Source: Desulfatitalea tepidiphila (lineage in GTDB: Bacteria; Desulfobacterota; Desulfobacteria; Desulfobacterales; Desulfosarcinaceae). Taken from it: 64,000 bases of DNA. The notes under the pieces are model-generated. The model was given only the letters and a program-made list of their open reading frames with translations. It was not told where the DNA came from and searched no databases. Below are positions 1-64,000 of the stretch, piece by piece. The stretch lies in contig NZ_BCAG01000003.1 of assembly GCF_001293685.1 (NCBI RefSeq), positions 372,001 through 436,000 on the forward strand. Direction: 5' to 3'. A program made the position numbers and the translations under genes. The first letter of the stretch is position 1, and every line of letters starts with the position of its first letter.

Positions 1-394
1 TTGTGTCCATTTGTGTTTCTTATGATGACCGAAACCGACTCGAATTGACTTTGATTTGGCCGGGAGAGTGAAACGGAGAGGCCACGGAGGGGGAAGGCAG
101 GGGGGGGCTATGTGGGGGGGTATGGATGACGTTTTAACGGTGTTGTTTGAATCGAGTTGATTTTTAACCGGTTTTGTGGTGTGGCAATATGTAACTGATC
201 CTGCCAAATCCCGGCGCAAATTCCAACGAATTCAGACCTTCGCCAAATCGATTCATCTTCCGATGCCATCGCGTCCGCCGCTGTCAATTGATCGTGGAGA
301 CCGGACCCGGTCCATGGGCCGTGCTTTTTGGCGGAATCAAGATATCGGCGTTTCCCGACAATTGGATACCATTTTAGTCCAGGGAGGTGAGCCC
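1..394. other. Leading intergenic stretch, G-rich
   Basis: I see no convincing gene. A purine- and G-rich strip at about 60-122 contains runs of seven or eight G. An open frame from 176 leads into the next gene but has no ribosome site; the good site (AGGGAGGTGA, 381-390) lies just before 395, so this stretch is taken as upstream region. Confidence 0.4.
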
Positions 395-1096
395 ATGAGC
401 GCTTTATCTCGAACGGCGGTGGCCATGATGATCGCGCTTACACTGCTTTTTGCGAGTTCAGCCGCGATCGCGGAGGGGGAAGATGCTTCACCGGCAAGCT
501 CGATAACCGTTGCCAATTTATTTGTCTGGGCCAAGAGCAGCCCCATCGCCTGGGGCACGGGCGGTCTCTACGCGGCCTTGGGGATCGTGGGGTCGATGGT
601 CACCGTGTTCAGCCTGATCGGCGGCGCCATCCCGGGCACTTCGGGTTTCGCCAAGATCGAGGCCGACATGAAGCGGGTGGAAGAGCGCGAGAAGATCATC
701 GACAAGCTGATCAGGGCGGAAAACAAGGACCCGGAGGTGATCAGCGCCATCGAGAAGGCGACGGACAATTTACGGGATGACTTGCGGTCCGACATGCGGC
801 AGCAGTTTGCCCTGGCCGCCACGCTCTATGTGGTGCTCGGCGCGTTTTTCGCGGCGGCACTGGCCCAGGATCTTTTGCAAGCCCTGGTGATCGGCGCGGG
901 CTGGACGGCCTATCTCGGCGCATTTGGACTGAAAAGAGATTATGCCGAGCGAAAATCGATCAAGGATAAGGCTACCGAGGAACTCGAGGCCGCCTTGCCG
1001 CCGCCGCCGGCTCCGGATCCGGCGACTGGGTTCGCTGCAATGACGGACCCATGGGGGGATGTTCGAATGGAAGCCCGGGTGTCCCGCTCGATTTGA
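395..1096 (+). CDS. Exported or membrane protein of unknown function
   Basis: I do not recognise a family. The 233-residue protein starts with a signal peptide (hydrophobic core at about residues 8-24, ending near Ala-Ile-Ala-Glu). A second hydrophobic stretch lies at about 45-68. A charged helical middle (about 75-120) looks like a coiled coil, and further hydrophobic segments follow at about 130-165. The tail is rich in Pro and Ala. The start at 395 is chosen because a strong Shine-Dalgarno sequence precedes it and the signal peptide begins there; the upstream extension lacks both. A role at the membrane is inferred from topology only. Confidence 0.6.
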   Translation: MSALSRTAVAMMIALTLLFASSAAIAEGEDASPASSITVANLFVWAKSSPIAWGTGGLYAALGIVGSMVTVFSLIGGAIPGTSGFAKIEADMKRVEEREKIIDKLIRAENKDPEVISAIEKATDNLRDDLRSDMRQQFALAATLYVVLGAFFAAALAQDLLQALVIGAGWTAYLGAFGLKRDYAERKSIKDKATEELEAALPPPPAPDPATGFAAMTDPWGDVRMEARVSRSI

Positions 1097-1161
1097 GAGG
1101 GACGGTGCGCCTTCAGGCCCGCCTGTTTCAACAAGAGGCTAAGGTGATAGGAGGTGTGGCC

Positions 1162-1665
1162 ATGAACACAGGGTCGATCAAATGCTTTTTTGTAATGTTG
1201 ATGATTTCAGCGGACCTCGTTTTTCCATCTGCTTCTTATTCAACACCGCATCGTGTTGGCTTTGCCGGTAATCAGTGCGTGGAAATGTCCGGAGACGCGG
1301 AAAGCAGCTTGAGCTTCAATGGAACCTGGTATCTGTCGGGCGGCGCGAATCGTTGGAAAATAGTGTTGAAACAGAACGGAAATAAAGTCTGGGGCACTAT
1401 TTACACAAAGGATGTGTATCGCAGCGAGGCCGCAGTCGGAAGAGTGGAAGCCACGGTTGTTTCTGCAGACGGGCTCGCCTTGGAAGGGACTTGGTATTGG
1501 GACTATGATCCCAACCGGAAAATAGGCGGACTTGGAGAAAATCATTCGACTGACAGGCTAGAACTCTCTTTATCTCCGACACATGCCAACAAGATCATCA
1601 TCCGGGGCGTACGCATAGACCCTCCCTACCGGGTGGGCCTGCAGGGATCTAACGAAGAAAAATAG
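1162..1665 (+). CDS. Secreted protein of unknown function
   Basis: The 167-residue protein has a signal peptide (hydrophobic at about residues 8-25). The body is rich in aromatic residues and glycine and looks beta-stranded, for example Asn-Gly-Thr-Trp-Tyr near residue 52 and Glu-Gly-Thr-Trp-Tyr-Trp near 110, as in small lipocalin-like secreted domains. The family is not recognised. The start at 1162 follows GGAGGTG at a normal distance. It lies 65 bases after the previous exported protein on the same strand, so the two may be transcribed together. Confidence 0.6.
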   Translation: MNTGSIKCFFVMLMISADLVFPSASYSTPHRVGFAGNQCVEMSGDAESSLSFNGTWYLSGGANRWKIVLKQNGNKVWGTIYTKDVYRSEAAVGRVEATVVSADGLALEGTWYWDYDPNRKIGGLGENHSTDRLELSLSPTHANKIIIRGVRIDPPYRVGLQGSNEEK

Positions 1666-1979
1666 CAGACGCTTGCGCCCCTGCATGGTCGCGTCACGGT
1701 TGACGGTGGCCTGATCGATGGTTGAAAACGCCATGGGATCGCTTCTCCCGGTTCAGTGTGGATCGGGTGACTGTCGGTCTGCGGCGGTGTGCTGTATGGG
1801 AAGGGTTTAACGCGTCGGGTTGGATAAAGGGAAGGGACTGCTGTCCATCCATGTCCTCTTATGTCCATAGCTTAAAAACATCCATATGCATACCGATTGA
1901 GGGTTGGACGCTATCGGGTATTTTTCGATGTTCAATCCAGGGTCGAAATCATAACGATCGAAGGGGTAAAAAAAAGGCG

Positions 1980-2312
1980 ATGAAAGAACATATTAAGCAC
2001 CAGGTGATTAAAAGCGATGGCAAGCCCATGTTTGTCGTTGTGCCATACGAGGAGTACAAGGATCTGATCGGTCTGTGTGAAAGGAAGGTCACCATTTCGC
2101 ATGCGGTCGTCAGGGCTTCGGTGATCGACGGCAAAAGCCGGATCCGCGCCTGGAGGGAATACAATCGGCTGAGCCAAACGCAGATGGCGGAAAAAATGGG
2201 CATCAGCCAATCCGCATACGCCCAGATGGAAAAACCGGATGCCCTGCCGCGGCCTGCAACCCTGGTTAAGATCGCGGCGGCCCTTGATCTGTGGCTGGAC
2301 CAGCTGAATTAG
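1980..2312 (+). CDS. XRE-family antitoxin-like DNA-binding protein
   Basis: This is a 110-residue protein with a Phd-like N-terminus (residues 10-32, containing Met-Phe-Val-Val-Val-Pro-Tyr-Glu-Glu-Tyr) followed by a helix-turn-helix of the XRE/Cro class (about 55-108; Leu-Ser-Gln-Thr-Gln-Met-Ala and Gly-Ile-Ser-Gln-Ser). In this architecture the protein usually acts as the antitoxin of a RelE/ParE-type pair and represses its own promoter. No intact toxin gene lies on either side. The start at 1980 was chosen because the protein family begins there; the preceding run GGGGTAAAAAAAAGG could serve as a ribosome site. It is probably an orphaned antitoxin. Confidence 0.7.
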   Translation: MKEHIKHQVIKSDGKPMFVVVPYEEYKDLIGLCERKVTISHAVVRASVIDGKSRIRAWREYNRLSQTQMAEKMGISQSAYAQMEKPDALPRPATLVKIAAALDLWLDQLN

Positions 2313-2322
2313 GAATGAAATG

Positions 2323-2364
2323 ATGGCTATTAGGATTCATCCAGGCAGACACATCAGTCGTTGA
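2323..2364 (+). pseudogene. Possible HigA-type antitoxin fragment
   Basis: Ten bases after the XRE gene a short frame encodes Met-Ala-Ile-Arg-Ile-His-Pro-Gly-Arg-His and stops after 13 codons. The Arg-Ile-His-Pro-Gly pattern is typical of the first residues of HigA/VapI antitoxins. The rest is missing, so at most this is a remnant; the match is too short to be sure. Confidence 0.25.
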
Positions 2365-2392
2365 AAGGCATCGAGAATAATTTTTCACCGGT

Positions 2393-2414
2393 GTTATGCA
2401 GCATGCTGCATAAC
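2393..2414. repeat. Perfect 22-bp palindrome
   Basis: The 22 bases are their own reverse complement, centred on GCATGC (each arm begins GTTATGCAGCA). Part of it (ATGCTGCATAA) recurs at about 2710-2720, just before the DUF1780 gene. Perfect symmetry fits a protein operator or a very short hairpin. Confidence 0.6.
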
Positions 2415-2751
2415 ATCAACAAGTACGGTTAGAAGCAGCATGCATTTGTAACGGAGATGACGGAAACAGCTTTTGAATATCGAACGATGGAATTCAAATC
2501 CAGTTGTTTTTTTTAACCATTACATTCTATGTCAATAAAAGTGATCATTGCCAGAATGCCATTTTTCAATAAAACAATTCAATCTTTGATCAGGTTTGGT
2601 TCGCTTTTTTGATTTTATTTAAAGATATCTAATAAATATGATTGGTTGAATGTATTGGTTGGATGAAAGAAGATGGAGTTTCTCGGGAAATAGTTCCGAT
2701 AAACGCAGAATGCTGCATAATATTAATGTCATATTTGAATCGAGATTTGTT

Positions 2752-3393
2752 ATGAATAACTCCGAAAAGGCATATATAGAGGATTTGAAAAAGCATACAG
2801 AGGAATCAATTACATTCTTCTCAAATAGTATGAAATCTGAACGGGAAAGAAGCGTTTGTGCCGCCTTCCTGCGATGTATAGGTGTAAATTTTGAGGTTAA
2901 AGAAATAGTCGCAAAAAAGAACGATCCTCCAGACGTGATTTTTGACGGCGCAAATTTTGAAATTCGTGAACTTTACGAAGTTGGCAGAAAACGCCATGAC
3001 GAATATCGTGATAGGTTGAAAGAGTTGAAGCAGGCCAAGACTATAAATGACACACTTTTTTCAATAGAATTGCCAAAACCAATAACTTATGAGTTTTTAT
3101 TTGCAGGATTAGAGTCCGCGTTGAGCTCAAAAGCTAAAAAATATGGTGCAGAAAAATGCTTCTCTCTAGATGCTCTCGTCTATGTTGCCTTTCCTCAAAA
3201 GTTCTTAGATATAAAATCTAAAATTCCAAATCCTAATAAGATTGAAGGGCAAGGTTGGCGTTCTGTGTCATTTATTATTCCGCCCTTCGGGCATGTAGTC
3301 AGTTGCAGAGAAGATGCTCCCAAATTTCTAAGAAAGTTTGAAGGGAAGACGTATATGGAATGGAAAGAACCAGATGGGTTATTCGAAATATAA
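2752..3393 (+). CDS. DUF1780 putative endonuclease
   Basis: The 213-residue protein resembles the DUF1780 family, annotated as a putative nuclease of unknown role. Visible marks are an Arg-Glu-Arg helix near residue 31, an Asp-Pro-Pro-Asp-Val-Ile-Phe segment at 58-64 and Phe-Glu-Ile-Arg-Glu at 69-73, a spacing like a PD-(D/E)xK core. A basic helix follows at about 79-95. It is much richer in AT than the flanking core genes, a sign of acquisition. The start at 2752 follows GAGA; an in-frame ATG at 2710 is the alternative. It is followed ten bases on by an attC-like hairpin, so it may have arrived as an integron cassette. Confidence 0.65.
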   Translation: MNNSEKAYIEDLKKHTEESITFFSNSMKSERERSVCAAFLRCIGVNFEVKEIVAKKNDPPDVIFDGANFEIRELYEVGRKRHDEYRDRLKELKQAKTINDTLFSIELPKPITYEFLFAGLESALSSKAKKYGAEKCFSLDALVYVAFPQKFLDIKSKIPNPNKIEGQGWRSVSFIIPPFGHVVSCREDAPKFLRKFEGKTYMEWKEPDGLFEI

Positions 3394-3403
3394 AACAGAA
3401 AAA

Positions 3404-3477
3404 ATATAACCTCACGCTTTACACGGACAGGTGCTCCGCTGCCGCTGCGCACCTGCCGGTAAGCGTGGTCGTTACAT
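3404..3477 (+). repeat. attC-like recombination site (putative)
   Basis: This 74-base imperfect inverted repeat has nested arms: ATATAAC (3404-3410) with GTTACAT (3471-3477), CACGCTT (3413-3419) with AAGCGTG (3461-3467), and CAGGTGC (3428-3434) with GCACCTG (3449-3455). The loop is about 14 bases. This is the R''-L''-L'-R' layout of integron attC sites. Both outer boxes differ from the consensus (RYYYAAC, GTTRRRY) at one position. It sits right after a single ORF, as in a gene cassette. No integrase is seen in the window. A plain terminator is less likely because no T-tract follows. Confidence 0.5.
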
Positions 3478-3512
3478 ATTCATTCAATTCAGGTCACATT
3501 GCATCCTCTTGA

Positions 3513-3540
3513 TTTTTATTTTATTGTGTTAAAATAAAAA
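3513..3540. promoter_or_regulatory. 11-bp perfect inverted repeat before the MNT gene
   Basis: TTTTTATTTTA (3513-3523) and TAAAATAAAAA (3530-3540) are perfect reverse complements with six bases between. It lies 17 bases before the MNT start codon, a suitable place for an autoregulatory operator of a toxin-antitoxin pair. It could also be a symmetrical AT-rich promoter. Confidence 0.4.
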
Positions 3541-3557
3541 CAATTGAGGGGGGTCCA

Positions 3558-3875
3558 ATGACCACAAAAACAGATGCTAATAGCTAAATATTTCATAGAA
3601 TTTTAAGCGAACGAAAAAAACTCGCATTTTATGGCTTTAAAAATATTGGCTTGTTCGGTTCCTTTGTCCGGGGTGATCAGACACCCGAGAGCGACATAGA
3701 TATTCTCGTGGAATTCATCCCTGAAAAACACACTTTTGACAATTTCATGGAAGTTGCGTTTCTGCTTGAAAATATCCTGGAACGTAGGGTCGAGTTGATT
3801 ACAGCAGAGGCTCTCAGCCCGCACATCGGACCACATATCCTAAAAGAGGTTGAGCGTGTCGCTATCGCCGCGTGA
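3558..3875 (+). pseudogene. MNT-type nucleotidyltransferase antitoxin, broken
   Basis: The frame encodes a minimal nucleotidyltransferase of the MNT (MntA) family, which silences its HEPN toxin partner by AMP transfer. The catalytic signature Gly-Ser-Phe-Val-Arg-Gly followed by Asp-Ile-Asp is intact. A good start (ATG 3558 after a G-rich ribosome site) reads nine codons and meets TAA at 3585; the family sequence then continues in the same frame without another good start before the catalytic motif. One base change would repair it. Translation could in principle restart at a rare codon, so loss of function is likely but not proven. Confidence 0.75.
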
Positions 3876-4214
3876 ATATATTCATCATATTCTAGACGAA
3901 GTCGGTTACATCTTAAGCCAGATAAAAGATTTGGATTATGAATCTTTTGTCAGAAATCCAACCGTAAAAAGAGCATCTGTTCGAAGCCTCGAGATAATCG
4001 GCGAAGCATCAAAAAAATACCAGATAACGTCAAAGCTATTCAGCCTGATATCGAATGGCGATAGGTCACTGGAATGCGAGATAGGCTAATCCATGGCTAT
4101 TTTGGGGTTGATTACACCATAGTCTGGGATGTTGCGACAACCAAACTCCAAGACCTTCGATCGAAAATGCAGGCACTTCTTGACGCAATAGCGAAATGCC
4201 AACCCGACAGTTGA
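3856..4214 (+). pseudogene. HEPN (DUF86) toxin, frameshifted
   Basis: This is the partner of the MNT gene; it starts at GTG 3856 after AAGAGG and overlaps the MNT end. The first half reads a HEPN protein up to Ile-Ile-Gly-Glu-Ala. At the A-run near 4010-4016 the frame is lost. Reading on in the next frame gives the rest of the family, including the RNase motif Arg-Asp-Arg-Leu-Ile-His, but with a TAG between Trp-Arg and Val-Thr-Gly-Met. So there is one indel and one nonsense codon. Together with the stop in the MNT gene this pair is dead or nearly so. Confidence 0.75.
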
Positions 4215-4338
4215 GCGGAGGCGAATTACTTTCGGGGTTTTCATGTAACATCGCCAGCGCGCCGCTCACTTCCCCGATTGGATTGGCGAATGGCGCAGGC
4301 GGCCGCGGATAATTTGCAGTGGCAGCGTTTGCAATACA

Positions 4339-4673
4339 TCATCGATCCTCCAGGATCTCTTCGTCCGGATCCACCACCCGGCTTTTGAGGTAGTTGTTGA
4401 AGGCGGTTTCCGGGATGCGCAGGGCCCGGCCGCCGATGCTTACGGCGGGCAGCTTGCCTTCCTGGATGAGGCGGTAGACGGTCTTGTCGTTGCACTTCAT
4501 GCGGCTGGCCACGGTCTGCACGTGCAGATAGGTCTCGGCGGCCATGGCCATCACCTCGCAGTCCCACAGGTGGTTGGCCCGACCCCTGGGGTTTTCCCAC
4601 ACGCCCTTGTCGTTGATCTGCTCGGCGAACAGGTGGGCGGCGTAGTCTTCGGTATAATCCGCGTAAAAATACA
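4339..4673 (-). pseudogene. Phage terminase large subunit (GpA), C-terminal part fused to an HTH domain
   Basis: Read on the minus strand from 4673, this continues the terminase fragment found at 7990-8811. The eight bases AAAATACA stand at both ends of the intervening insertion; joining them restores one frame (Ala-Met-Tyr-Phe-Tyr-Ala-Asp). The GpA C-terminus follows (Trp-Glu-Asn-Pro-Arg-Gly and Asp-Cys-Glu-Val-Met-Ala-Met-Ala-Ala). The frame then runs without a stop into an excisionase-type helix-turn-helix of about 55 residues (Thr-Val-Tyr-Arg-Leu-Ile-Gln-Glu-Gly-Lys-Leu-Pro-Ala). That domain type resembles the DNA-binding part of small terminase subunits. The gene is inactive here. Confidence 0.7.
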
Positions 4674-4779
4674 GGTAGTGTCCAGAGTTTTTCGCACTTT
4701 TTCTTTTAGCTGCCCATCAACCTGATGGTTCGGGGAAGATCCCCGCCTCAGGGGGCATGCCCCCTGAGGCGGGGGGCGA

Positions 4780-5301
4780 CTAAGCTATCGAACACTTTAT
4801 TTCTTTGAGTCGGTCCATATTCATATATCTTCGTGTGCCCCACTTGGTACCGGCTACATGCCTCAACCTGGCGGCCACCAGCATCAACGCTGACTTACCA
4901 TCTGGAAAGGCACCCACTACGCGGGTTCTTCGCCTGATCTCGCGCATGAGCCTCTCGAGTGGGTTGTTGGTGCGAATCGATCGCCAATGCTGACTCGGAA
5001 AGGCATAATATGACAATGTCTCTGCAGCTCCCTTTTCAACCAGTTGAGCCGCTTCAGATAATTTCATACTTCTTAGCTTTTTCGTTACCGCAATGACTTT
5101 CTCTTCGGCTGCCGCTCGATCCTCTTGCGCATGGATTGCTTTGAGCATGGCCGCCACATTCTTAACTTTCGACTTGGGCACCACCGTAAAGACATTGCGG
5201 TAAAAATGAACCGTGCAGCGTTGCCATTTTGCTTTAGGATAAAAATCAGCCAATGAATCGACAAGCCCCAGGCATTTATCACTGACAAAAAGCTCCACAC
5301 C
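4780..5301 (-). pseudogene. IS256-family transposase, C-terminal half
   Basis: This half begins in the middle of the catalytic domain (Gly-Val-Glu-Leu-Phe-Val-Ser-Asp) and includes Trp-Gln-Arg-Cys-Thr-Val-His-Phe and the region around the catalytic Glu (Asn-Pro-Leu-Glu-Arg-Leu, then Arg-Arg-Arg-Thr-Arg-Val-Val-Gly). Rejoined with the N-terminal half at 7193-7888 across the insertion it would give about 405 residues, the normal family length, with no other lesion. It therefore looks recently inactivated. Confidence 0.85.
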
Positions 5302-5306
5302 TGTCA

Positions 5307-7192
5307 CCCGGGTTCGACAGTCATAGGCATAAAATTGCTTCTAAAATTCAATAACTGCCTGTTTTTTCATGTTCGGGTTCCAGTTTGAACTCAGAATGCA
5401 TAGGCACACGAAAATTCATATTAAGCTTGACTTAACTGTAATTACATGCTTTTAGAATAGGCATGTATCTGCGAACCATAAAGCGCAAAAACAAAGACGG
5501 CTCGGTCGTAGAATATGTCCAGCTGGCCAACAACGTCTGGAACAAGGATAAGGGCTTTGCCCAAGCGCAAGTCATTCACTCCTTCGGCCGCAGCGACCAA
5601 CTTGACGTTGAGGCTTTAAAGCGCCTGATAAAAAGCGCCAGCCGCTTTCTCGACCCGCAAGATGCCATCCGTCTCGAACGTCAAAGCAGCGATCTAAAAT
5701 TCATCAGCAGCCGGCCTGCCGGTGGTGCCCATCTATTGAAGGGCCTGTGGCAAAGGCTCAATATCGACGATTGCTTGAAAAAGGCCCTGGATCAGCGATC
5801 CTTTACCGCTCCGGTGGCCGATGCCCTGTTTGCTATGGTGGCCAACCGGGCGCTTGCGCCGTCATCAAAGCTGGCCATCGAACAGTGGGCGGCCGAACAG
5901 GTATATCTTGGCGACCATCCAGCGCTGCAGGTCCAGCACTTTTACCGTGCCATGGATTTTTTGCTCGAGCACGGCGAAGCCATACAAAAAGAAGTATTTT
6001 GGTCCACGGCCAATCTGCTCAACCTGACCGTCGATCTGATTTTTTTCGATACCACCAACACCTATTTCGAGATCGATGAGCCGGGGCCTTCGGATTTGAA
6101 GGCCTACGGCAAATCCAAGCAAAGGCGCGATGATCTGCCCCAGGTAACCATCGGTCTTGCGGTCACCCGCGAGGGCATTCCAGTGCGCTGCTGGGTGCTG
6201 CCGGGCAATCAGCACGACAGCCAATGCGTCGATCAGGTACAAAAAGACCTGAACAGCTGGAACCTGGGCCGGGTAGTCTGGGTGATGGACCGCGGCATGA
6301 GCAGCGAGGAAAATCAGCGCATTCTGCAGCGTGGCTGCGGCCAGTACATACTGGGTGAAAAGCTCAGCGGCAATCATCTCAATGAAGCGGCGCTGGCCAC
6401 ACCGGGACGCTTTAAAGTCGTTTCCGACAATCTTCACATCAAAGAAGTCTTTGCCGGTGAAGGCACCGGCCGGCGCCGCTATGTGATTGCCTACAATCCG
6501 CAGCAGGCAGAGCTTGACCGCATCAATCGAGAGCAGATCCTCGAACGCTTGTCTTGTGAGCTGGAAGTTCTCAATCGCAAGAATAAAACCAAGGCTCAAT
6601 GCAAGTTGATGCTGCACCGCTCCATGGGCCGTTATGTCAAAGAGCTAAAAAGCGGCAAGCTCAAAATCGATAAAGCCAAAGTTGCCCAAGACGAAAAGCT
6701 TGACGGCAAGTATCTGCTGTCCACAAGCGATCAGCATTTGTCAGCCGAAGATATCGCCTTGGGCTACAAACAGCTGCTGGAAGTTGAACAGGCTTTTAGA
6801 ACACTGAAAAGCACCTTGTGCCTGAGGCCGGTATATCACTCCAAAGACGATCGCATCCGTTCCCATGTTCTTATCTGCTGGCTGGCGCTTTTGCTGATCC
6901 GCATCGCCGAAGTGGAAACCGAGCAGACCTGGCCCAGGATCCGTAGGCAAATGCAGCAGCTAAATTTAATCGAATTTTTTGACAATAATGGGCGTATTCT
7001 ACAGCACACCGAACTGACCGCCAATCAACGCAACATATTGAATAAGCTTAAAATAAAACCTCCCAAACGGGTCCTGAAAGTCGATTTGGCCTCATAATTT
7101 CATAGGCACTACGCTGAATTTCATTCGGTCTGTATCTGACTGATATTTTGCCGTTTTCCCGTTTTCGTGTAACTATGACTGTCGAACCCGGG
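5307..7192 (+). mobile_element. IS1634-family insertion sequence, intact
   Basis: This is a complete 1886-base element inside the IS256 transposase gene. Its ends are perfect 20-bp inverted repeats (CCCGGGTTCGACAGTCATAG at 5307-5326, its complement at 7173-7192). A 5-bp target duplication, TGTCA, flanks it (5302-5306 and 7193-7197). It contains one full-length transposase gene. Removing it with one copy of TGTCA restores the interrupted reading frame, which proves the order of events: IS256 first, IS1634 second. Confidence 0.92.
5463..7097 (+). CDS. IS1634-family transposase
   Basis: The 544-residue transposase is of the IS1634 branch of the IS4-type DDE superfamily and carries out cut-and-paste movement of the surrounding element. 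The N-terminus (residues 1-60, with Val-Gln-Leu-Ala-Asn-Asn-Val-Trp) is the usual family start. Likely catalytic residues are Asp196 (Phe-Phe-Asp-Thr-Thr-Asn), Asp276 (Val-Met-Asp-Arg-Gly-Met) and Glu442 (Val-Glu-Gln-Ala-Phe-Arg-Thr-Leu-Lys). The length is normal and no break is seen. A TTGACT about 35 bases upstream may be part of its own promoter; no strong ribosome site is visible, which is common for IS genes. Confidence 0.93.
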   Translation: MYLRTIKRKNKDGSVVEYVQLANNVWNKDKGFAQAQVIHSFGRSDQLDVEALKRLIKSASRFLDPQDAIRLERQSSDLKFISSRPAGGAHLLKGLWQRLNIDDCLKKALDQRSFTAPVADALFAMVANRALAPSSKLAIEQWAAEQVYLGDHPALQVQHFYRAMDFLLEHGEAIQKEVFWSTANLLNLTVDLIFFDTTNTYFEIDEPGPSDLKAYGKSKQRRDDLPQVTIGLAVTREGIPVRCWVLPGNQHDSQCVDQVQKDLNSWNLGRVVWVMDRGMSSEENQRILQRGCGQYILGEKLSGNHLNEAALATPGRFKVVSDNLHIKEVFAGEGTGRRRYVIAYNPQQAELDRINREQILERLSCELEVLNRKNKTKAQCKLMLHRSMGRYVKELKSGKLKIDKAKVAQDEKLDGKYLLSTSDQHLSAEDIALGYKQLLEVEQAFRTLKSTLCLRPVYHSKDDRIRSHVLICWLALLLIRIAEVETEQTWPRIRRQMQQLNLIEFFDNNGRILQHTELTANQRNILNKLKIKPPKRVLKVDLAS

Positions 7193-7888
7193 TGTCAGGC
7201 CGCGCTCTTTTAAATAACGCATGAAGGCAATCCAGCTCTCTTGATCCTCTTTGGCGCCTTCTTTGATGCCCAGCACCTGACGGTATCCGTATTGATCCAC
7301 ACCGATGGCCACCAATACACTGACATTTTTGACTTCGCCGGCCCAGCAGCGCTTGAGCCAGATACCGTCTAAGAATACATATACGAATTTGCCCTCAATC
7401 GGTGCCTTGAGCCATTTATCGATGCGGCCATACACCTTCTTGTTCAAATTGCTCACCGTCGACGGGCTGACCCGAGTGCCCCATAAGGCTTCGGTGATGT
7501 CTTCGACACGTCGGACCGATATGCCCGCAAGATACATCTCGATCAGTGCTTCTTCGACCGAACTCTCGCGCCGACGGTATCGTTCGATAATGGCCGTCTC
7601 AAAGGTCAAGGTGCGTAGCTTTGGAACCCTGAGTTTGACCGTGCCGGCCTTGGTCTCCAAATTGCGGGTATAATGCCCTGCGCGTGTGTCTTTGCGGGCT
7701 TCGGTGCGCTCATAGCGCCCAGCTTGACATAGCCTGTCCGCTTCGGCGTCCAATAGGGAATTTAGGGTGCGTTCCACCGTTCCTCTAACGACCTTGTCCA
7801 GGTGCTTGTTCAACTGGTCCTGTTCGATACGGATAATTTGGCCGGCTTTTGCCTCTTTGTTTGAACGCGCGGGTTTGCTATTGTGCAT
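7193..7888 (-). pseudogene. IS256-family transposase, N-terminal half
   Basis: The frame starts at 7888 after an AGGAGGGC ribosome site. It reads the IS256 N-terminal helix-turn-helix region and the first catalytic Asp (Val-Phe-Leu-Asp-Gly-Ile-Trp), reaching Arg-Gly-Leu-Thr, where the IS1634-family element begins. Beyond that point the frame runs a short way into the inserted DNA and stops near 7121. The continuation is at 4780-5301. Confidence 0.85.
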
Positions 7889-7989
7889 TTGTAGCCCTCC
7901 TGATGGTATACGTTTGAGTTGTGGTGACCCAAACCATACCAGATTGAGGGCTACTCTTTCAAAATGTGCGAAAAATATTATACGTTATC

Positions 7990-8811
7990 AAAATACATGG
8001 CCCCGGGGTCGCCGCTTTTGACGCCGAGCTTGCGCGCCAGGCGCCCCTTAAAACACGTGGTATTGACCCGCAGCAGCTTGATGCCGCCGGGAATGGCTTT
8101 TCGGCTTCCGGGGAAAAACTCGATGGGCGATTCGGCATACTTGGGCACCATGCGGTCGACGCCCTGATAGGGCAAAATGTAGCCCTGGTAAGAGGCGCAA
8201 AAGTCGTACACCTCGTCGGTGCGGTGGCCCATGGCGTCATGCAGGCCAAAGAGAACGGGATAGCGGTTGCCCTCCACATCGCAGTACTTGCTGCGCCACA
8301 GCACGGTGACGAGCGCCTCCTTGGAGGTGACCTTGCCGGCGCGGATCAGCCAGCTGTCCGGGTCGATGCCGTAGCCCCAGGCCCGGATGGCAAACCACAG
8401 GTCGCCGGTGGCGTCGTCGCCCTGGGTGTCGACGCCGAAGGTGATGACCGCCACCCGGCCGGCGCCGGGCACCTTGCCCTCGGGGCGCTCATCTCTCAGG
8501 CCGACGATCTCCGATATCTTGCGGTCGCGCTGGGCCGGCTTCCAGGGCAGGGCGGCAAAGCCGTTGTTAAAGTCCTTCAGCTCCTCGATGTCCTTTTGCC
8601 CCTTGATGAACTGGGCCGCGGCCTTGGACATCGAGACCTCCGGAGATTGCCAGGCGGCCATGCTGGCGATCGACGAGGCCCAGCCCACGTAGATCTTGCG
8701 GTGGGCGAGTTTGATGCGGCTGGTGGACACGTCGTCCTCGTAAGCCATTTCGCTTTCGAAAAGGAATATAATGAAGGCAAAGATTGCCGGCACTTTCTTG
8801 CGTGTCGGCAA
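7990..8811 (-). pseudogene. Phage terminase large subunit (GpA), central part, 5'-truncated
   Basis: The frame matches the part of lambda-type GpA terminases after the ATPase domain: the linker before the nuclease (Asp-Phe-Asn-Asn-Gly-Phe-Ala-Ala-Leu-Pro-Trp) and the nuclease domain with its first acid in Thr-Phe-Gly-Val-Asp-Thr-Gln-Gly-Asp. The N-terminal ATPase with its Walker motifs is absent; upstream lies an unrelated regulator on the other strand. The 3' side is cut by the IS256-family element at 7989. This is therefore a prophage relic damaged at both ends; no other phage structural gene is visible. Confidence 0.75.
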
Positions 8812-8966
8812 TGAGATTCAACCACGCTAATCATAAGCAGTTGTTTTGTATTTGATTCTGCCACAGATACATCCCGGCTGCCATTTTTGTCCAGAGGTAA
8901 AATAAACTTGACAAATAGTCTAAAAAAATTGACATATATGGCGTTAACAAAATATCGGAGGAAAGC

Positions 8967-9197
8967 ATGCCTAAAGCCATTCCACAGCTAAAGATAGTGA
9001 GTCGTTTGCATGTCCTCCGCGCAGAAAGACGGATGACCCAGGAACAACTCGCGAAAGAAGTCGGGGTAACACGGGCAACCATTGTTGCAATCGAGGGAGG
9101 GGGTTATAACCCTTCGCTTGAGTTGGCGTTTCGCATTGCGCGGTATTTTGGAGCAGACATCAATACCATTTTTTCGATTGAGGAGGCGACAAAATGA
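8967..9197 (+). CDS. Small XRE-family transcriptional regulator
   Basis: The 76-residue protein is almost only a helix-turn-helix (Met-Thr-Gln-Glu-Gln-Leu-Ala-Lys-Glu-Val-Gly-Val-Thr-Arg), ending with Asp-Ile-Asn-Thr-Ile-Phe, typical of the compact YozG/YgzD regulators. These often control the membrane protein encoded next to them. GGAGGAAAG precedes ATG 8967. Upstream there are two TTGACA boxes (8908-8913 and 8929-8934), either a promoter or a repeated operator half. Its stop codon overlaps the next start (ATGA), so the two genes are translationally coupled. Confidence 0.85.
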   Translation: MPKAIPQLKIVSRLHVLRAERRMTQEQLAKEVGVTRATIVAIEGGGYNPSLELAFRIARYFGADINTIFSIEEATK

Positions 9198-9790
9198 AGA
9201 GGCTTGATTCAATTCTATTGAGGACTTTTTTGTACGGGATTCCTGCAGTCATTGTTTTTGCTGCCTATTCCTACTTTTTCAGCTTAGGAGCTGTCAACCA
9301 TGCCAATGTCGACCTTAACTTCCTCAATAGTTTCGCGGGGCTTGTCTTTGCACTGTGGATGTCGCTTTCACTCTATTTGAGTGTCCGTTTGATGGTTTCC
9401 GGGCCGTTTCGTGATCAGGTATTGGCTAAACTTACCTTCATACGAGAACGTGACGAACGGGAATCTATATTGACAGGGAAAGCTACCAGGACGACGTTCC
9501 TTACTTCGCTTGCTATCCTGATTTTTCTTTTTTGTCTTTCCTGTATTCAGGTCTCTATTTACAGACTGCCACCGGAACGGGCGGTTGATGGTAAAACCGG
9601 CATCGTGTCATTGGGTCTTGGTTTCAATTTCTTGGAGCACTCCAAACAAGATAAATCAAGAGAACCCATCGAAAAGAAGGATATATTCTCATACACCGGT
9701 CTTCCTGTATCCAGCACAACGGTGATTTTGACCTTAATAGCTTGGCAGATCCTCTCGTATAACTATTCTATGCGGCGATTGACAAAGTGA
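9194..9790 (+). CDS. Four-helix membrane protein coupled to the XRE regulator
   Basis: The 198-residue inner-membrane protein has hydrophobic segments at about residues 10-30, 43-65, 97-118 and 168-188. A charged loop contains Arg-Glu-Arg-Asp-Glu-Arg-Glu (about 84-90) before the third helix, the pattern of DUF2178-like proteins that accompany small XRE regulators. The biochemical role is unknown. It overlaps the regulator by four bases and ends before a hairpin at 9825-9845. Confidence 0.7.
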   Translation: MKRLDSILLRTFLYGIPAVIVFAAYSYFFSLGAVNHANVDLNFLNSFAGLVFALWMSLSLYLSVRLMVSGPFRDQVLAKLTFIRERDERESILTGKATRTTFLTSLAILIFLFCLSCIQVSIYRLPPERAVDGKTGIVSLGLGFNFLEHSKQDKSREPIEKKDIFSYTGLPVSSTTVILTLIAWQILSYNYSMRRLTK

Positions 9791-9824
9791 TCACCTGATA
9801 AGGAGCCCAACGGCCGGTTTGAGA

Positions 9825-9845
9825 GGCGCGCAGCCTTTGCGCGCC
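9825..9845. terminator. GC-rich hairpin between convergent genes
   Basis: GGCGCGCA (9825-9832) and TGCGCGCC (9838-9845) are perfect complements around a five-base loop. The hairpin lies between the ends of two convergent genes and probably ends transcription, although no clear T-tract follows on either strand. Confidence 0.45.
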
Positions 9846-10730
9846 CTACTCAATACCTTGGGTCGGCAATGGTTTGATAGTAAAGTCGTTGATAGAAACC
9901 TCGCTTTCCCATTGAGGCAGCCTGTCCATCGGGCCATCGATTCTCACCAACGGTGGTTCATGCTCCGCGAGCGCATTGATCTTTGCCCAAAGTGTTATGT
10001 CTCCCCAAAACTGCGGAGGGGTATCAGCGGCGGCCACGGATGTGAAGATCTTGCGTGGAGTTTCGCATCCGGCACGAATCGCCGCCAGGGCGAGTTCTTC
10101 AAGCCGCCCCAGTCCAGTGACGTGGTCGGGACGTTCCTGCAACCATCGGGCAACGGCCGCAGGAACCCAAGGCAACGGAGCATTGGTTGTCTTGGACAGT
10201 TCGGCCAACACGCCAGAGTCTTGAGTGGCGAAGGCCTCGTCCACTCGGACAGCGAACCGGAACTGGGTGTCGGTGACGAGCCGGCGGTTGCCATACAAGG
10301 AAGCCAGTTGATCGGGCTGCATCTGGCCGAGCCCGTGGAATGGCTCGATTCCCGGGAATGCGTCAACACAGAGAAGCTCCACTCCTCGGGCGCCCCGGTG
10401 CAGCAGGCATGCGAGGATATGTGCGAGCATGGACTGATCAAACAGGCAGGCGTCAAACCACAGGACGATATGGTTATCCACCGCTGCCTCCGCCAACTTG
10501 CGGTACTGATTGTGAAGGGTCTCTATAACGCGCCGCTTATCCAATCCGCCTGCGGTGGCTTCTTCGAGAAAGACCGCACGGGTATTGAGGGTCTTTTCAT
10601 CAGGCCAACCAGGACACCGGGGGCCGTCATACAGAATGTCGTGCCAGACGAACACTTCTCCGGGCAGTCCGGATTTCCCAAGACTCCCTCCTGCGATGTC
10701 GCCACTAGTGATGTGAAGCGTTTCGACCAT
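9846..10730 (-). CDS. DUF1835 domain protein
   Basis: The 294-residue cytosolic protein begins with the DUF1835 signature (Leu-His-Ile-Thr-Ser-Gly-Asp, then Pro-Gly-Glu-Val-Phe-Val-Trp-His-Asp-Ile-Leu-Tyr-Asp-Gly-Pro). DUF1835 proteins have no established reaction. A second part (about 95-290) contains Trp-Phe-Asp-Ala-Cys-Leu-Phe-Asp and a helical C-terminus. The start at 10730 is preferred because homology begins there and AGGAG lies nine bases upstream; in-frame ATGs at 10799 and 10823 would add a basic extension. Not in an evident operon. Confidence 0.75.
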   Translation of the reverse strand: MVETLHITSGDIAGGSLGKSGLPGEVFVWHDILYDGPRCPGWPDEKTLNTRAVFLEEATAGGLDKRRVIETLHNQYRKLAEAAVDNHIVLWFDACLFDQSMLAHILACLLHRGARGVELLCVDAFPGIEPFHGLGQMQPDQLASLYGNRRLVTDTQFRFAVRVDEAFATQDSGVLAELSKTTNAPLPWVPAAVARWLQERPDHVTGLGRLEELALAAIRAGCETPRKIFTSVAAADTPPQFWGDITLWAKINALAEHEPPLVRIDGPMDRLPQWESEVSINDFTIKPLPTQGIE

Positions 10731-10937
10731 CGTTCGTTTCTCCTGCCGAACGGCGCTTTTCAGCGGGCGCTTTTTCTTGCGCTCCGATAGAAAAGCCATG
10801 TTATGTTCCTTGAAGCGTTCCAAGAGACGCGGATCGCTCGATTCTGGATTTCGCCAACACTAATTCACCAAGAATTCTCGTGATCTTCGGATCGATTGGC
10901 GGTTCAAGAGCTGCTCCGGCTCGACTGATCGCAAGGT

Positions 10938-11144
10938 TCAGGTAGTGATCTCCGTCTCTTTTCCGCTGTTGAGGTCTTGCAGCGTCGAAATGACCTGCCC
11001 GTCCGAACTACGGCTAACCAGCAGAAGTTGTTCCATCAATTCTTCAGTCGCCAGATCGATACCAATCCGTCGCGCGACTTCGTCCGTTATCAGGACAATA
11101 TGTGTCTCCAAATGTCTTTTCCAGCTGTTCCCAATCAACGACAT
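10938..11144 (-). CDS. Small hypothetical protein
   Basis: The 68-residue frame starts at ATG 11144, seven bases after AAGG. The composition looks coding (Val-Leu-Ile-Thr-Asp-Glu-Val-Ala-Arg-Arg-Ile-Gly-Ile-Asp, then an acidic helix), with no family recognised. It lies in a poorly conserved area, so it could be a chance frame. Confidence 0.35.
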   Translation of the reverse strand: MSLIGNSWKRHLETHIVLITDEVARRIGIDLATEELMEQLLLVSRSSDGQVISTLQDLNSGKETEITT

Positions 11145-11236
11145 TGGCAAGCCTTATACTTACTCTTGCAACGATGCATGATGTTTAAGAAGCCTAACGC
11201 CGCCTCTCGGCAGTGAGGTTTCGCCTGTGCTATTTT

Positions 11237-11574
11237 TTAGGAACGTGGCCGGTGCATTATCATCCCAACGCCAACCGGAGCTACAAAACCACCAAGCATA
11301 TCGAATCGATCCGGCGCTATCTTGTCAACCTGCCATCCCCACAGGATGGAGAGGATAATAGACACGCCTTCGTATGCCGCATATACACGGCCGAAATTGG
11401 CGGGCTGCAATGTGGGATGACACCGTAAATGACGAGAATGACTGCTACGATGATAGCGACCCATATGGATTAGCCTTCACGCAACCAAAGCCATACAAGG
11501 TAACCACCGCCGATTTCGTACAGCCCGGCAAGCAGAAAATACAAAATGGATTTTGTTGTCGCTATTGCATCCAT
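11237..11574 (-). pseudogene. YnfA-family (UPF0060) membrane protein, broken
   Basis: Read from ATG 11574, the sequence gives a YnfA N-terminus ([20 protein letters not shown]). It then has TAA where Lys is expected, continues in frame through a second helix, loses one base before the Pro-Thr-Leu-Gln-Pro-Ala-Asn motif, and finishes the family in the next frame (Gly-Arg-Val-Tyr-Ala-Ala-Tyr, Asp-Lys-Ile-Ala-Pro-Asp-Arg). YnfA proteins are small inner-membrane proteins related to multidrug exporters. Two lesions make this a clear pseudogene. Confidence 0.8.
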
Positions 11575-11911
11575 CCTATTTCATTTCCTGGCACCATGCA
11601 GGATGGGGTGTCCCTCGTTCTGTCAATTTTTGATTGTCCAGTTGCCAGGCAAGAAACCGGGCGCAACATAGCACAAAGGTGCCGGGATTGACCAGCCTGT
11701 CAGGATCGTAAGATCGTTATCGGATTTTTATCGGGAACGCTCAGCCCACCGGTGGATCGCGTTGATTGGAGTTATGGTCCTGGCCAAGAAGCGCGGGCTT
11801 CGATGCATTTCCCCCGCCCCGTAATTTCTGGGGCGGGAGAAATGCACGGCAAGCGCATGTAAGGCAAAGGGGAAAATCTAAAAGAGCAAAGGGCGTTTTA
11901 TCCGTTTGGGG
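11575..11911. other. Intergenic stretch with one strong hairpin
   Basis: No gene is supported here. The only structure is the inverted repeat at 11805-11845, listed separately. Confidence 0.4.
11805..11845. repeat. 16-bp-arm inverted repeat
   Basis: GCATTTCCCCCGCCCC (11805-11820) and GGGGCGGGAGAAATGC (11830-11845) pair at 15 of 16 positions around nine bases. It lies about 65 bases past the end of the PLA2-like gene on the minus strand, so it could stop that transcript or protect its end. It could also be a REP-like element. Confidence 0.5.
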
Positions 11912-12292
11912 CTACTGCCTTCCAAATCCCCAGGAGAAGGTTTGCTTGAATCTCTCATGGCCACCGATGCGCACTCCAAAAAACATTGTCTCCGCCATGG
12001 AGGTATCGTTGAGCAGGCGAGCGACTTGGATCATCAGCTCGGCATCGGCCACCAACCTTTCCACATCCTCATCAGGATATCCCGCCCAGTATTTGAGGTC
12101 GTGTAAAAAACAGGCAGGGTATAAATCCATTCCATTCCAGGAATTAAACCACCTTGAGCATCCGTCGCTGGCAAAGTCTCTGCTCGGGGGGTCCCGTTCA
12201 ATTTTTTTCCAAAGGTGATCGAGACCGTAGCTATTACAAATTTCCTTGATCTTCTCCAAGGGAACGATCTCTCCCTTTTTAGGCAAATCCAT
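11912..12292 (-). CDS. Phospholipase-A2-like small protein
   Basis: The 126-residue protein carries the core of the bacterial phospholipase A2-like fold: Phe-Ala-Ser-Asp-Gly-Cys-Ser near residues 40-46, then Cys61-Phe-Leu-His64-Asp65-Leu-Lys-Tyr, the Cys-x2-His-Asp active-site pattern, followed by a helix rich in Asp and Glu. Such enzymes cleave membrane phospholipids or act on acyl chains. No signal peptide is seen, so it would act in the cytosol. AGGAG precedes ATG 12292. It follows the protease and partner genes on the same strand after a gap of 221 bases and may have its own promoter. The match rests on the motif and size. Confidence 0.55.
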   Translation of the reverse strand: MDLPKKGEIVPLEKIKEICNSYGLDHLWKKIERDPPSRDFASDGCSRWFNSWNGMDLYPACFLHDLKYWAGYPDEDVERLVADAELMIQVARLLNDTSMAETMFFGVRIGGHERFKQTFSWGFGRQ

Positions 12293-12513
12293 GGTCAATC
12301 TCTCCTACTGCTACTATTTAACCTTCAGAACAACCGCTGTTGCTCGGATGGCCAGAGGGTTGGCGCTTTGAATCGCTCAAATCCCTGCAGTTGTGTCGTT
12401 TTCTTTGACCAAATGAATATTCTCAACCGAGCAACAAGGAATCGAGTCATTTTCAGGCCATGCATCATCCAAACGCAACTTTTTACGCCCTTCGCATCAT
12501 GACGCGGCCACGG

Positions 12514-13527
12514 TCATTCGTCGTTATAGAGGTTGAGATCGGAGAGGACCCGCTCCTTAAACCGCTTCTGGACATCCTCTTTTGCCGACTGGCCGCCGCC
12601 TGGGAAGGCATCGTGCAAGTCGGCCCGGACCTTGGTCTTCAGGCGGTCTTTATCCGGGGTAATCAAATCCGGACAGACGATCAACTGCCGATTGAAGCCC
12701 GCAAGCGCCTCTTCGGCTTCTTTGCGCTTTCCCGAAAGAATCGCGCGATTGAAGTCTGCGTAGGCTTGCTGCAGCGCAGGAATCGTTCCCCAGTCCGGAT
12801 TGCGGTCGTTATGCCGGATCGAAAAGACGCAATAGGCCGCATTCAGCGGCTTGCCATGTTGCAGGAGTTTGCGGTCTGCTTTATCGATAGATAGTTTTGC
12901 CGAGTCGATTTTGCCCTTGGGCAGTGCCACCAACGCACAGAGGCGGCTTTCCGAGAGAGACATGTCGGTATCGATCGCCAGCTCGATCTCCGTGTCGGCG
13001 GTCTGGCCCGCGATCATGTCGAGGCCTTCCGTGATCAGAGGCAGGAAAGGATCGAGCTGGGTGACGACGCTGATGCCGGCCTTGCTGGATATTTTTGTAA
13101 CATATTCGATCAATGGGGTAAGCAAATTGCCCGATTTGACCGCGAAAAGACCCAGCTCCAGACCCAAAGGGTCTCCGCGCCAGGGCATGGCCCCCATGAC
13201 CCGTTTTGACACGGTGATGACGCGCCCGAGGTCGCCGGCCTGCATCGCGGCCAGCTTCTGTGGTTTGGTAACCGAGGCCAACTCGGCTCGATTGGTCCCT
13301 GTGCGCGCCAGTGACGCGAAGCAATAGACGACACCGTGGAAGGTGGTGGCAAAGCGGCGGGCTTTTTCCAGCCGCAACGATTCCACGTAGAGCTCGACAT
13401 AGCACTGATCCGGCAAGACGGCTTTATCGGCGATGCCCAAACCCGGGTCTTGCAGCGATTCGACCAGGGTCCAATCCGTGGGGGCCACGCCCGCAATTTT
13501 GGTGATCAAGTCCTTGAGCCATCCCAT
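12514..13527 (-). CDS. Unknown protein paired with the trypsin-like protease
   Basis: I do not recognise this 337-residue protein. It has no signal peptide or membrane helix, only a short amphipathic start (Met-Gly-Trp-Leu-Lys-Asp-Leu). The body looks mixed alpha/beta, with a charged helical C-terminus from about residue 255. GGAGG lies ten bases before ATG 13527, and the gene begins 20 bases after the protease gene, so they form an operon. Its partner suggests a substrate, sensor or regulator of the protease, but nothing in the sequence proves that. Confidence 0.6.
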   Translation of the reverse strand: MGWLKDLITKIAGVAPTDWTLVESLQDPGLGIADKAVLPDQCYVELYVESLRLEKARRFATTFHGVVYCFASLARTGTNRAELASVTKPQKLAAMQAGDLGRVITVSKRVMGAMPWRGDPLGLELGLFAVKSGNLLTPLIEYVTKISSKAGISVVTQLDPFLPLITEGLDMIAGQTADTEIELAIDTDMSLSESRLCALVALPKGKIDSAKLSIDKADRKLLQHGKPLNAAYCVFSIRHNDRNPDWGTIPALQQAYADFNRAILSGKRKEAEEALAGFNRQLIVCPDLITPDKDRLKTKVRADLHDAFPGGGQSAKEDVQKRFKERVLSDLNLYNDE

Positions 13528-13547
13528 GTCAATGCATCCTCCGTTGT

Positions 13548-14738
13548 TCAAATGACGGTTAAATTGAGCGAACGCAATGCGTTCGCAGCCCAAATCCAAT
13601 CGGTGAATTGCGGGTAGTCGTTATAGTCGGTGCGCTCGAACGCAAATCCTATAACCCGGTCTTGATCGTCGATGAGCGCACAGCCGCTGTCCCCGCAATC
13701 CGTGTCCGGATCGGTCTGCACCTTGAGCTGCACTGTCGGGCGGGCGCGCAGCAGGCCATTGTCGGTGCCGAAGATGCGGGTCGTCCGATTCTGGTTCGTG
13801 GCGCCATCGAAGTGCACGTAATCGGCTTTGGCCGGCTCCCGATCATTGCGTACGCCGCCGCGTCCGGTCAGCGGGGGCATGGGGTAATCAGCGTCCAATG
13901 GGATGAACACGATGTCCTGCACCGGGTTGGCGTGCTTGACTTCGCCTATGTGTGTGCCGATCCGGACACTGGTGCCCTTGTCACCCGTGCCGTGGTAGCA
14001 AGCCGTGACGCCAAACTCGCCCTCGTCGTCATGGCAGAATACGCCCGCCGTCGATAGTTGGCCTGCCGCTTCGACGGTGAGATGTGGAGAAGCAGCGCAC
14101 AGGGGGATCATGCGGGGGCGCCTCGTCAGGATGATCTCGGGTTGAGAGATGAGGAACAGCTCGGCCACGCCGAGGGGACCGGTGTTTTGCAGCTCGAAAA
14201 AAGCTACTGCTTCCTGTGTGCCTTGATCCGGCCGGGTCAGATCGCGCATGGCTTTTTCCATCACCGGAAACGGCAAATCCAACTCATCCGAGATTATTCG
14301 GCTTTGCTGCGCGTCCTGCATGTCGGGGGACATCAGTATCAGGACCGGTGGCCGGCCGTCCCTTGCAGGTACCACCAACAACCTGTCAGCGGGACGAACC
14401 TTGCCGACGGCATAAAGCGCCCTGGCCAGGATTTCGAGACTCAGACGCTCCAGTGCGGCGAGCGTCCTGGTCTCGTTGCCGATCGCCGTGGCGGCTCGGT
14501 CGCCGATCGAGGTGCCGAACATCCGATACATCGGATTTCCCTCAAATTCGATCGACGGCCCACGCCCTCCCGGTCGCGACCGGACAATGCCAATCATTGT
14601 GGAATCGCCCGCGCCTCCAAGCCCGACCGCCCCAAAGACCCTGTTCGAGGGCGAGATGCCGTGTTTCTTGAAGCTCGGTTGCCAGCCTTGTAAGGCTTGG
14701 TTTAAGACATCCTCTAATCCGAAATTCGTCGCTGTCAT
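13548..14738 (-). CDS. Trypsin-like serine protease with N-terminal domain of unknown type
   Basis: This is a 396-residue cytosolic protein. The C-terminal 170 residues show a plausible chymotrypsin-fold triad: His249 in Val-Thr-Ala-Cys-Tyr-His (compare Val-Thr-Ala-Ala-His-Cys), Asp275 in Gln-Asp-Ile-Val-Phe-Ile-Pro-Leu, and Ser351 in Cys-Gly-Asp-Ser-Gly-Cys-Ala-Leu. The N-terminal 230 residues match nothing I know and contain a beta-rich part and a Val-Pro-Ala-Arg-Asp loop. There is no export signal, which is unusual for this protease class and is seen in proteases of bacterial conflict systems. It is first in the operon with the 337-residue partner. Confidence 0.65.
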   Translation of the reverse strand: MTATNFGLEDVLNQALQGWQPSFKKHGISPSNRVFGAVGLGGAGDSTMIGIVRSRPGGRGPSIEFEGNPMYRMFGTSIGDRAATAIGNETRTLAALERLSLEILARALYAVGKVRPADRLLVVPARDGRPPVLILMSPDMQDAQQSRIISDELDLPFPVMEKAMRDLTRPDQGTQEAVAFFELQNTGPLGVAELFLISQPEIILTRRPRMIPLCAASPHLTVEAAGQLSTAGVFCHDDEGEFGVTACYHGTGDKGTSVRIGTHIGEVKHANPVQDIVFIPLDADYPMPPLTGRGGVRNDREPAKADYVHFDGATNQNRTTRIFGTDNGLLRARPTVQLKVQTDPDTDCGDSGCALIDDQDRVIGFAFERTDYNDYPQFTDWIWAANALRSLNLTVI

Positions 14739-15203
14739 GTCGGCCCCCTATAAGTAGCCGTGGATGTTCTAAAATTCACACGGCAAAGGGAATTAAACGA
14801 AGCGTGCCGATAGACCCCTGAGCACGCCGTTGTCTGGGGGAGCCATGGAGCCTGAACCGCTGGGTTTACTTTGCTGATCAGGGAACTAGATCACCACGAC
14901 AGAAGGCAAGCGAGGCGCATGCAGGAAGAGATGTATGGATTTTCACCCATATGGAGGAATTATTTGAGCAGGAATGGATTTCTACCTACCGCCATGCTGT
15001 TCCTGTGTCAATAAGAAATAAAAATCATACGTAAATCCAGATAATTGAAAAAACGGAGAGAGATCGTTAGTATTGCCGTGCAGGAAAAGGGATGCTGCGG
15101 GCGGGATTTGCCGGGGGCTGGTGCATTCAGTGTGGGCTTGAATGAGTCGATGGTAGACGGATTGGATTTTCCCCACTTTCTGAGTCACCCGGTAATCCCC
15201 TCA
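14739..15203. other. Intergenic stretch, nothing recognised
   Basis: The stretch lies upstream of the protease operon and downstream of the methyltransferase, both on the minus strand. Short frames inside it (for example on the minus strand at 14982-15188) have no ribosome site or recognisable sequence. It presumably holds the promoter of the protease operon. Confidence 0.4.
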
Positions 15204-15950
15204 TCACCGCGGCATCAGCGCGAACACGCCCCAGCCCAGGTATTCACGCGTGAAAGTGGCGTACCGTACGGGTTCCGAGGTCAGCTGGGCTCGAACATCT
15301 TTCGCGAACTCCTCGCCGGGATTGGCGTCAAGCCATCGGCGCATGGTAAGCCATTTGGCCGCCTCATATCTGTCCCAGCCGTCTTGGTCTGCCAGAACCA
15401 TTTCAACGACGTCGTAGCCAAGGTGGCCGAAAGACGCGAGAAGTTCCGGAAGCAGGCGAAAATCGGAGATCGAGTTGGCAAGACACCCCTTGGCAATATC
15501 TTCCGCCGGTGGTAACTTCCGCCAGAAGGGCTCTCCGATGAGAATGATCCCTCCGGCGCGCAGGCTCCTCGCCAGAAGTTCGATCGTGCCGGCGACTCCC
15601 CCGGCGATCCAGGTGGCACCGACACAGCCGGCCACATCGACCTCCTCGTCAGAGACGTAACCAGTCGCATCGCCATGGATGAACTTGACTTGATCGGCGA
15701 CGCCGAGTTCTTCGGAACGGAGTTTCGCTTGCTCGGTGAACAACCGGCTCATGTCGATGCCGGTGCCGATGATGCCGTGATCGCGCGCCCAGGTGCACAG
15801 CATCTCGCCCGAACCGCTGCCGAGGTCCAGCACCCGGGCCCCCGGTTCCAGGCGCAGCGCCGCGCCGAGAGTGGCGAGCTTTTCGGGTGTGATCGGGTTG
15901 TGGATGCGGTGAGCACTTTCAGTGATGTTGAATATTCGTGGGATGTCCAT
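15204..15950 (-). CDS. SAM-dependent methyltransferase (class I)
   Basis: The 248-residue protein has the Rossmann methyltransferase motifs: motif I Val-Leu-Asp-Leu-Gly-Ser-Gly-Ser-Gly-Glu (about 40-49), the acidic end of strand 2 (Gly-Ile-Asp-Met-Ser, about 65) and Phe-Ile-His-Gly-Asp-Ala (about 89-94). A C-terminal Trp-rich region (Trp-Asp-Arg-Tyr-Glu-Ala-Ala-Lys-Trp) resembles the small-molecule methyltransferases of the UbiE/arsenite group. The substrate is not evident. No partner gene is adjacent. Confidence 0.8.
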   Translation of the reverse strand: MDIPRIFNITESAHRIHNPITPEKLATLGAALRLEPGARVLDLGSGSGEMLCTWARDHGIIGTGIDMSRLFTEQAKLRSEELGVADQVKFIHGDATGYVSDEEVDVAGCVGATWIAGGVAGTIELLARSLRAGGIILIGEPFWRKLPPAEDIAKGCLANSISDFRLLPELLASFGHLGYDVVEMVLADQDGWDRYEAAKWLTMRRWLDANPGEEFAKDVRAQLTSEPVRYATFTREYLGWGVFALMPR

Positions 15951-16090
15951 TTTGGAAAATTTCCTTAAGGGTGTGAATAGATTCGGTCACGGCCTGATAT
16001 GGCCTTTTCCGGTGGCAGTGAAGCACAGCGGAAATGCCGCCCGGGCGCCAGGGCAGTGTGATGGATCCCCATAATTGACGGGCAACATAT

Positions 16091-16330
16091 TCATCCAGCA
16101 GTCTGCGGATCATTTTTTGGTATTGGGTGATATATTCTTTTACCTTTCCGCTACTATCCGGTACCAATGATTCTGATTTTCTTATCCCTGCAGGTGAATC
16201 TCACGGCGAGTGTCCCGTCGGCGACCCTGCCCATGCAATAAAATCGTTTTTCATGCTCACTAGGTTCAAGGTCTTGCAGGACAGCCTGGCATGAATGATC
16301 ATTTTCAGCCCGGACCTCTTTAAATATGCA
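16091..16330 (-). pseudogene. BrnT-like toxin remnant
   Basis: On the minus strand the frame reads the C-terminal half of a BrnT-type RNase toxin (Lys-Arg-Phe-Tyr-Cys-Met-Gly-Arg-Val, then Val-Arg-Phe-Thr and Ile-Arg-Ile-Ile-Gly-Thr-Gly). Two stop codons, TAGTAG, stand where Tyr-Trp is expected, and Arg-Lys-Gly-Lys-Arg-Ile-Tyr follows in frame. The N-terminal half is missing, and the fragment abuts the vapC gene. No BrnA antitoxin is seen. Assignment is by sequence pattern only. Confidence 0.5.
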
Positions 16331-16334
16331 TGAG

Positions 16335-16742
16335 TCAGTCACCGATGGCAAACAACCGGATGGGTATAACGTTTCGATAGCGACCGAAATTGTTATTATT
16401 GGTGAAGATGGGAACATCGATTCTATTGGCCACGGCACAAATGAGAATATCGATATGGGACCCTTGTATGCCCCGTTTCCGGCATGAGTTGCTGAATTCC
16501 GCGGCCAACTCGTAATCGGCATCCACGACGGGCGTGTTTTCGAAGAAAGACAGTTTCTCCCTTATGATGCGATAGTCGCGCAAGTCGCTGTAACCGGAAA
16601 GGATCTCTTGTCGAATGGGGCCGATGAGGATGGCTCTCTGGTCCTGAATCAGCGAGATGAGCGCATCGATCTCGGCCTGGTATGTTTTCTTGTGCGAGCG
16701 CAGCGCATAGGACCAGATGGGGGTATCGACAAGGACTTTCAA
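16335..16742 (-). CDS. vapC: VapC-type PIN-domain RNase toxin
   Basis: The 135-residue PIN-domain endoribonuclease is the toxin of a VapBC pair. Asp6 (Val-Asp-Thr-Pro-Ile-Trp), Glu46 (Arg-Gln-Glu-Ile-Leu) and Asp98 (His-Ile-Asp-Ile-Leu) are the expected metal ligands. At the fourth position, usually Asp in Thr-Asp-x-Asp-Phe, the protein has Asn-Asn-Asn-Asn-Phe, which may weaken catalysis. It starts at TTG 16742, overlapping the vapB stop codon (TTGA), so its translation depends on vapB. Confidence 0.85.
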   Translation of the reverse strand: MKVLVDTPIWSYALRSHKKTYQAEIDALISLIQDQRAILIGPIRQEILSGYSDLRDYRIIREKLSFFENTPVVDADYELAAEFSNSCRKRGIQGSHIDILICAVANRIDVPIFTNNNNFGRYRNVIPIRLFAIGD

Positions 16743-16936
16743 CGTGTTCTTCCCTTTGTATAGTCGTAATCGGGGTCGGGATCCATTTTGCCGAAAAGTT
16801 TGATGATCTCCAATTGCTTGCGCCGGTCGACAAACTCCTTGAGCGCAAGATTGACGGTGTCTTTCTTGGTTTTCATACCGCTGATCTCCAAAGCCTCATT
16901 CAGCAGTTTATCATCGATGGCCAAATTGGTCGCCAT
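16739..16936 (-). CDS. vapB: VapB-type antitoxin
   Basis: The 65-residue antitoxin of the VapB group begins Met-Ala-Thr-Asn-Leu-Ala-Ile-Asp-Asp-Lys-Leu-Leu and contains Lys-Thr-Lys-Lys-Asp-Thr-Val-Asn, a ribbon-helix-helix DNA-binding start. The C-terminus (Met-Asp-Pro-Asp-Pro-Asp-Tyr-Asp-Tyr) is the acidic tail that plugs the toxin. GGAGGTG stands before ATG 16936. It overlaps vapC and should repress the operon with it through the palindrome at 16967-16982. Confidence 0.85.
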   Translation of the reverse strand: MATNLAIDDKLLNEALEISGMKTKKDTVNLALKEFVDRRKQLEIIKLFGKMDPDPDYDYTKGRTR

Positions 16937-16958
16937 GGGGCACCTCCATTTTTTACAC

Positions 16959-16987
16959 ACATTATTACACATAAACATGTGTGTCAA
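16959..16987 (-). promoter_or_regulatory. vapBC promoter with embedded operator
   Basis: On the minus strand a perfect -35 box TTGACA (16982-16987) and a -10-like TAATGT (16959-16964) are 17 bases apart. Between them lies the inverted repeat ACACAT-AAAC-ATGTGT (16967-16982), which fits a ribbon-helix-helix operator that blocks RNA polymerase. Confidence 0.65.
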
Positions 16988-17239
16988 TAGAGGCGGCCAC
17001 CGGCTGGATCGCTTTGCGGAGACTGCGGAACACCAGGGGGGAAGGTGGCGGGTTCATGCCGGTCAGCTGGCTTTCGATCCCTGGCTCGATCCCGGCACCC
17101 AGGATGCGGCGCCGCTCGGCCTGAAGTTTCACCCGTGACCCGAGAGGTAACTCGGTAGGGTATAACGATCCTTCCAACCTTGTGCCGGTTCTGATGGAGT
17201 TTGCGTTTTGAAGCGATGGCCTGCCATTGACGTCGGCGT

Positions 17240-17899
17240 TCAAAAGTGGCGGTCAACTGGTGAGTGCCTGCCGGGTGCTTTTCCCGCCTGCCGTTTCAAA
17301 TACTTTGCAAGGCAAGCGCCGGTCATGGCCAAGGATTCTGGATCGAGATAGTATTCCGCGTGTTTTTGAAAAAGCACGGTGCATTTGGCGGGGAACTCCT
17401 CGTCCCCATCATTGAAAAGCAATAGAAGCGCAATGCGTGGAAGCGCGTTGAACTCATATGACAGGTCATACGATAGTCCCATCTCACGCCGTGATCCGTT
17501 CAATCCTTCACAGGCTTTCCGCAAATCATTCAATCGGCCTGAAAAATGCTTTTCTATGGCCTTTTCCGTATCGCTGGAAAAGTAGTTCACATTCGTGAAA
17601 TGCGTAGCCCTTTTGAAATCCTTAAATGAAACCCACTCCTCATCATGATAGGATTGGTCGGGGTACAAAAGGATGTATTGGGCGAGAATGACAAAGGTCA
17701 TATAATCGGGTTCAATTCCCTCCTCGTCCACGAATCCGCTATTTGAAACGACATATCGATGATTGAAAAAAGGCAGATGCATCCTGTCGCCGTCATTCGA
17801 AATGCCAAGCCTGTCCATGATCGGCCCGAATTCGACTTTTTCCAGTTGAACGCAATATTGCTGATAATTCTTTTCAAACGCATCCGACGATCCAGCCAT
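17240..17899 (-). CDS. DUF3786 domain protein
   Basis: The 219-residue protein belongs to DUF3786, a family common in strict anaerobes and often found near corrinoid or iron-sulfur genes; its reaction is unknown. The C-terminal signature is clear: Leu-Leu-Leu-Leu-Phe-Asn-Asp-Gly-Asp-Glu-Glu-Phe-Pro-Ala (about 160-173), then Tyr-Leu-Asp-Pro-Glu-Ser-Leu. It starts at ATG 17899, 30 bases after the end of the lactate dehydrogenase gene on the same strand, so the two may be co-transcribed. Confidence 0.8.
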   Translation of the reverse strand: MAGSSDAFEKNYQQYCVQLEKVEFGPIMDRLGISNDGDRMHLPFFNHRYVVSNSGFVDEEGIEPDYMTFVILAQYILLYPDQSYHDEEWVSFKDFKRATHFTNVNYFSSDTEKAIEKHFSGRLNDLRKACEGLNGSRREMGLSYDLSYEFNALPRIALLLLFNDGDEEFPAKCTVLFQKHAEYYLDPESLAMTGACLAKYLKRQAGKAPGRHSPVDRHF

Positions 17900-17929
17900 G
17901 AGTTGCCTCCAGTATAGAACCTTAGATGA

Positions 17930-18892
17930 TCAAAAAAAACAACGGCCGGTGGAACCCAGTTCGTTGATGGCCTTTTTGAGGGCGGCTGCCGACGCTGAGA
18001 GCTGTTGCTGCTCCCGCGGCGCCAATTTGCTCTCGACGATGCCGAAGATCCCCGTCTCCGAAACGATGCAAGGGACACTCAGGCAGACGTCCTGGATGCC
18101 GAACTGCCCGTCGAGCAGGGTTGAGACGGTCAGCACGCTGTGCTGCGACCGCAGGATTGCCCCCGCTATTCGTACCAGCGCGAGTCCGATGCCGAAGGAG
18201 GTGGACCCCTTGTAGTCGATGATATGGTAGGCGGAGTCCCGCACGCTTTGCTCGATATCCCTCCGCTCGGCTGCCCAATCCGCGCAATGTCCGCAGATCG
18301 GGCAGTATTCATCGATGGGCATTCCCGCCACGTGCGCCATGGACCACGCCACGAATTCCGTGTCCCCGTGCTCGCCGAGCACATAGCCGTGCACGTTGTG
18401 GACATCGATCTTCAAGTGCTTGCTGAGCAGGTGCCGGAGACGGGCGCTGTCGAGAACGGTGCCCGATCCGACGACCCGCCCCTTGTCCCAGCCGGTGCAC
18501 CGGAGGGCCACGTACGTCATTATGTCCACGGGATTGGTGGCGACCAGGAGCACGGCGCCGGCGCTGTGGGCCAGCACCTCCTGGACCACCGAGCGCACGA
18601 CCGATGCGTTTTTCTCCATTAGCTGAAGCCGGGTTTCGCCGGGCCGCTGGGCAGCGCCTGCGGTGAGCACGATGAGGCGCGCGTCGGCATAGTCGGACGC
18701 ATCCCCGGCGTGGATCGAGACGGTCGGGAAAAACGGCTGGCCGTGGGCCAGGTCGAGGGCCTGACCCTTGGCGAGCGCATCGTTCTTGTCGATCAATGCG
18801 ATTTCGTCGCACAGGCCGCTTTGGGCGAGCGCGTAGGCGAATGTCGCTCCGACGGCGCCTGCTCCGACAACCGCAACCTTTCGTCGGTTCAT
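17930..18892 (-). CDS. ldh: L-lactate dehydrogenase
   Basis: The 320-residue NAD-dependent dehydrogenase of the lactate/malate family interconverts pyruvate and L-lactate in the cytosol. Visible are the nucleotide motif Gly-Ala-Gly-Ala-Val-Gly (10-15), Gln82 in Ala-Gln-Arg-Pro-Gly-Glu-Thr-Arg (Gln indicates lactate, Arg would indicate malate), Arg88, Asp148, Arg151 and the catalytic His175 in Gly-Glu-His-Gly-Asp. The length is normal. The start at 18892 has AGGAG ten bases upstream; ATG 18901 is too close to it. Confidence 0.88.
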   Translation of the reverse strand: MNRRKVAVVGAGAVGATFAYALAQSGLCDEIALIDKNDALAKGQALDLAHGQPFFPTVSIHAGDASDYADARLIVLTAGAAQRPGETRLQLMEKNASVVRSVVQEVLAHSAGAVLLVATNPVDIMTYVALRCTGWDKGRVVGSGTVLDSARLRHLLSKHLKIDVHNVHGYVLGEHGDTEFVAWSMAHVAGMPIDEYCPICGHCADWAAERRDIEQSVRDSAYHIIDYKGSTSFGIGLALVRIAGAILRSQHSVLTVSTLLDGQFGIQDVCLSVPCIVSETGIFGIVESKLAPREQQQLSASAAALKKAINELGSTGRCFF

Positions 18893-19006
18893 CTCTTTCA
18901 TGCTCCTGGGATTCTCCGGTCTCCACCCGCATGCGTATGCGGGAAGCGCACCCGCGCCGGTCAAGAAAGAGATTCGGCGGCAGGCTCAGTAAGGCGCGCA
19001 TCGCCA

Positions 19007-19267
19007 TCAACCATCAATGATGTGCTTCTTCAACTGCTTGTAGGTCCAGGCGATGGTGCCCACTGTGAATATCAACGCCGTGATCGATGATAGCGCAAAG
19101 AGCAGATGGTTGGGGCTCGAGCCAGATAGAATGGAGATCAAAGGCGAATAGATGAAACCGAAGATAACGAAAAATAGCCGAATGAAGACGGCGAACATGA
19201 TTGGTGCGGCCATACACCAAAAAAAGAACTTTATGATTCTCTTTTCCTTTGAATCTGTTTCATTCAT
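19007..19267 (-). CDS. Small two-helix membrane protein
   Basis: The 86-residue protein starts at ATG 19267 after GGAG and has hydrophobic segments at about residues 12-37 and 53-74, with a basic tail (Lys-Gln-Leu-Lys-Lys-His). The family is not recognised. It stands alone between the lactate dehydrogenase and a long non-coding stretch. Confidence 0.5.
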   Translation of the reverse strand: MNETDSKEKRIIKFFFWCMAAPIMFAVFIRLFFVIFGFIYSPLISILSGSSPNHLLFALSSITALIFTVGTIAWTYKQLKKHIIDG

Positions 19268-19661
19268 GCTGCTCCAACATGTCTGTGGCAGCCTTCCATC
19301 TGACCAATGATCGCACAATCTGAATTGATATTAAATAACCTATTCATCCGATTCGTTTGCGTCAATGCCTTGCTCTGGAATCCTGGATCATCGACCGCAT
19401 GCTGGATGGCTGCACCCATTGATGCCTATTTGATTCTATCGGTGGTTCAGCCTTTAAAGAAATCAGGAAATAGCTTTTTTAAACGGTCAGGGCATATACT
19501 GCGGGAAAATTCCGCTTCTGTGTATTTGGAGATATAAGCCTCAACTTGGCTTCAGTATCCCTTATCATCTCTGATCACATATATTGCAAAGCATACAATA
19601 TTTTCTATGTTCCCATTTTGATCGAAAAACGGAGTCTTGGCCGTTGAGCATCCAGATACTC
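19268..19661. other. Intergenic stretch, nothing recognised
   Basis: The sequence is less GC-rich than its neighbours, with no frame that has a ribosome site and recognisable protein. It lies past the end of the hybrid kinase gene (minus strand). Confidence 0.4.
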
Positions 19662-21563
19662 TCAGGCTGTCAAAGCGGCACGCACCCTGCCGGACAGATC
19701 CAACAGGGTGAACGGTTTGGAGATGAATTGGACGCCCTTGTCCAGGACGCCATGGTGGACGATGACGTTCTCCGTGTAGCCGGACATGTACAGCACTTTC
19801 AGGTCCGGCCGGGAAGTTTTTAGCCGGTCATAGAGATCCTTGCCGTTCATCGAGGGCATGACCACGTCCGTGACGAGCAGATCGAGCGAATCTTTATGAT
19901 CGGCAAAAAGGGCCAGGGCTTCTTCAGGGCCGGCGGCGGAAAGAACCGTATAGCCGAGTTCGCGCAGGCTCGCTTCCGTCACCGTGCGCACCATGTCGTC
20001 GTCCTCGACCAGAAACACGGTTTCCGATCCGGGCGTGGGGTCCTGCTTTTCGTCCGTCCTCGACGGCTCAGGCTCGCCAGCCGAGACAGGCAGGTAGATC
20101 TTGAAGGTGGTGCCCCGAGCCGGTTCGCTGTAGACGTTGATGAAGCCGCCGCCCTGTTTCACGATGCCGTAAACCGTGGCAAGGCCCAGCCCCGTGCCTT
20201 TGCCGGTCTTTTTCGTGGTGAAAAAGGGCTCGAAGATATGCGTAAGGGTCTCAGCGTCCATGCCCGAGCCGTTGTCGCTCACCGAGATTTGCACGAACTC
20301 GCCGGGCATGAATCCGGCGTGTTCCCGGCAATAGGCCTCATCCAGGCTCACGTTGGCTGTTTCGAAGGTCAGGGCGCCGCCCTGGGGCATGGCGTCGCGG
20401 GCGTTGACCGCCAGGTTCATGAGGATCTGTTCGATCTGGGTCGGGTCGAATTCCACATTGGCCAGGTCCTTTCCGGGGAAGAACTTCAAGGCGATGTCTT
20501 CTCCGATCAATCGCGACAGGTTGTCCTCGAAGCCGCCGATGAGGGTGTTGACGTCGAGCACTTTCGGCTCGAATACCTGTTTCCTGGAGAAGGCCAGCAG
20601 CTGCCGGGTGATGTCCTGGGCGCGCCTGGCGGCCCGTTGAATCTGCTCGATGTCACGGGGTAGCGGATCATTCGGCGCGAGTTTGGCCTTGAGGAGCTCC
20701 GAGTAGCCCAAAATAACGCCCAGCATGTTGTTGAAGTCGTGTGCGATGCCGCCGGCCAGGCGTCCGACGGACTCCATTTTCTGGGCCTGAAGCAGTTGGG
20801 CCTCGAGCTTTTGCCGGTCGCGCTCCGCGTTCAGCCGCTCGGATATGTCGCGGACATAGGCGACATGATGCTCCTGATCATCGAAGACGACATTTTTGGA
20901 ACGGATCTCGACCGGAAACGCCGTTCCGTCCTTGCGCCGGTGCAGCCTTTCGAGCCGCGCGCCGCCGCTTTTTTTGACTTTTTCCCAATGGGGTTCCCAC
21001 TGCTCCCGGGTGAATTCCGCGTCGATGTCCCACAGGTGCAGGCGCATCAGCTCGTCCCGGCTGTAGCCCAGCGAGCGGCAGGCCTGTTCGTTGACATAGG
21101 GGAACCGGCCTTGCGCGTCTATCCAGAAGACCGCGTCGGGGGACGAGTCCACCGAAATCTGGAACCGCCGCAGGGACCGCTCCTTGGCCAGGCGTTGGGA
21201 TCGGTCGCGAACGATTCCCCACATGCCCGCAGGGCGTCCATCGGGGGCCCTGGCCAGCACGATCCGCAGTTCCACGGGCACGATGCGGCCGTCCTTGCGG
21301 CGGTACTCTTTTTCAAAAAGGTCGGAGTAGCCCCTTGTGCGCACCTGCTCGTCAATGACCCGCTTTTCGAGCTCATGCCATTTGGGCGGGGTGAGGTCGA
21401 AAATGGTCATTCCGAGCAGTTCATTCCTGTCGTAGCCGGTCAGATCCAGAAAATGCTGGTTGGCCTCGGTCACCCGGCCTTCCATGTCGCAAGCCCCGAA
21501 GGCATCCATGATGTTGGCGCAAAGCTGCTGGAACAGGGACTGGGGGTGAGTGGCATGGACCAT
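19662..21563 (-). CDS. PAS-PAS hybrid histidine kinase with receiver
   Basis: The 633-residue cytosolic sensor kinase has two PAS domains (about 10-125 and 130-255), a histidine box (Gly-Gly-Ile-Ala-His-Asp-Phe-Asn-Asn, about 280), an HATPase with N box (Asn-Leu-Ala-Val-Asn-Ala-Arg-Asp) and G boxes (Asp-Asn-Gly-Ser-Gly-Met; Gly-Lys-Gly-Thr-Gly-Leu-Gly-Leu), and a C-terminal receiver with Leu-Leu-Val-Thr-Asp-Val-Val-Met-Pro. It lacks membrane helices, so it senses an internal signal. GGAGG precedes ATG 21563. The final output partner is not encoded nearby. Confidence 0.9.
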
Positions 21564-22150
21564 GCGAATCCTCCGGAACGCGACCGCCATGCGTGCGGCC
21601 GCCGTTGAACTATCAATCGCTCTCGTGCCGACCCCAGGGGCTTGGCGGGTGCCGCGCCGGAAAACCGGATGGGATGGAGCGGGAACGCAATATCAATGAA
21701 CCAAAGCGACCACGCTAGGATCTGGGGTGTCAGTCCAAGCGATACCTGCGAGACCGTCAGAGAGTCTTCCAGCAACGCGTCATGCATCGGCCGATAGAGC
21801 AATGGCCAGGACAAGATGGCTTGGCCCCTGGCATGCATTCGCGGGGTGTACCTCAGGAGGGTGGATTGCTTCGAGGTGCCTATGATTTCGAACTCGAAAA
21901 AACCATCGAACCCTTTCGGGCCGGTGAACCGGAATCTGATGGATTTACCCGGTGCGTATTGCTCGACAAAGTAGCGGATGGGGCCGTGTCCGCCCGCGGC
22001 ACCGGGGACAAGGGGGCGGTCGAACGCCATGTTCGGCCAGGTGTGTGTTGGCCACAACCGGTCTTGCGGGGAGGAAAGCGAGTCGATGAGCGCGCCCACT
22101 CGAACCGGATCCGCTTCCAACTCGCGTTCATGGTTGTTGAGTACTTCCAT
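21470..22150 (-). CDS. SRPBCC-fold protein, 3' end doubtful
   Basis: The first 140 residues look like a START/SRPBCC ligand-binding domain (Phe-Val-Glu-Gln-Tyr-Ala-Pro-Gly-Lys-Ser-Ile-Arg-Phe-Arg-Phe and Leu-Glu-Asp-Ser-Leu). AGGA precedes ATG 22150. The remaining 85 residues are low in family-like sequence, and the last 94 bases overlap the kinase gene in another frame. This pattern suggests that an upstream indel has lengthened the frame, so the true or ancestral end is probably nearer 21650. Confidence 0.5.
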   Translation of the reverse strand: MEVLNNHERELEADPVRVGALIDSLSSPQDRLWPTHTWPNMAFDRPLVPGAAGGHGPIRYFVEQYAPGKSIRFRFTGPKGFDGFFEFEIIGTSKQSTLLRYTPRMHARGQAILSWPLLYRPMHDALLEDSLTVSQVSLGLTPQILAWSLWFIDIAFPLHPIRFSGAAPAKPLGSARERLIVQRRPHAWRSRSGGFAWSMPLTPSPCSSSFAPTSWMPSGLATWKAG

Positions 22151-22231
22151 TTTGTTATCCTACCGAGCCCGGCTGGCATTTTTGCCCGGCGCCTGTTGCG
22201 AGGTATTCGCTCGGAAGGCGGGCCGGTCTGC

Positions 22232-22324
22232 TCAATCACAGATCCTGAGCCTCATGTGCCTGGCAGTCACTTTCTGGCATTCATCGACCAGGTCGTCCTC
22301 AATCACAATGTTGGTTTTTCCCAT
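22232..22324 (-). pseudogene. VapB antitoxin fragment
   Basis: After a perfect ribosome site (GGAGGTGATCCC) the frame reads Met-Gly-Lys-Thr-Asn-Ile-Val-Ile-Glu-Asp-Asp-Leu-Val, the standard start of a VapB ribbon-helix-helix antitoxin. It leaves the family after about 20 residues and stops at codon 31. No toxin follows. The palindrome upstream (22343-22376) survives. Confidence 0.55.
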
Positions 22325-22342
22325 GGGATCACCTCCAATCGC

Positions 22343-22376
22343 AAATACACATATTATGAGTTGCATAGGTGTATTT
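22343..22376. promoter_or_regulatory. Inverted repeat upstream of the VapB remnant
   Basis: AAATACAC (22343-22350) and GTGTATTT (22369-22376) are perfect complements 18 bases apart, 19 bases before the remnant's start codon. The spacing suits an operator of a vapBC-like promoter. Confidence 0.45.
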
Positions 22377-22541
22377 CTGTGCGAAAAGGGCAGGTTGCCG
22401 GTTGATTGGGAATTGAATTCACGCTACCGCCACAGACATGGCGTGTCAATGAAATATTGGATTTGGCTTAGATATCAGACAGGTTGGTAATAACGACGGA
22501 ATCTCCGGGTATTGGAGGCCCGAGGAAAGCGCCCTTTTCAC

Positions 22542-24416
22542 CTACGGCATGGATAAAATTTTGACAATTTTGGTAGCCAGAAGACGAATATTATATGGTT
22601 TTTGAATATAATCGAGACAACCGCTTTCCAACAAGGCGCGGGCAATATTGGAGGCTCCCATGCCGCTGGATATCAATGCCTTGACCAGGGGATTGATTTG
22701 CCTCAACTCTTCATACAGGTCCCCGCCCTTAGTGTCCGGCAAGACCAGGTCCAGGATCACCAGGTCGATGGTCTTCCAGTTTTCACGATACATCTTTAAG
22801 GCATCAGTGCCGTTCAGTGCCGTGAGCACGTTATATCCTAATTGCTCCAATAACTCAGAAACCGGCTCGATAACCATGATGTCGTCATCGATCATTAAAA
22901 GGGTTCTCTTCATGCTATCCGTTTCAGGGGCGATTCCTGGTGCCGCTGATACCGTCGGATCATCGGCCGAGGGGAGTCTTATAGAGAAGGTGGTAGCTTT
23001 TTTATATTCGGAAGCCACCGAAATCTCACTATTGTAGCTTTTGATGATGCCGTATGCCAGGGTAGCGCCGTTTTGCACCAGCTTTTCGATGTTTTTGATG
23101 TATTGAACCGCAAGTGAGGAAGAGTGCAGATGGGCGAGTGCAAGGGTTGCATTGCCTTGTATACCCATGAGCAAGTTGTTGAAATTATGCGCGATACCAC
23201 TCGCAAGGGTGCCCATGGCCTCTATCTTCCGGGAATTTCTCAGCCGGCCCTCCATTTTCTTTTGAAGCGTTATATCCCTTAAAAAGCTGATGATGGCGGC
23301 CTTGCCTTCCCAGAGGATCGGCGCGTCATTGAGCTCCACATCCCTTGTTTCGCCGCTGGGCTGAATAAGTCTGAATGTTGCCGGTTCGCGGATTTCCTCT
23401 GCTTCCAATCCCTGGTGCCGCCGCCTCAGAACCATGTGGCGGTCATCGGGGTGGATGAGATCTTCGAACAAACTGTTCATGGCGGGCTTGTCGGCATCGC
23501 AGAACAGGGCCATTGCGTTCGGATTCATGAATTTGATGCGACCATCCTGGATCACGCAAATTGCATCCTTGCAATGCTCTACAACGAGCCGGTATTTCTC
23601 CTCCGAACATCTAAGGGCCAGTTCCATCTCCTTGCGGTCGGAGATATCGACCAGTATGCCCTGGACGCCGACCGTCCGCCCGTTTCGCGTGATAGGCTTT
23701 GCATGGGTCCGGATCCATTTGATGCCGTTGCCTTTGGTCGAAAGCCTGTACTCCGTGGCCCTGCCATCCCCGCTCATGGCGCTGGAAAATTGGTTGGTTC
23801 TGTCCGGCAGATCGGCGGGATGGACGAAATCCGTAAACTTGCGGCCGATCACTTCATTGGGGCCATAACCAGATATCTGTTGGATGTTGGGGCTCACATA
23901 GGTAATGACCGCATTTTCATCGGTGGTGTATAAGACATCGTTGAGATTCTCCACCAAGGTGCGGTAGTCGTTCCTGTCATTGGGATCGAAATGGGCGCGT
24001 TGCGCGGCGGCAGGAACGCGAGTCGTTGCGGCAAGCCAGCATTTATGCCCGTCATACCGCAGCGGCGCCACATCGGCCTTTAGAAAGAATTGGCAGTCAT
24101 CCTGCATTTCGATCTGGATATAGCCACCCTTTGTCACGCGCGCCTTGAGATGGTCATAGGCGCTTGGATCTATTGTCGCAAGCGCGCGCGAATGACTGTC
24201 CGCCACGTCTTGGTCTTCCGGCAGGTCCTCGACAGGCAGATGAAAATCGGCGCAGAATTGACGGTTGACTTCCATTACACGCCGGTCGTCTGAGCGAAAA
24301 ACCGCCAGGGAAACAGGCACCGCGTGAAATATCCGCAGGTAGTTTGCGGCAATCCGTTTGTAATGTTTCACCAGATGCCAATTGGACTTTTTATGCAAGT
24401 CTTCCACGGTAATCAC
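22542..24416 (-). CDS. PAS hybrid kinase lacking most of its ATPase domain
   Basis: The 624-residue protein has three PAS-like regions (about 25-135, 150-265, 270-385), a histidine box with His410 (Gly-Ile-Ala-His-Asn-Phe-Asn-Asn), a complete receiver (Asp556 in Ile-Leu-Asp-Leu-Val-Leu-Pro; Lys in Gln-Lys-Pro-Tyr) and only the last strand of the HATPase (Ala-Tyr-Gly-Ile-Ile-Lys to Phe-Ser-Ile-Arg-Leu-Pro, 454-482). The N and G boxes are gone and the junction near residue 452 stays in frame, so about 150 residues are missing. It cannot phosphorylate itself. It might accept phosphate from another kinase or be decaying. The start codon is GTG 24416. Confidence 0.8.
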   Translation of the reverse strand: MITVEDLHKKSNWHLVKHYKRIAANYLRIFHAVPVSLAVFRSDDRRVMEVNRQFCADFHLPVEDLPEDQDVADSHSRALATIDPSAYDHLKARVTKGGYIQIEMQDDCQFFLKADVAPLRYDGHKCWLAATTRVPAAAQRAHFDPNDRNDYRTLVENLNDVLYTTDENAVITYVSPNIQQISGYGPNEVIGRKFTDFVHPADLPDRTNQFSSAMSGDGRATEYRLSTKGNGIKWIRTHAKPITRNGRTVGVQGILVDISDRKEMELALRCSEEKYRLVVEHCKDAICVIQDGRIKFMNPNAMALFCDADKPAMNSLFEDLIHPDDRHMVLRRRHQGLEAEEIREPATFRLIQPSGETRDVELNDAPILWEGKAAIISFLRDITLQKKMEGRLRNSRKIEAMGTLASGIAHNFNNLLMGIQGNATLALAHLHSSSLAVQYIKNIEKLVQNGATLAYGIIKSYNSEISVASEYKKATTFSIRLPSADDPTVSAAPGIAPETDSMKRTLLMIDDDIMVIEPVSELLEQLGYNVLTALNGTDALKMYRENWKTIDLVILDLVLPDTKGGDLYEELRQINPLVKALISSGMGASNIARALLESGCLDYIQKPYNIRLLATKIVKILSMP

Positions 24417-24551
24417 TCCATCGCCATATGGGCGTGATGCGCGGACGGCCGGGAGTGTATTCCTGATGGCCTGCGCCTGGGGTCCCGAAAGCCGGTGAAA
24501 TTGAAGATAAATCGTTCATGCACTGAATATTATGCCGACTCGTGCCAGGGC

Positions 24552-26015
24552 CTATCGTTTCAGGGTTTTGAACGCGGATGCAAAATGTTCGGTGACTTGC
24601 TCGATCCACACCCGCTCTCGCTCATCGAAGCCTTCTCCTTTGAAACGGCCGACAAAACACAGGCCGATGCAGCGGTTGCCAATGACAATGGGACAAAGAT
24701 AGGCATGTTGAAACGGTTCTTTCCCGAATGAGTCATAGGGCAACCCTAATGACAGTGTTCCTGAATGCCAATATATGGACAGCATCGATTTGATGCATTG
24801 AACTATGACCGAATCCGATCTGCTCATGGGAACGGTAAAATGTTTGGCATCGGTCTGCAGGGATTTGCCCACATAGGCGATCCCCCTTACGACCTCTGTT
24901 TTATCGCATGAAAAGGCAATGTAAATTTCGCTGTCCGGCAGACATCGAAACAAGGCCTCTTGGGCCAGCATCAACAGCTGGCTGAAAACGAAAGGGCGCT
25001 TTCGGCAGAAGGCCAGTTCGGTCAGGAAGTGACCGATCAGCATCTCCGGGGAATCGGTCTGTTCGAATGAACCGATTGAGCAGCCGAAATCCATTCGTGC
25101 AACCACTTCCATCGGGCTTGCTTTACCCCACTCCAACAGGTTGATCATCATTTCGACGTCATCCGGTTCGAGGTTGAAAAAGTGCTTGATGTTCCCATCG
25201 GAGGCGAATGTATGCCGGAGCAAATCGGGTACGGAAAACGCCTCGCTGCCCATGATTTTTGAAATCCGTTTTTCGCTCTCCTTTAGCTGACTTTTCCCGC
25301 TCTCCTGGTCGCCAAACAGCATGGCCGCAAGATGGTCCGATTCCTCAACAAGCAGGCGCATGGGATCGCTTGCCGCCGATGGCCGGCAAATCATGGCGAC
25401 CACATCGTCGGGCATGTTCAACAGAGCAAGCACCTCTTTACAGAAAGCGTCATAGTTCATTTCAAAAATTTCAAGGCAAGCCTGGTTGAAGGTCATCTCC
25501 TGTTCCCATATCCGGGTCTCCATTGCTTGAAATTTGTACGGAAAGCTGTTGGCCAGGATCATGCACGGCAGGCGGTAAAACAGGCCTATGATGAATATCT
25601 CTTCCGGATTGGGGTGATTGATTTTCTTGGCGAATGACATGGCGAGCGATCCGCAGCAATAGGATATGGCGTATAGTTTGAGGAGCTTTCGCTTTTGAAT
25701 GGTGGCCATGATATGGCGGAACATGCCCAGACCCATTGCCAGCAGAAATACTTTATCCGCCCCGAGGTAATTGACGGCTGAGGAGACGGTCTTAATAGGA
25801 CACCTGGGGGAGTATAAGGCCGAGTTGACGGTGGACAACAAGCTGCTGGCGAGGCCGCAATCTCGCATGATGACAGCCGACAGCTCGGATGTGAAGTAGT
25901 CCTGCTTCCTGACGATCCGAGACATTTCAAGCACGGTGTCATTCAAAGCCGGCAGGGCTTGTTTGTCTCGCAACTCATCGATTAATAGATCCAATGGCGA
26001 TTTCGGCTCATTCAC
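24552..26015 (-). CDS. HDOD-domain signalling protein
   Basis: The 487-residue cytosolic protein has an N-terminal HDOD domain (about 10-215; Leu-Pro-Ala-Leu-Asn-Asp-Thr-Val near 21 and Ser-Ser-Ala-Val-Asn-Tyr-Leu-Gly-Ala near 77), an HD-like fold without the metal-binding His-Asp pair. The C-terminal part (about 325-480, Cys-Pro-Ile-Val-Ile-Gly-Asn-Arg-Cys-Ile-Gly) looks GAF-like. Such proteins link signals to motility or cell-cycle control. GTG 26015 follows GAGGA and overlaps the HU/IHF stop codon, so the pair is translationally coupled. Confidence 0.8.
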   Translation of the reverse strand: MNEPKSPLDLLIDELRDKQALPALNDTVLEMSRIVRKQDYFTSELSAVIMRDCGLASSLLSTVNSALYSPRCPIKTVSSAVNYLGADKVFLLAMGLGMFRHIMATIQKRKLLKLYAISYCCGSLAMSFAKKINHPNPEEIFIIGLFYRLPCMILANSFPYKFQAMETRIWEQEMTFNQACLEIFEMNYDAFCKEVLALLNMPDDVVAMICRPSAASDPMRLLVEESDHLAAMLFGDQESGKSQLKESEKRISKIMGSEAFSVPDLLRHTFASDGNIKHFFNLEPDDVEMMINLLEWGKASPMEVVARMDFGCSIGSFEQTDSPEMLIGHFLTELAFCRKRPFVFSQLLMLAQEALFRCLPDSEIYIAFSCDKTEVVRGIAYVGKSLQTDAKHFTVPMSRSDSVIVQCIKSMLSIYWHSGTLSLGLPYDSFGKEPFQHAYLCPIVIGNRCIGLCFVGRFKGEGFDERERVWIEQVTEHFASAFKTLKR

Positions 26016-26367
26016 GGCTGTCCTCGGTTCTCAAAGGCCTGTCGGCGTTTTTGCGTATCCTCGCTACTCGCTGAGTGCCAAGATCATTTGCATTAAGAAG
26101 ATTTTTTAATTTTCTCGAATGTTTGAACATGACCCGCCTCAGGGGTTGGATCACAAGGCGCTCACCTGTATTGGGATTTCGGCCCAGGCGGGCCTGTTTG
26201 TCGATCAAGTAGAATTTGCCGAATCGAGGGATCAGTATATCGTTGCCGTTTTCCAAATTGCGTTTCATGATCTCGATCAGCGTTTCTAAAATGTGATGGC
26301 TCTCCTTCTTTGATCTACCTGTTTGTTTAGAGATCGTCTCCGCAATGATCATTTTCGTCAGCGTCAT
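26008..26367 (-). CDS. HU/IHF-family DNA-bending protein
   Basis: The 119-residue histone-like protein has the family core (Leu-Ile-Pro-Arg-Phe-Gly-Lys-Phe, about 47-54; Gly-Arg-Asn-Pro-Asn-Thr-Gly-Glu, about 68-75, the DNA-inserting arm). It is longer than HU by a basic C-terminal tail of about 20 residues. It starts at ATG 26367 after GGGGGAG and shares eight bases with the HDOD gene, an uncommon partner. Whether it acts as HU or as an IHF-alpha-like subunit cannot be told. Confidence 0.88.
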   Translation of the reverse strand: MTLTKMIIAETISKQTGRSKKESHHILETLIEIMKRNLENGNDILIPRFGKFYLIDKQARLGRNPNTGERLVIQPLRRVMFKHSRKLKNLLNANDLGTQRVARIRKNADRPLRTEDSRE

Positions 26368-27127
26368 GATTGCTCCCCCATCTTCATGTTCAAAATTGAA
26401 CTGGATTGCGCAGGGCTACCATCTTGCCTGTTCGTGCAAAAGGTTTTGGATCTTTGCCGAAAACCGGGTCACTGAAGTCATTATTGGGATAATTGCCAAT
26501 AACGCGTTACGATTTCATTGGGTCGTCGGTAGTAAATGGCACACTTTGCTCAACCTCGAAATGGTTGATACTGCTTTCGATTGCCCGCGGCCCTTTCCTT
26601 TGTACCCCCATGATCATCCAATGTTGTTAGCAGGTTCATCATAATGCCATCGGTCAAATGGCTGCGGCACAAAATAGGTGATTAGATAAATTGCAGGTCC
26701 CTATACTTACGAATCTACCTAACCCAGACGCCAGTGCTGACTTCCTTCTAACAGGTTCGTCGAAGGATGGAGGGAAAATTCACAGCCAGGTTACCCGTGA
26801 TAGAAGAACAACAACTCTACCGAATAAAGAGGCTGCAAAATCAAAATGCATTACTAGAGATCTAATGCTGTTATGGTATTGTGCACATACTGTGCCATAT
26901 CGTATACATATGTAACCCGTAAAAAGCATTGACAAAATGCGGTTAGAATAATTCTTTTTGGTCGAATACTGCCAAAATTTGTCACAATGGTATGACTATT
27001 TTTGTCATGAAGCGACTTTTTTTTATGTAAGAATACACTATGACAGGCAATTAGAAGAATAGAGCAGATTGATATATATGTTAATTCTTAGATCATTGCG
27101 ACAATTTGTCCTATCTTTCGAACCGAA
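26368..27127. other. Long AT-rich intergenic stretch
   Basis: About 760 bases with no supported gene. Frames on the plus strand (26345-26644 and 26691-26915) have no ribosome site and no recognisable sequence. Between 26880 and 27060 the DNA is markedly AT-rich, with alternating CATAT/ATATG words near 26890. It separates the HU-HDOD operon from the methyltransferase and may hold the promoter of the former plus decayed sequence. Confidence 0.4.
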
Positions 27128-27967
27128 CTACACCCGGTCGGCGATGACTGCAAATTCGTTGGAGCCTCGATCATACGGGGTCCCTGCCACGTCGGAATAC
27201 AATCCCTTGACGGAAAAGCCAGCCGCTGAAAACTCCTTCTCAAGATCCTCGGGTGAAAAATACTGCAGCCAGTTGTACACCGTTCTGGTGCGGTCCATCT
27301 CGATTATGGTGTACTTGTCCAGCGTCACCTTTTCTGCATCGTATTTGAAGGTGTTTAGAAAACCATAATACTTGTTTGGCGACCAGAATCCGTCGAGCTG
27401 GTTCACCTCGTACCTGGCAACCTCTTGCTTTTGTTCAAATGCCGATAACGCATACACATCGAGAAGGACCGAACCGGTCGGTTTCAGGATCTTGTGGAAT
27501 TTGTCTAAAACCACTTTTCTTTGAGGCGGGCTGAGAGCGCAGAAATCGCACATGATCATCAGTGCGAGATCGAATGGATCGTCGGTTTCAAACTCGAGAT
27601 AGTTCTGCTTCACATAATTGATGTTCAACTGCTCGCGGTCCGCGACTTCCCTTGCATGCTGGATGGACCTGGCAGAGAAATCAATGCCGGTCACATGCGC
27701 GCCGCGTTTCGCCAGAGGCGTTGCGTACAATCCAGGGCCACAGCCGAAATCGGCTATACTGGAGTCCTTGCCTATGGAGAACTCGGAGGCGATCCATTCC
27801 ACGGATCGACGGATGAATTCAGCATTTCGCGAAGAAACGTCGACGGCCTCGTCGAGGTGGAGCGAGAGCATCTGCCTGGATGTATGATCATCGGTCCATA
27901 GATCGCTTGCGGTGTAAAACTGGAACAGTTTGGGCCGTTCGTTGATCTTCTCCAACGCTTCAAACAT
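27128..27967 (-). CDS. SAM-dependent methyltransferase (class I)
   Basis: The 279-residue protein has motif I Ile-Ala-Asp-Phe-Gly-Cys-Gly-Pro-Gly (about 71-79), the acidic residue after strand 2 (Gly-Ile-Asp-Phe-Ser, about 93-97) and Ile-Met-Cys-Asp-Phe at strand 4. N-terminal residues 1-65 form a helical cap that probably binds the acceptor. The substrate is unknown. It starts 48 bases after the neighbouring hybrid kinase begins its own stop side on the same strand. Confidence 0.8.
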   Translation of the reverse strand: MFEALEKINERPKLFQFYTASDLWTDDHTSRQMLSLHLDEAVDVSSRNAEFIRRSVEWIASEFSIGKDSSIADFGCGPGLYATPLAKRGAHVTGIDFSARSIQHAREVADREQLNINYVKQNYLEFETDDPFDLALMIMCDFCALSPPQRKVVLDKFHKILKPTGSVLLDVYALSAFEQKQEVARYEVNQLDGFWSPNKYYGFLNTFKYDAEKVTLDKYTIIEMDRTRTVYNWLQYFSPEDLEKEFSAAGFSVKGLYSDVAGTPYDRGSNEFAVIADRV

Positions 27968-28015
27968 TCTCTTTCCCTTTTTTACTTTGCCGTCATGTTT
28001 GACTTTCTCTCAAGC

Positions 28016-30622
28016 TCACACCCTTTTGACGGGTTCTTCATCCAATACCTGCCGGACGGAGGCGGCCAGGTCGCTGATGGTCAAGGGTTTCATCAGGATC
28101 CCCTTGATGCCGGGTGAATTGACCTTGGCATGGGCGATCCTCTCACTGAATCCTGTGCACAGGATCACGGGCAGGTCCGGCCGGAGGGTTTCGAGATGGC
28201 GCGCAAGCTGTTCTCCGGTCACGACGGGCATGGCCATGTCCGTGATCACCAGGTCGTAGGCGCCGGCATTGGCCTCGAGTTCCTGCAGTGCATCGCTGCT
28301 GCTGGTGAAGGCCGTCACCCGGTAACCCAGCCGTTCGAGGGTCAGCCGTTGCACTTCGACGATCATCTTTTCGTCATCCACCAGCAAGATCCGTTCGGTG
28401 CCGGTGGCATGCTCGACAGGCGGCGCGGGCGTGTCGGTCACGTCAATACGATGGGGTATGGGCAGGTAGATCTTGAACGTCGTCCCCTGGCCAGCTTCGC
28501 TGTAGACACGGATATCGCCGCCGTGATCCTTGACGATGCCGTAGACCACGGATAGCCCCAGTCCGGTGCCCTTGCCGTGGGGCTTGGTGGTGAAATAGGG
28601 GTCGAAGATCTTGGCCAGAAGGTGGCCGGGGATGCCGTGGCCGGTATCGGTCACCGACAGAAGGGCATACCGTCCGGGTTGCAGGGGCGCCCCGGATGCA
28701 TCGTTTCCCGTGAATTGGACCTGGCGCAAGTCGATGGTGATGCTGCCGCCGTCCTTTTCCACGGCGTGATAGGCGTTGGTGATCAGGTTCATGGCGATCT
28801 GATGCAGGTTGGTGGGGTCGGCCAGCACCGGATCGCAATCGCGCTGGATGTTGAGGTGCATCTCGATGTTGGACGGAATGGTGGCGCGCGTCAGCTTCAC
28901 GGCCTCGGCGAGGATCTGCTGGAAGCGGACCGGCATTTTATGGTGCTCGGCCTGGCGGCTGAACGAGAGGATCTGCTTGACCAGGTCTGACGCACGTTGA
29001 CCGGCCTTGAGAATTTCGGCGGCATGTTTCCGATGTTTGTTTTCGGCGGGCAGATCGTGCAGCAGCATTTCCGAAAAGGCGATGATGGGGGTCAGAATAT
29101 TGTTGAAGTCGTGGGCGATACCGCCGGCCAGGGCCCCGATGGCCTCGCTTTTTTGGGCCTGTTGCAGGCGGTCTTCGATCTTTTTTCGGTCGGAAATGTC
29201 GCGGTTGCTCACCCGCAGCCCCAGACGGGTGCCGTCCGGTCGGGCGATGGGGATGCAACGGTGGTTGATCCAGATAGTGTGGCCGGCCTTGTGAACGATG
29301 CGTAAATCGATATGGCAGGCATGGGTGTCGTGACCCTTTTGAGAAAGGTGCCGTTGGAAGGATTCAAGGTCCAGCGGGTGCACGATCCGTTCGATCAACC
29401 CCGGATCCTGCATGAATTCGGAGATATCATAGCCGGTGACCCTTTTGCACGAGGGGGACATCCACACCAGGCGCTGGTCGGCACCGAGCCAATACTCCCA
29501 GTCATAGGTGAAATCGGCGATGGCACGGAGCTCTTCCTGGCCCTTGATCAGGGCGGAGGCCATTTCGTTGAAGGACTTGGACAGGGTTGCCAGTTCGTCG
29601 GGCGCCTTGCCCAGGTTGGCCCGGGCGCCCAGGTCACCGCGGCCGAACGAGTGTGTGACCGCCACGAGTTTCTCGATGGGATCGAGCAGCATGGTGCCGC
29701 CCATGAGCATGGATATGCTCACCGCCAGCACGGCCGCCGTGAACATCAGGACTAAGTTTCTGGCCAATATCTGATTGGCCGGCCGCAGCACCAATGCCTC
29801 GGGGATGCCCGCCCACATATAGGCGTAAGGCTCGGTGGCGTCGTCCAGCGTGACCGGCTGATAGGCATAGATGCGCCTAACCCCGTCCGGACCGTTATGA
29901 ATGGATATTCCCGGTGTCAGGGCGCGCTGAAGGGCTTCCCAGGCCGCGGGGATGATCGGATCACCGATGGGGTTGGTATGGCCCCTGGAGGGATGATGGA
30001 AGAGACGGATGCCATGATGGTCGGCGACAGCGAAGAAAGCGCCCGGAGGCATTTCGACCTTGTTGAAAAAGTCCGCAAAACGCTCCAGGCCCACGGCGGC
30101 GGTGAGCACCGCGGAGATGTTGCCCGTTCGGTCGAACACCGGATGGGCAAAGGGCAGGGAGGGCAGTTGCTGGCCCACGCGGGTGACGATATATTCTCCC
30201 ACCGCGAATTTTTTTTCGCTCAAGGCCCGCCGGATGTGGAGACGGTCGGCCAGATTGGTTCCTTTGTGAGGGACGGCCGACGCGAAAACATCGCCATCGG
30301 CGTCCACGGCCGCAATGTTGATATAGGATGGATTGCTCTTGATCACCTCGAGGAACACGGTGCTGCAGGTGATACAGCTTTTGTCTTTGATTTCATTGAG
30401 TTGGGAAAGGGTTGCCAGGGTCTGGCGGGCGGCGTGGGTGACGCCTCGTTGCACTTCGGCCATGGACTTGGCGAGGAACAGGACCTCTCGTTGGGCGTTT
30501 TCAATGGCATTGCGCCGCAGTTCCAGGCCGGAATAAAAGATGATCAGCAAGGCCGGCAGGAGAGCGAGGAGCACCAAAAAATTGAATATTTTCGCAATGG
30601 ATCTTTTTTTGAAAAGGGGCAT
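28016..30622 (-). CDS. Membrane-bound hybrid histidine kinase (Cache, HAMP, PAS, receiver)
   Basis: This is an 868-residue inner-membrane sensor. Helix 1 lies at about 12-32, then a periplasmic Cache-type domain (about 35-285) that includes a Cys-Ile-Thr-Cys pair at 83-86, helix 2 at about 288-309, HAMP, a PAS domain (about 370-490), a histidine box (Gly-Gly-Ile-Ala-His-Asp-Phe-Asn-Asn), a complete HATPase (Asp-Thr-Gly-His-Gly-Ile; Gly-Lys-Gly-Thr-Gly-Leu-Gly-Leu) and a C-terminal receiver (Val-Ile-Thr-Asp-Met-Ala-Met-Pro). It senses an external small molecule. The Cys pair could bind a metal or form a disulfide. The methyltransferase follows it on the same strand. Confidence 0.9.
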   Translation of the reverse strand: MPLFKKRSIAKIFNFLVLLALLPALLIIFYSGLELRRNAIENAQREVLFLAKSMAEVQRGVTHAARQTLATLSQLNEIKDKSCITCSTVFLEVIKSNPSYINIAAVDADGDVFASAVPHKGTNLADRLHIRRALSEKKFAVGEYIVTRVGQQLPSLPFAHPVFDRTGNISAVLTAAVGLERFADFFNKVEMPPGAFFAVADHHGIRLFHHPSRGHTNPIGDPIIPAAWEALQRALTPGISIHNGPDGVRRIYAYQPVTLDDATEPYAYMWAGIPEALVLRPANQILARNLVLMFTAAVLAVSISMLMGGTMLLDPIEKLVAVTHSFGRGDLGARANLGKAPDELATLSKSFNEMASALIKGQEELRAIADFTYDWEYWLGADQRLVWMSPSCKRVTGYDISEFMQDPGLIERIVHPLDLESFQRHLSQKGHDTHACHIDLRIVHKAGHTIWINHRCIPIARPDGTRLGLRVSNRDISDRKKIEDRLQQAQKSEAIGALAGGIAHDFNNILTPIIAFSEMLLHDLPAENKHRKHAAEILKAGQRASDLVKQILSFSRQAEHHKMPVRFQQILAEAVKLTRATIPSNIEMHLNIQRDCDPVLADPTNLHQIAMNLITNAYHAVEKDGGSITIDLRQVQFTGNDASGAPLQPGRYALLSVTDTGHGIPGHLLAKIFDPYFTTKPHGKGTGLGLSVVYGIVKDHGGDIRVYSEAGQGTTFKIYLPIPHRIDVTDTPAPPVEHATGTERILLVDDEKMIVEVQRLTLERLGYRVTAFTSSSDALQELEANAGAYDLVITDMAMPVVTGEQLARHLETLRPDLPVILCTGFSERIAHAKVNSPGIKGILMKPLTISDLAASVRQVLDEEPVKRV

Positions 30623-30892
30623 GGGGGATAAGTCCTCTTCAATTTAATGGGCAAACGACACTGTTTTATCGGCTCGAAGGGGCATTGTCTTGACTTGTTT
30701 TTTTATTTTTTTCAGGATCATAGGATGGCTTTGACGGGGCGATGAACTGGCGGCGCATGCCGACGGGACGCGATACCTGGCCACCTGAAAAGATCTGCCG
30801 GGCATCTCGGCGGTCCGCGGCGACCTTCGTTGGTTCACTTGTTTGGATTTGCATGACCTGAACTTTGATCGCTTGCTACTGGTTTCCATGTT

Positions 30893-31204
30893 TTACAATA
30901 TCTGGTCTTCTGGAAAGATCATCGACCAACAACCTGGATTGCCTGCGATCAAATCCAACCCCCGATGCAAAGGCCTCTCACACGGTTCTGCATCAAATAT
31001 TCGAGCCACCTCGGCTGCGGCAGGGGAGAAATAGGCGGTAACCTCGCAATGAAGGCGTCCTTCAGAGTCATGCCGGGTGAATACGGCCATATCCAAAGGT
31101 TCTCCCGCAGCCTCATACAACGGCTTAAATGCTTCTAAAATCCGCTGGATCGATCCGTAGGCCATCATCCCATCGCCGAGTGTTTTTGAGAACCAGGTAA
31201 GCAT
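30893..31204 (-). CDS. Small protein of unknown function
   Basis: The 103-residue protein starts at ATG 31204 and has GGAGG upstream. The composition is coding-like, with Val-Phe-Thr-Arg-His-Asp-Ser-Glu-Gly-Arg-Leu-His-Cys-Glu-Val-Thr-Ala-Tyr-Phe in two predicted strands and a C-terminal Cys-Trp. No family is recognised and no signal peptide is present. Confidence 0.55.
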   Translation of the reverse strand: MLTWFSKTLGDGMMAYGSIQRILEAFKPLYEAAGEPLDMAVFTRHDSEGRLHCEVTAYFSPAAAEVARIFDAEPCERPLHRGLDLIAGNPGCWSMIFPEDQIL

Positions 31205-31383
31205 GGTATCCTTGGCCTCCCTAATTTTCGGTATGCGCTGGTCAGCGGATAGCCGGCCCGCTGGAGTCGGCTGGACATCGCCACGGCCAAAACAGGAGCT
31301 GATTTTTTAAGTGTTGCAATCGCAATTTTTTCTGCCGTCGCTTTAATTGCCACCGATATGACAATGTGCCCTACCTTCATACT

Positions 31384-31687
31384 TTGCAAGCCTGATGGAT
31401 TGTGATTCACCTTGAAGGGCATGCATGACAGAAGTTTTTTGACAAAAAATTCGCATCGTAAAGGTGATGGCAGGCGTGGGTGGGGCAGGTGGCCAGGGCC
31501 ACGTGAGCCTGCGGTCATAGAGCCAGTTAAATGCAAACGGCGGACAAGCGGCCCAGACTGTTTGAGCGCAGCGAGTTTCTGGGCCGCCCGCCGTGCATTT
31601 TACCGGCTCTTGACCGCTTGGCGTGTGGCATCGGCCAACTGTTACGCCCACGCCAGGTTAAATAATAGCGTTCAGTTAGAATCGCTG
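31384..31687 (+). mobile_element. 305-bp fold-back element, copy A
   Basis: This element is about 80% identical by eye to copies at 42466-42770 (opposite orientation) and 56820-57125. The right end, AGTTAGAATCGCTG, matches the family; the left end has decayed and no target duplication is visible. The centre forms a strong hairpin (GCGGCCCAGA with TCTGGGCCGC). The frames inside are by-products of the repeat, not genes. The 180 bases before it (31205-31383) hold no supported gene. Confidence 0.75.
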
Positions 31688-31801
31688 TATTCGGCACCTC
31701 CTGGTTGCACTTCGGTTGGGTCCGGCGTATAACCCGCTCGGTTGACGCCCATATCGACCGTTAGGATTCTTATGGGCTTATTTTTCGGGAGAGGTGTGAT
31801 C

Positions 31802-33055
31802 ATGCGAGCTGAAATCGTGGCGACCGGAGACGAGATCCGCACCGGTGCGCTGGTGGACAGCAATTCGGCCTACCTGGCCGATCTTTTGGAGATCAATGGC
31901 ATCGAAGTGGTGCGGCATCACGCCGTCGGGGACGACATGGCGGTGCTCGTGGATCTGTTCGGCGAGATCAGCCGGCGCGCCGACGTGGTTGTGGTGACCG
32001 GTGGTCTCGGGCCGACCCAGGACGATCTGAGCACGGCGGCGGCGGCCCGGGCGGCCGGCGTTCAACTGATCGAGGATCCCCGGGCACTGGCCGAAATCGA
32101 AGCGTTTTTTAAAACCCGCGGCCGGCCCATGAACCCTTCCAATCGCAAGCAGGCCCTGTTTCCCGACGGGGCGCGCGTGTTGTACAATCGCATGGGAACG
32201 GCTCCTGGTTTCCAGGTGACGATCGGTGGATGTCTCTTTTTCTTCATGCCCGGGGTGCCCAACGAAATGCGCGTCATGTTCGAAGAGCAGGTTTTGCCCG
32301 CGTTGCAGATTCTACAGGGCAAGGCGCGGCAGTTTCGGATGGTGCGGGTCATCTCGACCTTCGGCCTGCCCGAAAGCGCCGTCGGAGAAAAAGTGGCGGC
32401 CATCGCCGATCTATTCCCCGACATCAAGCTCGGTTTGCGGGCCAAGTTTCCGGAGATCCAGGTCAAGCTGTACTACAACGCCCTGGATGAAGAGCAGGGT
32501 CGGGCGCGCCTGGCCGAGGCGCTGCAGTGGGCGGCCGGACAGCTGCAGCCTTATGTCTTTTCGCAGGATGAACGCTCCATGGCCGCCGAGGTCGGGAAAC
32601 TGCTCAGACAACGGGCCGCCACCCTGGCGCTGGCGGAAAGCTGTACCGGCGGCCTGGTGGCCAACTGGGTCACCAACACCCCCGGGTCGTCCGACTATTT
32701 TCTCTTTTCGGCCGTGACCTACGCCAACGCGGCAAAGGTCCAGGTGCTTGGGGTGCAACCGGAGACTCTGAACCGCTGCGGGGCCGTGCACGAAGAGACG
32801 GCCGAACAGATGGCGGCCGGGGCGCGACGCGTGGCCGGGGCCACATATGGTCTGGCCACTACCGGTATCGCCGGCCCGGACGGCGGCACGCCGGAAAAAC
32901 CGGTGGGCACGATCTGTATCGGGCTGGCCACGTCCGACACCGTGTTGAGCCGCAGGGTGACCCTCTCCTTCGGCCGGCGTCTGATGAACAAAAAGCTGTT
33001 CGCCATGCTGGCCCTGGATCTGCTCCGGCGGCACTTGAGCGGCACATTGAAATAG
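31802..33055 (+). CDS. cinA: CinA family protein (nicotinamide-nucleotide amidase)
   Basis: The 417-residue two-domain protein has an N-terminal molybdopterin-binding-like domain (COG1058; Ala-Thr-Gly-Asp-Glu-Ile near 7-12, Val-Thr-Gly-Gly-Leu-Gly-Pro-Thr near 64-71) and a C-terminal CinA domain (about 255-415; Ala-Glu-Ser-Cys-Thr-Gly-Gly, Thr-Gly-Ile-Ala-Gly-Pro-Asp-Gly-Gly). The C domain deamidates NMN to NaMN in NAD salvage; the N domain is linked to ADP-ribose pyrophosphatase activity. GGGAGAGG stands before ATG 31802. It lies 16 bases before the amidohydrolase, so probably one operon. Confidence 0.9.
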   Translation: MRAEIVATGDEIRTGALVDSNSAYLADLLEINGIEVVRHHAVGDDMAVLVDLFGEISRRADVVVVTGGLGPTQDDLSTAAAARAAGVQLIEDPRALAEIEAFFKTRGRPMNPSNRKQALFPDGARVLYNRMGTAPGFQVTIGGCLFFFMPGVPNEMRVMFEEQVLPALQILQGKARQFRMVRVISTFGLPESAVGEKVAAIADLFPDIKLGLRAKFPEIQVKLYYNALDEEQGRARLAEALQWAAGQLQPYVFSQDERSMAAEVGKLLRQRAATLALAESCTGGLVANWVTNTPGSSDYFLFSAVTYANAAKVQVLGVQPETLNRCGAVHEETAEQMAAGARRVAGATYGLATTGIAGPDGGTPEKPVGTICIGLATSDTVLSRRVTLSFGRRLMNKKLFAMLALDLLRRHLSGTLK

Positions 33056-33071
33056 CCTTCGGTGTGAGGCG

Positions 33072-34307
33072 ATGACAGACCAAGACCCAACCCGTTGGAT
33101 ACGAGCCGGTTGGCTCATCGACGGCGCTGGACAGCCTATCGTCAGAAAGGCGCTGATCGGCGTGCGCGGCGGCCTCCTCGTATCGGTCGGCACTGCCGGC
33201 TCAGCCTCCAGCGACGCGGTGGATGTTTCCAATTCAACGCTATTGCCGGCGCTCATGGACGCCCACGTGCATCTGGTCTTTTCCGGTTCGCTCGATGATC
33301 GCGTGCGCACGGCCCAATTGGAATACACCCTGGAAGCGGCCGAGGCGGCCGTTTGCCGGCATTTGACAGACCAATGGCGCCACGGCGTGGTGGCTGTGAG
33401 GGACGGCGGCGATCGCTTGGGGGCCACCCTTCATTACAAGCACACCCATGATCCGTTTAAGGATGTACCGGTCACCGTGAAGGCCGGCGGGTGGGCCTGG
33501 CATGCCCCCGGCCGCTACGGCCGCATGCTCGGCCGCGCCGTGCCGCAGGGAGCGTCACCCGCCGAGGTGGTGTCCGCGCAGATCGATGCCATCGACCATC
33601 TCAAGATCATCCAGTCGGGAGTAAACAGCATCGATCGCTTCGGACACGCCACCCGGCCGCAGTTTGACGAAAACACGCTGCGTGCCATGGTGAATGTGGC
33701 GCACCGGGCCGGACGGCAGGTGATGGTGCATGCCAACGGAGAGCTGCCCGTGCGCCTGGCCATCGCCGCCGGGTGCGATTCCATCGAGCACGGCTATTTT
33801 ATGGGTGAAGAGAACCTGCGCCGCATGGCCGATCAGGGCGTCTGCTGGGTGCCGACCGTGGTGCCCATGTCCCGGCTGGCCGAGGCTTTCAACCTCAGGA
33901 CCGACCAGATCGACATTGCCCGGCGCATCGTGGACCATCAATTGGACCAGATTCGAAAAGCCGTCCGGTTCGGGGTGACGATCGCGCTGGGAACCGATGC
34001 CGGGAGCCAGGGTGTCGATCACGGCGCGGCGGTCCGGCAGGAGCTTGCGCTGTTCATGGCCGCCGGTATGCGGATAGAGCAGGCCGTCCGGTGCGCCACG
34101 GTCTGTGCCGCCCGACTGATGGGCCTGACCGATCGCGGTGAATTGCGACCCGGTGGCCGGGCCGATTTTTTGGTCGTGGACGGGAGCCCTGATCGCCTGA
34201 TCGATGGGTTGGCGCACATCGCTTCGATCTGGGTCGGTGGACGCAGGCTGTCGGACCAGGAGGTATCATCGGCCGGGTCAATCCATCCTGTCCCACCTTC
34301 TTCCTGA
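33072..34307 (+). CDS. Amidohydrolase family metal-dependent hydrolase
   Basis: The 411-residue protein has a TIM-barrel amidohydrolase fold. Metal ligands are visible: Asp-Ala-His-Val-His near residue 63, a His in Gln-Val-Met-Val-His-Ala-Asn, Glu-His-Gly near 238 and Asp in Leu-Gly-Thr-Asp-Ala-Gly-Ser. The layout resembles imidazolonepropionase-like and prolidase-like members, which cut cyclic amides or peptide-like bonds; the substrate is not clear. It follows cinA closely and converges with the Lon-like gene, 15 bases apart. Confidence 0.8.
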   Translation: MTDQDPTRWIRAGWLIDGAGQPIVRKALIGVRGGLLVSVGTAGSASSDAVDVSNSTLLPALMDAHVHLVFSGSLDDRVRTAQLEYTLEAAEAAVCRHLTDQWRHGVVAVRDGGDRLGATLHYKHTHDPFKDVPVTVKAGGWAWHAPGRYGRMLGRAVPQGASPAEVVSAQIDAIDHLKIIQSGVNSIDRFGHATRPQFDENTLRAMVNVAHRAGRQVMVHANGELPVRLAIAAGCDSIEHGYFMGEENLRRMADQGVCWVPTVVPMSRLAEAFNLRTDQIDIARRIVDHQLDQIRKAVRFGVTIALGTDAGSQGVDHGAAVRQELALFMAAGMRIEQAVRCATVCAARLMGLTDRGELRPGGRADFLVVDGSPDRLIDGLAHIASIWVGGRRLSDQEVSSAGSIHPVPPSS

Positions 34308-34322
34308 AGAAAAAATAAGCTA

Positions 34323-37300
34323 TTACACTTCCGGCGGAATGGATTTTCGCGATTTGATGTTACGAATCAGCCTGAAAACGGGTTCGGTCCAATCGGACAC
34401 GCGGCTGGGTTTGTGACGGTAGATCTCCGATAGAGAAAGGTGGGGATCGCGCACCGGGCTGCGCAAATAGTAGCGCAGCGCCGCCAGTCGCTCCTGGAGC
34501 TGCTTTTCGACCTGGCCGCGCAGCTCTTCCTTGATGGCCAGGATGCGCTCCTTGATCTCCTGGGGCGGGCTTTCACTCTTGTATTTGGCCAGCTTATACT
34601 GGATGCGCAGATGGATCAGCTCTTCTAGACGTTTTCCGTAGGAGGGGCTGAGCCAGACCACCTCCGGGATCAAATCCCCGAAATGGGTGACGCCCAGAAT
34701 GTCCTTTCCCTGTGACCAGTAGCCCATCAAAAAATCCTGATCCAGGTCCATGTAATTTTTCAGGGGCATGTACATGCGCCGCAGGTAGGTGAGCACTTTC
34801 TCCGTTTTCTTCTTGTGTCCGCCGATGATGACCGATCCGCCCACCTCTCCAGGTTTGACACCCTTTGTCCAGGGCGCGCCGGTAATGCCGAAGTCGTTCA
34901 ATACAGGGATGAGCATGAGGGCCGAAAGGGTGTTGATGGCCAGGGCATAGCCGGCCGATGGGCCGCCCACGTTGTACGAGGCCGACAACAATTGGTGGTG
35001 GATGGTGTAGTCTTCCAGGAAATCGCCCAACAGCCGGGCGGTGCTCACCTTGGGATCCAGCCCCTGAAGGTAGTTTTTCACCATGGTGAGCGCCTCCTGG
35101 GCCGATTGCTGGGTCATCTGAACGGCCATGTCCAGCTGGGCGGCTGCGGAAGAGGGGGAGGACACCGCACCGGTGACCAAAACGTTCTTGGACGACACCC
35201 GGTAGGTCAGGCTGGTGGCAATGGGCAGCAGCACGCCGGCCGTATCGCTGGCGCCTACGCCGATGATGAAACCGACCTGGGGCTCCTGGCTCAACTCGGC
35301 CTCGAGGAACTCGTCGAGTTGGACCTTGCCTTTTTTGACCGGACTCTGGGAGATTTCCGCCTTGGCAGAGGCCAGGTGCGAGCGCGTCAGCGGATAGGCA
35401 TCGGCCGATTCGACCCGGTCGCAGGCCGCCTTGATCTCGTCGAAGTGGTCCAGGATTTTCAGTGGCTTGGCTTTGAGCTCGTTGCGCAGGGGGGCCGGCA
35501 GGTCCACGGCTTCGACGATGCCCACCAGTGTTTTGAGGTTGAATTTGACGAAATTGACCCGAATATCTTCGTCGGCTGCCTGCATGTCGCGGAATCTGAG
35601 CAGGACTTCGTATTCGGTGCTGCGCAGGGCCTTTGCCTTTTCGACGAAGGCGGCGTAATCGGCCGGGGTGTTGCACAATCCCTGGGCGCTTTCGATGATC
35701 GTCTTGACGCTCAGCTCATCGGTCAAAGGGATGTTTTCCAGGGAGATGGCGACGATGCCTTCGATGTCGTCTTTGCTCATCATGCCCGAGATTTCAAGCA
35801 CCTTGAGCCTCTTGGAACGAATCAGGGCCGGATCGATAATGTCCAGGCGATTTGTGGTCAGTACGGTGAAGACCCGCCGCAGGGGAATTTCGCCGTCGAT
35901 CAGGCTCAAGAACTTGTTGGTCAGCTTGTCTGCAGGAGAGCCGCCCGAGGCGCTGCGCTTGGGGGCCAGGGCGTCGCCTTCGTCGAAGAAGACCACCGTG
36001 GGTGCGATCATCTTGGCGATGTCGTAGAGTTTTTCCATGTTCTCCACTGCGCCGTCGATAGGGTTGACCGGGTCCTGCAAGGCCGCGGCGCTGGTGGCGA
36101 TGTCGTGGACCTCCTTGTTCTCCCCGAGCCAGGTGCGAACCAAAAAGGTCTTGCCGCTGCCCGGCGGCCCATTGAGCACCACTCCTTTTTCTTCATCGAC
36201 GCCGTAGTAGAGACAGTTGTTGGTCATTTCGGAGAAGATATCCTTGATGCCGCCCACATACTCTTCCCACCGGACGTGGCGATCCATGCGATCGACGATG
36301 CGTTTGTACAGGTCGCCGTAAGAATTCTGGGCCACCAGTTCGAAGGCGTTGCGCACCAGAAAGGGGTCCTGAAGATACGTTGTGGTGAAACCGCTTTTTA
36401 TCTCCACGATGGAATGGACGAGTTTGCGGACGTAGGAGGGGATCACCTTCAAGGTGCGTTCCTTGAAAACCTGGTAGATCAATTCCACGGCGCGATCCAG
36501 GTCAGCCTGGGTGATGGGGGCTGGTCTATCCGGGGCCGGCCTGACCGGCCTTCCCGCGGTTTGCACTGCGATGTCGTGACGCTGCAACTCCAGGCGCACG
36601 ACCTCGCGCAGGTTGGACGGATTTTTCCAGAAATCGGCCAGGTTGATGATTTTGCCTTTTTCCACGAAGCGCCGGTAGATGGCCGCGTCGAAACGTTCGG
36701 GCTGGTCGGTGGTGGCCACGAGCAGGCAGTCCCGCTTGCCGCTGATGATCTCATCGATAACGATATTGGAGGTGTCGATCAGGGTGCGCTGCTGGCGTTC
36801 GGCGCCGCTGGCATGGCCCTCGACCCGTCCGAAGGCGCTGTGCGCCTCTTCCACGTGGCGGATGGTGGTTTTTCGGGCATCTCCCAGGGCACGCTTGAAG
36901 TAGTTGCCCGGCTCGCCCGCCAGGGCGGTCTGATAATCGTTGGGCGTGATCATGGCATAGTCGACCTGGATGCCCTGCTCTTCGAGAATCGAGAGATTGC
37001 GGTTGATCTGGCGTTTGAAGATCCAGCGGATCAGGGGAATGCGGCCCAAACGCTTGTAGAATTTGAGGCGCTTGAGACGCACCATTTCCATGGCGAGGGT
37101 CGGATCGACCTCTTCCAGACTCTTCCAGAACGGTTCGTCGGCCAGCAACTCCTCTTTCTTCAGGTTCAGGTCGATTTCGGGCAGCACCTGGTCGCTGAAG
37201 ATCACCTTTTCGATGGCCTCGGTGACCGTCGATGTCTTGCCGCTTCCCGAAGGGCCGACCACCAGCAGGAGAGGGGCCTTGGGGACGACTGGGTCGGAGA

Positions 37301-37772
37301 CGTACTCCTTGCGGATGTGGGCCCGGTAGACTTTTTCGAACAGGTTCTCCAGTTCGATGGGCACGTGCACATCGGTCAGGCTCTCGTCGAGCAGACTGAG
37401 CAGGTAGAGATAATCCCTGGACGTCACCTCTTTTTCCAGGATGCGATTCCAGGCGTCCTGGGGATTGGCCTGACCGGAAAGTTCGAACCGCTTCTGCCAA
37501 TCAGTCAGGATGGCAGGGTCCTTGAGGACGCGAAAGGTCTTTTCCGGCGAATCCATGAAAAAGGTAAGTCCCCATTCGGCCAGGCTGCTCAGCCATATTC
37601 GCGGCGGTTTGTACTGGTTGAGCCGGGCACGCATGAAGGCCTTGGTTTCGTATGGCCATGACGCCACCAGGGCCTGAATCTCGTTGATTCGGTGTTCAGG
37701 CAGGCGGACATAGGTCACTTTTTTGGTCAGGCGTTTGGGCACCGGACGACTCCTCGGGTCAGAGACCTTCAC
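34323..37772 (-). CDS. Double-AAA Lon-like serine protease
   Basis: The 1149-residue protein has two P-loops, Gly-Pro-Ser-Gly-Ser-Gly-Lys-Thr (173-180) and Gly-Pro-Pro-Gly-Ser-Gly-Lys-Thr (535-542). The second has a Walker B (Phe-Phe-Asp-Glu-Gly-Asp, 595-600) and sensor 1 (Thr-Thr-Asn, 639-641). The C-terminal third is a Lon-type protease with Ser939 in Gly-Gly-Pro-Ser-Ala-Gly and Lys987 in Gly-Gly-His-Lys, spaced as in Lon. The usual Lon N-domain is absent; instead a helical region and an extra AAA domain come first. It begins three bases after the SPFH gene, so the two should work together, probably in degrading membrane or damaged proteins. Confidence 0.82.
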   Translation of the reverse strand: MKVSDPRSRPVPKRLTKKVTYVRLPEHRINEIQALVASWPYETKAFMRARLNQYKPPRIWLSSLAEWGLTFFMDSPEKTFRVLKDPAILTDWQKRFELSGQANPQDAWNRILEKEVTSRDYLYLLSLLDESLTDVHVPIELENLFEKVYRAHIRKEYVSDPVVPKAPLLLVVGPSGSGKTSTVTEAIEKVIFSDQVLPEIDLNLKKEELLADEPFWKSLEEVDPTLAMEMVRLKRLKFYKRLGRIPLIRWIFKRQINRNLSILEEQGIQVDYAMITPNDYQTALAGEPGNYFKRALGDARKTTIRHVEEAHSAFGRVEGHASGAERQQRTLIDTSNIVIDEIISGKRDCLLVATTDQPERFDAAIYRRFVEKGKIINLADFWKNPSNLREVVRLELQRHDIAVQTAGRPVRPAPDRPAPITQADLDRAVELIYQVFKERTLKVIPSYVRKLVHSIVEIKSGFTTTYLQDPFLVRNAFELVAQNSYGDLYKRIVDRMDRHVRWEEYVGGIKDIFSEMTNNCLYYGVDEEKGVVLNGPPGSGKTFLVRTWLGENKEVHDIATSAAALQDPVNPIDGAVENMEKLYDIAKMIAPTVVFFDEGDALAPKRSASGGSPADKLTNKFLSLIDGEIPLRRVFTVLTTNRLDIIDPALIRSKRLKVLEISGMMSKDDIEGIVAISLENIPLTDELSVKTIIESAQGLCNTPADYAAFVEKAKALRSTEYEVLLRFRDMQAADEDIRVNFVKFNLKTLVGIVEAVDLPAPLRNELKAKPLKILDHFDEIKAACDRVESADAYPLTRSHLASAKAEISQSPVKKGKVQLDEFLEAELSQEPQVGFIIGVGASDTAGVLLPIATSLTYRVSSKNVLVTGAVSSPSSAAAQLDMAVQMTQQSAQEALTMVKNYLQGLDPKVSTARLLGDFLEDYTIHHQLLSASYNVGGPSAGYALAINTLSALMLIPVLNDFGITGAPWTKGVKPGEVGGSVIIGGHKKKTEKVLTYLRRMYMPLKNYMDLDQDFLMGYWSQGKDILGVTHFGDLIPEVVWLSPSYGKRLEELIHLRIQYKLAKYKSESPPQEIKERILAIKEELRGQVEKQLQERLAALRYYLRSPVRDPHLSLSEIYRHKPSRVSDWTEPVFRLIRNIKSRKSIPPEV

Positions 37773-37775
37773 ATC

Positions 37776-38744
37776 TTACTGTGATTTGGTATTGCTTCCG
37801 GCCTTGTTTGCCGTCGGCGCCGAAGGCGCTTGGGGCGCTGGCAGTGTCAGGGCCGGCGACATTTCGGTGTTCTGGATCACGACCGTATGCTGTCCCTCCT
37901 GGTTTTTTTCATAGGCCGTGGCCCATTTCTGCTGGGTGAGGAATTGTAAAATGGCGGTATCGGTCATGCCGTCGGTCCGGCCGATGCTTTTTTGGAGCGC
38001 CTGGATACCGTCCACATAGGCCGCGTAGAGCTTGCGGATGCGGCTGGCTTCCTGGTCGGCGGCATAGTTTTCGGCCTCGGCGATCAGCTCACGCCGTTTT
38101 TTCTCCTCCGTAGCCTCCACCAGTTTGTCGCCGAAGCGAGTCTCTTTGAGCACGAAACTCACGATATCGATGCCGTATTTTTTTTCCAGGGTCGGCCCGC
38201 CCACATTGATGGGGCTCGACTTGAGCTCCTTGAAAATTTTTTCCTTGATTTCCTCGCGATCGGAGATGAGTTGGTCCACCGGTTCGGCCTGCAAAAGGTC
38301 CTTGACGATCCCGTCGTAATCGCCCTGCAGCAGTTGCATGGGTTCGAGGTTTTGGATGGCCCAGGTTTCCAGGTCCCGGATTCGGTAGGTCAACACCCCC
38401 GAGGTCCATAAGGCCACATTGCCCTTGGAAATGATCCGCATGGGTTCGAGCTGGCCGCCCAGGTAGAGTCGCTGGTTCATCAAGGCCACCTCCTGTTCGA
38501 TGCGGGTGAAAAAGGGCCACCGCACATGCCAGCCCACGTCGGTGACCGCCTCGCGTGCGCCGCCGAATCTTTCGAGCACGACGGCGTAATTCATTTTGAC
38601 CTTGTAGATGGTCTTGGTGGCGTACACCAGGGCGATGAGTCCGTAGACCAGACAAACGATGGTCACCAGGGCGATGATGCGGCGAAGGACCTTCTTGACC
38701 AGTGCTCTGCGGAGAAATTGTTGTTGATGCTGGTTGTCCGCCAT
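37776..38744 (-). CDS. SPFH/prohibitin-domain membrane protein (HflC-like)
   Basis: The 322-residue protein is anchored by one helix (about residues 22-43), followed by the SPFH domain (about 50-230; Tyr-Ala-Val-Val-Leu-Glu-Arg-Phe-Gly-Gly, and Gly-Trp-His-Val-Arg-Trp-Pro-Phe). A charged helix rich in Glu, Lys and Ala (about 205-245) should form the ring wall of an oligomer, and the tail is rich in Pro and Ala. SPFH proteins build membrane rings that cage AAA proteases, as HflK/C do with FtsH. GGAG precedes ATG 38744; longer frames upstream lack a site. The partner gene follows after three bases. Confidence 0.85.
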   Translation of the reverse strand: MADNQHQQQFLRRALVKKVLRRIIALVTIVCLVYGLIALVYATKTIYKVKMNYAVVLERFGGAREAVTDVGWHVRWPFFTRIEQEVALMNQRLYLGGQLEPMRIISKGNVALWTSGVLTYRIRDLETWAIQNLEPMQLLQGDYDGIVKDLLQAEPVDQLISDREEIKEKIFKELKSSPINVGGPTLEKKYGIDIVSFVLKETRFGDKLVEATEEKKRRELIAEAENYAADQEASRIRKLYAAYVDGIQALQKSIGRTDGMTDTAILQFLTQQKWATAYEKNQEGQHTVVIQNTEMSPALTLPAPQAPSAPTANKAGSNTKSQ

Positions 38745-39075
38745 GTCGGCTCCTTTAGTGGCAGCTGTCCGATAAAAAAAGGATGGTATCCGGGTGCGAT
38801 GGTTCGGAAAAATCGTCGGTGCAAAGGTGTCGCCGTGGATGGTCCGGAGCTTGAGCGCAACTGGCTTAACTAAATCATAAAATCCGATCCCGTTCAACGA
38901 AAAACAAGAGAGGCGGGCGGGTGAGAAACACCCCGGATGCGATGACGATGGTTGACCGTTCACCTCTCTCTCTTCTATGATGTGGATCGACGAACGGGTA
39001 AAACGACCCGGCGGGCCGGGGAAGCATTCCGGTCTTGAAACCTTCCAAACCCGATCACTAGGAGAGGTCCTTCAC

Positions 39076-39822
39076 ATGCTGAAAGGTAAAATCGTTTGGA
39101 TGACAGGTGCCGGCACCGGCATCGGGCTGGCCGGCGCCCAAGCGTTGGCGGACGGCGGTGCCACCGTGGTGATGAGCGGTCGTCGCAAAGAGGTATTGGT
39201 GCGCGAGGCCGATCGGATCGTGGCCGCCGGCGGTCGCGCGGAAGCCGAACCGTTGGATGTGAGCGATCCGGATGCGGTCGAACGAATGGCGGCGGCCATC
39301 GTCGGACGTCACGGTACGATCCACATTTTGGTCAACAGCGCAGGCTTGAACTGCCCGAAGCGGTTCTGGAACGAGGTTTCTGTCGCGGATTGGCAGCAGG
39401 TCATCCGCGTCAATCTGGACGGCTCCTTTTATTGCACCCGGGCGGTGCTGCCTCATATGCGCCGGCAACAAGACGGTCTGGTCATCAACATCTCTTCATG
39501 GGCGGGCAAATATCTCTCCTCGCTTGTCGGGCCGGCCTACACCAGCAGCAAGCACGCCGTCGTGGCCATGACCGCCGATCTCAACAAGGAGGAGTGCGTC
39601 AACGGCATCCGGGCCTGCGCCATCTGTCCGGCGGAGGTCGACACCCCGATCCTGGACCGCCGCCCCGTGCCGCCACCTGCCGACGTACGGGCCAGGATGC
39701 TGAAAGCGGACGATTTGGGCCGCGCCATCCGATGGGTCGCCGAGCAACCTGCCCACGTTTGCGTCAATGAGATCATCATCAGCCCCACATGGAACCGGTT
39801 TTATATCGGCCATGACGAGTAG
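39076..39822 (+). CDS. Short-chain dehydrogenase/reductase
   Basis: The 248-residue classical SDR has Thr-Gly-Ala-Gly-Thr-Gly-Ile-Gly (about 9-16), Asn-Ser-Ala-Gly (about 88-91), Ser in Ile-Ser-Ser-Trp-Ala and the catalytic Tyr-Thr-Ser-Ser-Lys (about 153-157). An Arg after strand 2 (Ser-Gly-Arg-Arg-Lys) suggests preference for NADP(H). It would oxidise an alcohol or reduce a ketone. The start at 39076 follows GGAGAGG. It leads a plus-strand run of four genes to 42460. Confidence 0.85.
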   Translation: MLKGKIVWMTGAGTGIGLAGAQALADGGATVVMSGRRKEVLVREADRIVAAGGRAEAEPLDVSDPDAVERMAAAIVGRHGTIHILVNSAGLNCPKRFWNEVSVADWQQVIRVNLDGSFYCTRAVLPHMRRQQDGLVINISSWAGKYLSSLVGPAYTSSKHAVVAMTADLNKEECVNGIRACAICPAEVDTPILDRRPVPPPADVRARMLKADDLGRAIRWVAEQPAHVCVNEIIISPTWNRFYIGHDE

Positions 39823-39912
39823 GCGATATTCGAGTCTTCCATTTGGACTTCGTATTGCTCCCATATCGCTATAGCTAAACCGATTTTCTCCATCCACAGA
39901 AAGGAACCTCGT

Positions 39913-40983
39913 ATGAAAGTGCTTGCGCTCAACTCCAGCCCGCGCGGCGAAGGTCAGAGCAAAACCGAAATCATGTTGTCCCACCTGGTACAGGGCATGA
40001 CCGATGCCGGCGCCGAGGTCGAAATCATCAACCTGCGCGACAAAAAAATCAACACCTGCAGCGGCTGTTTCCAATGCTGGACCAAGACCCCTGGCGTCTG
40101 CATCCATAAGGACGACATGAGCGGCGAGCTGTTCGACAAATACCGTCAGGCCGATCTGGTCGTCTTTGCCACCCCTCTCTACCATTATGCGGTCAATGCC
40201 GCTCTGAAGGCCTTCATCGAGCGCACCCTGCCCATGAACGAACCCTATTTTGTCACCCTGCCCAGCGGCCGCACCACCCACCCGGAGCGCTATCCCCATC
40301 CTAAGGCCGTGGTGCTGTCGGTGGCCGGCTTTCATGACGAGGAGGCCTTCGGTCCGCTCTCCGCATGGGCCAAATACCTCTTCGGCAAGCGCCTGGTGGC
40401 CGAGATTTACCGCCCCGGTGCCGAAGCCATGGCCGCATCATTGGGCGGCAGTCGCGCCCAGCGGATTCTGGCGGCGACCGTCGAAGCGGGCAGGGAGATC
40501 GTGACGAACGGACGCATATCCGAAGCGACCATGCAACAGATCCATGAGCAGAGCGTCAAGGATCTCGGCATCTGGACCACCGTGGCCAACTTGGTGTGGA
40601 AGACCTGCATCGCCGAGGGCGTGACCATGAAAAAATTCGTGGAGCGTGGCATGGTGCCGCGGCCCGACTCCATCGAGAGCTTCATGCTGATCATGGGCAT
40701 GGCGTTCAATCGCGACGCGGCCAGGGATACCCGGGCCGTGATTCAGTTCCTTTTTTCGGGCGAGGTCGAGGGGGCATGCCATTTTGATATCGACAACGGC
40801 ACGATCATTCCCTCGGCCGGCCGGGCCGATCGTCCCACGCTGACCATCGAAACGCCCTTCGCCGTCTGGATGGACATCGTCACCGGCAAGGCCGACGGGC
40901 AGAATCTGTTCATGTCCCAGAAGTACAAGGTCGACGGCGATATGGAGCTGTTGATGCGCTTTGACCGGCTGTTCGGCCGATAA
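39913..40983 (+). CDS. Iron-sulfur flavoprotein-like reductase fused to an SCP2 domain
   Basis: The 356-residue protein has an N-terminal flavodoxin-like NADPH-dependent FMN reductase (about 1-200; Leu-Asn-Ser-Ser-Pro-Arg-Gly at 6-12, Thr-Pro-Leu-Tyr-His near 87) with a compact cluster Cys49-x2-Cys52-x2-Cys55-x7-Cys63 that matches the [4Fe-4S] motif of iron-sulfur flavoproteins. The last 110 residues look like a sterol-carrier-protein-2 lipid-binding fold (Thr-Ile-Glu-Thr-Pro-Phe-Ala-Val-Trp, Asp-Gly-Asp-Met-Glu-Leu). An electron carrier joined to a hydrophobic-ligand domain suggests reduction of a lipid-like substrate; that is inference. Confidence 0.75.
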   Translation: MKVLALNSSPRGEGQSKTEIMLSHLVQGMTDAGAEVEIINLRDKKINTCSGCFQCWTKTPGVCIHKDDMSGELFDKYRQADLVVFATPLYHYAVNAALKAFIERTLPMNEPYFVTLPSGRTTHPERYPHPKAVVLSVAGFHDEEAFGPLSAWAKYLFGKRLVAEIYRPGAEAMAASLGGSRAQRILAATVEAGREIVTNGRISEATMQQIHEQSVKDLGIWTTVANLVWKTCIAEGVTMKKFVERGMVPRPDSIESFMLIMGMAFNRDAARDTRAVIQFLFSGEVEGACHFDIDNGTIIPSAGRADRPTLTIETPFAVWMDIVTGKADGQNLFMSQKYKVDGDMELLMRFDRLFGR

Positions 40984-41014
40984 CCGGGTGGTATCTTTCA
41001 AAGGAGGGGATACA

Positions 41015-42058
41015 TTGAGAGAACGCCAAACCAGACCCTGTTTCGCGGCCACCATGATGGGCATCACTCCCTATCGCGATATCGACCACGCCGCCCGCTC
41101 GATCCTCAAGTATCTGCCCGAAGCCCCCTGCCTGCCGGCCTTGACCAGGAGCATCCGCTGGATGCTGGAAGGGCTGCCGTGCCTGGTGTTCGATCGCGTC
41201 AAAAAGAATGTCTATTTCGATCTCTCCACCGAACGCGAGCCCGAAATCATCGAGTTCTACGACCGATACGAGGCCGATGACCTGGACTATTTCAAGACCA
41301 CGCCCCAGATCGCGCCGTTTATTTATGAGATGATCGCCAAGATACGCGACCATCGGCCGCCGGAGCTCAAGTGGGTGGTTTTTCATACGGCCGGTCCCCT
41401 GCTTTTCGGCGATTTCCTTAAACAGGCCAACGGGCAGCCCTCGATCTACAATGAAACGTTGCGGGACATCCTGATCAAGGGCATGAACATCAAAGCGCGC
41501 TCACTGGCGGCCGCCATCCATGCGCACATCCCCGATGTGGAAGTCGTGGTCGATTTGCCGGAGACGACCCTGGTGACGTTCACCTCGGCCGGCGGCACGG
41601 GCACCCGCGAAGGGATCATCGATGCCATCGATGCCAGCTTCACAGGGATCGACGACGTCCGGTGGGTGCACTGCTGCGCCAATATCGACTGGACCCTTTT
41701 GACCGATGCCGCCATAGACGTGATCAATTTCGATGCCTACCAGCACATCGAGCAGATATTGCTCTATGCGCCGGATTTGAACCGTTTCCTCAATCGCGGC
41801 GGCATGTTGGCCTGGGGGATCGTGCCGGTGGACGGCGCATCGCTCGAAAAAGAGACCACAGAGGGTCTGATCGAAAAAATATCAGCGGCCATCGACCGCT
41901 TTTCACAGTCGGGGGTCGATCGGCGTCTTTTGGTCGAATCGTCATGGGTCATGCCGGCGTGCGACATGGTGCTGCTCTCGCCCGAGGAGGCGGACCGCGC
42001 CCTGATCATGACCAGCGACATTTCACGGGCCATGAGACTGAAATACAACCTTCAATAG
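41015..42058 (+). CDS. MetE/uroporphyrinogen-decarboxylase-superfamily protein
   Basis: The 347-residue protein is a TIM-barrel member of the MetE C-terminal/UroD/MtaA superfamily. It contains Trp-Val-His-Cys-Cys-Ala-Asn (about 225-231), where His and Cys are the place of zinc ligands in methyltransferases of this group, and Thr-Ser-Ala-Gly-Gly-Thr-Gly. In anaerobes these proteins often move methyl groups to or from corrinoids; the methyl donor here is unknown. The start is TTG 41015, decided by the strong AAAGGAGGGG five bases upstream; the longer frame from 40961 overlaps the previous gene. Confidence 0.7.
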   Translation: MRERQTRPCFAATMMGITPYRDIDHAARSILKYLPEAPCLPALTRSIRWMLEGLPCLVFDRVKKNVYFDLSTEREPEIIEFYDRYEADDLDYFKTTPQIAPFIYEMIAKIRDHRPPELKWVVFHTAGPLLFGDFLKQANGQPSIYNETLRDILIKGMNIKARSLAAAIHAHIPDVEVVVDLPETTLVTFTSAGGTGTREGIIDAIDASFTGIDDVRWVHCCANIDWTLLTDAAIDVINFDAYQHIEQILLYAPDLNRFLNRGGMLAWGIVPVDGASLEKETTEGLIEKISAAIDRFSQSGVDRRLLVESSWVMPACDMVLLSPEEADRALIMTSDISRAMRLKYNLQ

Positions 42059-42070
42059 ACAAGGATGAAC

Positions 42071-42460
42071 ATGATCGAAGATACGATGAAAGCCTGGCAC
42101 CATGTTGTCACTTCCAAGGATGAAGCCGCTTTGGACGCCATTCTGGCCGATGAAGTGGTGTTTCACTCACCGGTCGTGCATACGCCGCAAGCGGGCAAAC
42201 CGATCACCAAACTCTACCTGACCGCTGCCATGCACGTGCTCAATAACGGGACTTTCAAATACTTGCGCGAGATCGTATCGGGGAACCATGCCGTCCTCGA
42301 ATTTTTGACCGAGATCGACGGCATCGTCGTCAACGGTGTGGACATGATCACCTGGGGGGCGGACGGCAGGATCATCGACTTCAAGGTCATGCTCCGACCG
42401 CTCAAGGCGATCAACCTGATTCATCGCATGATGGGGGAAATGCTACAAAAACTGAAATAA
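42071..42460 (+). CDS. NTF2-like/SnoaL-type protein
   Basis: The 129-residue protein has the small cone-shaped NTF2 fold (Ala-Trp-His-His-Val-Val, then Asp-Glu-Val-Val-Phe-His-Ser-Pro-Val, and a central beta-sheet with Met-Ile-Thr-Trp-Gly-Ala-Asp-Gly-Arg-Ile-Ile-Asp-Phe). Members bind or isomerise small hydrophobic molecules. AAGGAT before ATG 42071 decides that start over ATG 42065. It lies 12 bases past the MetE-like gene, in the same operon. A fold-back element has inserted so that its target duplication includes the stop codon. Confidence 0.75.
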   Translation: MIEDTMKAWHHVVTSKDEAALDAILADEVVFHSPVVHTPQAGKPITKLYLTAAMHVLNNGTFKYLREIVSGNHAVLEFLTEIDGIVVNGVDMITWGADGRIIDFKVMLRPLKAINLIHRMMGEMLQKLK

Positions 42461-42465
42461 TCCCG

Positions 42466-42770
42466 TAGGGGTTCTGACTGAATACTATTCATTAAACCCG
42501 GCGTGGATAGAGCAGGTGGTCGATGCCACACGCCAAGCGGTCAAGTGCCGGTAACATGCACGGCGGGCGGCCCAGAAACTCGCTGCGCTCAAACAGTCTG
42601 GGCCGCATATCCGCCGTTTGCATTCAACCGGCACTATTGACCGCAGGCTCACGTGGCCCTGGCCACCTGCTCCACCCACGCCTGCCATGTCCGTTGCCAT
42701 GCGAATTTCTATCGAATTCCTTCTGTAATGCATGCCCTTCAAGGTGAATCACATTCAGTTGGAATTGCTG
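42466..42770 (-). mobile_element. 305-bp fold-back element, copy B
   Basis: This is the best preserved of three copies. It is flanked by the 9-bp direct repeat ATAATCCCG (42457-42465 and 42771-42779). The ends are imperfect inverted repeats: TAGGGGTTCTGACTGAATAC on the left, CAGCAATTCCAACTGAATGT read inward from the right. Inside, nearly the whole element can fold on itself, with the hairpin GCGGCCCAGA/TCTGGGCCGC (42567-42576, 42597-42606) at the tip. It encodes no transposase, so it is a MITE that was moved by an enzyme encoded elsewhere. Confidence 0.85.
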
Positions 42771-42817
42771 ATAATCCCGGAGTGAAGAATTGACAGACAC
42801 GTAAATAGCTATCGCTG

Positions 42818-42942
42818 GACGGCGCCGTAAGGAGTTCAAGATCAAGGCGTGCGAAATTCCGTGTCCTGAGGCGTACTTGTCGTACGCCGCAAGGACCACG
42901 GGATGAGCGCAACGCAGATATTGGGCTTCTTACGGTGCCGTC
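42818..42942. repeat. 125-bp element with terminal inverted repeats
   Basis: The left end GACGGCGCCGTAAG (42818-42831) and right end CTTACGGTGCCGTC pair at 13 of 14 positions. The interior has two more partial complements around GGCGTACTTGTCGTACGCC (42870-42888). It resembles abundant small repeats I associate with Desulfobacterota genomes, but I cannot cite a family name. The right end runs into the stop codon of the DUF4442 gene. No flanking duplication is evident. Confidence 0.6.
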
Positions 42943-43390
42943 AAAGGTTGTCTTTTTTGCGGATGTAGAGCGTCTTGACCACCATGGCCACGATGTCGCC
43001 CTGTTCGTTCTTGATGGGTACCGTCAACTCGGGCAAGAAGACCCGGCCGTCTGCGGTCTCTCTTTTGATTTTCTCAACGAGCGCCTGGTCCACATGGAAT
43101 TCGGCCGTGACGGTCCCCTTTCCGGGTTTGACGAACTTGATGCTGGACGCTTTGTCCCACACGACGTACTTCGGTCCGAGGATCTGGATCAGCATCAGCA
43201 TGTAGAATGGGTCGGTCATGGCATACAGCGATCCGCCGAAATGGGTGCCCACGTAGTTGCGGTTGTAGAAGCGCTCTTTCATCCGGATCGTGATACGCGA
43301 GTAGTCGTCGGCCACGTGCGTGAGGACGATGCCCGTGCCCAGGTAGGGTGGATAGACGTTGATCAGAAGCTTGAACAGTTTCGGATTCAT
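42941..43390 (-). CDS. DUF4442 hot-dog-fold protein
   Basis: The 149-residue protein has the DUF4442/thioesterase-like fold: Gly-Thr-His-Phe-Gly-Gly-Ser-Leu-Tyr-Ala-Met-Thr-Asp (about 48-60) is the hot-dog helix, followed by strands with Phe-Val-Lys-Pro-Gly-Lys-Gly. Such proteins hydrolyse or bind acyl-CoA esters. The stop codon overlaps the end of the adjacent 125-bp repeat. It is followed upstream by the amidase gene on the same strand, 39 bases away. Confidence 0.8.
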   Translation of the reverse strand: MNPKLFKLLINVYPPYLGTGIVLTHVADDYSRITIRMKERFYNRNYVGTHFGGSLYAMTDPFYMLMLIQILGPKYVVWDKASSIKFVKPGKGTVTAEFHVDQALVEKIKRETADGRVFLPELTVPIKNEQGDIVAMVVKTLYIRKKDNL

Positions 43391-43429
43391 GATTCGGCTG
43401 TGTGTTCTCTTTAATAAGTTGTTATCACC

Positions 43430-44887
43430 CTATGGCACATATCCCGGCGGGGGCTCGAAACCGCCGATGATCCCGGCCAGCTTTTGGGCGACATCGATGG
43501 GCGTGCGGTCTTCCAGGAAGGGCCCCACGATCTGCACGCCGACCGGCAGGCCGCCGTCCGTGCGACCGATTGGTGCGCTGGTGGCCGGCAGGTAGACATA
43601 GGTCGCCAGGCCCGCCCAACGCAACAGGATGCTGTAGGGCTCGGTCTTGCCGTTGACCATGACGGTGCGCTCGATGGGTTCGCCCTTCTGGTCGTGCACG
43701 ATGGCCGGCAGGCTGGCCACCGGGCAGAGCAGCACATCGTAATCCTTGAAAAAATCGGCCCAGATGCGGCGATGGCCGTGACGCTTGGCATTGGCCGATA
43801 GCCATTGGCGGTGCATCTGGGTGGCATCGCGGGCGAACTGTCCCAGCTCGGTCTCCTCGCTTTCGGTACGGGCCACCTGCTTGAGCAGTTCGATGAGATC
43901 GGCCGGTGCGCCGGCGGCGAGCACCGGGCTGAGCAGCCGCATGAAGGTTCGGAAGGCATCGGCCGGATCGATGGCAGGCCGTGCGGTTTCGTCCACGCGG
44001 GCGCCGGCGCCCCTCAAAGCGGCGACCATCTGCGCCAGGCATGCCTTGACCGAATCGTCCACCGGCATGGCGGCATCATCGAGCCATGCGGCGATGCGGT
44101 ATTCTTTCAGCGTCCTGGCGCGCGGCGCGGGCAGCGACAGACGGTAGGCGGTGGCATTCCATTGACCGGGCCTTGCGAGCAGGTCCAGGGCCATCTGCAG
44201 GTCGTCGGCACTGCGGGCCAACGGACCGGCCACGGAGAGATCCGCCTCTGAAAGGATGCCCGGCGGCGGCGGGACATGGCCGCGGAACGGCACGATGCCG
44301 TGGGTCGGTCGGTGACCGTAAACTCCGGTCCAGGCAGCGGGGACTCGGATCGAACCGGCGATATCGCTGCCGATTTCCAATCCGCACAACCCGGCGGCCA
44401 GGGCCGCCACAGCCCCGCCGGATGACCCGCCCGGCGTGCGTTCCAAGTCCCAAGGGTTGTTGGTCGTGCCGAAGATGGTGTTGTAGCTCTGCGAGTCGGC
44501 GCAAAACTTGGGCACATTGGTCTTGCCCATGATCACCGCGCCGGCGTCGACATAGCGCTGAACCGCGTCGGCGTGGGTTTTGGGAATATGGTTTTCATAG
44601 ATCGTGGCACCTGATGTAGTGCGCATCCCGGCGGTTTCGAAACCATCCTTGATCGTCACCGGCACGCCGTGCAGCGGCCCCATGAATTTCCCTTTGGCAG
44701 CCAGTTCGTCCGCTTTTTTGGCTTGAAGACGGGCTCCCTCCACATCCATGGTCACCACGGCGTTAATCCGCGGATTGTAGGTTTCGATGCGTTGAAGATA
44801 GATGTCGAGCAGTTCCCTGCTCGACATCTTGCCGTTGCGGATCATTTGCGCCAGTTCAGCGGCCGAACGAAAGGCAATGTCATTCAC
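43430..44887 (-). CDS. Amidase-signature-family amidase
   Basis: The 485-residue enzyme of the amidase-signature family hydrolyses amides to acids and ammonia. The Ser-cisSer-Lys triad region is clear: Lys in Val-Thr-Ile-Lys-Asp-Gly-Phe (about 83) and Gly-Gly-Ser-Ser-Gly-Gly-Ala-Val (about 155-162), with Gly-Ser-Asp-Ile-Ala-Gly-Ser-Ile-Arg-Val-Pro (about 174-184) holding the nucleophile. Length is normal. GTG 44887 is preferred because GGAGGAGA lies nine bases upstream; TTG 44893 is too close. It may share a transcript with the DUF4442 gene and diverges from the TetR regulator. Confidence 0.87.
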   Translation of the reverse strand: MNDIAFRSAAELAQMIRNGKMSSRELLDIYLQRIETYNPRINAVVTMDVEGARLQAKKADELAAKGKFMGPLHGVPVTIKDGFETAGMRTTSGATIYENHIPKTHADAVQRYVDAGAVIMGKTNVPKFCADSQSYNTIFGTTNNPWDLERTPGGSSGGAVAALAAGLCGLEIGSDIAGSIRVPAAWTGVYGHRPTHGIVPFRGHVPPPPGILSEADLSVAGPLARSADDLQMALDLLARPGQWNATAYRLSLPAPRARTLKEYRIAAWLDDAAMPVDDSVKACLAQMVAALRGAGARVDETARPAIDPADAFRTFMRLLSPVLAAGAPADLIELLKQVARTESEETELGQFARDATQMHRQWLSANAKRHGHRRIWADFFKDYDVLLCPVASLPAIVHDQKGEPIERTVMVNGKTEPYSILLRWAGLATYVYLPATSAPIGRTDGGLPVGVQIVGPFLEDRTPIDVAQKLAGIIGGFEPPPGYVP

Positions 44888-45188
44888 GTCCAATCTCCTC
44901 CATGGTTTATCGCTGATTAGCAGGACCGCAAGCCTTTTTCAAGTCGCCGATTCCTTCGAAAAAAATGGGCAATTTTAATTTCTCATAGTGTGGATAAAAT
45001 ATTTCATTCATTTTCTTAATAACGCTAAATTCATGTTGACTAAAGCATCAATTCCTTTTATCCAAAAAAAGACACGCCACGAAGCATTTTATCACCGGCG
45101 CGATACATCCCAGGCAGTAAATAATTCCATAAGGCACCCGATTCATCCGCCTTTCTGGTTTTCGGACGGCGGCACAAAGGAGGGTGAT

Positions 45189-45929
45189 TTGGCCAAGGGC
45201 AGGAAGACCGGTCCACGCCGGGAACAGATTCTCAGGGCAGCGGAGCAGGTCTTCGCGCAGAAGGGATTCCACACCGCCACCATGGCCGAGATCGCCAAGG
45301 GTGCCGGCCTTTCGGAACCCACCCTCTACGAGTATTTTACTTCCAAAGAAGATATCCTGTTCACCATACCGCTGGAAACTTCCCAAAAAATCGGCGAGTT
45401 GATCGATTTTCACCTGGCTATGGCCAAAGGAACGGTCAATAAGCTTCGGGCGATCATCTATATTCTGCTTTGGATACACCAGACCAACCCCAATTATGCC
45501 GCAGTCAGCTATCTCATCCTCAAACAGAACAGCCGATTTATGGAAGCCGAGGGATATCAGGTGCTGCGGCAGCGCATGCGCCCCCTGATCGACGTGATCC
45601 GTTCCGGCATCGCCTCGGGCGAAATCAAATCCGGTTTTACGCCCTACCTGATTCGTTCTGTGCTGTTGGGGGCGATCGAGCATCTCACCATTCGCAAACT
45701 TTTGTATCGAACCGACGACAATCTTCTCGATTACGTCGACCCGTTGGTTGAACTGGTGATGGGGGGGGTAGAGGCGGATCGCTCCCAAAACCCGTTCACG
45801 TTCAAGGTGAACGTCGAACCTTTGGATCCACGATCACAGCCCGCGGCGTCAATCGGACCGACGTCTTCTACAAAGGAACAACAGACCGTTACCAAGCAAA
45901 AAGGACGCAAGTCCGTCGATCAGGGATAA
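45189..45929 (+). CDS. TetR-family transcriptional regulator
   Basis: The 246-residue regulator has an N-terminal helix-turn-helix (about 10-55; Ile-Leu-Arg-Ala-Ala-Glu-Gln-Val-Phe, Thr-Met-Ala-Glu-Ile-Ala, Tyr-Glu-Tyr-Phe-Thr-Ser-Lys-Glu-Asp) and a helical ligand-binding body. The start at TTG 45189 is decided by AAAGGAGGGTGA just before it; the longer frame from 44988 lies in AT-rich leader DNA. It is followed at 69 bases by the solute-binding protein gene and so probably controls the transport and CoA-transferase operon, sensing the substrate or its CoA ester. Confidence 0.85.
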   Translation: MAKGRKTGPRREQILRAAEQVFAQKGFHTATMAEIAKGAGLSEPTLYEYFTSKEDILFTIPLETSQKIGELIDFHLAMAKGTVNKLRAIIYILLWIHQTNPNYAAVSYLILKQNSRFMEAEGYQVLRQRMRPLIDVIRSGIASGEIKSGFTPYLIRSVLLGAIEHLTIRKLLYRTDDNLLDYVDPLVELVMGGVEADRSQNPFTFKVNVEPLDPRSQPAASIGPTSSTKEQQTVTKQKGRKSVDQG

Positions 45930-45998
45930 TCAAGGCCGTCGGGATTGACGGCAACGGCGTTAACTCTTTCCAAAGCCACGTCTATCAAGGAGGCTTCA

Positions 45999-47270
45999 AT
46001 GAACAGAAAAAAGAGTGGGGTGGTCGTATCCGTTGTCCTGTTTTTCATCTTGGCATTCTCGACCGGCGCGATGGCCCAGGCCAACGCACCGATCAAAATC
46101 GGATTCATGGGCAACCTGTCGGCGGCGTTCTCCCTCAGCGCCAAAGGCGCCGCCCAGATGGCCGTTGACGAGATGAACAGCGCCGGCGGCATTGCCGGAC
46201 AGCCTTTGGAACTCATCGTCGAGGATACCAAGGGGGAGATCCCCAAGGCCGTGGAACTCTACAAAAAGCTGGTCATGACCGACAAAGTGACCGCGGTGGT
46301 CATCGGCGAGAAGGTCGAAATGGCCGTGGCCGGCATGGAAATCGGCGCCGAGCTGTTCAAAGAATTTCCCCATATCATGTTTTCCACCATCGGATCGGGT
46401 GATGTGATCTGGCACCATGTGCGCGACAACTACGAGAAGTATAAGTTCGGATTTCAAACCTACTATTCCGTGTCGACCAACTACCTCAACATCTGGGGGC
46501 CTCTCAATGCCCAGGTGTTCAAGGGGCTGGCCGGTGCCAAAAAGGTAGCGCTGGTCTATGAGGACATGGAGTGGACCAAGCCGCTGCGCAAAGGACTCAA
46601 GGATGTGTCGCCGCCGTTGAAGGAGGTCTATTCCCAGAACGGCCTGAAAGTGGTTTACGAGACCACCCTCTCCACCGACCAGAAGATGTTCACATCGGTT
46701 TTCGAAGAGATCGCCGCCATGGAGGCCGATGTGATCGACGCCACGGTCGGCTATATCGACGAAGGCGCGCTGATCAAACAGTGGGAGCAGTCCAGCGCCA
46801 GGGATTTGCCGCTCTATATATGGGGTGGATTGGCCGGCATGCCGCCGGCATGGAAAGTGACCGAAGGCAAGTGCCTCGGCGTGCTGGTGGGCTCTTCCAT
46901 GATCCGTGTGCCCATTACCGAGAAGACGATTCCCTTCATGGACAATCTGGTGGGCAAGTACAAGGTCGGACCCATTTTCGGGTCCCATACCACCTACGAC
47001 ACGCTCTACGGTTTCAAGAAGGCGGCCGAAAACGCCGGTGGCGCGGGTAATATAGAAGCCCTGATCAAGAGCCTGGAAAACGTGGAGGAGGTCGCGGTGC
47101 TCGGCACCATCGGTTGGGATCCGAAACTGCACTACAACTTGCCCTATCCCAAATATGTCACGCCGATCGTGCAGTGGCAGAAAGAGGGCGACCAGGGGGC
47201 CATGAAGGTGATTTTCCCGGCGGAATACGCCAACGCCAAGTATATGTCACCCGCGGAGCTGAGAAAGTAA
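45999..47270 (+). CDS. livK: Branched-chain-amide-type ABC transporter, solute-binding protein
   Basis: The 423-residue periplasmic binding protein of the Leu/Ile/Val type (Peripla_BP_6) has a signal peptide at 1-26 (cut near Ala-Met-Ala-Gln), then Ile-Lys-Ile-Gly-Phe-Met-Gly-Asn-Leu-Ser and Ala-Val-Asp-Glu-Met-Asn-Ser-Ala-Gly-Gly-Ile. In anaerobes such proteins also bind aromatic or fatty acids, so the ligand need not be an amino acid. AGGAGG precedes ATG 45999. It is the first of five transport genes; the symbol denotes the family only. Confidence 0.88.
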   Translation: MNRKKSGVVVSVVLFFILAFSTGAMAQANAPIKIGFMGNLSAAFSLSAKGAAQMAVDEMNSAGGIAGQPLELIVEDTKGEIPKAVELYKKLVMTDKVTAVVIGEKVEMAVAGMEIGAELFKEFPHIMFSTIGSGDVIWHHVRDNYEKYKFGFQTYYSVSTNYLNIWGPLNAQVFKGLAGAKKVALVYEDMEWTKPLRKGLKDVSPPLKEVYSQNGLKVVYETTLSTDQKMFTSVFEEIAAMEADVIDATVGYIDEGALIKQWEQSSARDLPLYIWGGLAGMPPAWKVTEGKCLGVLVGSSMIRVPITEKTIPFMDNLVGKYKVGPIFGSHTTYDTLYGFKKAAENAGGAGNIEALIKSLENVEEVAVLGTIGWDPKLHYNLPYPKYVTPIVQWQKEGDQGAMKVIFPAEYANAKYMSPAELRK

Positions 47271-47365
47271 CACCATAGAAGAGAAAAGAAAGGCGTGCGG
47301 CCCTTGCGGATCTATATGAACCGTTGTGGGGAGGCCGCACGCCAGGGATAGAGGAGTGTCTGTCC

Positions 47366-48244
47366 ATGCTCGTCTACAAACTGCAATCCGTCCTGATGTA
47401 CGCCTTTGTCTGGGGATCGATCTACTTGTTGATTTCCTTGGGGTTTTCCCTGATCTGCGGCGTGCTGCGGATTTTCCACCTTGGCTATGGCGTCACCTTT
47501 GTGTTGGCGGCCTACGGGACCTGGGCGTTGATGCACGAGTTGCACCTGGGCTTGTGGCCGGCCATCGGTGTGATGTTCGTCGTGCAGATCGTCTTTGCGC
47601 TGTTGGTGTTTTACAAAGGGATATTTCAGCGCTATCTCGAGCAGGAGGAGATTTTACTGACCCTGTCGATGCTGGTGTTTCTGGCCGTGACCCATATGGC
47701 CAACTACAGCTATCCGGTAACCGCCGGTGTCTCCATTCCCACGACGATCATCGACGGTACGTTTAAAATCGGCAAGGTCCGGCTCTCCTACCAAATGCTC
47801 TTCGCAGCCCTCACGGGTATAGGGGTTACCCTTGCGTTCGTCTGGATGTTCCTCAAGACCCGCGTCGGATTGATCATCCGGGCCATGAGTCAGGATATCC
47901 AGGCCTCCCGTCTCATGGGGGCCGATGTCAGCAAAATGTACTTTCTGGCCATGGCGTTGTCGGTCATTCCACCGACCATCTGCGTATTGATGATTGCGCC
48001 GTTCTGGAGCGTCGATCCCCTCATGGGGGCGCCGTTGCTTACCACGGCCATGCTGGTTTCGATTCTGGGCGGCCTGGGCAACCTCAAAGGCAGTATCGTG
48101 GCCTCTTATCTGATTGGATTCATTCATGCCTTCATCAGCTTCTTCTATGTGTCGCGATTCATGGGGTTCGCCGCTTTGGTCATCACCTTGCTGGTCATGA
48201 TTTTCAAGCGGGGCGGCCTCTATCCCGGAGAAACCATATGGTAA
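47366..48244 (+). CDS. livH: ABC transporter permease, LivH type
   Basis: The 292-residue inner-membrane permease has about eight hydrophobic helices. The family core, Phe-Leu-Lys-Thr-Arg-Val-Gly-Leu-Ile-Ile-Arg-Ala-Met-Ser-Gln (about 165-179) with Ala-Ser-Arg-Leu-Met-Gly, contacts the ATPase. It forms the channel together with LivM. The start at 47366 follows GAGGAG; the last codons overlap livM (ATGGTAA). Confidence 0.88.
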   Translation: MLVYKLQSVLMYAFVWGSIYLLISLGFSLICGVLRIFHLGYGVTFVLAAYGTWALMHELHLGLWPAIGVMFVVQIVFALLVFYKGIFQRYLEQEEILLTLSMLVFLAVTHMANYSYPVTAGVSIPTTIIDGTFKIGKVRLSYQMLFAALTGIGVTLAFVWMFLKTRVGLIIRAMSQDIQASRLMGADVSKMYFLAMALSVIPPTICVLMIAPFWSVDPLMGAPLLTTAMLVSILGGLGNLKGSIVASYLIGFIHAFISFFYVSRFMGFAALVITLLVMIFKRGGLYPGETIW

Positions 48245-49281
48245 AGTTCGAGCTCAAACGTGACCGCATCATCGCCCGCTGGCGGGACCGGAAGTACGAA
48301 TATATCATCGAGCCGCGCTACTGGCGCAATCCCTGGATCGGTGTCCTGCTCCTGGTCCTTCTGCCGCTGGCCATTTTCCGGTATCCGGCCTTTCTCACCA
48401 TGTTCACCACAGCCAACCTGCTGGCGGCCATTACCATCCCGCTGGGGCTACAGTTGGTCGGCACCGCGCGTGTCAACTTCGGGCCGCAGCTCTATCTCGG
48501 CATTGGTGGCTATACGGCTGCCCTGCTCAATCTGCACCTGGGTTGGCACCCCTTCCTGACATTTTTGGCCACCATCGTCATGTGCGCCGCCATCGCCTTG
48601 ATACTCAGTCCCATTACCTGGATCGCCAAGGGGCTCTACTTTTCACTGATTACCCTGATCCTCCCCCTGGCATTTCTGGACCTGACATTTATTTACGGCG
48701 ATCTGTTCCGCGGTGAAGTCGGCCTGGTCGGCATGAGCCCCCTGCTCGATCTCGGGCGCGTGACCTGGAACTATGTTTCCTATTATTACCTTTCGTTGGC
48801 GTTGATGCTCTTCTATCTTCTGGTGGCGGACAAAATCGGCCGATCGCGCTACGGCGTCACGCTGGCCGCTATCAACGAAGATGAGGACGTGGCCCGGATG
48901 ATGGGGGTCAACGTCAGCCGCAACAAGGTTTTTTACTACGTATTTCCTTCGGTGCTGACCGGCATCGTGGGCTGGTTCATCGTCCATACCTTCCGCACCT
49001 TCGCCGGAGTCACCTATTTGCCGCTGGACTATATGCTCAAGATCCTGATCATCATTCTCATCGGCGGCCGAGCCTATTCCTACGGTGCGGTCTGGGGGGC
49101 CTATTTCGTCGCCATTCTGGAAGATGTGATCCGACCGTTGGGGCCAATCAATTACGTCGTTTTTCCATTGGTGCTCATTGCGGCCATCGTATTCCTGCCG
49201 CGGGGCGAAGGGCTATTCGGCCTCTATCACAAGCGACACCACCGGGATTATTTCCCGCAGCTCAAGGTAAGGAGAAATTAA
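48238..49281 (+). CDS. livM: ABC transporter permease, LivM type
   Basis: The 347-residue second permease subunit has nine or ten hydrophobic segments and the coupling-loop signature Ser-Arg-Tyr-Gly-Val-Thr-Leu-Ala-Ala-Ile-Asn-Glu-Asp-Glu (about 202-215). It begins seven bases inside livH, so translation is coupled, and ends four bases before livG. A basic N-terminal extension of about 35 residues precedes the first helix. Confidence 0.88.
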   Translation: MVKFELKRDRIIARWRDRKYEYIIEPRYWRNPWIGVLLLVLLPLAIFRYPAFLTMFTTANLLAAITIPLGLQLVGTARVNFGPQLYLGIGGYTAALLNLHLGWHPFLTFLATIVMCAAIALILSPITWIAKGLYFSLITLILPLAFLDLTFIYGDLFRGEVGLVGMSPLLDLGRVTWNYVSYYYLSLALMLFYLLVADKIGRSRYGVTLAAINEDEDVARMMGVNVSRNKVFYYVFPSVLTGIVGWFIVHTFRTFAGVTYLPLDYMLKILIIILIGGRAYSYGAVWGAYFVAILEDVIRPLGPINYVVFPLVLIAAIVFLPRGEGLFGLYHKRHHRDYFPQLKVRRN

Positions 49282-49284
49282 GTC

Positions 49285-50019
49285 GTGCTCGAAATACAGG
49301 GGCTGCACAAATCGTTCGGGGGGCTGCAAGCCGTCAGGGATGTCGGCTTTTCGGTCCGAGAGGGAGAGATCGTGGGGTTGATCGGCCCCAACGGCGCCGG
49401 CAAAACAACGGTGATGAACCTGATTTCCGGCGCCTTCAAAGCCGACCGGGGATCCATCCGTTTTCTGGGAGAAGAGATAAGCGGTCTGCCGTCCAACAAG
49501 ATATGTCATCGGGGGATCTGCCGCACCTACCAGATCCCAAGGCCGTTTTACGCCATGACGGCCCTGGCGTCGGTGACGGTCAGCGTTCTCAACGGCGGGC
49601 ATCGGCCGAATATGAGCCTTTTCGATGCCTCTTTCGAAGCCTCGTACTACCTGGAGTTCGTCGGTCTGTTCGCCAAACGCGACACTCTGGCGCGCGATCT
49701 GAATCTGTATGAACTGCGCATGCTCGAATTGGCCCGGGCACTGGCCACCGTGCCCAGATTGTTGCTGCTCGACGAAGCCATGGCCGGCTTGAACCCCGGA
49801 GAGGCCTCTCGTGCCCTGGACATGATCTGGAGCGCCCAGGACCAATTCGGCATCACCATCCTGTGGATCGAACATGTGATGAAGGTGATCATGGCGGCCG
49901 CCCGGCGCATCGTTGTGCTCCAGCATGGCCAGAAACTGCTTGAGGGGACGCCCAAGGAGGTGATCAACGACGAGCGTGTCATCAAGGCCTATCTGGGAGG
50001 TCGCCATGTTGTCCATTAA
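49285..50019 (+). CDS. livG: ABC transporter ATPase, LivG type
   Basis: The 244-residue ATPase has Walker A Gly-Pro-Asn-Gly-Ala-Gly-Lys-Thr (about 34-41) and a Walker B Leu-Leu-Leu-Leu-Asp-Glu-Ala-Met-Ala-Gly-Leu. The signature region reads Leu-Asn-Leu-Tyr-Glu-Leu-Arg-Met-Leu-Glu-Leu-Ala-Arg, in place of the usual Leu-Ser-Gly-Gly-Gln, a marked deviation. The start is GTG 49285 after AAGGAG. It overlaps livF by 14 bases. Confidence 0.85.
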   Translation: MLEIQGLHKSFGGLQAVRDVGFSVREGEIVGLIGPNGAGKTTVMNLISGAFKADRGSIRFLGEEISGLPSNKICHRGICRTYQIPRPFYAMTALASVTVSVLNGGHRPNMSLFDASFEASYYLEFVGLFAKRDTLARDLNLYELRMLELARALATVPRLLLLDEAMAGLNPGEASRALDMIWSAQDQFGITILWIEHVMKVIMAAARRIVVLQHGQKLLEGTPKEVINDERVIKAYLGGRHVVH

Positions 50020-50710
50020 ACGATTGAATGTCTCCTACGGCGTCATTCCGGTGCTACACGATTTGGGGCTGGAGGTCCGCCAGGGAGAGATCGTGGCGCT
50101 GGTGGGATCCAATGGCGCGGGCAAGACGACGTTGCTCAATACCATTTCAGGGATGCAATCAGCGACTTCCGGCGAGATTGTGTTTGAAAGCCGTCGTATC
50201 GACCAAATGGCGCCGCACCACATTGTAGCCGCCGGAATTTCCCATATCCCCGAGGGCCGCAAGATATTCCCCTATCTCTCGGTGCGCGAGAATCTGATGA
50301 TGGGTGCCTGCCAGCGCGAGGCATGGTCCGGGCGACAGGAGATGATGCGCCAGGCCGCCGAAATGTTCCCTATTCTGGGTGAAAGATCCCAGCAGCGCGC
50401 CAGCCTGATGAGCGGCGGCGAGCAGCAAATGCTGGTGATCGCCAGGGGGTTGATGTCACGGCCCAGGTTGCTGCTCATCGACGAGCCCTCGCTCGGGCTC
50501 AGCCCGGTGGTGATGGAAAATATCTACGATATCATCCAGACGTTTCCCAAGATGGGCATCACGGTATTGCTTTCGGAGCAAAATGCCCAGATGGCCTTGG
50601 AGATCGCCGACAGGGGTTATGTGCTTCAGGACGGCCAGATCGTCCTCGAAGGGCCAGCCGGCGAACTCCTCGACAGCGAGATGGTGAAAAAGGCCTATAT
50701 CGGCGGATGA
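50006..50710 (+). CDS. livF: ABC transporter ATPase, LivF type
   Basis: The 234-residue ATPase has Walker A Gly-Ser-Asn-Gly-Ala-Gly-Lys-Thr (about 36-43), signature Leu-Met-Ser-Gly-Gly-Glu-Gln-Gln, and Walker B Leu-Leu-Leu-Ile-Asp-Glu-Pro. All motifs are standard, so the pair LivG/LivF may have one canonical and one weak site. GGAGGT precedes ATG 50006, inside livG. Confidence 0.88.
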   Translation: MLSIKRLNVSYGVIPVLHDLGLEVRQGEIVALVGSNGAGKTTLLNTISGMQSATSGEIVFESRRIDQMAPHHIVAAGISHIPEGRKIFPYLSVRENLMMGACQREAWSGRQEMMRQAAEMFPILGERSQQRASLMSGGEQQMLVIARGLMSRPRLLLIDEPSLGLSPVVMENIYDIIQTFPKMGITVLLSEQNAQMALEIADRGYVLQDGQIVLEGPAGELLDSEMVKKAYIGG

Positions 50711-50728
50711 GTGAACAGGAGCAAGGTT

Positions 50729-52087
50729 ATGCACGATGATTACTTCGCCTTCACCGAGAAGCTTTTCACATCCCAGGAGGCCGCCGACAAGCCTGAAGCA
50801 TTGAAGGGCGTCCGCGTGCTCGACCTGTCGCACATGATTTTCGGTCCCACGGCCGCACGGGTGCTGGCCCAGTATGGTGCCGAGGTGATCAAGGTCGAGC
50901 TGCCGTATACCGGGGATTATTGGCGGTCTTCGACCTATTGGGGCAAATACTGGAAGCACTCCAACCCGCTTTGGCATTTCATCAACCACAGCAAATACTT
51001 CGTGGCCATCGATGTCAAGGAGAAACAGGGGCTTGAGTTGATCCTTCGGCTGGCCGAACAGTCGGACGTGGTCATCGAAAATTTCTCCCCGGGTACGGTG
51101 GAGGCGTGGGGCATCGGCTACAGCAGTCTGCGGAAAAAGAACCCCAAGATCATTTATGCCAGCTGCAGCACCTTCGGCCAATATGGCCCGCAGCGGTTTT
51201 TGCCGGGTTGGGATCTGCTGGCCCAAGGCGCTTCGGGGATGCTCAGCGCAACAGGTTATCCAGACACGGAGAAGTATTTCAAGGTGCCCGATTTTTACGG
51301 CGACTTCTGTCCGGGGATCTATGCGGCCATGATGATCCTCATGGGGCTCAACTACCGGGAGCGGACGGGCAAGGGGCAGTTTTTGGATATCTGTCAGGCC
51401 GAAATTCTGATGCGCGCTTTGCCGCACTTCTCATATTTTTGCGATAAGGGAGAAGAGATCGGGACCACAGGCAGCCAGGACCCGAGCATGTCGCCCTCGG
51501 GTATCTTTAAAAGCAGCGAGGGGGCATTTGTCGCGGTAGCGGTGGCGTCCGACGAGCAGTTCGCCGGTCTCTGCCAGGCCATGGGAGAACCCCAACTGGT
51601 CGAAGATCCACGGTTTGCCAAGGCCTTGAACCGGTTGCAAAAAGAAAACGCAAGGGCGATCTGCCAGAAAACCGGCGAGTGGGTGGCAGGCCAGACCACG
51701 GACGCCATTATGGCACTGGCCGAACAATATCGTTTTCCGGCCTCGCCGGTATGCGACGATTTGATGATATCGGAAGACGCTTGGCGTCAGGAGCGTGGCA
51801 ACGTAGTGGACTACGACGACACCATGTACGGACGCCTCAAACTGGAGCGCGGCACGGTGCGGTTGAGCGAAACGCCAGGCCGCATCAAATGGCTGAGCCG
51901 GCCGTTGGGGTATCACAACCGATACATATTCAAGACCCTTCTGGGCCTTCGAGAGGATCAGATCAAGGCGCTGGAGGCGGCACGGGTCGTCGGCTATTGG
52001 GACTACCGGGTCGGGCAGCGTCCCCCGGTCTACTACGACATCGATAATGATCCGATATTCAACTACCGGGATGAATCGCATGGCTGA
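50729..52087 (+). CDS. Class III (CaiB/BaiF) CoA-transferase, probable catalytic subunit
   Basis: The 452-residue protein moves CoA between carboxylic acids. It has the family start (Arg-Val-Leu-Asp-Leu-Ser-His-Met-Ile-Phe-Gly-Pro) and Val-Ile-Glu-Asn-Phe-Ser-Pro-Gly-Thr. A candidate catalytic Asp lies in Phe-Tyr-Gly-Asp-Phe-Cys-Pro-Gly-Ile-Tyr-Ala-Ala (about 193), where formyl-CoA transferase has its CoA-bound Asp. It is about 50 residues longer than usual. It starts at ATG 50729 after AGGAG, 18 bases past livF, and overlaps the next CoA-transferase. Confidence 0.85.
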   Translation: MHDDYFAFTEKLFTSQEAADKPEALKGVRVLDLSHMIFGPTAARVLAQYGAEVIKVELPYTGDYWRSSTYWGKYWKHSNPLWHFINHSKYFVAIDVKEKQGLELILRLAEQSDVVIENFSPGTVEAWGIGYSSLRKKNPKIIYASCSTFGQYGPQRFLPGWDLLAQGASGMLSATGYPDTEKYFKVPDFYGDFCPGIYAAMMILMGLNYRERTGKGQFLDICQAEILMRALPHFSYFCDKGEEIGTTGSQDPSMSPSGIFKSSEGAFVAVAVASDEQFAGLCQAMGEPQLVEDPRFAKALNRLQKENARAICQKTGEWVAGQTTDAIMALAEQYRFPASPVCDDLMISEDAWRQERGNVVDYDDTMYGRLKLERGTVRLSETPGRIKWLSRPLGYHNRYIFKTLLGLREDQIKALEAARVVGYWDYRVGQRPPVYYDIDNDPIFNYRDESHG

Positions 52088-53414
52088 CAAGGAAAAAGTA
52101 TATTCGCGTTATGTGCGCAAGGCCGAGGCCTCCGAGCGGATTGCCGACTGGAGCCGCATGCTGGACGGCATGGCATCGGCGGAAGGCAAGCCGGAAGTGC
52201 TGGACGACACCCTCGTGCTCGATTTGAGCTACGCCAATTTTGCCGGTTTGACCGCGGCTGGGCTGCTGGCCGAAGCCGGCGCGGAGGTGATCAAGGTGGA
52301 GCCTCCGGGCGGCGACCCCTCCCGGGTGGTCACACCGTTCGGCGCCCACCGCCAGGGGACCGGCCTGGGTTACCTGATCGAGTCGCGCAACAAGCGCCAT
52401 GTATTGCTCGATTTCGAACAGGAGACGGATCGAGAAAAGCTCAAAAAATTGATGGCCCGGGCGGACATCGTGATCGAAACCTATGCCCCGGGGGAGTTGG
52501 ACGCCATCGGTCTGGGGTATCGGCAACTTCGCGAACTCAATCCGGGTCTGATTTATGTGGCTATAACGCCTTACGGTCACACTGGTGAGCAAGCCAGGAC
52601 CCATGGGCATATCCCCTGGTCGGATCTGACCAGCCAGGCGGAATCCGGGTTGGCCGCCATCCTGGGGGATTTGCCCGATGCGCCCGAACCTCAAAACTGG
52701 CCGACCCGGGCCGGCTTTCACGCTGCAGGCTACGCCGTTGCGGTGGAGGCCGTGGCCGGTGCCCTGGCCGCCTTGTTTTTCAAGCGGTTGAGCGGGAAAG
52801 GGCAGATGATCGATGTGGCTGCTGCCGACGCCTACTCCTCATGCGTGGGATTCCCTCCGACCATTGGTCATTTATGGAAGCGCGCCCGTCCACGTTACGG
52901 AACCTTGGATTACGGACTTTGCCCGTATGGATTCTTCAAGTGCAAGGATGGCTATGTGGCCATTGCCTGTTTCCGCGACCAGGATTTTCGGGCCGCCCTG
53001 AAAATTTTGAACAAATGGAATCTGGAAGAGGAGTGGCGGTACCTGATCGACCGCATCACCGACAATGTCGACAAGGTCCGGGAACTCAACGAAGACATTG
53101 AAAAAGCGGTGCGCAACTTCACCTACGACGAAATTTTCAGCAAATTTTCCAAATACAGCATCCAGGCCGCCGGCTCCAAGTGGCGCGGCGGCGGCATGCC
53201 GGTCACCACCAAGATGTTGTCACCCTCAGAGGTATTGAAGGTGGACCACTGGCAGAAGCGCCGCACCTTCGTGGAAATCGAAGCGTCCAATTTCGGGGTC
53301 CTGACCCTTCCGCTCGCAGGGAATATGTCTGAAACGCCCTTGCGGGTGAAATGGGTGAAAGCCGCTTTGGGCGAGGATAACGATTACGTATTCGAAAAGT
53401 ATTTGAAGGGTTGA
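52080..53414 (+). CDS. Class III CoA-transferase paralogue without the catalytic Asp
   Basis: The 444-residue protein has the same fold as the gene before it (Val-Leu-Asp-Leu-Ser-Tyr-Ala-Asn, Val-Ile-Glu-Thr-Tyr-Ala-Pro-Gly). At the active-site position it reads Ala-Gly-Phe-His-Ala-Ala-Gly-Tyr, with no Asp. Paired unequal subunits are known for BbsEF benzylsuccinate CoA-transferase, so this is probably the second subunit of a heteromer. The start at 52080 lies inside the previous gene. Alignment was by eye. Confidence 0.8.
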   Translation: MADKEKVYSRYVRKAEASERIADWSRMLDGMASAEGKPEVLDDTLVLDLSYANFAGLTAAGLLAEAGAEVIKVEPPGGDPSRVVTPFGAHRQGTGLGYLIESRNKRHVLLDFEQETDREKLKKLMARADIVIETYAPGELDAIGLGYRQLRELNPGLIYVAITPYGHTGEQARTHGHIPWSDLTSQAESGLAAILGDLPDAPEPQNWPTRAGFHAAGYAVAVEAVAGALAALFFKRLSGKGQMIDVAAADAYSSCVGFPPTIGHLWKRARPRYGTLDYGLCPYGFFKCKDGYVAIACFRDQDFRAALKILNKWNLEEEWRYLIDRITDNVDKVRELNEDIEKAVRNFTYDEIFSKFSKYSIQAAGSKWRGGGMPVTTKMLSPSEVLKVDHWQKRRTFVEIEASNFGVLTLPLAGNMSETPLRVKWVKAALGEDNDYVFEKYLKG

Positions 53415-53567
53415 GAGGGTACCACACACTGGTTTTGTCTGTCTGATACCGCCTCTGGTGCTCCGTCTTGAAGCTTCTCCCAGCGCTTGCAATGCCGGGG
53501 ATCCTGCTTAGCATAAAGTCAACATCCCAAACCAGCGGTCACTTAGTGGCCGGAAAAGGAGGCGGTC

Positions 53568-54086
53568 ATGGTCGAACTAAGAACCCTTTCGCCGGAATCC
53601 GTTCCTTCAGCGTTGGAGATGGCCAAACGGTATCGCATGCTCAACGAGCCCCATGAGGCCGAAAGCATCTGCCTGGATATCCTGGCGGTGAAGCCCGATC
53701 ATCAAGATGCTTTGATCACCCTGTTGCTGGCCCTCACCGACAATTTTGCCAACGAGCTGAATCCCTCTTACCAGATGGCCCTGGAGGTGGCCCAGCGCCT
53801 TTCGGACCAATACTGCAAGGCCTATTACACCGGTATTATCTACGAACGCCGAGCCAAGGCGCACTTGGGCCAGGGCGGTCCCGGGTCGGGCACTGTCGCC
53901 TACAGCTGGTTCGCCAAGGCTCTGGAGTCTTTCGATCAGGCGCTGAAGGGGTGCGATCCGGGCAATCAGGATGCGGTGCTGCGCTGGAATTCGTGCGCAC
54001 GCATCCTCAACAGCCGTCCGGACGTCAAGCCCAGCGACGACGAACCATCCGAAATGTTCCTGGACAGCTACGAAACGCCCCATTGA
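53568..54086 (+). CDS. TPR-type helical-repeat protein
   Basis: The 172-residue protein is entirely helical by appearance, with TPR-like units (Ala-Lys-Arg-Tyr-Arg-Met-Leu-Asn-Glu-Pro-His-Glu-Ala-Glu at about 19-32; a second near 114-135 with Ala-Leu-Glu-Ser-Phe-Asp-Gln-Ala-Leu). Such proteins bind partners. AAGGAGG stands before ATG 53568. It converges with the sdhB-like gene. Confidence 0.7.
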   Translation: MVELRTLSPESVPSALEMAKRYRMLNEPHEAESICLDILAVKPDHQDALITLLLALTDNFANELNPSYQMALEVAQRLSDQYCKAYYTGIIYERRAKAHLGQGGPGSGTVAYSWFAKALESFDQALKGCDPGNQDAVLRWNSCARILNSRPDVKPSDDEPSEMFLDSYETPH

Positions 54087-54116
54087 CGGGTCGCATCTTG
54101 ATATGGGGGCGGGAGG

Positions 54117-54845
54117 TCAGTGCGTCTCACCGTCCCCGGTCTTGTGCTTTTCGATCATCTTCTTGGTCTGATTGATGCGCTTGGTGATGAGGATCGACCT
54201 GGGGCAGCAGCGCGTGCATTCAAAGTGGTTTTCACAGGCCCACACCCCCTCGGGCCGGTCCAGCGCCGGCAGCCGCTCTTCAAATCCGCGGTCGCGGCTG
54301 TCGGCCAGGAAACGGAAGGCCTGGGCAATGGCCGCCGGCCCGATGAAGGCCGGCAGCTTCCCGGGTATGGGGCAGGCCGAATAACAGGCGCCGCACAGGA
54401 TGCAGTTGGTGGTGTCGTCGAAGCGCATGCGCTCCTCCTGGCTCTGGATGCGCTCCTTTTTCGCCACTGGTTCCGTGTTGATCAGAAACGGTTTGATCGC
54501 TTTGTATTTGTCGAAAAAGTTTTTTTGATCCACGATCAGATCGCGCTGGACCGGCAGGTAGCGCAGCGGTTCCACCGTGATGGTGTCCCCGTCTTTGGTC
54601 GCCACGTCCTTGATGAGCGTCTTGCAGGCCAGTCCGTCCTTGCCGTTGATCCGCATGGCATCCGAACCGCAGACCCCGTGGGCGCAGCTCTTGCGAAATC
54701 CCAGGGTGCCGTCCTGAAAACGTTTGATATGCATCAGGGCATCCAGCAATCGTGCGTTGGGATCGGCCTCCAGGGTGTACGTCTGGTCGTAAGGCCGATC
54801 GTCGGTTTCCGGATTATAGCGTTTGACTTTGAGGGTGATCTTCAT
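54117..54845 (-). CDS. sdhB: Succinate dehydrogenase/fumarate reductase iron-sulfur subunit
   Basis: The 242-residue subunit carries electrons between flavin and quinone. It has the [2Fe-2S] ligands Cys-Ala-His-Gly-Val-Cys-Gly-Ser-Asp (about 56-64) and a later Cys in Gly-Leu-Ala-Cys-Lys, then Cys-Ile-Leu-Cys-Gly-Ala-Cys-Tyr-Ser-Ala-Cys-Pro for [4Fe-4S], and Cys-Thr-Arg-Cys-Cys-Pro near the third cluster. The length is normal. AAGGAG precedes ATG 54845, 43 bases after the flavoprotein gene. No membrane-anchor gene follows. Confidence 0.9.
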   Translation of the reverse strand: MKITLKVKRYNPETDDRPYDQTYTLEADPNARLLDALMHIKRFQDGTLGFRKSCAHGVCGSDAMRINGKDGLACKTLIKDVATKDGDTITVEPLRYLPVQRDLIVDQKNFFDKYKAIKPFLINTEPVAKKERIQSQEERMRFDDTTNCILCGACYSACPIPGKLPAFIGPAAIAQAFRFLADSRDRGFEERLPALDRPEGVWACENHFECTRCCPRSILITKRINQTKKMIEKHKTGDGETH

Positions 54846-54888
54846 ATGTCACTCCTTATGCCTCTTTTCATCCGCGGGGCAAACGGCA

Positions 54889-56622
54889 TCAATAGGTACG
54901 CGGTTTGGGTTCCCAGAGGGAGGTGTCCACCGGCTTGTAGCCGATGCGCACCGCATCGCCCTCCAGGAACGCGAGGGTGTGCTTGAGCCACCCCGTGTCG
55001 TCCCGCTCCGGAAAGTCTTCGCGGCTGTGGGCCCCGCGGCTCTCCCGGCGGTTCAGGGCCGCCGCCGCCGTGACCAGCGAGAGATCCAGCAGATTGGCCA
55101 GTTCGATCACCTCGAGCAGATCGGTGTTGAAACTCTTGCCGGTGTCCTGAACGCGGACCGTCCGATAGCGTTCGCGCAAGGCTTGGAGAGTGTCCACGGC
55201 GGCCTGCATATCGCCGGCATTGCGGTAGATGCCCACCTTTTCCATCATGAGGGTCTGCATCTCCTCCATGATGTGCCCACCGTGCGGTCCGGACTTGCCA
55301 TCGGTCAGACGCTCGATCCAGGCCCGCGCCGGTCCGGCGTCCGTCTCGCTCACCCGCGGCGCATCGGCCTGTCGGATGAAGTCGCCGATGTGGCGGCCGG
55401 CCCGCCGGCCGAAGACCACCAGGTCGAGCAGGCTGTTGGTGCCCAGGCGGTTGGCGCCGTGCACCGACACGCAGGCGCATTCGCCGGCCGCATAGAGACC
55501 GTCGATCACCGTGCCCTTGTCGTCGCAGACCACCCGGCCGTGGACATCGGTGGGGATACCGCCCATGGCGTAGTGGGCCGTGGGCAGCACCGGTATGGGC
55601 GCATCCGCCGGGTCGATCCCCAGGTAGGTTTTGCAGAAGCTGGTGATATCGGGCAGTTTGCCGAGCAGGACCTCTTTGCCCAGGTGGGTGGCGTCAAGGT
55701 GCACATAGTCGTCGATCTTGCGATCCCCGCGCATGCCTCTGCCGGCGCGCACTTCCGTGAGAATGGCGCGCGAGACGATGTCCCGGGGGGCCAGATCGAG
55801 CAGGGTGGGGGTATACCGCTCCATGAAGCGCTCGCCGTCGCGGTTGCGCAGGATGCCGCCTTCGCCGCGAACCGCCTCGGAGATCAGGATGCCCAGCCCC
55901 ATGATCCCGGTGGGATGGAACTGGAAGAACTCCATGTCCTGGAGTGGAATTCCCCTGCGGGCGCACACGGCCGGGCCGTCGCCGGTGTTGGCGAAGGCGT
56001 TGGAGGTGATCTTGAACATGCGCCCGAAGCCGCCGGTGGCAAAGAGCACGGCCTTGGCCGCCAGGATATGCAGTTCGCCCGTGGAGAGCTGGACGGCGAC
56101 GACCCCCCGGCAGGTATGGTTGTCCAGGATCAGGTCGACGACCTGGTATTCGTCGAAAAAGGCGACCTCGTTCTTGATGCACTGCTGATAGAGGGTCTGC
56201 AGGATCATGTGTCCGGTTCGGTCGGCCGCATAGCAGGCGCGCTTGACCGGCGCCTCGCCGAAATTGCGGGTGTGGCCGCCGAAGCGGCGCTGGTCGATGC
56301 GTCCCTCGGGGGTGCGGTTGAACGGCAGGCCGCGGTTTTCCAGGTCATAGACCGCCTGGACCGCCTCTTCGGCCAGGATCCTGGCCGCCTGTTGATCGAC
56401 CAGATAGTCGCCCCCTTTAACCGTGTCGAAGGCGTGCCATTCGGGTTTATCCTCCTCGACATTGCCCAGCGCGGCGCTGATGCCCCCCTGGGCCGCGCCG
56501 GTGTGGCTGCGGATGGGATAGAGCTTGGACAGGACTGCCGTTCGGGATCGCTGGCTGGCCTCCAACGCGGCGTAAAGGCCGGCGCCGCCGGATCCGACGA
56601 TCACGGTGTCGAATTGATGCAT
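54889..56622 (-). CDS. sdhA: Succinate dehydrogenase/fumarate reductase flavoprotein subunit
   Basis: The 577-residue FAD subunit has the FAD motif Val-Gly-Ser-Gly-Gly-Ala-Gly-Leu (about 9-16), a His for covalent FAD in [10 protein letters not shown] (about 40-49), and substrate residues including His-Thr-Arg-Asn-Phe-Gly-Glu. Sequence resembles the shorter SdhA type of E. coli. AGGAGGTGA stands before ATG 56622. The upstream side, where many relatives carry sdhC/sdhD, has a fold-back element and a divergent SDR gene instead. Confidence 0.9.
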
Positions 56623-57243
56623 CACGAGTCACCTCCTTGTAAAAAAGGCATGGGTCAGGAACTGGCGCCGGCTGCGCCGGGCTGTGCCGCAGTCGCATCG
56701 CAGGAATGGAAACCGGGGGAGTGGCCGCTTATCGAACGCCATTGTCGGCGATACGGGGTCCGTTGTCAATCCCGGCGCTCGGCCAACCGCTGAGCAGGAC
56801 AACGGAATTCGGTGGACGCCAGGAGTTCTATCTGAATGTGATTCACCCTGAAGGGCGTGTTTTCCAAAGGTAGTTTGATAAAAAAATTCGCATGGCAACG
56901 GTATTGGCAGGCCCGGGTGGGGCAGGTGGCCAGGGCCACGTGAGCCTGCGGTCTTAGAGCCAGTTGAATGCGAACGGCGGACAAGCGGCCCAGACTGTTT
57001 GAGCGCAGCGAGTTTCTGGGCCGCCCGCCGTGCATTTTACTGGCTCTTGACCGCTTGGCGTGTGGCATCGGCCATCTGTTCCACCCGGGCCGGATTTAAT
57101 GAATGGTATTGAGTTAGAATCGCTGGGTGGACATGGGGATGCTTTTCGGCTAAATTCTGAGAGCGATTGTAATCCTAATCCCATCCATAAGGCTGCTTCG
57201 GCGGCACATTGACATGTCTTCATCACAGAAAAAGGAGCGCTGC
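56623..57243. other. Divergent intergenic region with fold-back element
   Basis: The region between sdhA (minus) and the SDR gene (plus) contains copy C of the 305-bp element (56820-57125). The flanks must hold both promoters; none is clear enough to mark. The plus-strand TTGACA at 57208 is too close to the SDR start to serve it. Confidence 0.4.
56820..57125 (+). mobile_element. 305-bp fold-back element, copy C
   Basis: Both ends are preserved: it starts CAGGAGTTCTATCTGAATGT and ends GAGTTAGAATCGCTG. Flanking bases are GGTGGACGC (56811-56819) and GGTGGACAT (57126-57134), identical at the first seven of nine positions, consistent with an ageing 9-bp target duplication. The central hairpin is intact. 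No gene inside. Confidence 0.82.
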
Positions 57244-58155
57244 ATGGCGGAAATCAGATTTGATGGCAGAGTAGCGATTGTCACGGGGGCCGGGCATGGC
57301 ATCGGCCGGATGTATGCATTGGAGTTGGCTGCCCGGGGCGCCAAGGTGGTGGTCAACGATCTTGGCGGGGCGCGCGACGGCGCCGGGGCCGACCAGTCCG
57401 CTGCCGACCAGGTCGTGGCCGAGATCACGGCCGCCGGCGGCGAAGCGGTAGCCAACTACGACTCGGTGGCCACCATGAAGGGCGGCGCCAACATCGTGCA
57501 GACTGCGGTGGACGCTTATGGCAAAGTGGATATCCTGGTCAACAACGCGGGTATTCTTCGTGACAAATCATTTCTGAAAATGTCGGAAGAGGAGTGGGAC
57601 CTGGTGATCGCGGTCCATCTCAAAGGCGCCTTCTGCGTCACCCAACCAGCGGTGAAATTGATGAAAGCGGCCAACTACGGCCGGGTGATCTTCACCTCTT
57701 CCACCTCTGGGCTCTACGGCAACTTCGGCCAATGCAATTACGGCGCCGCCAAGATGGGCCTGGTGGGCATCATGAACACCCTCAAGCTCGAAATCGCCAA
57801 TTACAATATCAAGGTCAACACCATCGCGCCCACCGCCTATTCGCGCATGACGAGCGATATCTTCCCGCCCGAGTTCGAAAAGAAACTCAATCCCCAGTTC
57901 AATGCGCCCATGGTGCTCTATCTGGCTTCCGAAGAGAATGACGTGAGCGGCATGATTTATGTCATGGGCGCGGGGTGGTACGGCCGCACGGCCGTGGTCT
58001 CGGGAAAAGGGGTGTGCATCGGCAACGGAATCCGGGAGATTCATCCCGAAGAGATCCGCGACCATTTCCAGCAGGTCAACAGCCTGGCCGAAACCAAGCC
58101 CCATGCGAGCGGGGCCAATATCTTCGAGTACATGACGCCGCTGGTGTCCAAATAA
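57244..58155 (+). CDS. MFE-2-like short-chain 3-hydroxyacyl-CoA dehydrogenase
   Basis: The 303-residue SDR is closest in look to the dehydrogenase domain of peroxisomal multifunctional enzyme 2: Thr-Gly-Ala-Gly-His-Gly-Ile-Gly (about 13-20), the longer loop Asn-Asp-Leu-Gly-Gly-Ala-Arg-Asp-Gly, Asn-Asn-Ala-Gly-Ile-Leu-Arg-Asp-Lys, Ser-Ser-Thr-Ser, and catalytic Tyr-Gly-Ala-Ala-Lys. It would oxidise (R)-3-hydroxyacyl-CoA with NAD. AGGAG precedes ATG 57244. It leads three plus-strand genes. Confidence 0.82.
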   Translation: MAEIRFDGRVAIVTGAGHGIGRMYALELAARGAKVVVNDLGGARDGAGADQSAADQVVAEITAAGGEAVANYDSVATMKGGANIVQTAVDAYGKVDILVNNAGILRDKSFLKMSEEEWDLVIAVHLKGAFCVTQPAVKLMKAANYGRVIFTSSTSGLYGNFGQCNYGAAKMGLVGIMNTLKLEIANYNIKVNTIAPTAYSRMTSDIFPPEFEKKLNPQFNAPMVLYLASEENDVSGMIYVMGAGWYGRTAVVSGKGVCIGNGIREIHPEEIRDHFQQVNSLAETKPHASGANIFEYMTPLVSK

Positions 58156-58167
58156 AAGGGGGGCAAG

Positions 58168-58974
58168 ATGGGGACGGTGAACGAATGGATGATGGAAAAC
58201 AGCGCCGGGGCAGAACGTTACGTGCGCGAATGGCCCAATGAGAAGGCCGGCTGGATCGCCTTGCTGTGCCACGGTTATGGCGAGCATATCGGCCGTTACG
58301 ACCTTTTGGCCGACGACCTGCGTGCGGTCGGGGCGGCGGTCGTGGGACTGGACCACGAGGGCCACGGCCGGTCCGACGGCGAGCGGGCCCTGATCTCCGA
58401 TTTCGAAGCCGTGGTCGAGGACCTGCACCAGGTGGCCGTCAAGAGCATCGCGGGTCGGCCCGGCCTGCCCATGATACTCATCGGCCACTCCATGGGCGGC
58501 ATGATCGCCGCGCGCTACGCCCAGCATCACGGCAAGGAGCTGGCCGCCCTGGTGCTCTCCGGCCCCATGTTCGGCGCCCGCGAAGTGCTCCAGCAGCTCA
58601 TGGCCATGGACCCCATTCCCGAGATTCCGCTGGACCCGGCCGTGCTCTCCCGGGATTCGGAGATCGGGAAGGCCTATGCCCAGGATCCGTTGGTATATCA
58701 CGGCGCTTTCCGGCGCGAAACCCTGTCGGCCATGATTTCAGCCATGGCAGCCGTCGAAGCCGGTCCGGGGCTGGGGGAGCTGCCCATGCTCTGGGTTCAC
58801 GGCGAGTCGGACCTGCTGGTGCCCATGGCTGAAACGCGGCCCATGATCCAACACCTGCAAGGGAAGATCTACGCGGAGAAGATTTATCCCGGTGCCATGC
58901 ATGAAGTCTTCAACGAAACCAACCGGGACGAGGTGATCGGAGAGGTGATCCAGTTTGTGAAGCGTTTCGTCTGA
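58168..58974 (+). CDS. Alpha/beta hydrolase, monoacylglycerol-lipase type
   Basis: The 268-residue enzyme has Cys-His-Gly-Tyr-Gly-Glu-His (about 34-40, oxyanion region), Asp-His-Glu-Gly-His-Gly-Arg-Ser, the nucleophile elbow Gly-His-Ser-Met-Gly-Gly (about 108-113), Asp in Gly-Glu-Ser-Asp-Leu-Leu-Val-Pro, and His in Gly-Ala-Met-His-Glu. All three triad residues are present. It cuts fatty acids from monoglycerides or similar esters. It lies 12 bases past the SDR gene. Confidence 0.85.
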   Translation: MGTVNEWMMENSAGAERYVREWPNEKAGWIALLCHGYGEHIGRYDLLADDLRAVGAAVVGLDHEGHGRSDGERALISDFEAVVEDLHQVAVKSIAGRPGLPMILIGHSMGGMIAARYAQHHGKELAALVLSGPMFGAREVLQQLMAMDPIPEIPLDPAVLSRDSEIGKAYAQDPLVYHGAFRRETLSAMISAMAAVEAGPGLGELPMLWVHGESDLLVPMAETRPMIQHLQGKIYAEKIYPGAMHEVFNETNRDEVIGEVIQFVKRFV

Positions 58975-59045
58975 TCGGTGACAAAAGGGTTCTGAGGCCA
59001 AATCCTGTCCGAAAGCCACTCGCGGTGTTTACAGGAGGACCGTTT

Positions 59046-60344
59046 ATGAAAACGCTTCCAAAAGAAATCGCTGCCATCGTGGTTGGCACCGGCCCGGGCG
59101 GCGCCACCGTGGCCCGGGACTTGACGAAAAATCACCAGAGGGTGCTCATGCTCGAATGGGGGGACGACGCCCCGCTGACCGGCGGCGCCCTGCAAGGCAT
59201 CAAATCCCTTCTCGTGCCGGGCAGAAGCCTGCTGTTCACACCGCAATTGCTCGGCCTGGTGCGCGGCATCACCACCGGCGGCAGCTCGGTTCTCAATTAC
59301 GCCACCGCGTTTCCGGTGCCCTTCGACATGCTTGCGTCATACGGCGTCGATATTCGCCAGGAGGTCAAAGCGCTGCGGGAAGAGCTGCCGGTAGCGCCCC
59401 TCAAGGACGAGATGGTCGGCCCCATGTCCCGGCGCATCATGGAATGCGCCCGGGATTTGGGCTACGACTGGCAGAAACTCGACAAGTTGATGTACCAGGA
59501 TCGATGGATGCCCGGCACGCCGTTCGGCCATTACGGCGACCCGCACGAGGTGAAGTGGAGTGCCCGCATGTTCGCCCACGAAGCAATGGCCAAGGGCGCG
59601 ACGCTGATCAACGGCGCCCGGGTCACCCGCGTCCTCCTCGACGGCCGCTGCGCCGTGGGGGTTGAGTTCGTTCGCAAGGGAGAGAAAAAGCGCGCGTTCG
59701 CTCCGAGGATCGTGCTCTCCGCGGGCGGCATCGGTACGCCGGTAATCCTCCGGGCCAGCGGCATCGAGGGGGCGGGATTCGATTTTTTCTTCGATCCGCT
59801 CATCGGCGTCAGGGGTACGGTCCGCGATATCGATGTGCCGACCAGCGAGATCCCCATGAGCGCCGGCGTGCATCTGGCGGACGAAGGCTACATGATGACG
59901 GACATGGCCCATCCCTTCTTCACCACGGCCCTGTTTGCCGCCGGGGCATTGCGGTTCGATCAGATGGGGGCCCGGCGTTGCACCCTCCAGATCATGGTCA
60001 AGGCAAAGGACGAATTGGGTGGCCGGCTCACCAACACGGGCGGCGTGCGGAAGATGCTCGGCAAAGCCGAAAAAAGTAAGCTGCAACGGGGATATGAACG
60101 GGCCAGGGCCATATTGAAGCGAGCGGGGGCCCGGGAGATTTTCAGGACCCAGTACTTGGCCGCCCACCCAGGCGGCACGGCCAAGATCAGCGACCTCGTG
60201 GATTCGAACCTGATGACCGCCTATGACAACCTGTTCGTCTGCGACTGTTCGGTGATCCCCCAAGCCTGGGGATTGCCGCCGTCCATGACCCTGATCGCCC
60301 TGGGAAAACGTCTGGCAACGCATCTGCTCCGGAAAAGCGCCTGA
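59046..60344 (+). CDS. FAD-dependent GMC-type oxidoreductase
   Basis: The 432-residue flavoprotein has Gly-Thr-Gly-Pro-Gly-Gly (14-19), Gly-Gly-Ser-Ser-Val-Leu-Asn-Tyr near 80, Leu-Ser-Ala-Gly-Gly-Ile-Gly-Thr-Pro in the middle, and a C-terminal GMC end with Ala-Ala-His-Pro-Gly-Gly-Thr-Ala and Pro-Pro-Ser-Met-Thr-Leu. GMC enzymes oxidise alcohols, including sterols. It is shorter than typical members. AGGAGG precedes ATG 59046. Confidence 0.8.
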   Translation: MKTLPKEIAAIVVGTGPGGATVARDLTKNHQRVLMLEWGDDAPLTGGALQGIKSLLVPGRSLLFTPQLLGLVRGITTGGSSVLNYATAFPVPFDMLASYGVDIRQEVKALREELPVAPLKDEMVGPMSRRIMECARDLGYDWQKLDKLMYQDRWMPGTPFGHYGDPHEVKWSARMFAHEAMAKGATLINGARVTRVLLDGRCAVGVEFVRKGEKKRAFAPRIVLSAGGIGTPVILRASGIEGAGFDFFFDPLIGVRGTVRDIDVPTSEIPMSAGVHLADEGYMMTDMAHPFFTTALFAAGALRFDQMGARRCTLQIMVKAKDELGGRLTNTGGVRKMLGKAEKSKLQRGYERARAILKRAGAREIFRTQYLAAHPGGTAKISDLVDSNLMTAYDNLFVCDCSVIPQAWGLPPSMTLIALGKRLATHLLRKSA

Positions 60345-60357
60345 TCTTCGAATGCCA

Positions 60358-60801
60358 TCAGCTCAAGCACTCGTTGAGGCCCTCGAACAGGATCATCTGG
60401 GTGCAGCGGAAGTGGGCGATGATTTTTCCGGTCTCCACGTGGGTCACCTGGGCGTCCCACACCTGGGTCATCCGGCCGCCGTGAGCTGCTCTGGCGTCAC
60501 AGGCCAGCGTCCCCTCCCTGGCCGTTCCGGTAAAGTTGCTTTTCAACTCGATGGTCGTAAAGGCCTTGGCCCCCGGCGGCAGGTTACCCATGGTGCCATA
60601 TCCCGCGGCCGTATCGGCCAGGGCGATGACCGCGGCCGCATGGAGATATCCGTTGGGCGCCAGCATGTCGGGTCGGATGGCCATGCGCATCCGCGCGGTG
60701 CCCTTGTCCGCCGCAAACACTTCGATGCCGAACATGCCGGGCAGCAGCCCGTCCCCGAGCCGCGTCAGCTTTTCGTCGATGTTGTCTAGTTTCTTATCCA
60801 T
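60358..60801 (-). CDS. PaaI-type hot-dog thioesterase
   Basis: The 147-residue protein has the hot-dog thioesterase pattern: Asn-Gly-Tyr-Leu-His-Ala-Ala-Ala-Val-Ile-Ala-Leu-Ala-Asp-Thr (about 50-64) with the acidic residue in the central helix. It should release free acid from an acyl-CoA. It starts at 60801 with AAAGGAT upstream and converges with the GMC gene 13 bases away. Confidence 0.82.
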   Translation of the reverse strand: MDKKLDNIDEKLTRLGDGLLPGMFGIEVFAADKGTARMRMAIRPDMLAPNGYLHAAAVIALADTAAGYGTMGNLPPGAKAFTTIELKSNFTGTAREGTLACDARAAHGGRMTQVWDAQVTHVETGKIIAHFRCTQMILFEGLNECLS

Positions 60802-61372
60802 CCTCGTATCCTTTCATCCCGCTCTCAGCGGACACGTTGTCGTGTGACCTTCAAGATTCGCTCTGCCAATCGGACGCAGCCGTTTGGAGAACGCAATATA
60901 AGGAGAGATCCGCCGGGTTCAATTTTGAAATCCTGTACAGATATTCTAGGGCACTCGTTCGCAATCTCACATCGGGCCAGCAAGTTGTTGATATCCGCTT
61001 TTATCCTTAGACCAGGTCCCATCGTCCTGCGCCAGTGGAGATGTATTTTGAATTTTCTATAAGAATTTAAATTTATTAATGAATATATAGGAATTGAAAA
61101 AATGTTCGTATACTTTTTTTATCCATACCGGCTTTTATCCCTGTCCATTTGAGCAAATGATAAATTGAAAACATTGACCTTGGCATCATTATGGTATTAT
61201 AAATACTTATTCTACAAGGATTGCCCAAAACGAGACACCAGTCCTGTATTTCAATCCCTCCATTGGACGCGTTCCAGAGCTGCCCAGCTGATATTATTGA
61301 CCACCGTATGCCTTGTAGTAGTTTCATACCAAGTTTCGGACTATCACAACTCAAACAAAAAGGAGAAACATC
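60802..61372. other. Intergenic stretch, no firm gene
   Basis: A minus-strand frame at 60825-61022 (65 residues, 23 bases upstream of the thioesterase gene) has coding-like composition but no good ribosome site and no family; it is left undecided. The part from 61030 to 61200 is AT-rich and probably holds the promoter for the gene at 61373. Confidence 0.35.
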
Positions 61373-61684
61373 ATGGACGTAAAGGACTTTTGTTCGGCAA
61401 TGGAATCGGAAATGACCTCATGGAAAGCCAAGATGTATGATGCCATGAGAAAAATCGATAAATTAGGAACCGCTGAAAAAGAAAAGCTTCTGATGAACAT
61501 CCAGGACCTCAATATGCTCATGGACGAGATGGCCCAACGGGTGGATCAGCTACGAACCGAGTGCCCGTCAGATTGGAGCCCCATCAAAAAGGAATTGGAG
61601 CAGGGAACTATCGACATGCGTGGCAAATATGAGGATACCATGGAATTCATCGGCAAGGCAGCACCGGTCTCGATCCCCGGATAG
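61373..61684 (+). CDS. Small helical protein of unknown function
   Basis: The 103-residue protein is almost wholly charged helix, likely a coiled coil (Lys-Ile-Asp-Lys-Leu-Gly, Glu-Lys-Glu-Lys-Leu-Leu, then Leu-Asn-Met-Leu-Met-Asp-Glu-Met-Ala-Gln). AAAAGGAG stands before ATG 61373 and a good terminator follows at 61723, so it is a single-gene transcript. The family is not recognised. Confidence 0.7.
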   Translation: MDVKDFCSAMESEMTSWKAKMYDAMRKIDKLGTAEKEKLLMNIQDLNMLMDEMAQRVDQLRTECPSDWSPIKKELEQGTIDMRGKYEDTMEFIGKAAPVSIPG

Positions 61685-61722
61685 TTTGGATCCCAGGGTA
61701 ATTGGGATCCTGAAAGACAGGC

Positions 61723-61753
61723 AAAAGGCCGAATGCCATCACTCGGCCTTTTT
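61723..61753 (+). terminator. Rho-independent terminator
   Basis: AAAAGGCCGA (61723-61732) pairs with TCGGCCTTTTT (61743-61753) around a ten-base loop, ending in a T-run, 38 bases past the small helical gene. It is symmetrical and might work in both directions. Confidence 0.85.
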
Positions 61754-61814
61754 GCCATTTTTAAATAGAGCATCATCGATTAGCGATGATCCTGCCGGCA
61801 GGATGTTAAATTAA

Positions 61815-62789
61815 ATGAACTATTCCCTGAAATTCAGTCCGATCGGCATCATTGCGTTGATTTTTCTCTTGGGTGCTTGCACTGGGTCATTGTCATCGAC
61901 AAACATCAAGGGCCCATCCACATACAAGCAACGCATGGATCTTGTCACTGGCGGGTATCAGCGTTCCTACCGGGTACACATTCCTTCAGGTTATGACGGC
62001 TTAACCTCGTTGTCGCTTGTAGTCGTCATTCACGGTGCATTCGATACGGCCAGAGGCATTGAGAAAATTTCCGGATTCAGCCAGATCGCCGATCGGGAGA
62101 CTTTTATTGTCCTTTATCCAGAGGGCATTGGGATTTTGGGCTATCTGCAACACTGGAATGCGGGACACTGTTGCGGAAAAGCCGCCAATGAGCAAATTGA
62201 CGATGTGGGATATCTTGCCGAGGCTATAGAAGATGTATGCATGCGACTAACGGTGGATAGAAGCCGCGTTTATATGGTTGGTTTTTCAAACGGTGGCATG
62301 ATGACTTATCGATTTGCAGCAGAACACCCCGATAAACTTGCTGCCGCTTGCGCCATCGCCGCAAGCATCGGTGGCCGTTCCAATGCGGCCGCACCATTAT
62401 GGCGTATCCAAAAGCCCGATAAAAAGCTGCCCATCTTTATCATGCATGGCTTGAATGATGATGACATACCTTTCGCAGGTGGGCGATCGATGGTGCGAAA
62501 GGGCGATCGAAGCTATCTTTCCGTCAGAGATTCGGTCCAGTTTTGGATTGACGCCAATGGTTGCAACGGCCCTCCGGTGATTTCGGATTTATGCGGCGGC
62601 TGCGTACAGATCCAGACATGGCATGACAACACGAAAGCATCTGAAACGGTCTTGTGTGTGATCAAAAACTGGGGCCATATTTGGCCGGGACCCTATTTTA
62701 CCGGCAAACTGGCCGACAATAATGCCCTGTATGGTTTTAATGCTGCCGAACTAATCTGGTCCTTCTTCAAGAAATTTCCTTGTACTTAA
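61815..62789 (+). CDS. Esterase lipoprotein (PHB depolymerase/feruloyl esterase type)
   Basis: The 324-residue exported lipoprotein has a lipobox Leu-Leu-Gly-Ala-Cys (Cys near 22). It belongs to the alpha/beta-hydrolase group with polyhydroxybutyrate depolymerases and feruloyl esterases: Val-Ile-His-Gly-Ala (about 72-76), Asn-Ala-Gly-His-Cys-Cys-Gly, nucleophile Gly-Phe-Ser-Asn-Gly-Gly (about 156-161), Met-His-Gly-Leu-Asn-Asp-Asp-Asp and a His in Asn-Trp-Gly-His-Ile-Trp-Pro-Gly. It would cut ester polymers or plant esters outside the membrane. It stands alone. Confidence 0.82.
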   Translation: MNYSLKFSPIGIIALIFLLGACTGSLSSTNIKGPSTYKQRMDLVTGGYQRSYRVHIPSGYDGLTSLSLVVVIHGAFDTARGIEKISGFSQIADRETFIVLYPEGIGILGYLQHWNAGHCCGKAANEQIDDVGYLAEAIEDVCMRLTVDRSRVYMVGFSNGGMMTYRFAAEHPDKLAAACAIAASIGGRSNAAAPLWRIQKPDKKLPIFIMHGLNDDDIPFAGGRSMVRKGDRSYLSVRDSVQFWIDANGCNGPPVISDLCGGCVQIQTWHDNTKASETVLCVIKNWGHIWPGPYFTGKLADNNALYGFNAAELIWSFFKKFPCT

Positions 62790-63081
62790 GCGCATCAAAA
62801 AAGGTGGAACTCCCAAATGGCCAAGTCCTACCATATCAGCATTGTTCGAACAATTTTCTAAAGGCAATGTCCGATGAATCCTTGCGGTCACATTTTCCAC
62901 GCACCCTGCCTGCCCCGCCGGGCGTTGGGGAGATCTCATCAAAAATAACCTACTATCGGACGTTTACTAACTACATAGGCGGCGCAGCTCAGGGTCACAC
63001 AACTCCCCCTGCGGTCCAAGTAGCGCATGTTTGAGGATGCCGCGATGTGGCTTGATTGGCTATGAACAGAAATAATAAATT

Positions 63082-63270
63082 TCAATCCTCTGAATCGACG
63101 ATCGAAAGTTGCCCTGCGTAACGGCCAACCACGTCACCATCAAAACAGTTCGCCAATTCGGTCTCACTGATACTTTTAACATCCCTTAGCTCATTCAGAG
63201 GGCATACAAATTCGTTTCCGGCCATGTCTTTCACTCTCACGTAAACATCTTCTTTATTTTTTGCGTTCAT
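63082..63270 (-). CDS. Small protein of unknown function
   Basis: The 62-residue protein starts at ATG 63270 with AGGAG upstream. It has two predicted strands (Val-Tyr-Val-Arg-Val-Lys-Asp-Met-Ala-Gly-Asn-Glu-Phe-Val-Cys-Pro) and an acidic C-terminus. No family recognised; composition and start site suggest a real gene. Confidence 0.6.
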   Translation of the reverse strand: MNAKNKEDVYVRVKDMAGNEFVCPLNELRDVKSISETELANCFDGDVVGRYAGQLSIVDSED

Positions 63271-63504
63271 GGACCATTCTCCTTTCTTTTAACATTGCTT
63301 CTTATAATGCAATTCGTTTCCTCCCGATCGATCATCGCTCATAAAATGGTTCAAATATAAATCAACTCATACAGATGGCATCTTTACTACTGCAAATCAG
63401 CCTAAATGAAATGACGCAACCCCTTGATCCAGTATCTGAAAAACGTCAGACTCCCATGTCCGCCCCCAAGAGCCTTGCCGTGACCATTCCCGCAGCAATT
63501 GCCT

Positions 63505-64000
63505 CTAACTGAGAGGAGCATCTTCACGCGTTGTGAGCTGGGTTAGAATTTCCCGCTGGGTCGTCCTCGGTTCGACCTTTTCAAGAATCAGGTTGATCAG
63601 TCGATCATAATTTTCGCTATCTTTTCGAGTATCTATCGCACCCAGAAGCAGCACGGCCTGGCGAATCCGCTCCAGCCACTTTACCGATGCCTGGTAATCA
63701 GAGAAAAAGTGGCCTAAATCGCGCAGCAAGACGGTATCGAATGAAGTTTCCGTTGGGAACCAATCCTCCGGTCGGCCTTCCTCAATGCGTCGCCATCCCA
63801 GATAAGACCCGGCCACTTCGCTATAAACGCTTTCAATTCGATGCCGGACCGATATGGGCAGCCAGTTCAGGTCCCCCAGTTCGGAAGCCATTACAGCACG
63901 GATCCATTCGGTCACAGAGCCACTATCCGCATTTGGGCGGTTACCTCGCGAAATCGCCCCGATAGCCTTCAGCCGCTGTAGGATGCTTCGGTAAAACCTT
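63505..64000 (-). CDS. Hypothetical protein, 5' end beyond the window
   Basis: The frame is open through the right edge of the window; GTG 63915 is only an internal candidate, because in-frame codons continue upstream to 64000. The visible 164 residues are helical and charged, with Trp-rich parts (Tyr-Leu-Gly-Trp-Arg-Arg-Ile-Glu-Glu-Gly). No family is recognised. The stop codon is near 63505. Confidence 0.5.
   Translation of the reverse strand, partial: RFYRSILQRLKAIGAISRGNRPNADSGSVTEWIRAVMASELGDLNWLPISVRHRIESVYSEVAGSYLGWRRIEEGRPEDWFPTETSFDTVLLRDLGHFFSDYQASVKWLERIRQAVLLLGAIDTRKDSENYDRLINLILEKVEPRTTQREILTQLTTREDAPLS

Follow-up and report, generated by a model that had tools for sequence, protein, structure and literature searches.

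In every testable case the gene for an SPFH protein is paired with the gene for a protease that carries two AAA modules and a C-terminal Lon-type (S16) domain, and the two products are moderately likely to form a two-gene inner-membrane proteolytic unit in which the SPFH assembly localises or gates the AAA-AAA-Lon protease. In the window (the whole 64,000-nucleotide stretch of Desulfatitalea tepidiphila DNA that was analysed; the genome comprises 5.6 Mb in 7 contigs), both genes lie on the minus strand, with the SPFH gene upstream (37776..38744, 322 aa, a Band_7 protein by its translation) and the protease gene downstream (34323..37772, 1149 aa from a GTG start). The preliminary description had reported an SPFH gene followed by a two-P-loop protease of the Lon type, and both are present where it placed them. 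The first GTG of the protease gene, which gives the 1149-aa product and leaves 3 bases between the genes, is likewise in place, but N-terminal conservation among relatives suggests a later start, probably the GTG at 37742 (minus strand), which would shorten the product to 1139 aa and widen the gap between the genes to 33 bases. The choice of GTG 37742 as the exact start is the authors' own, and the residue numbers used here follow the 1149-aa start. All features described below are on the minus strand.

Conservation and distribution of the gene pair

Genome contigs were scanned with six 8-residue patterns and yielded 60 loci, two of which (L042 and L058) are pieces from one bin; because the patterns were taken from one sequence, distant relatives elsewhere would be missed. 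Adjacency in other genomes, set beforehand as a test of the pairing, is borne out: the SPFH gene lies on the same strand and just before the protease gene in 52 of the 60 loci, at aligned-end distances of -44 to +113 bases, and the remaining 8 start inside the protease gene, without upstream DNA. Among 194 genomes of the order, the protease is found in 36 and the SPFH protein in 34, and the genes adjoin in 34/34, while the contigs of the two genomes without the SPFH gene (G595 and G634) begin inside the protease gene; in the good-quality order genomes, each of the two is present in 24 of 123. Across 297 genomes of the phylum the same 11 carry both genes, which adjoin by coordinates in 11/11, although the locus and genome sets are not independent, because some of the genomes are also loci of the 60-locus set. 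In one genome (G667) another SPFH match lies 404 bases away from the end of its contig, and a stop codon lies within four SPFH matches (G126 in the phylum set; G640, G678 and G633 in the order set).

It is extremely improbable that the adjacency is neutral and reflects common descent only, without joint function. The pair is co-inherited within one phylum, so that the genomes are not independent events, but the pairing holds at protease identities as low as 50-52%, even as the rest of the neighbourhood changes, and neither gene stands alone in the 194 order genomes, save for contig breaks and a single additional SPFH copy close to the end of a contig.

In the 52 paired loci, many of whose flanks are truncated where the contig stops, clustering of neighbouring ORFs yielded no third gene that occurs in more than 18. 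The most frequent neighbour is an amidohydrolase (18 loci); a histidine kinase, an alpha/beta hydrolase and other genes occur in at most 14 of 52 (nine cluster members were compared with Pfam, one of them without a match); a wider operon was rejected, no third gene being conserved. The members of one ORF cluster (cluster 4, 13 loci) are shadow ORFs on the strand opposite the SPFH gene, because of which the SPFH count of 40 obtained from the clustering is too low and was left unused.

The pair is an accessory, patchy trait in its phylum: the full protease occurs in 12 of 395 genomes at that level and in 36 of 194 within the order. The search of the 395 genomes (E 1e-22, two candidates scored per genome) matched 36, of which 12 have the full protein (>1850 bits) and 24 have D2-like AAA stretches (<95 bits). 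Carriers belong to the Desulfobacterales and Desulfuromonadales, the named ones including Malonomonas rubra DSM 5091, Geothermobacter hydrogeniphilus HR-1, Desulfosarcina widdelii PP31 and Desulfosarcina alkanivorans PL12; the nearest named relatives are Desulfatitalea and other Desulfobacterota. In the phylum of the genome with a fragment labelled Archangium, 1 of 146 matched, namely the fragment itself, which is on a 3.3-kb contig and is probably contamination.

A mobile or defence role was considered and rejected. Neither the plasmid collection nor the phage collection gave a match at E 1e-20; in viral contigs at least 30 loci matched with 23-33% identity, each around D2 and none spanning the whole protein (the longest spans among the matches listed cover query residues 402-668, 498-764, 514-742 and 518-810), and the PADLOC matches are AAA or P-loop stretches only. 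Simple patterns found no heat-shock or sigma54 promoter in 51 upstream regions, and both sigma70-like sites (3 against 1.7 expected) and terminator-like sites (4 against 6.3 expected) occur at chance level.

Two AAA modules on one chain

The protease alignment has 47 rows, comprising the window protein and the 46 of 60 loci that have more than 1000 residues and a stop; the 14 other loci were excluded as cut or frame-broken, and two of the rows (L015 and L033) are without the N-terminus. No curated model among the matches listed covers the whole protein. The two P-loops of the preliminary description are confirmed at residues 173-180 and 535-542, each of the form G..G.GK and invariant in 47/47, as are both P-loop lysines and the arginine pairs R367/R368 and R652/R655.

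The first module, D1 (residues ~140-400; 36573..37355), is delimited by secondary structure and by a match of the predicted model to two-ring NVL. It contains the Walker A motif GPSGSGKT (173-180; 37233..37256), a Walker B region HVEEAH (306-311; 36840..36857) with an EE pair at 308-309 in which Glu replaces the usual first Asp, and the RR pair at 367-368, with K179, E308, E309, R367 and R368 identical in 47/47; its insert at ~220-263 is helical and basic, with a net charge of +7 in the window protein. The second module, D2 (residues ~500-735; 35568..36275), is a classical AAA domain (PF00004, 93.6 bits, cut-off 21.2), and the alignment places its Walker A motif GPPGSGKT at 535-542 (36147..36170), its Walker B motif VVFFDEGD at 593-600 (35973..35996), with DE at 597-598, and its arginines at R652/R655; the key residues of D2, too, are identical in 47/47. 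The nearest solved relative of D2 is p97/VCP (E 2.2e-48); D2 also matches the structure of proteasome Rpt (Z 19.9, rmsd 5.1, 251 aligned), and the full model matches the two-ring NVL over both rings (Z 18.6, 487 aligned, with a poor rmsd of 9.0).

Tandem AAA modules are shared with p97/Cdc48, in contrast to which the protease is here fused on the same chain; at the family level the CDC48 model scores 87.9 bits, far below its cut-off of 802.65, with the best stretch in D2. The D1 pore loop has the motif L-A-G-E, which resembles the LAGE of p97 D1, and position 284 is Leu in 39/47, Trp in 6/47 and Phe in 2/47. In D2 the pore loop is mostly I/L/V-D/E-G, unlike the W-F-G of p97 D2, and position 572 is I/L/V in 41/47 and W or F in 6/47. 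Yeast Cdc48, too, has one ring without the aromatic residue, and its restoration is lethal and accompanied by signs of abnormal degradation, according to the abstract of PMC5511170; mostly aliphatic rings are for this reason unexpected in a protease. Such pore loops in both rings are unusual for a threading protease and count against the proposed proteolytic unit.

Upstream of D1, the full-length model has a helical N-terminal region (residues ~1-140) that could recruit substrates; the LON N-domain is not among the best 25 of 41 Pfam matches. A 19-residue hydropathy scan found no clear transmembrane segment in the protease: the maxima have a family median of 1.67 and a highest value of 2.07, with 39 of 46 reaching 1.6, and the most hydrophobic stretches of the window protein sit in the Lon core.

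The Lon domain and its dyad

The Lon (S16) domain (residues ~822-1045; 34638..35309) is recognised by Lon_C (PF05362, 23.2 bits, cut-off 21.1) and by similarity to archaeal LonB (1xhk, E 3.4e-6). Because most of the Lon part has pLDDT <50 in the full-length model, the region was folded alone (mean pLDDT 66.8, pTM 0.64), and this model matches Lon proteases both in Foldseek (E 2.5e-9, query TM 0.46) and in VIA-align (Z 15.1, rmsd 3.0, 178 aligned, 26% identity). That the putative protease residues lie in a Lon fold had been set beforehand as a second test, and profile and structure prediction agree on it.

As for the dyad, proposed at first as Ser939/Lys987, the serine stands and the lysine has to be moved by two residues. 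Ser939 (in GGPSAG; codon 34956..34958) is invariant in 47/47 and aligns with E. coli S679, whereas position 987, which aligns with E. coli K720, is Lys in 25/47 and Arg in 15/47. The catalytic lysine is Lys989, the third K of GGHKKK (codon 34806..34808), which is Lys in 47/47 and aligns with E. coli K722 as well as with the lysine in the GGVNEK motif of archaea. In the stretch up to and including Ser939, and in that immediately preceding Lys989, pLDDT is <50, which puts the active-site geometry beyond the model's confidence and counts against the proposed unit. The profile score, the invariant Ser939 and Lys989 and the predicted fold place the protein in S16, with poorly modelled active-site loops. 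The same genome contains 6 other Lon_C matches, three of them strong.

The Lon domain might instead be structural, as the Lon folds in the ATPases BrxL and ComM seem to be, and the machine might remodel membrane complexes rather than degrade them. Both of these folds also matched (Z 13.1 and 12.7), the aliphatic pore loops of the two rings would suit such a function, and the Asp that precedes GPSAG in E. coli Lon is Gly in 47/47 rows; nevertheless, Ser939 and Lys989 are invariant down to 50% identity, which would be unexpected for a dead protease, and makes this reading very doubtful.

The C-terminal S16 fold, the Ser-Lys dyad and an ATPase on the same chain are shared with LonA and archaeal LonB, from which the protein differs by having two AAA modules, a D2 of the p97 type and an SPFH partner. 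The LonA model TIGR00763 reaches 38.1 bits against a cut-off of 608.05 and covers residues 801-1011 only, short of a whole-protein match. A passage of PMC2605481 gives the motifs PKDGPSA for LonA and [E/D]GDSA[S/T] for LonB; here the motif is GGPSAG in 47/47, and the LonB form is absent. As regards FtsH, the zinc motif HExxH occurs in 0/47 proteins, and FtsH_fam scores 64.1 bits (cut-off 600), in the AAA region only.

The SPFH partner

The upstream protein belongs to the SPFH/Band_7 superfamily (PF01145, 65.1 bits, cut-off 23.6), with the domain at residues 48-233 (38046..38603). The domain is preceded by a basic N-terminal tail that is predicted to be cytosolic (1-22; 38679..38744; R13 and R22 invariant in 31/31) and by one strong transmembrane helix (23-41; 38622..38678; 19-residue Kyte-Doolittle mean 2.76), and it is followed by a conserved C-terminal tail T-x-V...L-P (287-302; 37839..37886; T287 and V289 in 31/31, L301 and P302 in 30/31 with one gap). 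Of the 53 proteins compared (the window protein together with 52 relatives), 52 have more K/R before the helix than after it and one has equal numbers, so that the topology is probably N-in with a periplasmic SPFH domain; this charge bias is a weak test, because for E. coli HflK and HflC such a 15-residue count points to the wrong side.

The label HflC-like, given in the preliminary description, is not supported. Against the family profile, E. coli HflC reaches 5.8 and HflK 4.8 bits, QmcA comes out at 19.8 bits, and, among paralogues of the same genome, a stomatin-like protein at 23.6, an HflC-like one at 16.6 and a second stomatin-like one at 12.7 bits; the hflK model gives the SPFH protein 16.7 bits against a cut-off of 159.4. 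In a tree of 18 SPFH proteins, from which one soluble paralogue of the same genome was excluded, the family is nested in none of the HflC, HflK and QmcA groups. Judged by its sequence, the protein is a clade of its own and not HflC, although its deep position in the tree is uncertain because of long branches. Other systems are retained alongside the pair: apart from the window gene, 7 Band_7 genes are encoded in the genome, including two HflK-HflC-like pairs.

These scores also bear on a reverse topology, N-out with a cytosolic SPFH domain as in QmcA, in which the cage would cap the protease directly in the cytoplasm. The profile is nearest to the stomatin-like paralogue and QmcA and far from E. 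coli HflC and HflK, and part of PMC13086221 describes QmcA-YbbJ cages that protrude into the cytoplasm. Conversely, the HflC-like paralogue outscores the second stomatin-like one, and the K/R bias points to N-in, albeit by the count that errs for E. coli HflK and HflC; on balance the reverse orientation is rather improbable.

A related question is whether the SPFH protein is mainly a substrate that the protease clips or turns over, for instance at its C-terminal tail, thereby controlling cage assembly. Conservation of that tail in 30-31 of 31 rows would fit, as would the precedent of PH1510/PH1511, where an operon-encoded protease cuts the stomatin C-terminus (described in part of PMC13086221). 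Yet the N-in orientation favoured by the charge bias would put the tail in the periplasm, beyond the reach of a cytosolic ATP-dependent protease, and this account is unlikely.

A proposed membrane-bound proteolytic unit

In the preferred reading, that of a two-gene inner-membrane unit, one N-terminal helix would anchor the SPFH protein, which would oligomerise into a ring or cage like other members of its superfamily, and the AAA-AAA-Lon protein would assemble in the cytosol as a double-ring hexamer whose Lon-type Ser939/Lys989 chamber lies below the rings. The basic N-tail in the cytosol is the probable means by which the SPFH assembly would place the protease at the membrane or gate it there; membrane or membrane-associated proteins would be pulled in by ATP hydrolysis and then degraded, a membrane quality-control role that is plausible by analogy. 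The oligomeric states, the contact, the topology, the proteolytic activity and the membrane substrates of the pair are what we infer. If the SPFH domain is periplasmic, contact with the protease would run through the cytosolic tail of ~22 residues, and, with the N-terminus inside, the invariant R13 and R22 would be the likeliest docking site. The idea that the SPFH protein supplies recruitment in place of the Lon N-domain is constrained by a protease that has no clear transmembrane segment and by an SPFH domain that is probably across the membrane. The same two features, the protease without a clear transmembrane segment and, for a periplasmic SPFH domain, the short tail as the only contact, count against the unit.

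Pairing of SPFH proteins with AAA proteases has precedents in HflKC-FtsH and in prohibitin with AAA proteases (parts of PMC12624060 and PMC12048511), and the periplasmic domain of FtsH engages HflKC (part of PMC12624060). The precedent is itself debated, because one study did not obtain stable co-purification of PHB1/2 with the AAA protease (mentioned in the same part of PMC12624060). An SPFH protein and an AAA protease, paired here at the level of the genes, are what the pair has in common with HflKC-FtsH and prohibitin/m-AAA, from which it differs in its protease: this is a serine enzyme of family S16 that has two AAA modules and is without a clear transmembrane segment. With NfeD-stomatin operons (PH1510/PH1511, YbbJ/QmcA) it shares an SPFH gene in a conserved two-gene operon; such operons sometimes include a serine protease, whereas the partner here is an AAA-Lon protein, not an NfeD or ClpP-type protein.

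Among the titles and abstracts listed from the open-licence PMC literature, none pairs an SPFH protein with a Lon-type AAA protease. Likewise, the table passage of a 2008 serine protease survey (PMC2605481) holds no AAA-AAA-Lon_C architecture, and the accessible part of a 2009 SPFH survey names NfeD operons and FtsH. An SPFH protein with an AAA protease is a known kind of pair, while the protease class and architecture described here were not found so paired in the open-licence literature.

Biological significance

The pair may be a separate route for clearing proteins from the cell membrane in some sulfate-reducing and related bacteria. The partners known for SPFH cages are FtsH-type metalloproteases or NfeD proteins, and a third kind of partner, paired in every testable case, would suggest that control of proteases is a general job of SPFH proteins. 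The pair would also offer a compact two-gene system for studying how an ATPase can be steered by a cage that lies across the membrane from it. Tentatively, and with somewhat less confidence than is placed in the unit as such, it could be read as a p97-like two-ring segregase and a Lon chamber on one chain, permanently teamed with its own SPFH cage, and hence as a further class of SPFH-linked AAA protease. In eukaryotic ERAD the job is split among Erlin, p97 and the proteasome; if the segregase-Lon fusion were true, membrane extraction and destruction would, unlike in that split arrangement, be coupled in one bacterial enzyme.

Repeated elements and a kinase-like gene in the window

The window contains three copies of a partly self-complementary repeat, about 266 nt long and located outside the large genes, at 31398-31663 (+), 42491-42756 (-) and 56881-57100 (+); the whole genome holds at least 40 near full-length copies with 87-100% identity, a count for which 40 of 194 candidates were scored. 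Judged by eye, the gene at 28016-30622 resembles a hybrid histidine kinase, and two stretches of it share 74% DNA identity with approximately 20089-20820 of the window.

The protease frame and additional SPFH genes

At the Desulfosarcina cetonica locus (L055), the protease reading frame is broken in the record, either by mutation or by assembly error. The genome to which the window belongs (G000) carries two separate HflK-HflC-like gene pairs, at G000:C6:143462-145035 and G000:C3:1224804-1226371. At some loci of Desulfosarcina and relatives, an SPFH-zinc-ribbon gene (cluster 8 of the ORFs around the paired loci; L062:1977-3230 and six other loci), assigned to Band_7_1 through the one member checked, lies two genes upstream of the SPFH-protease pair, and two different SPFH genes are therefore close together.
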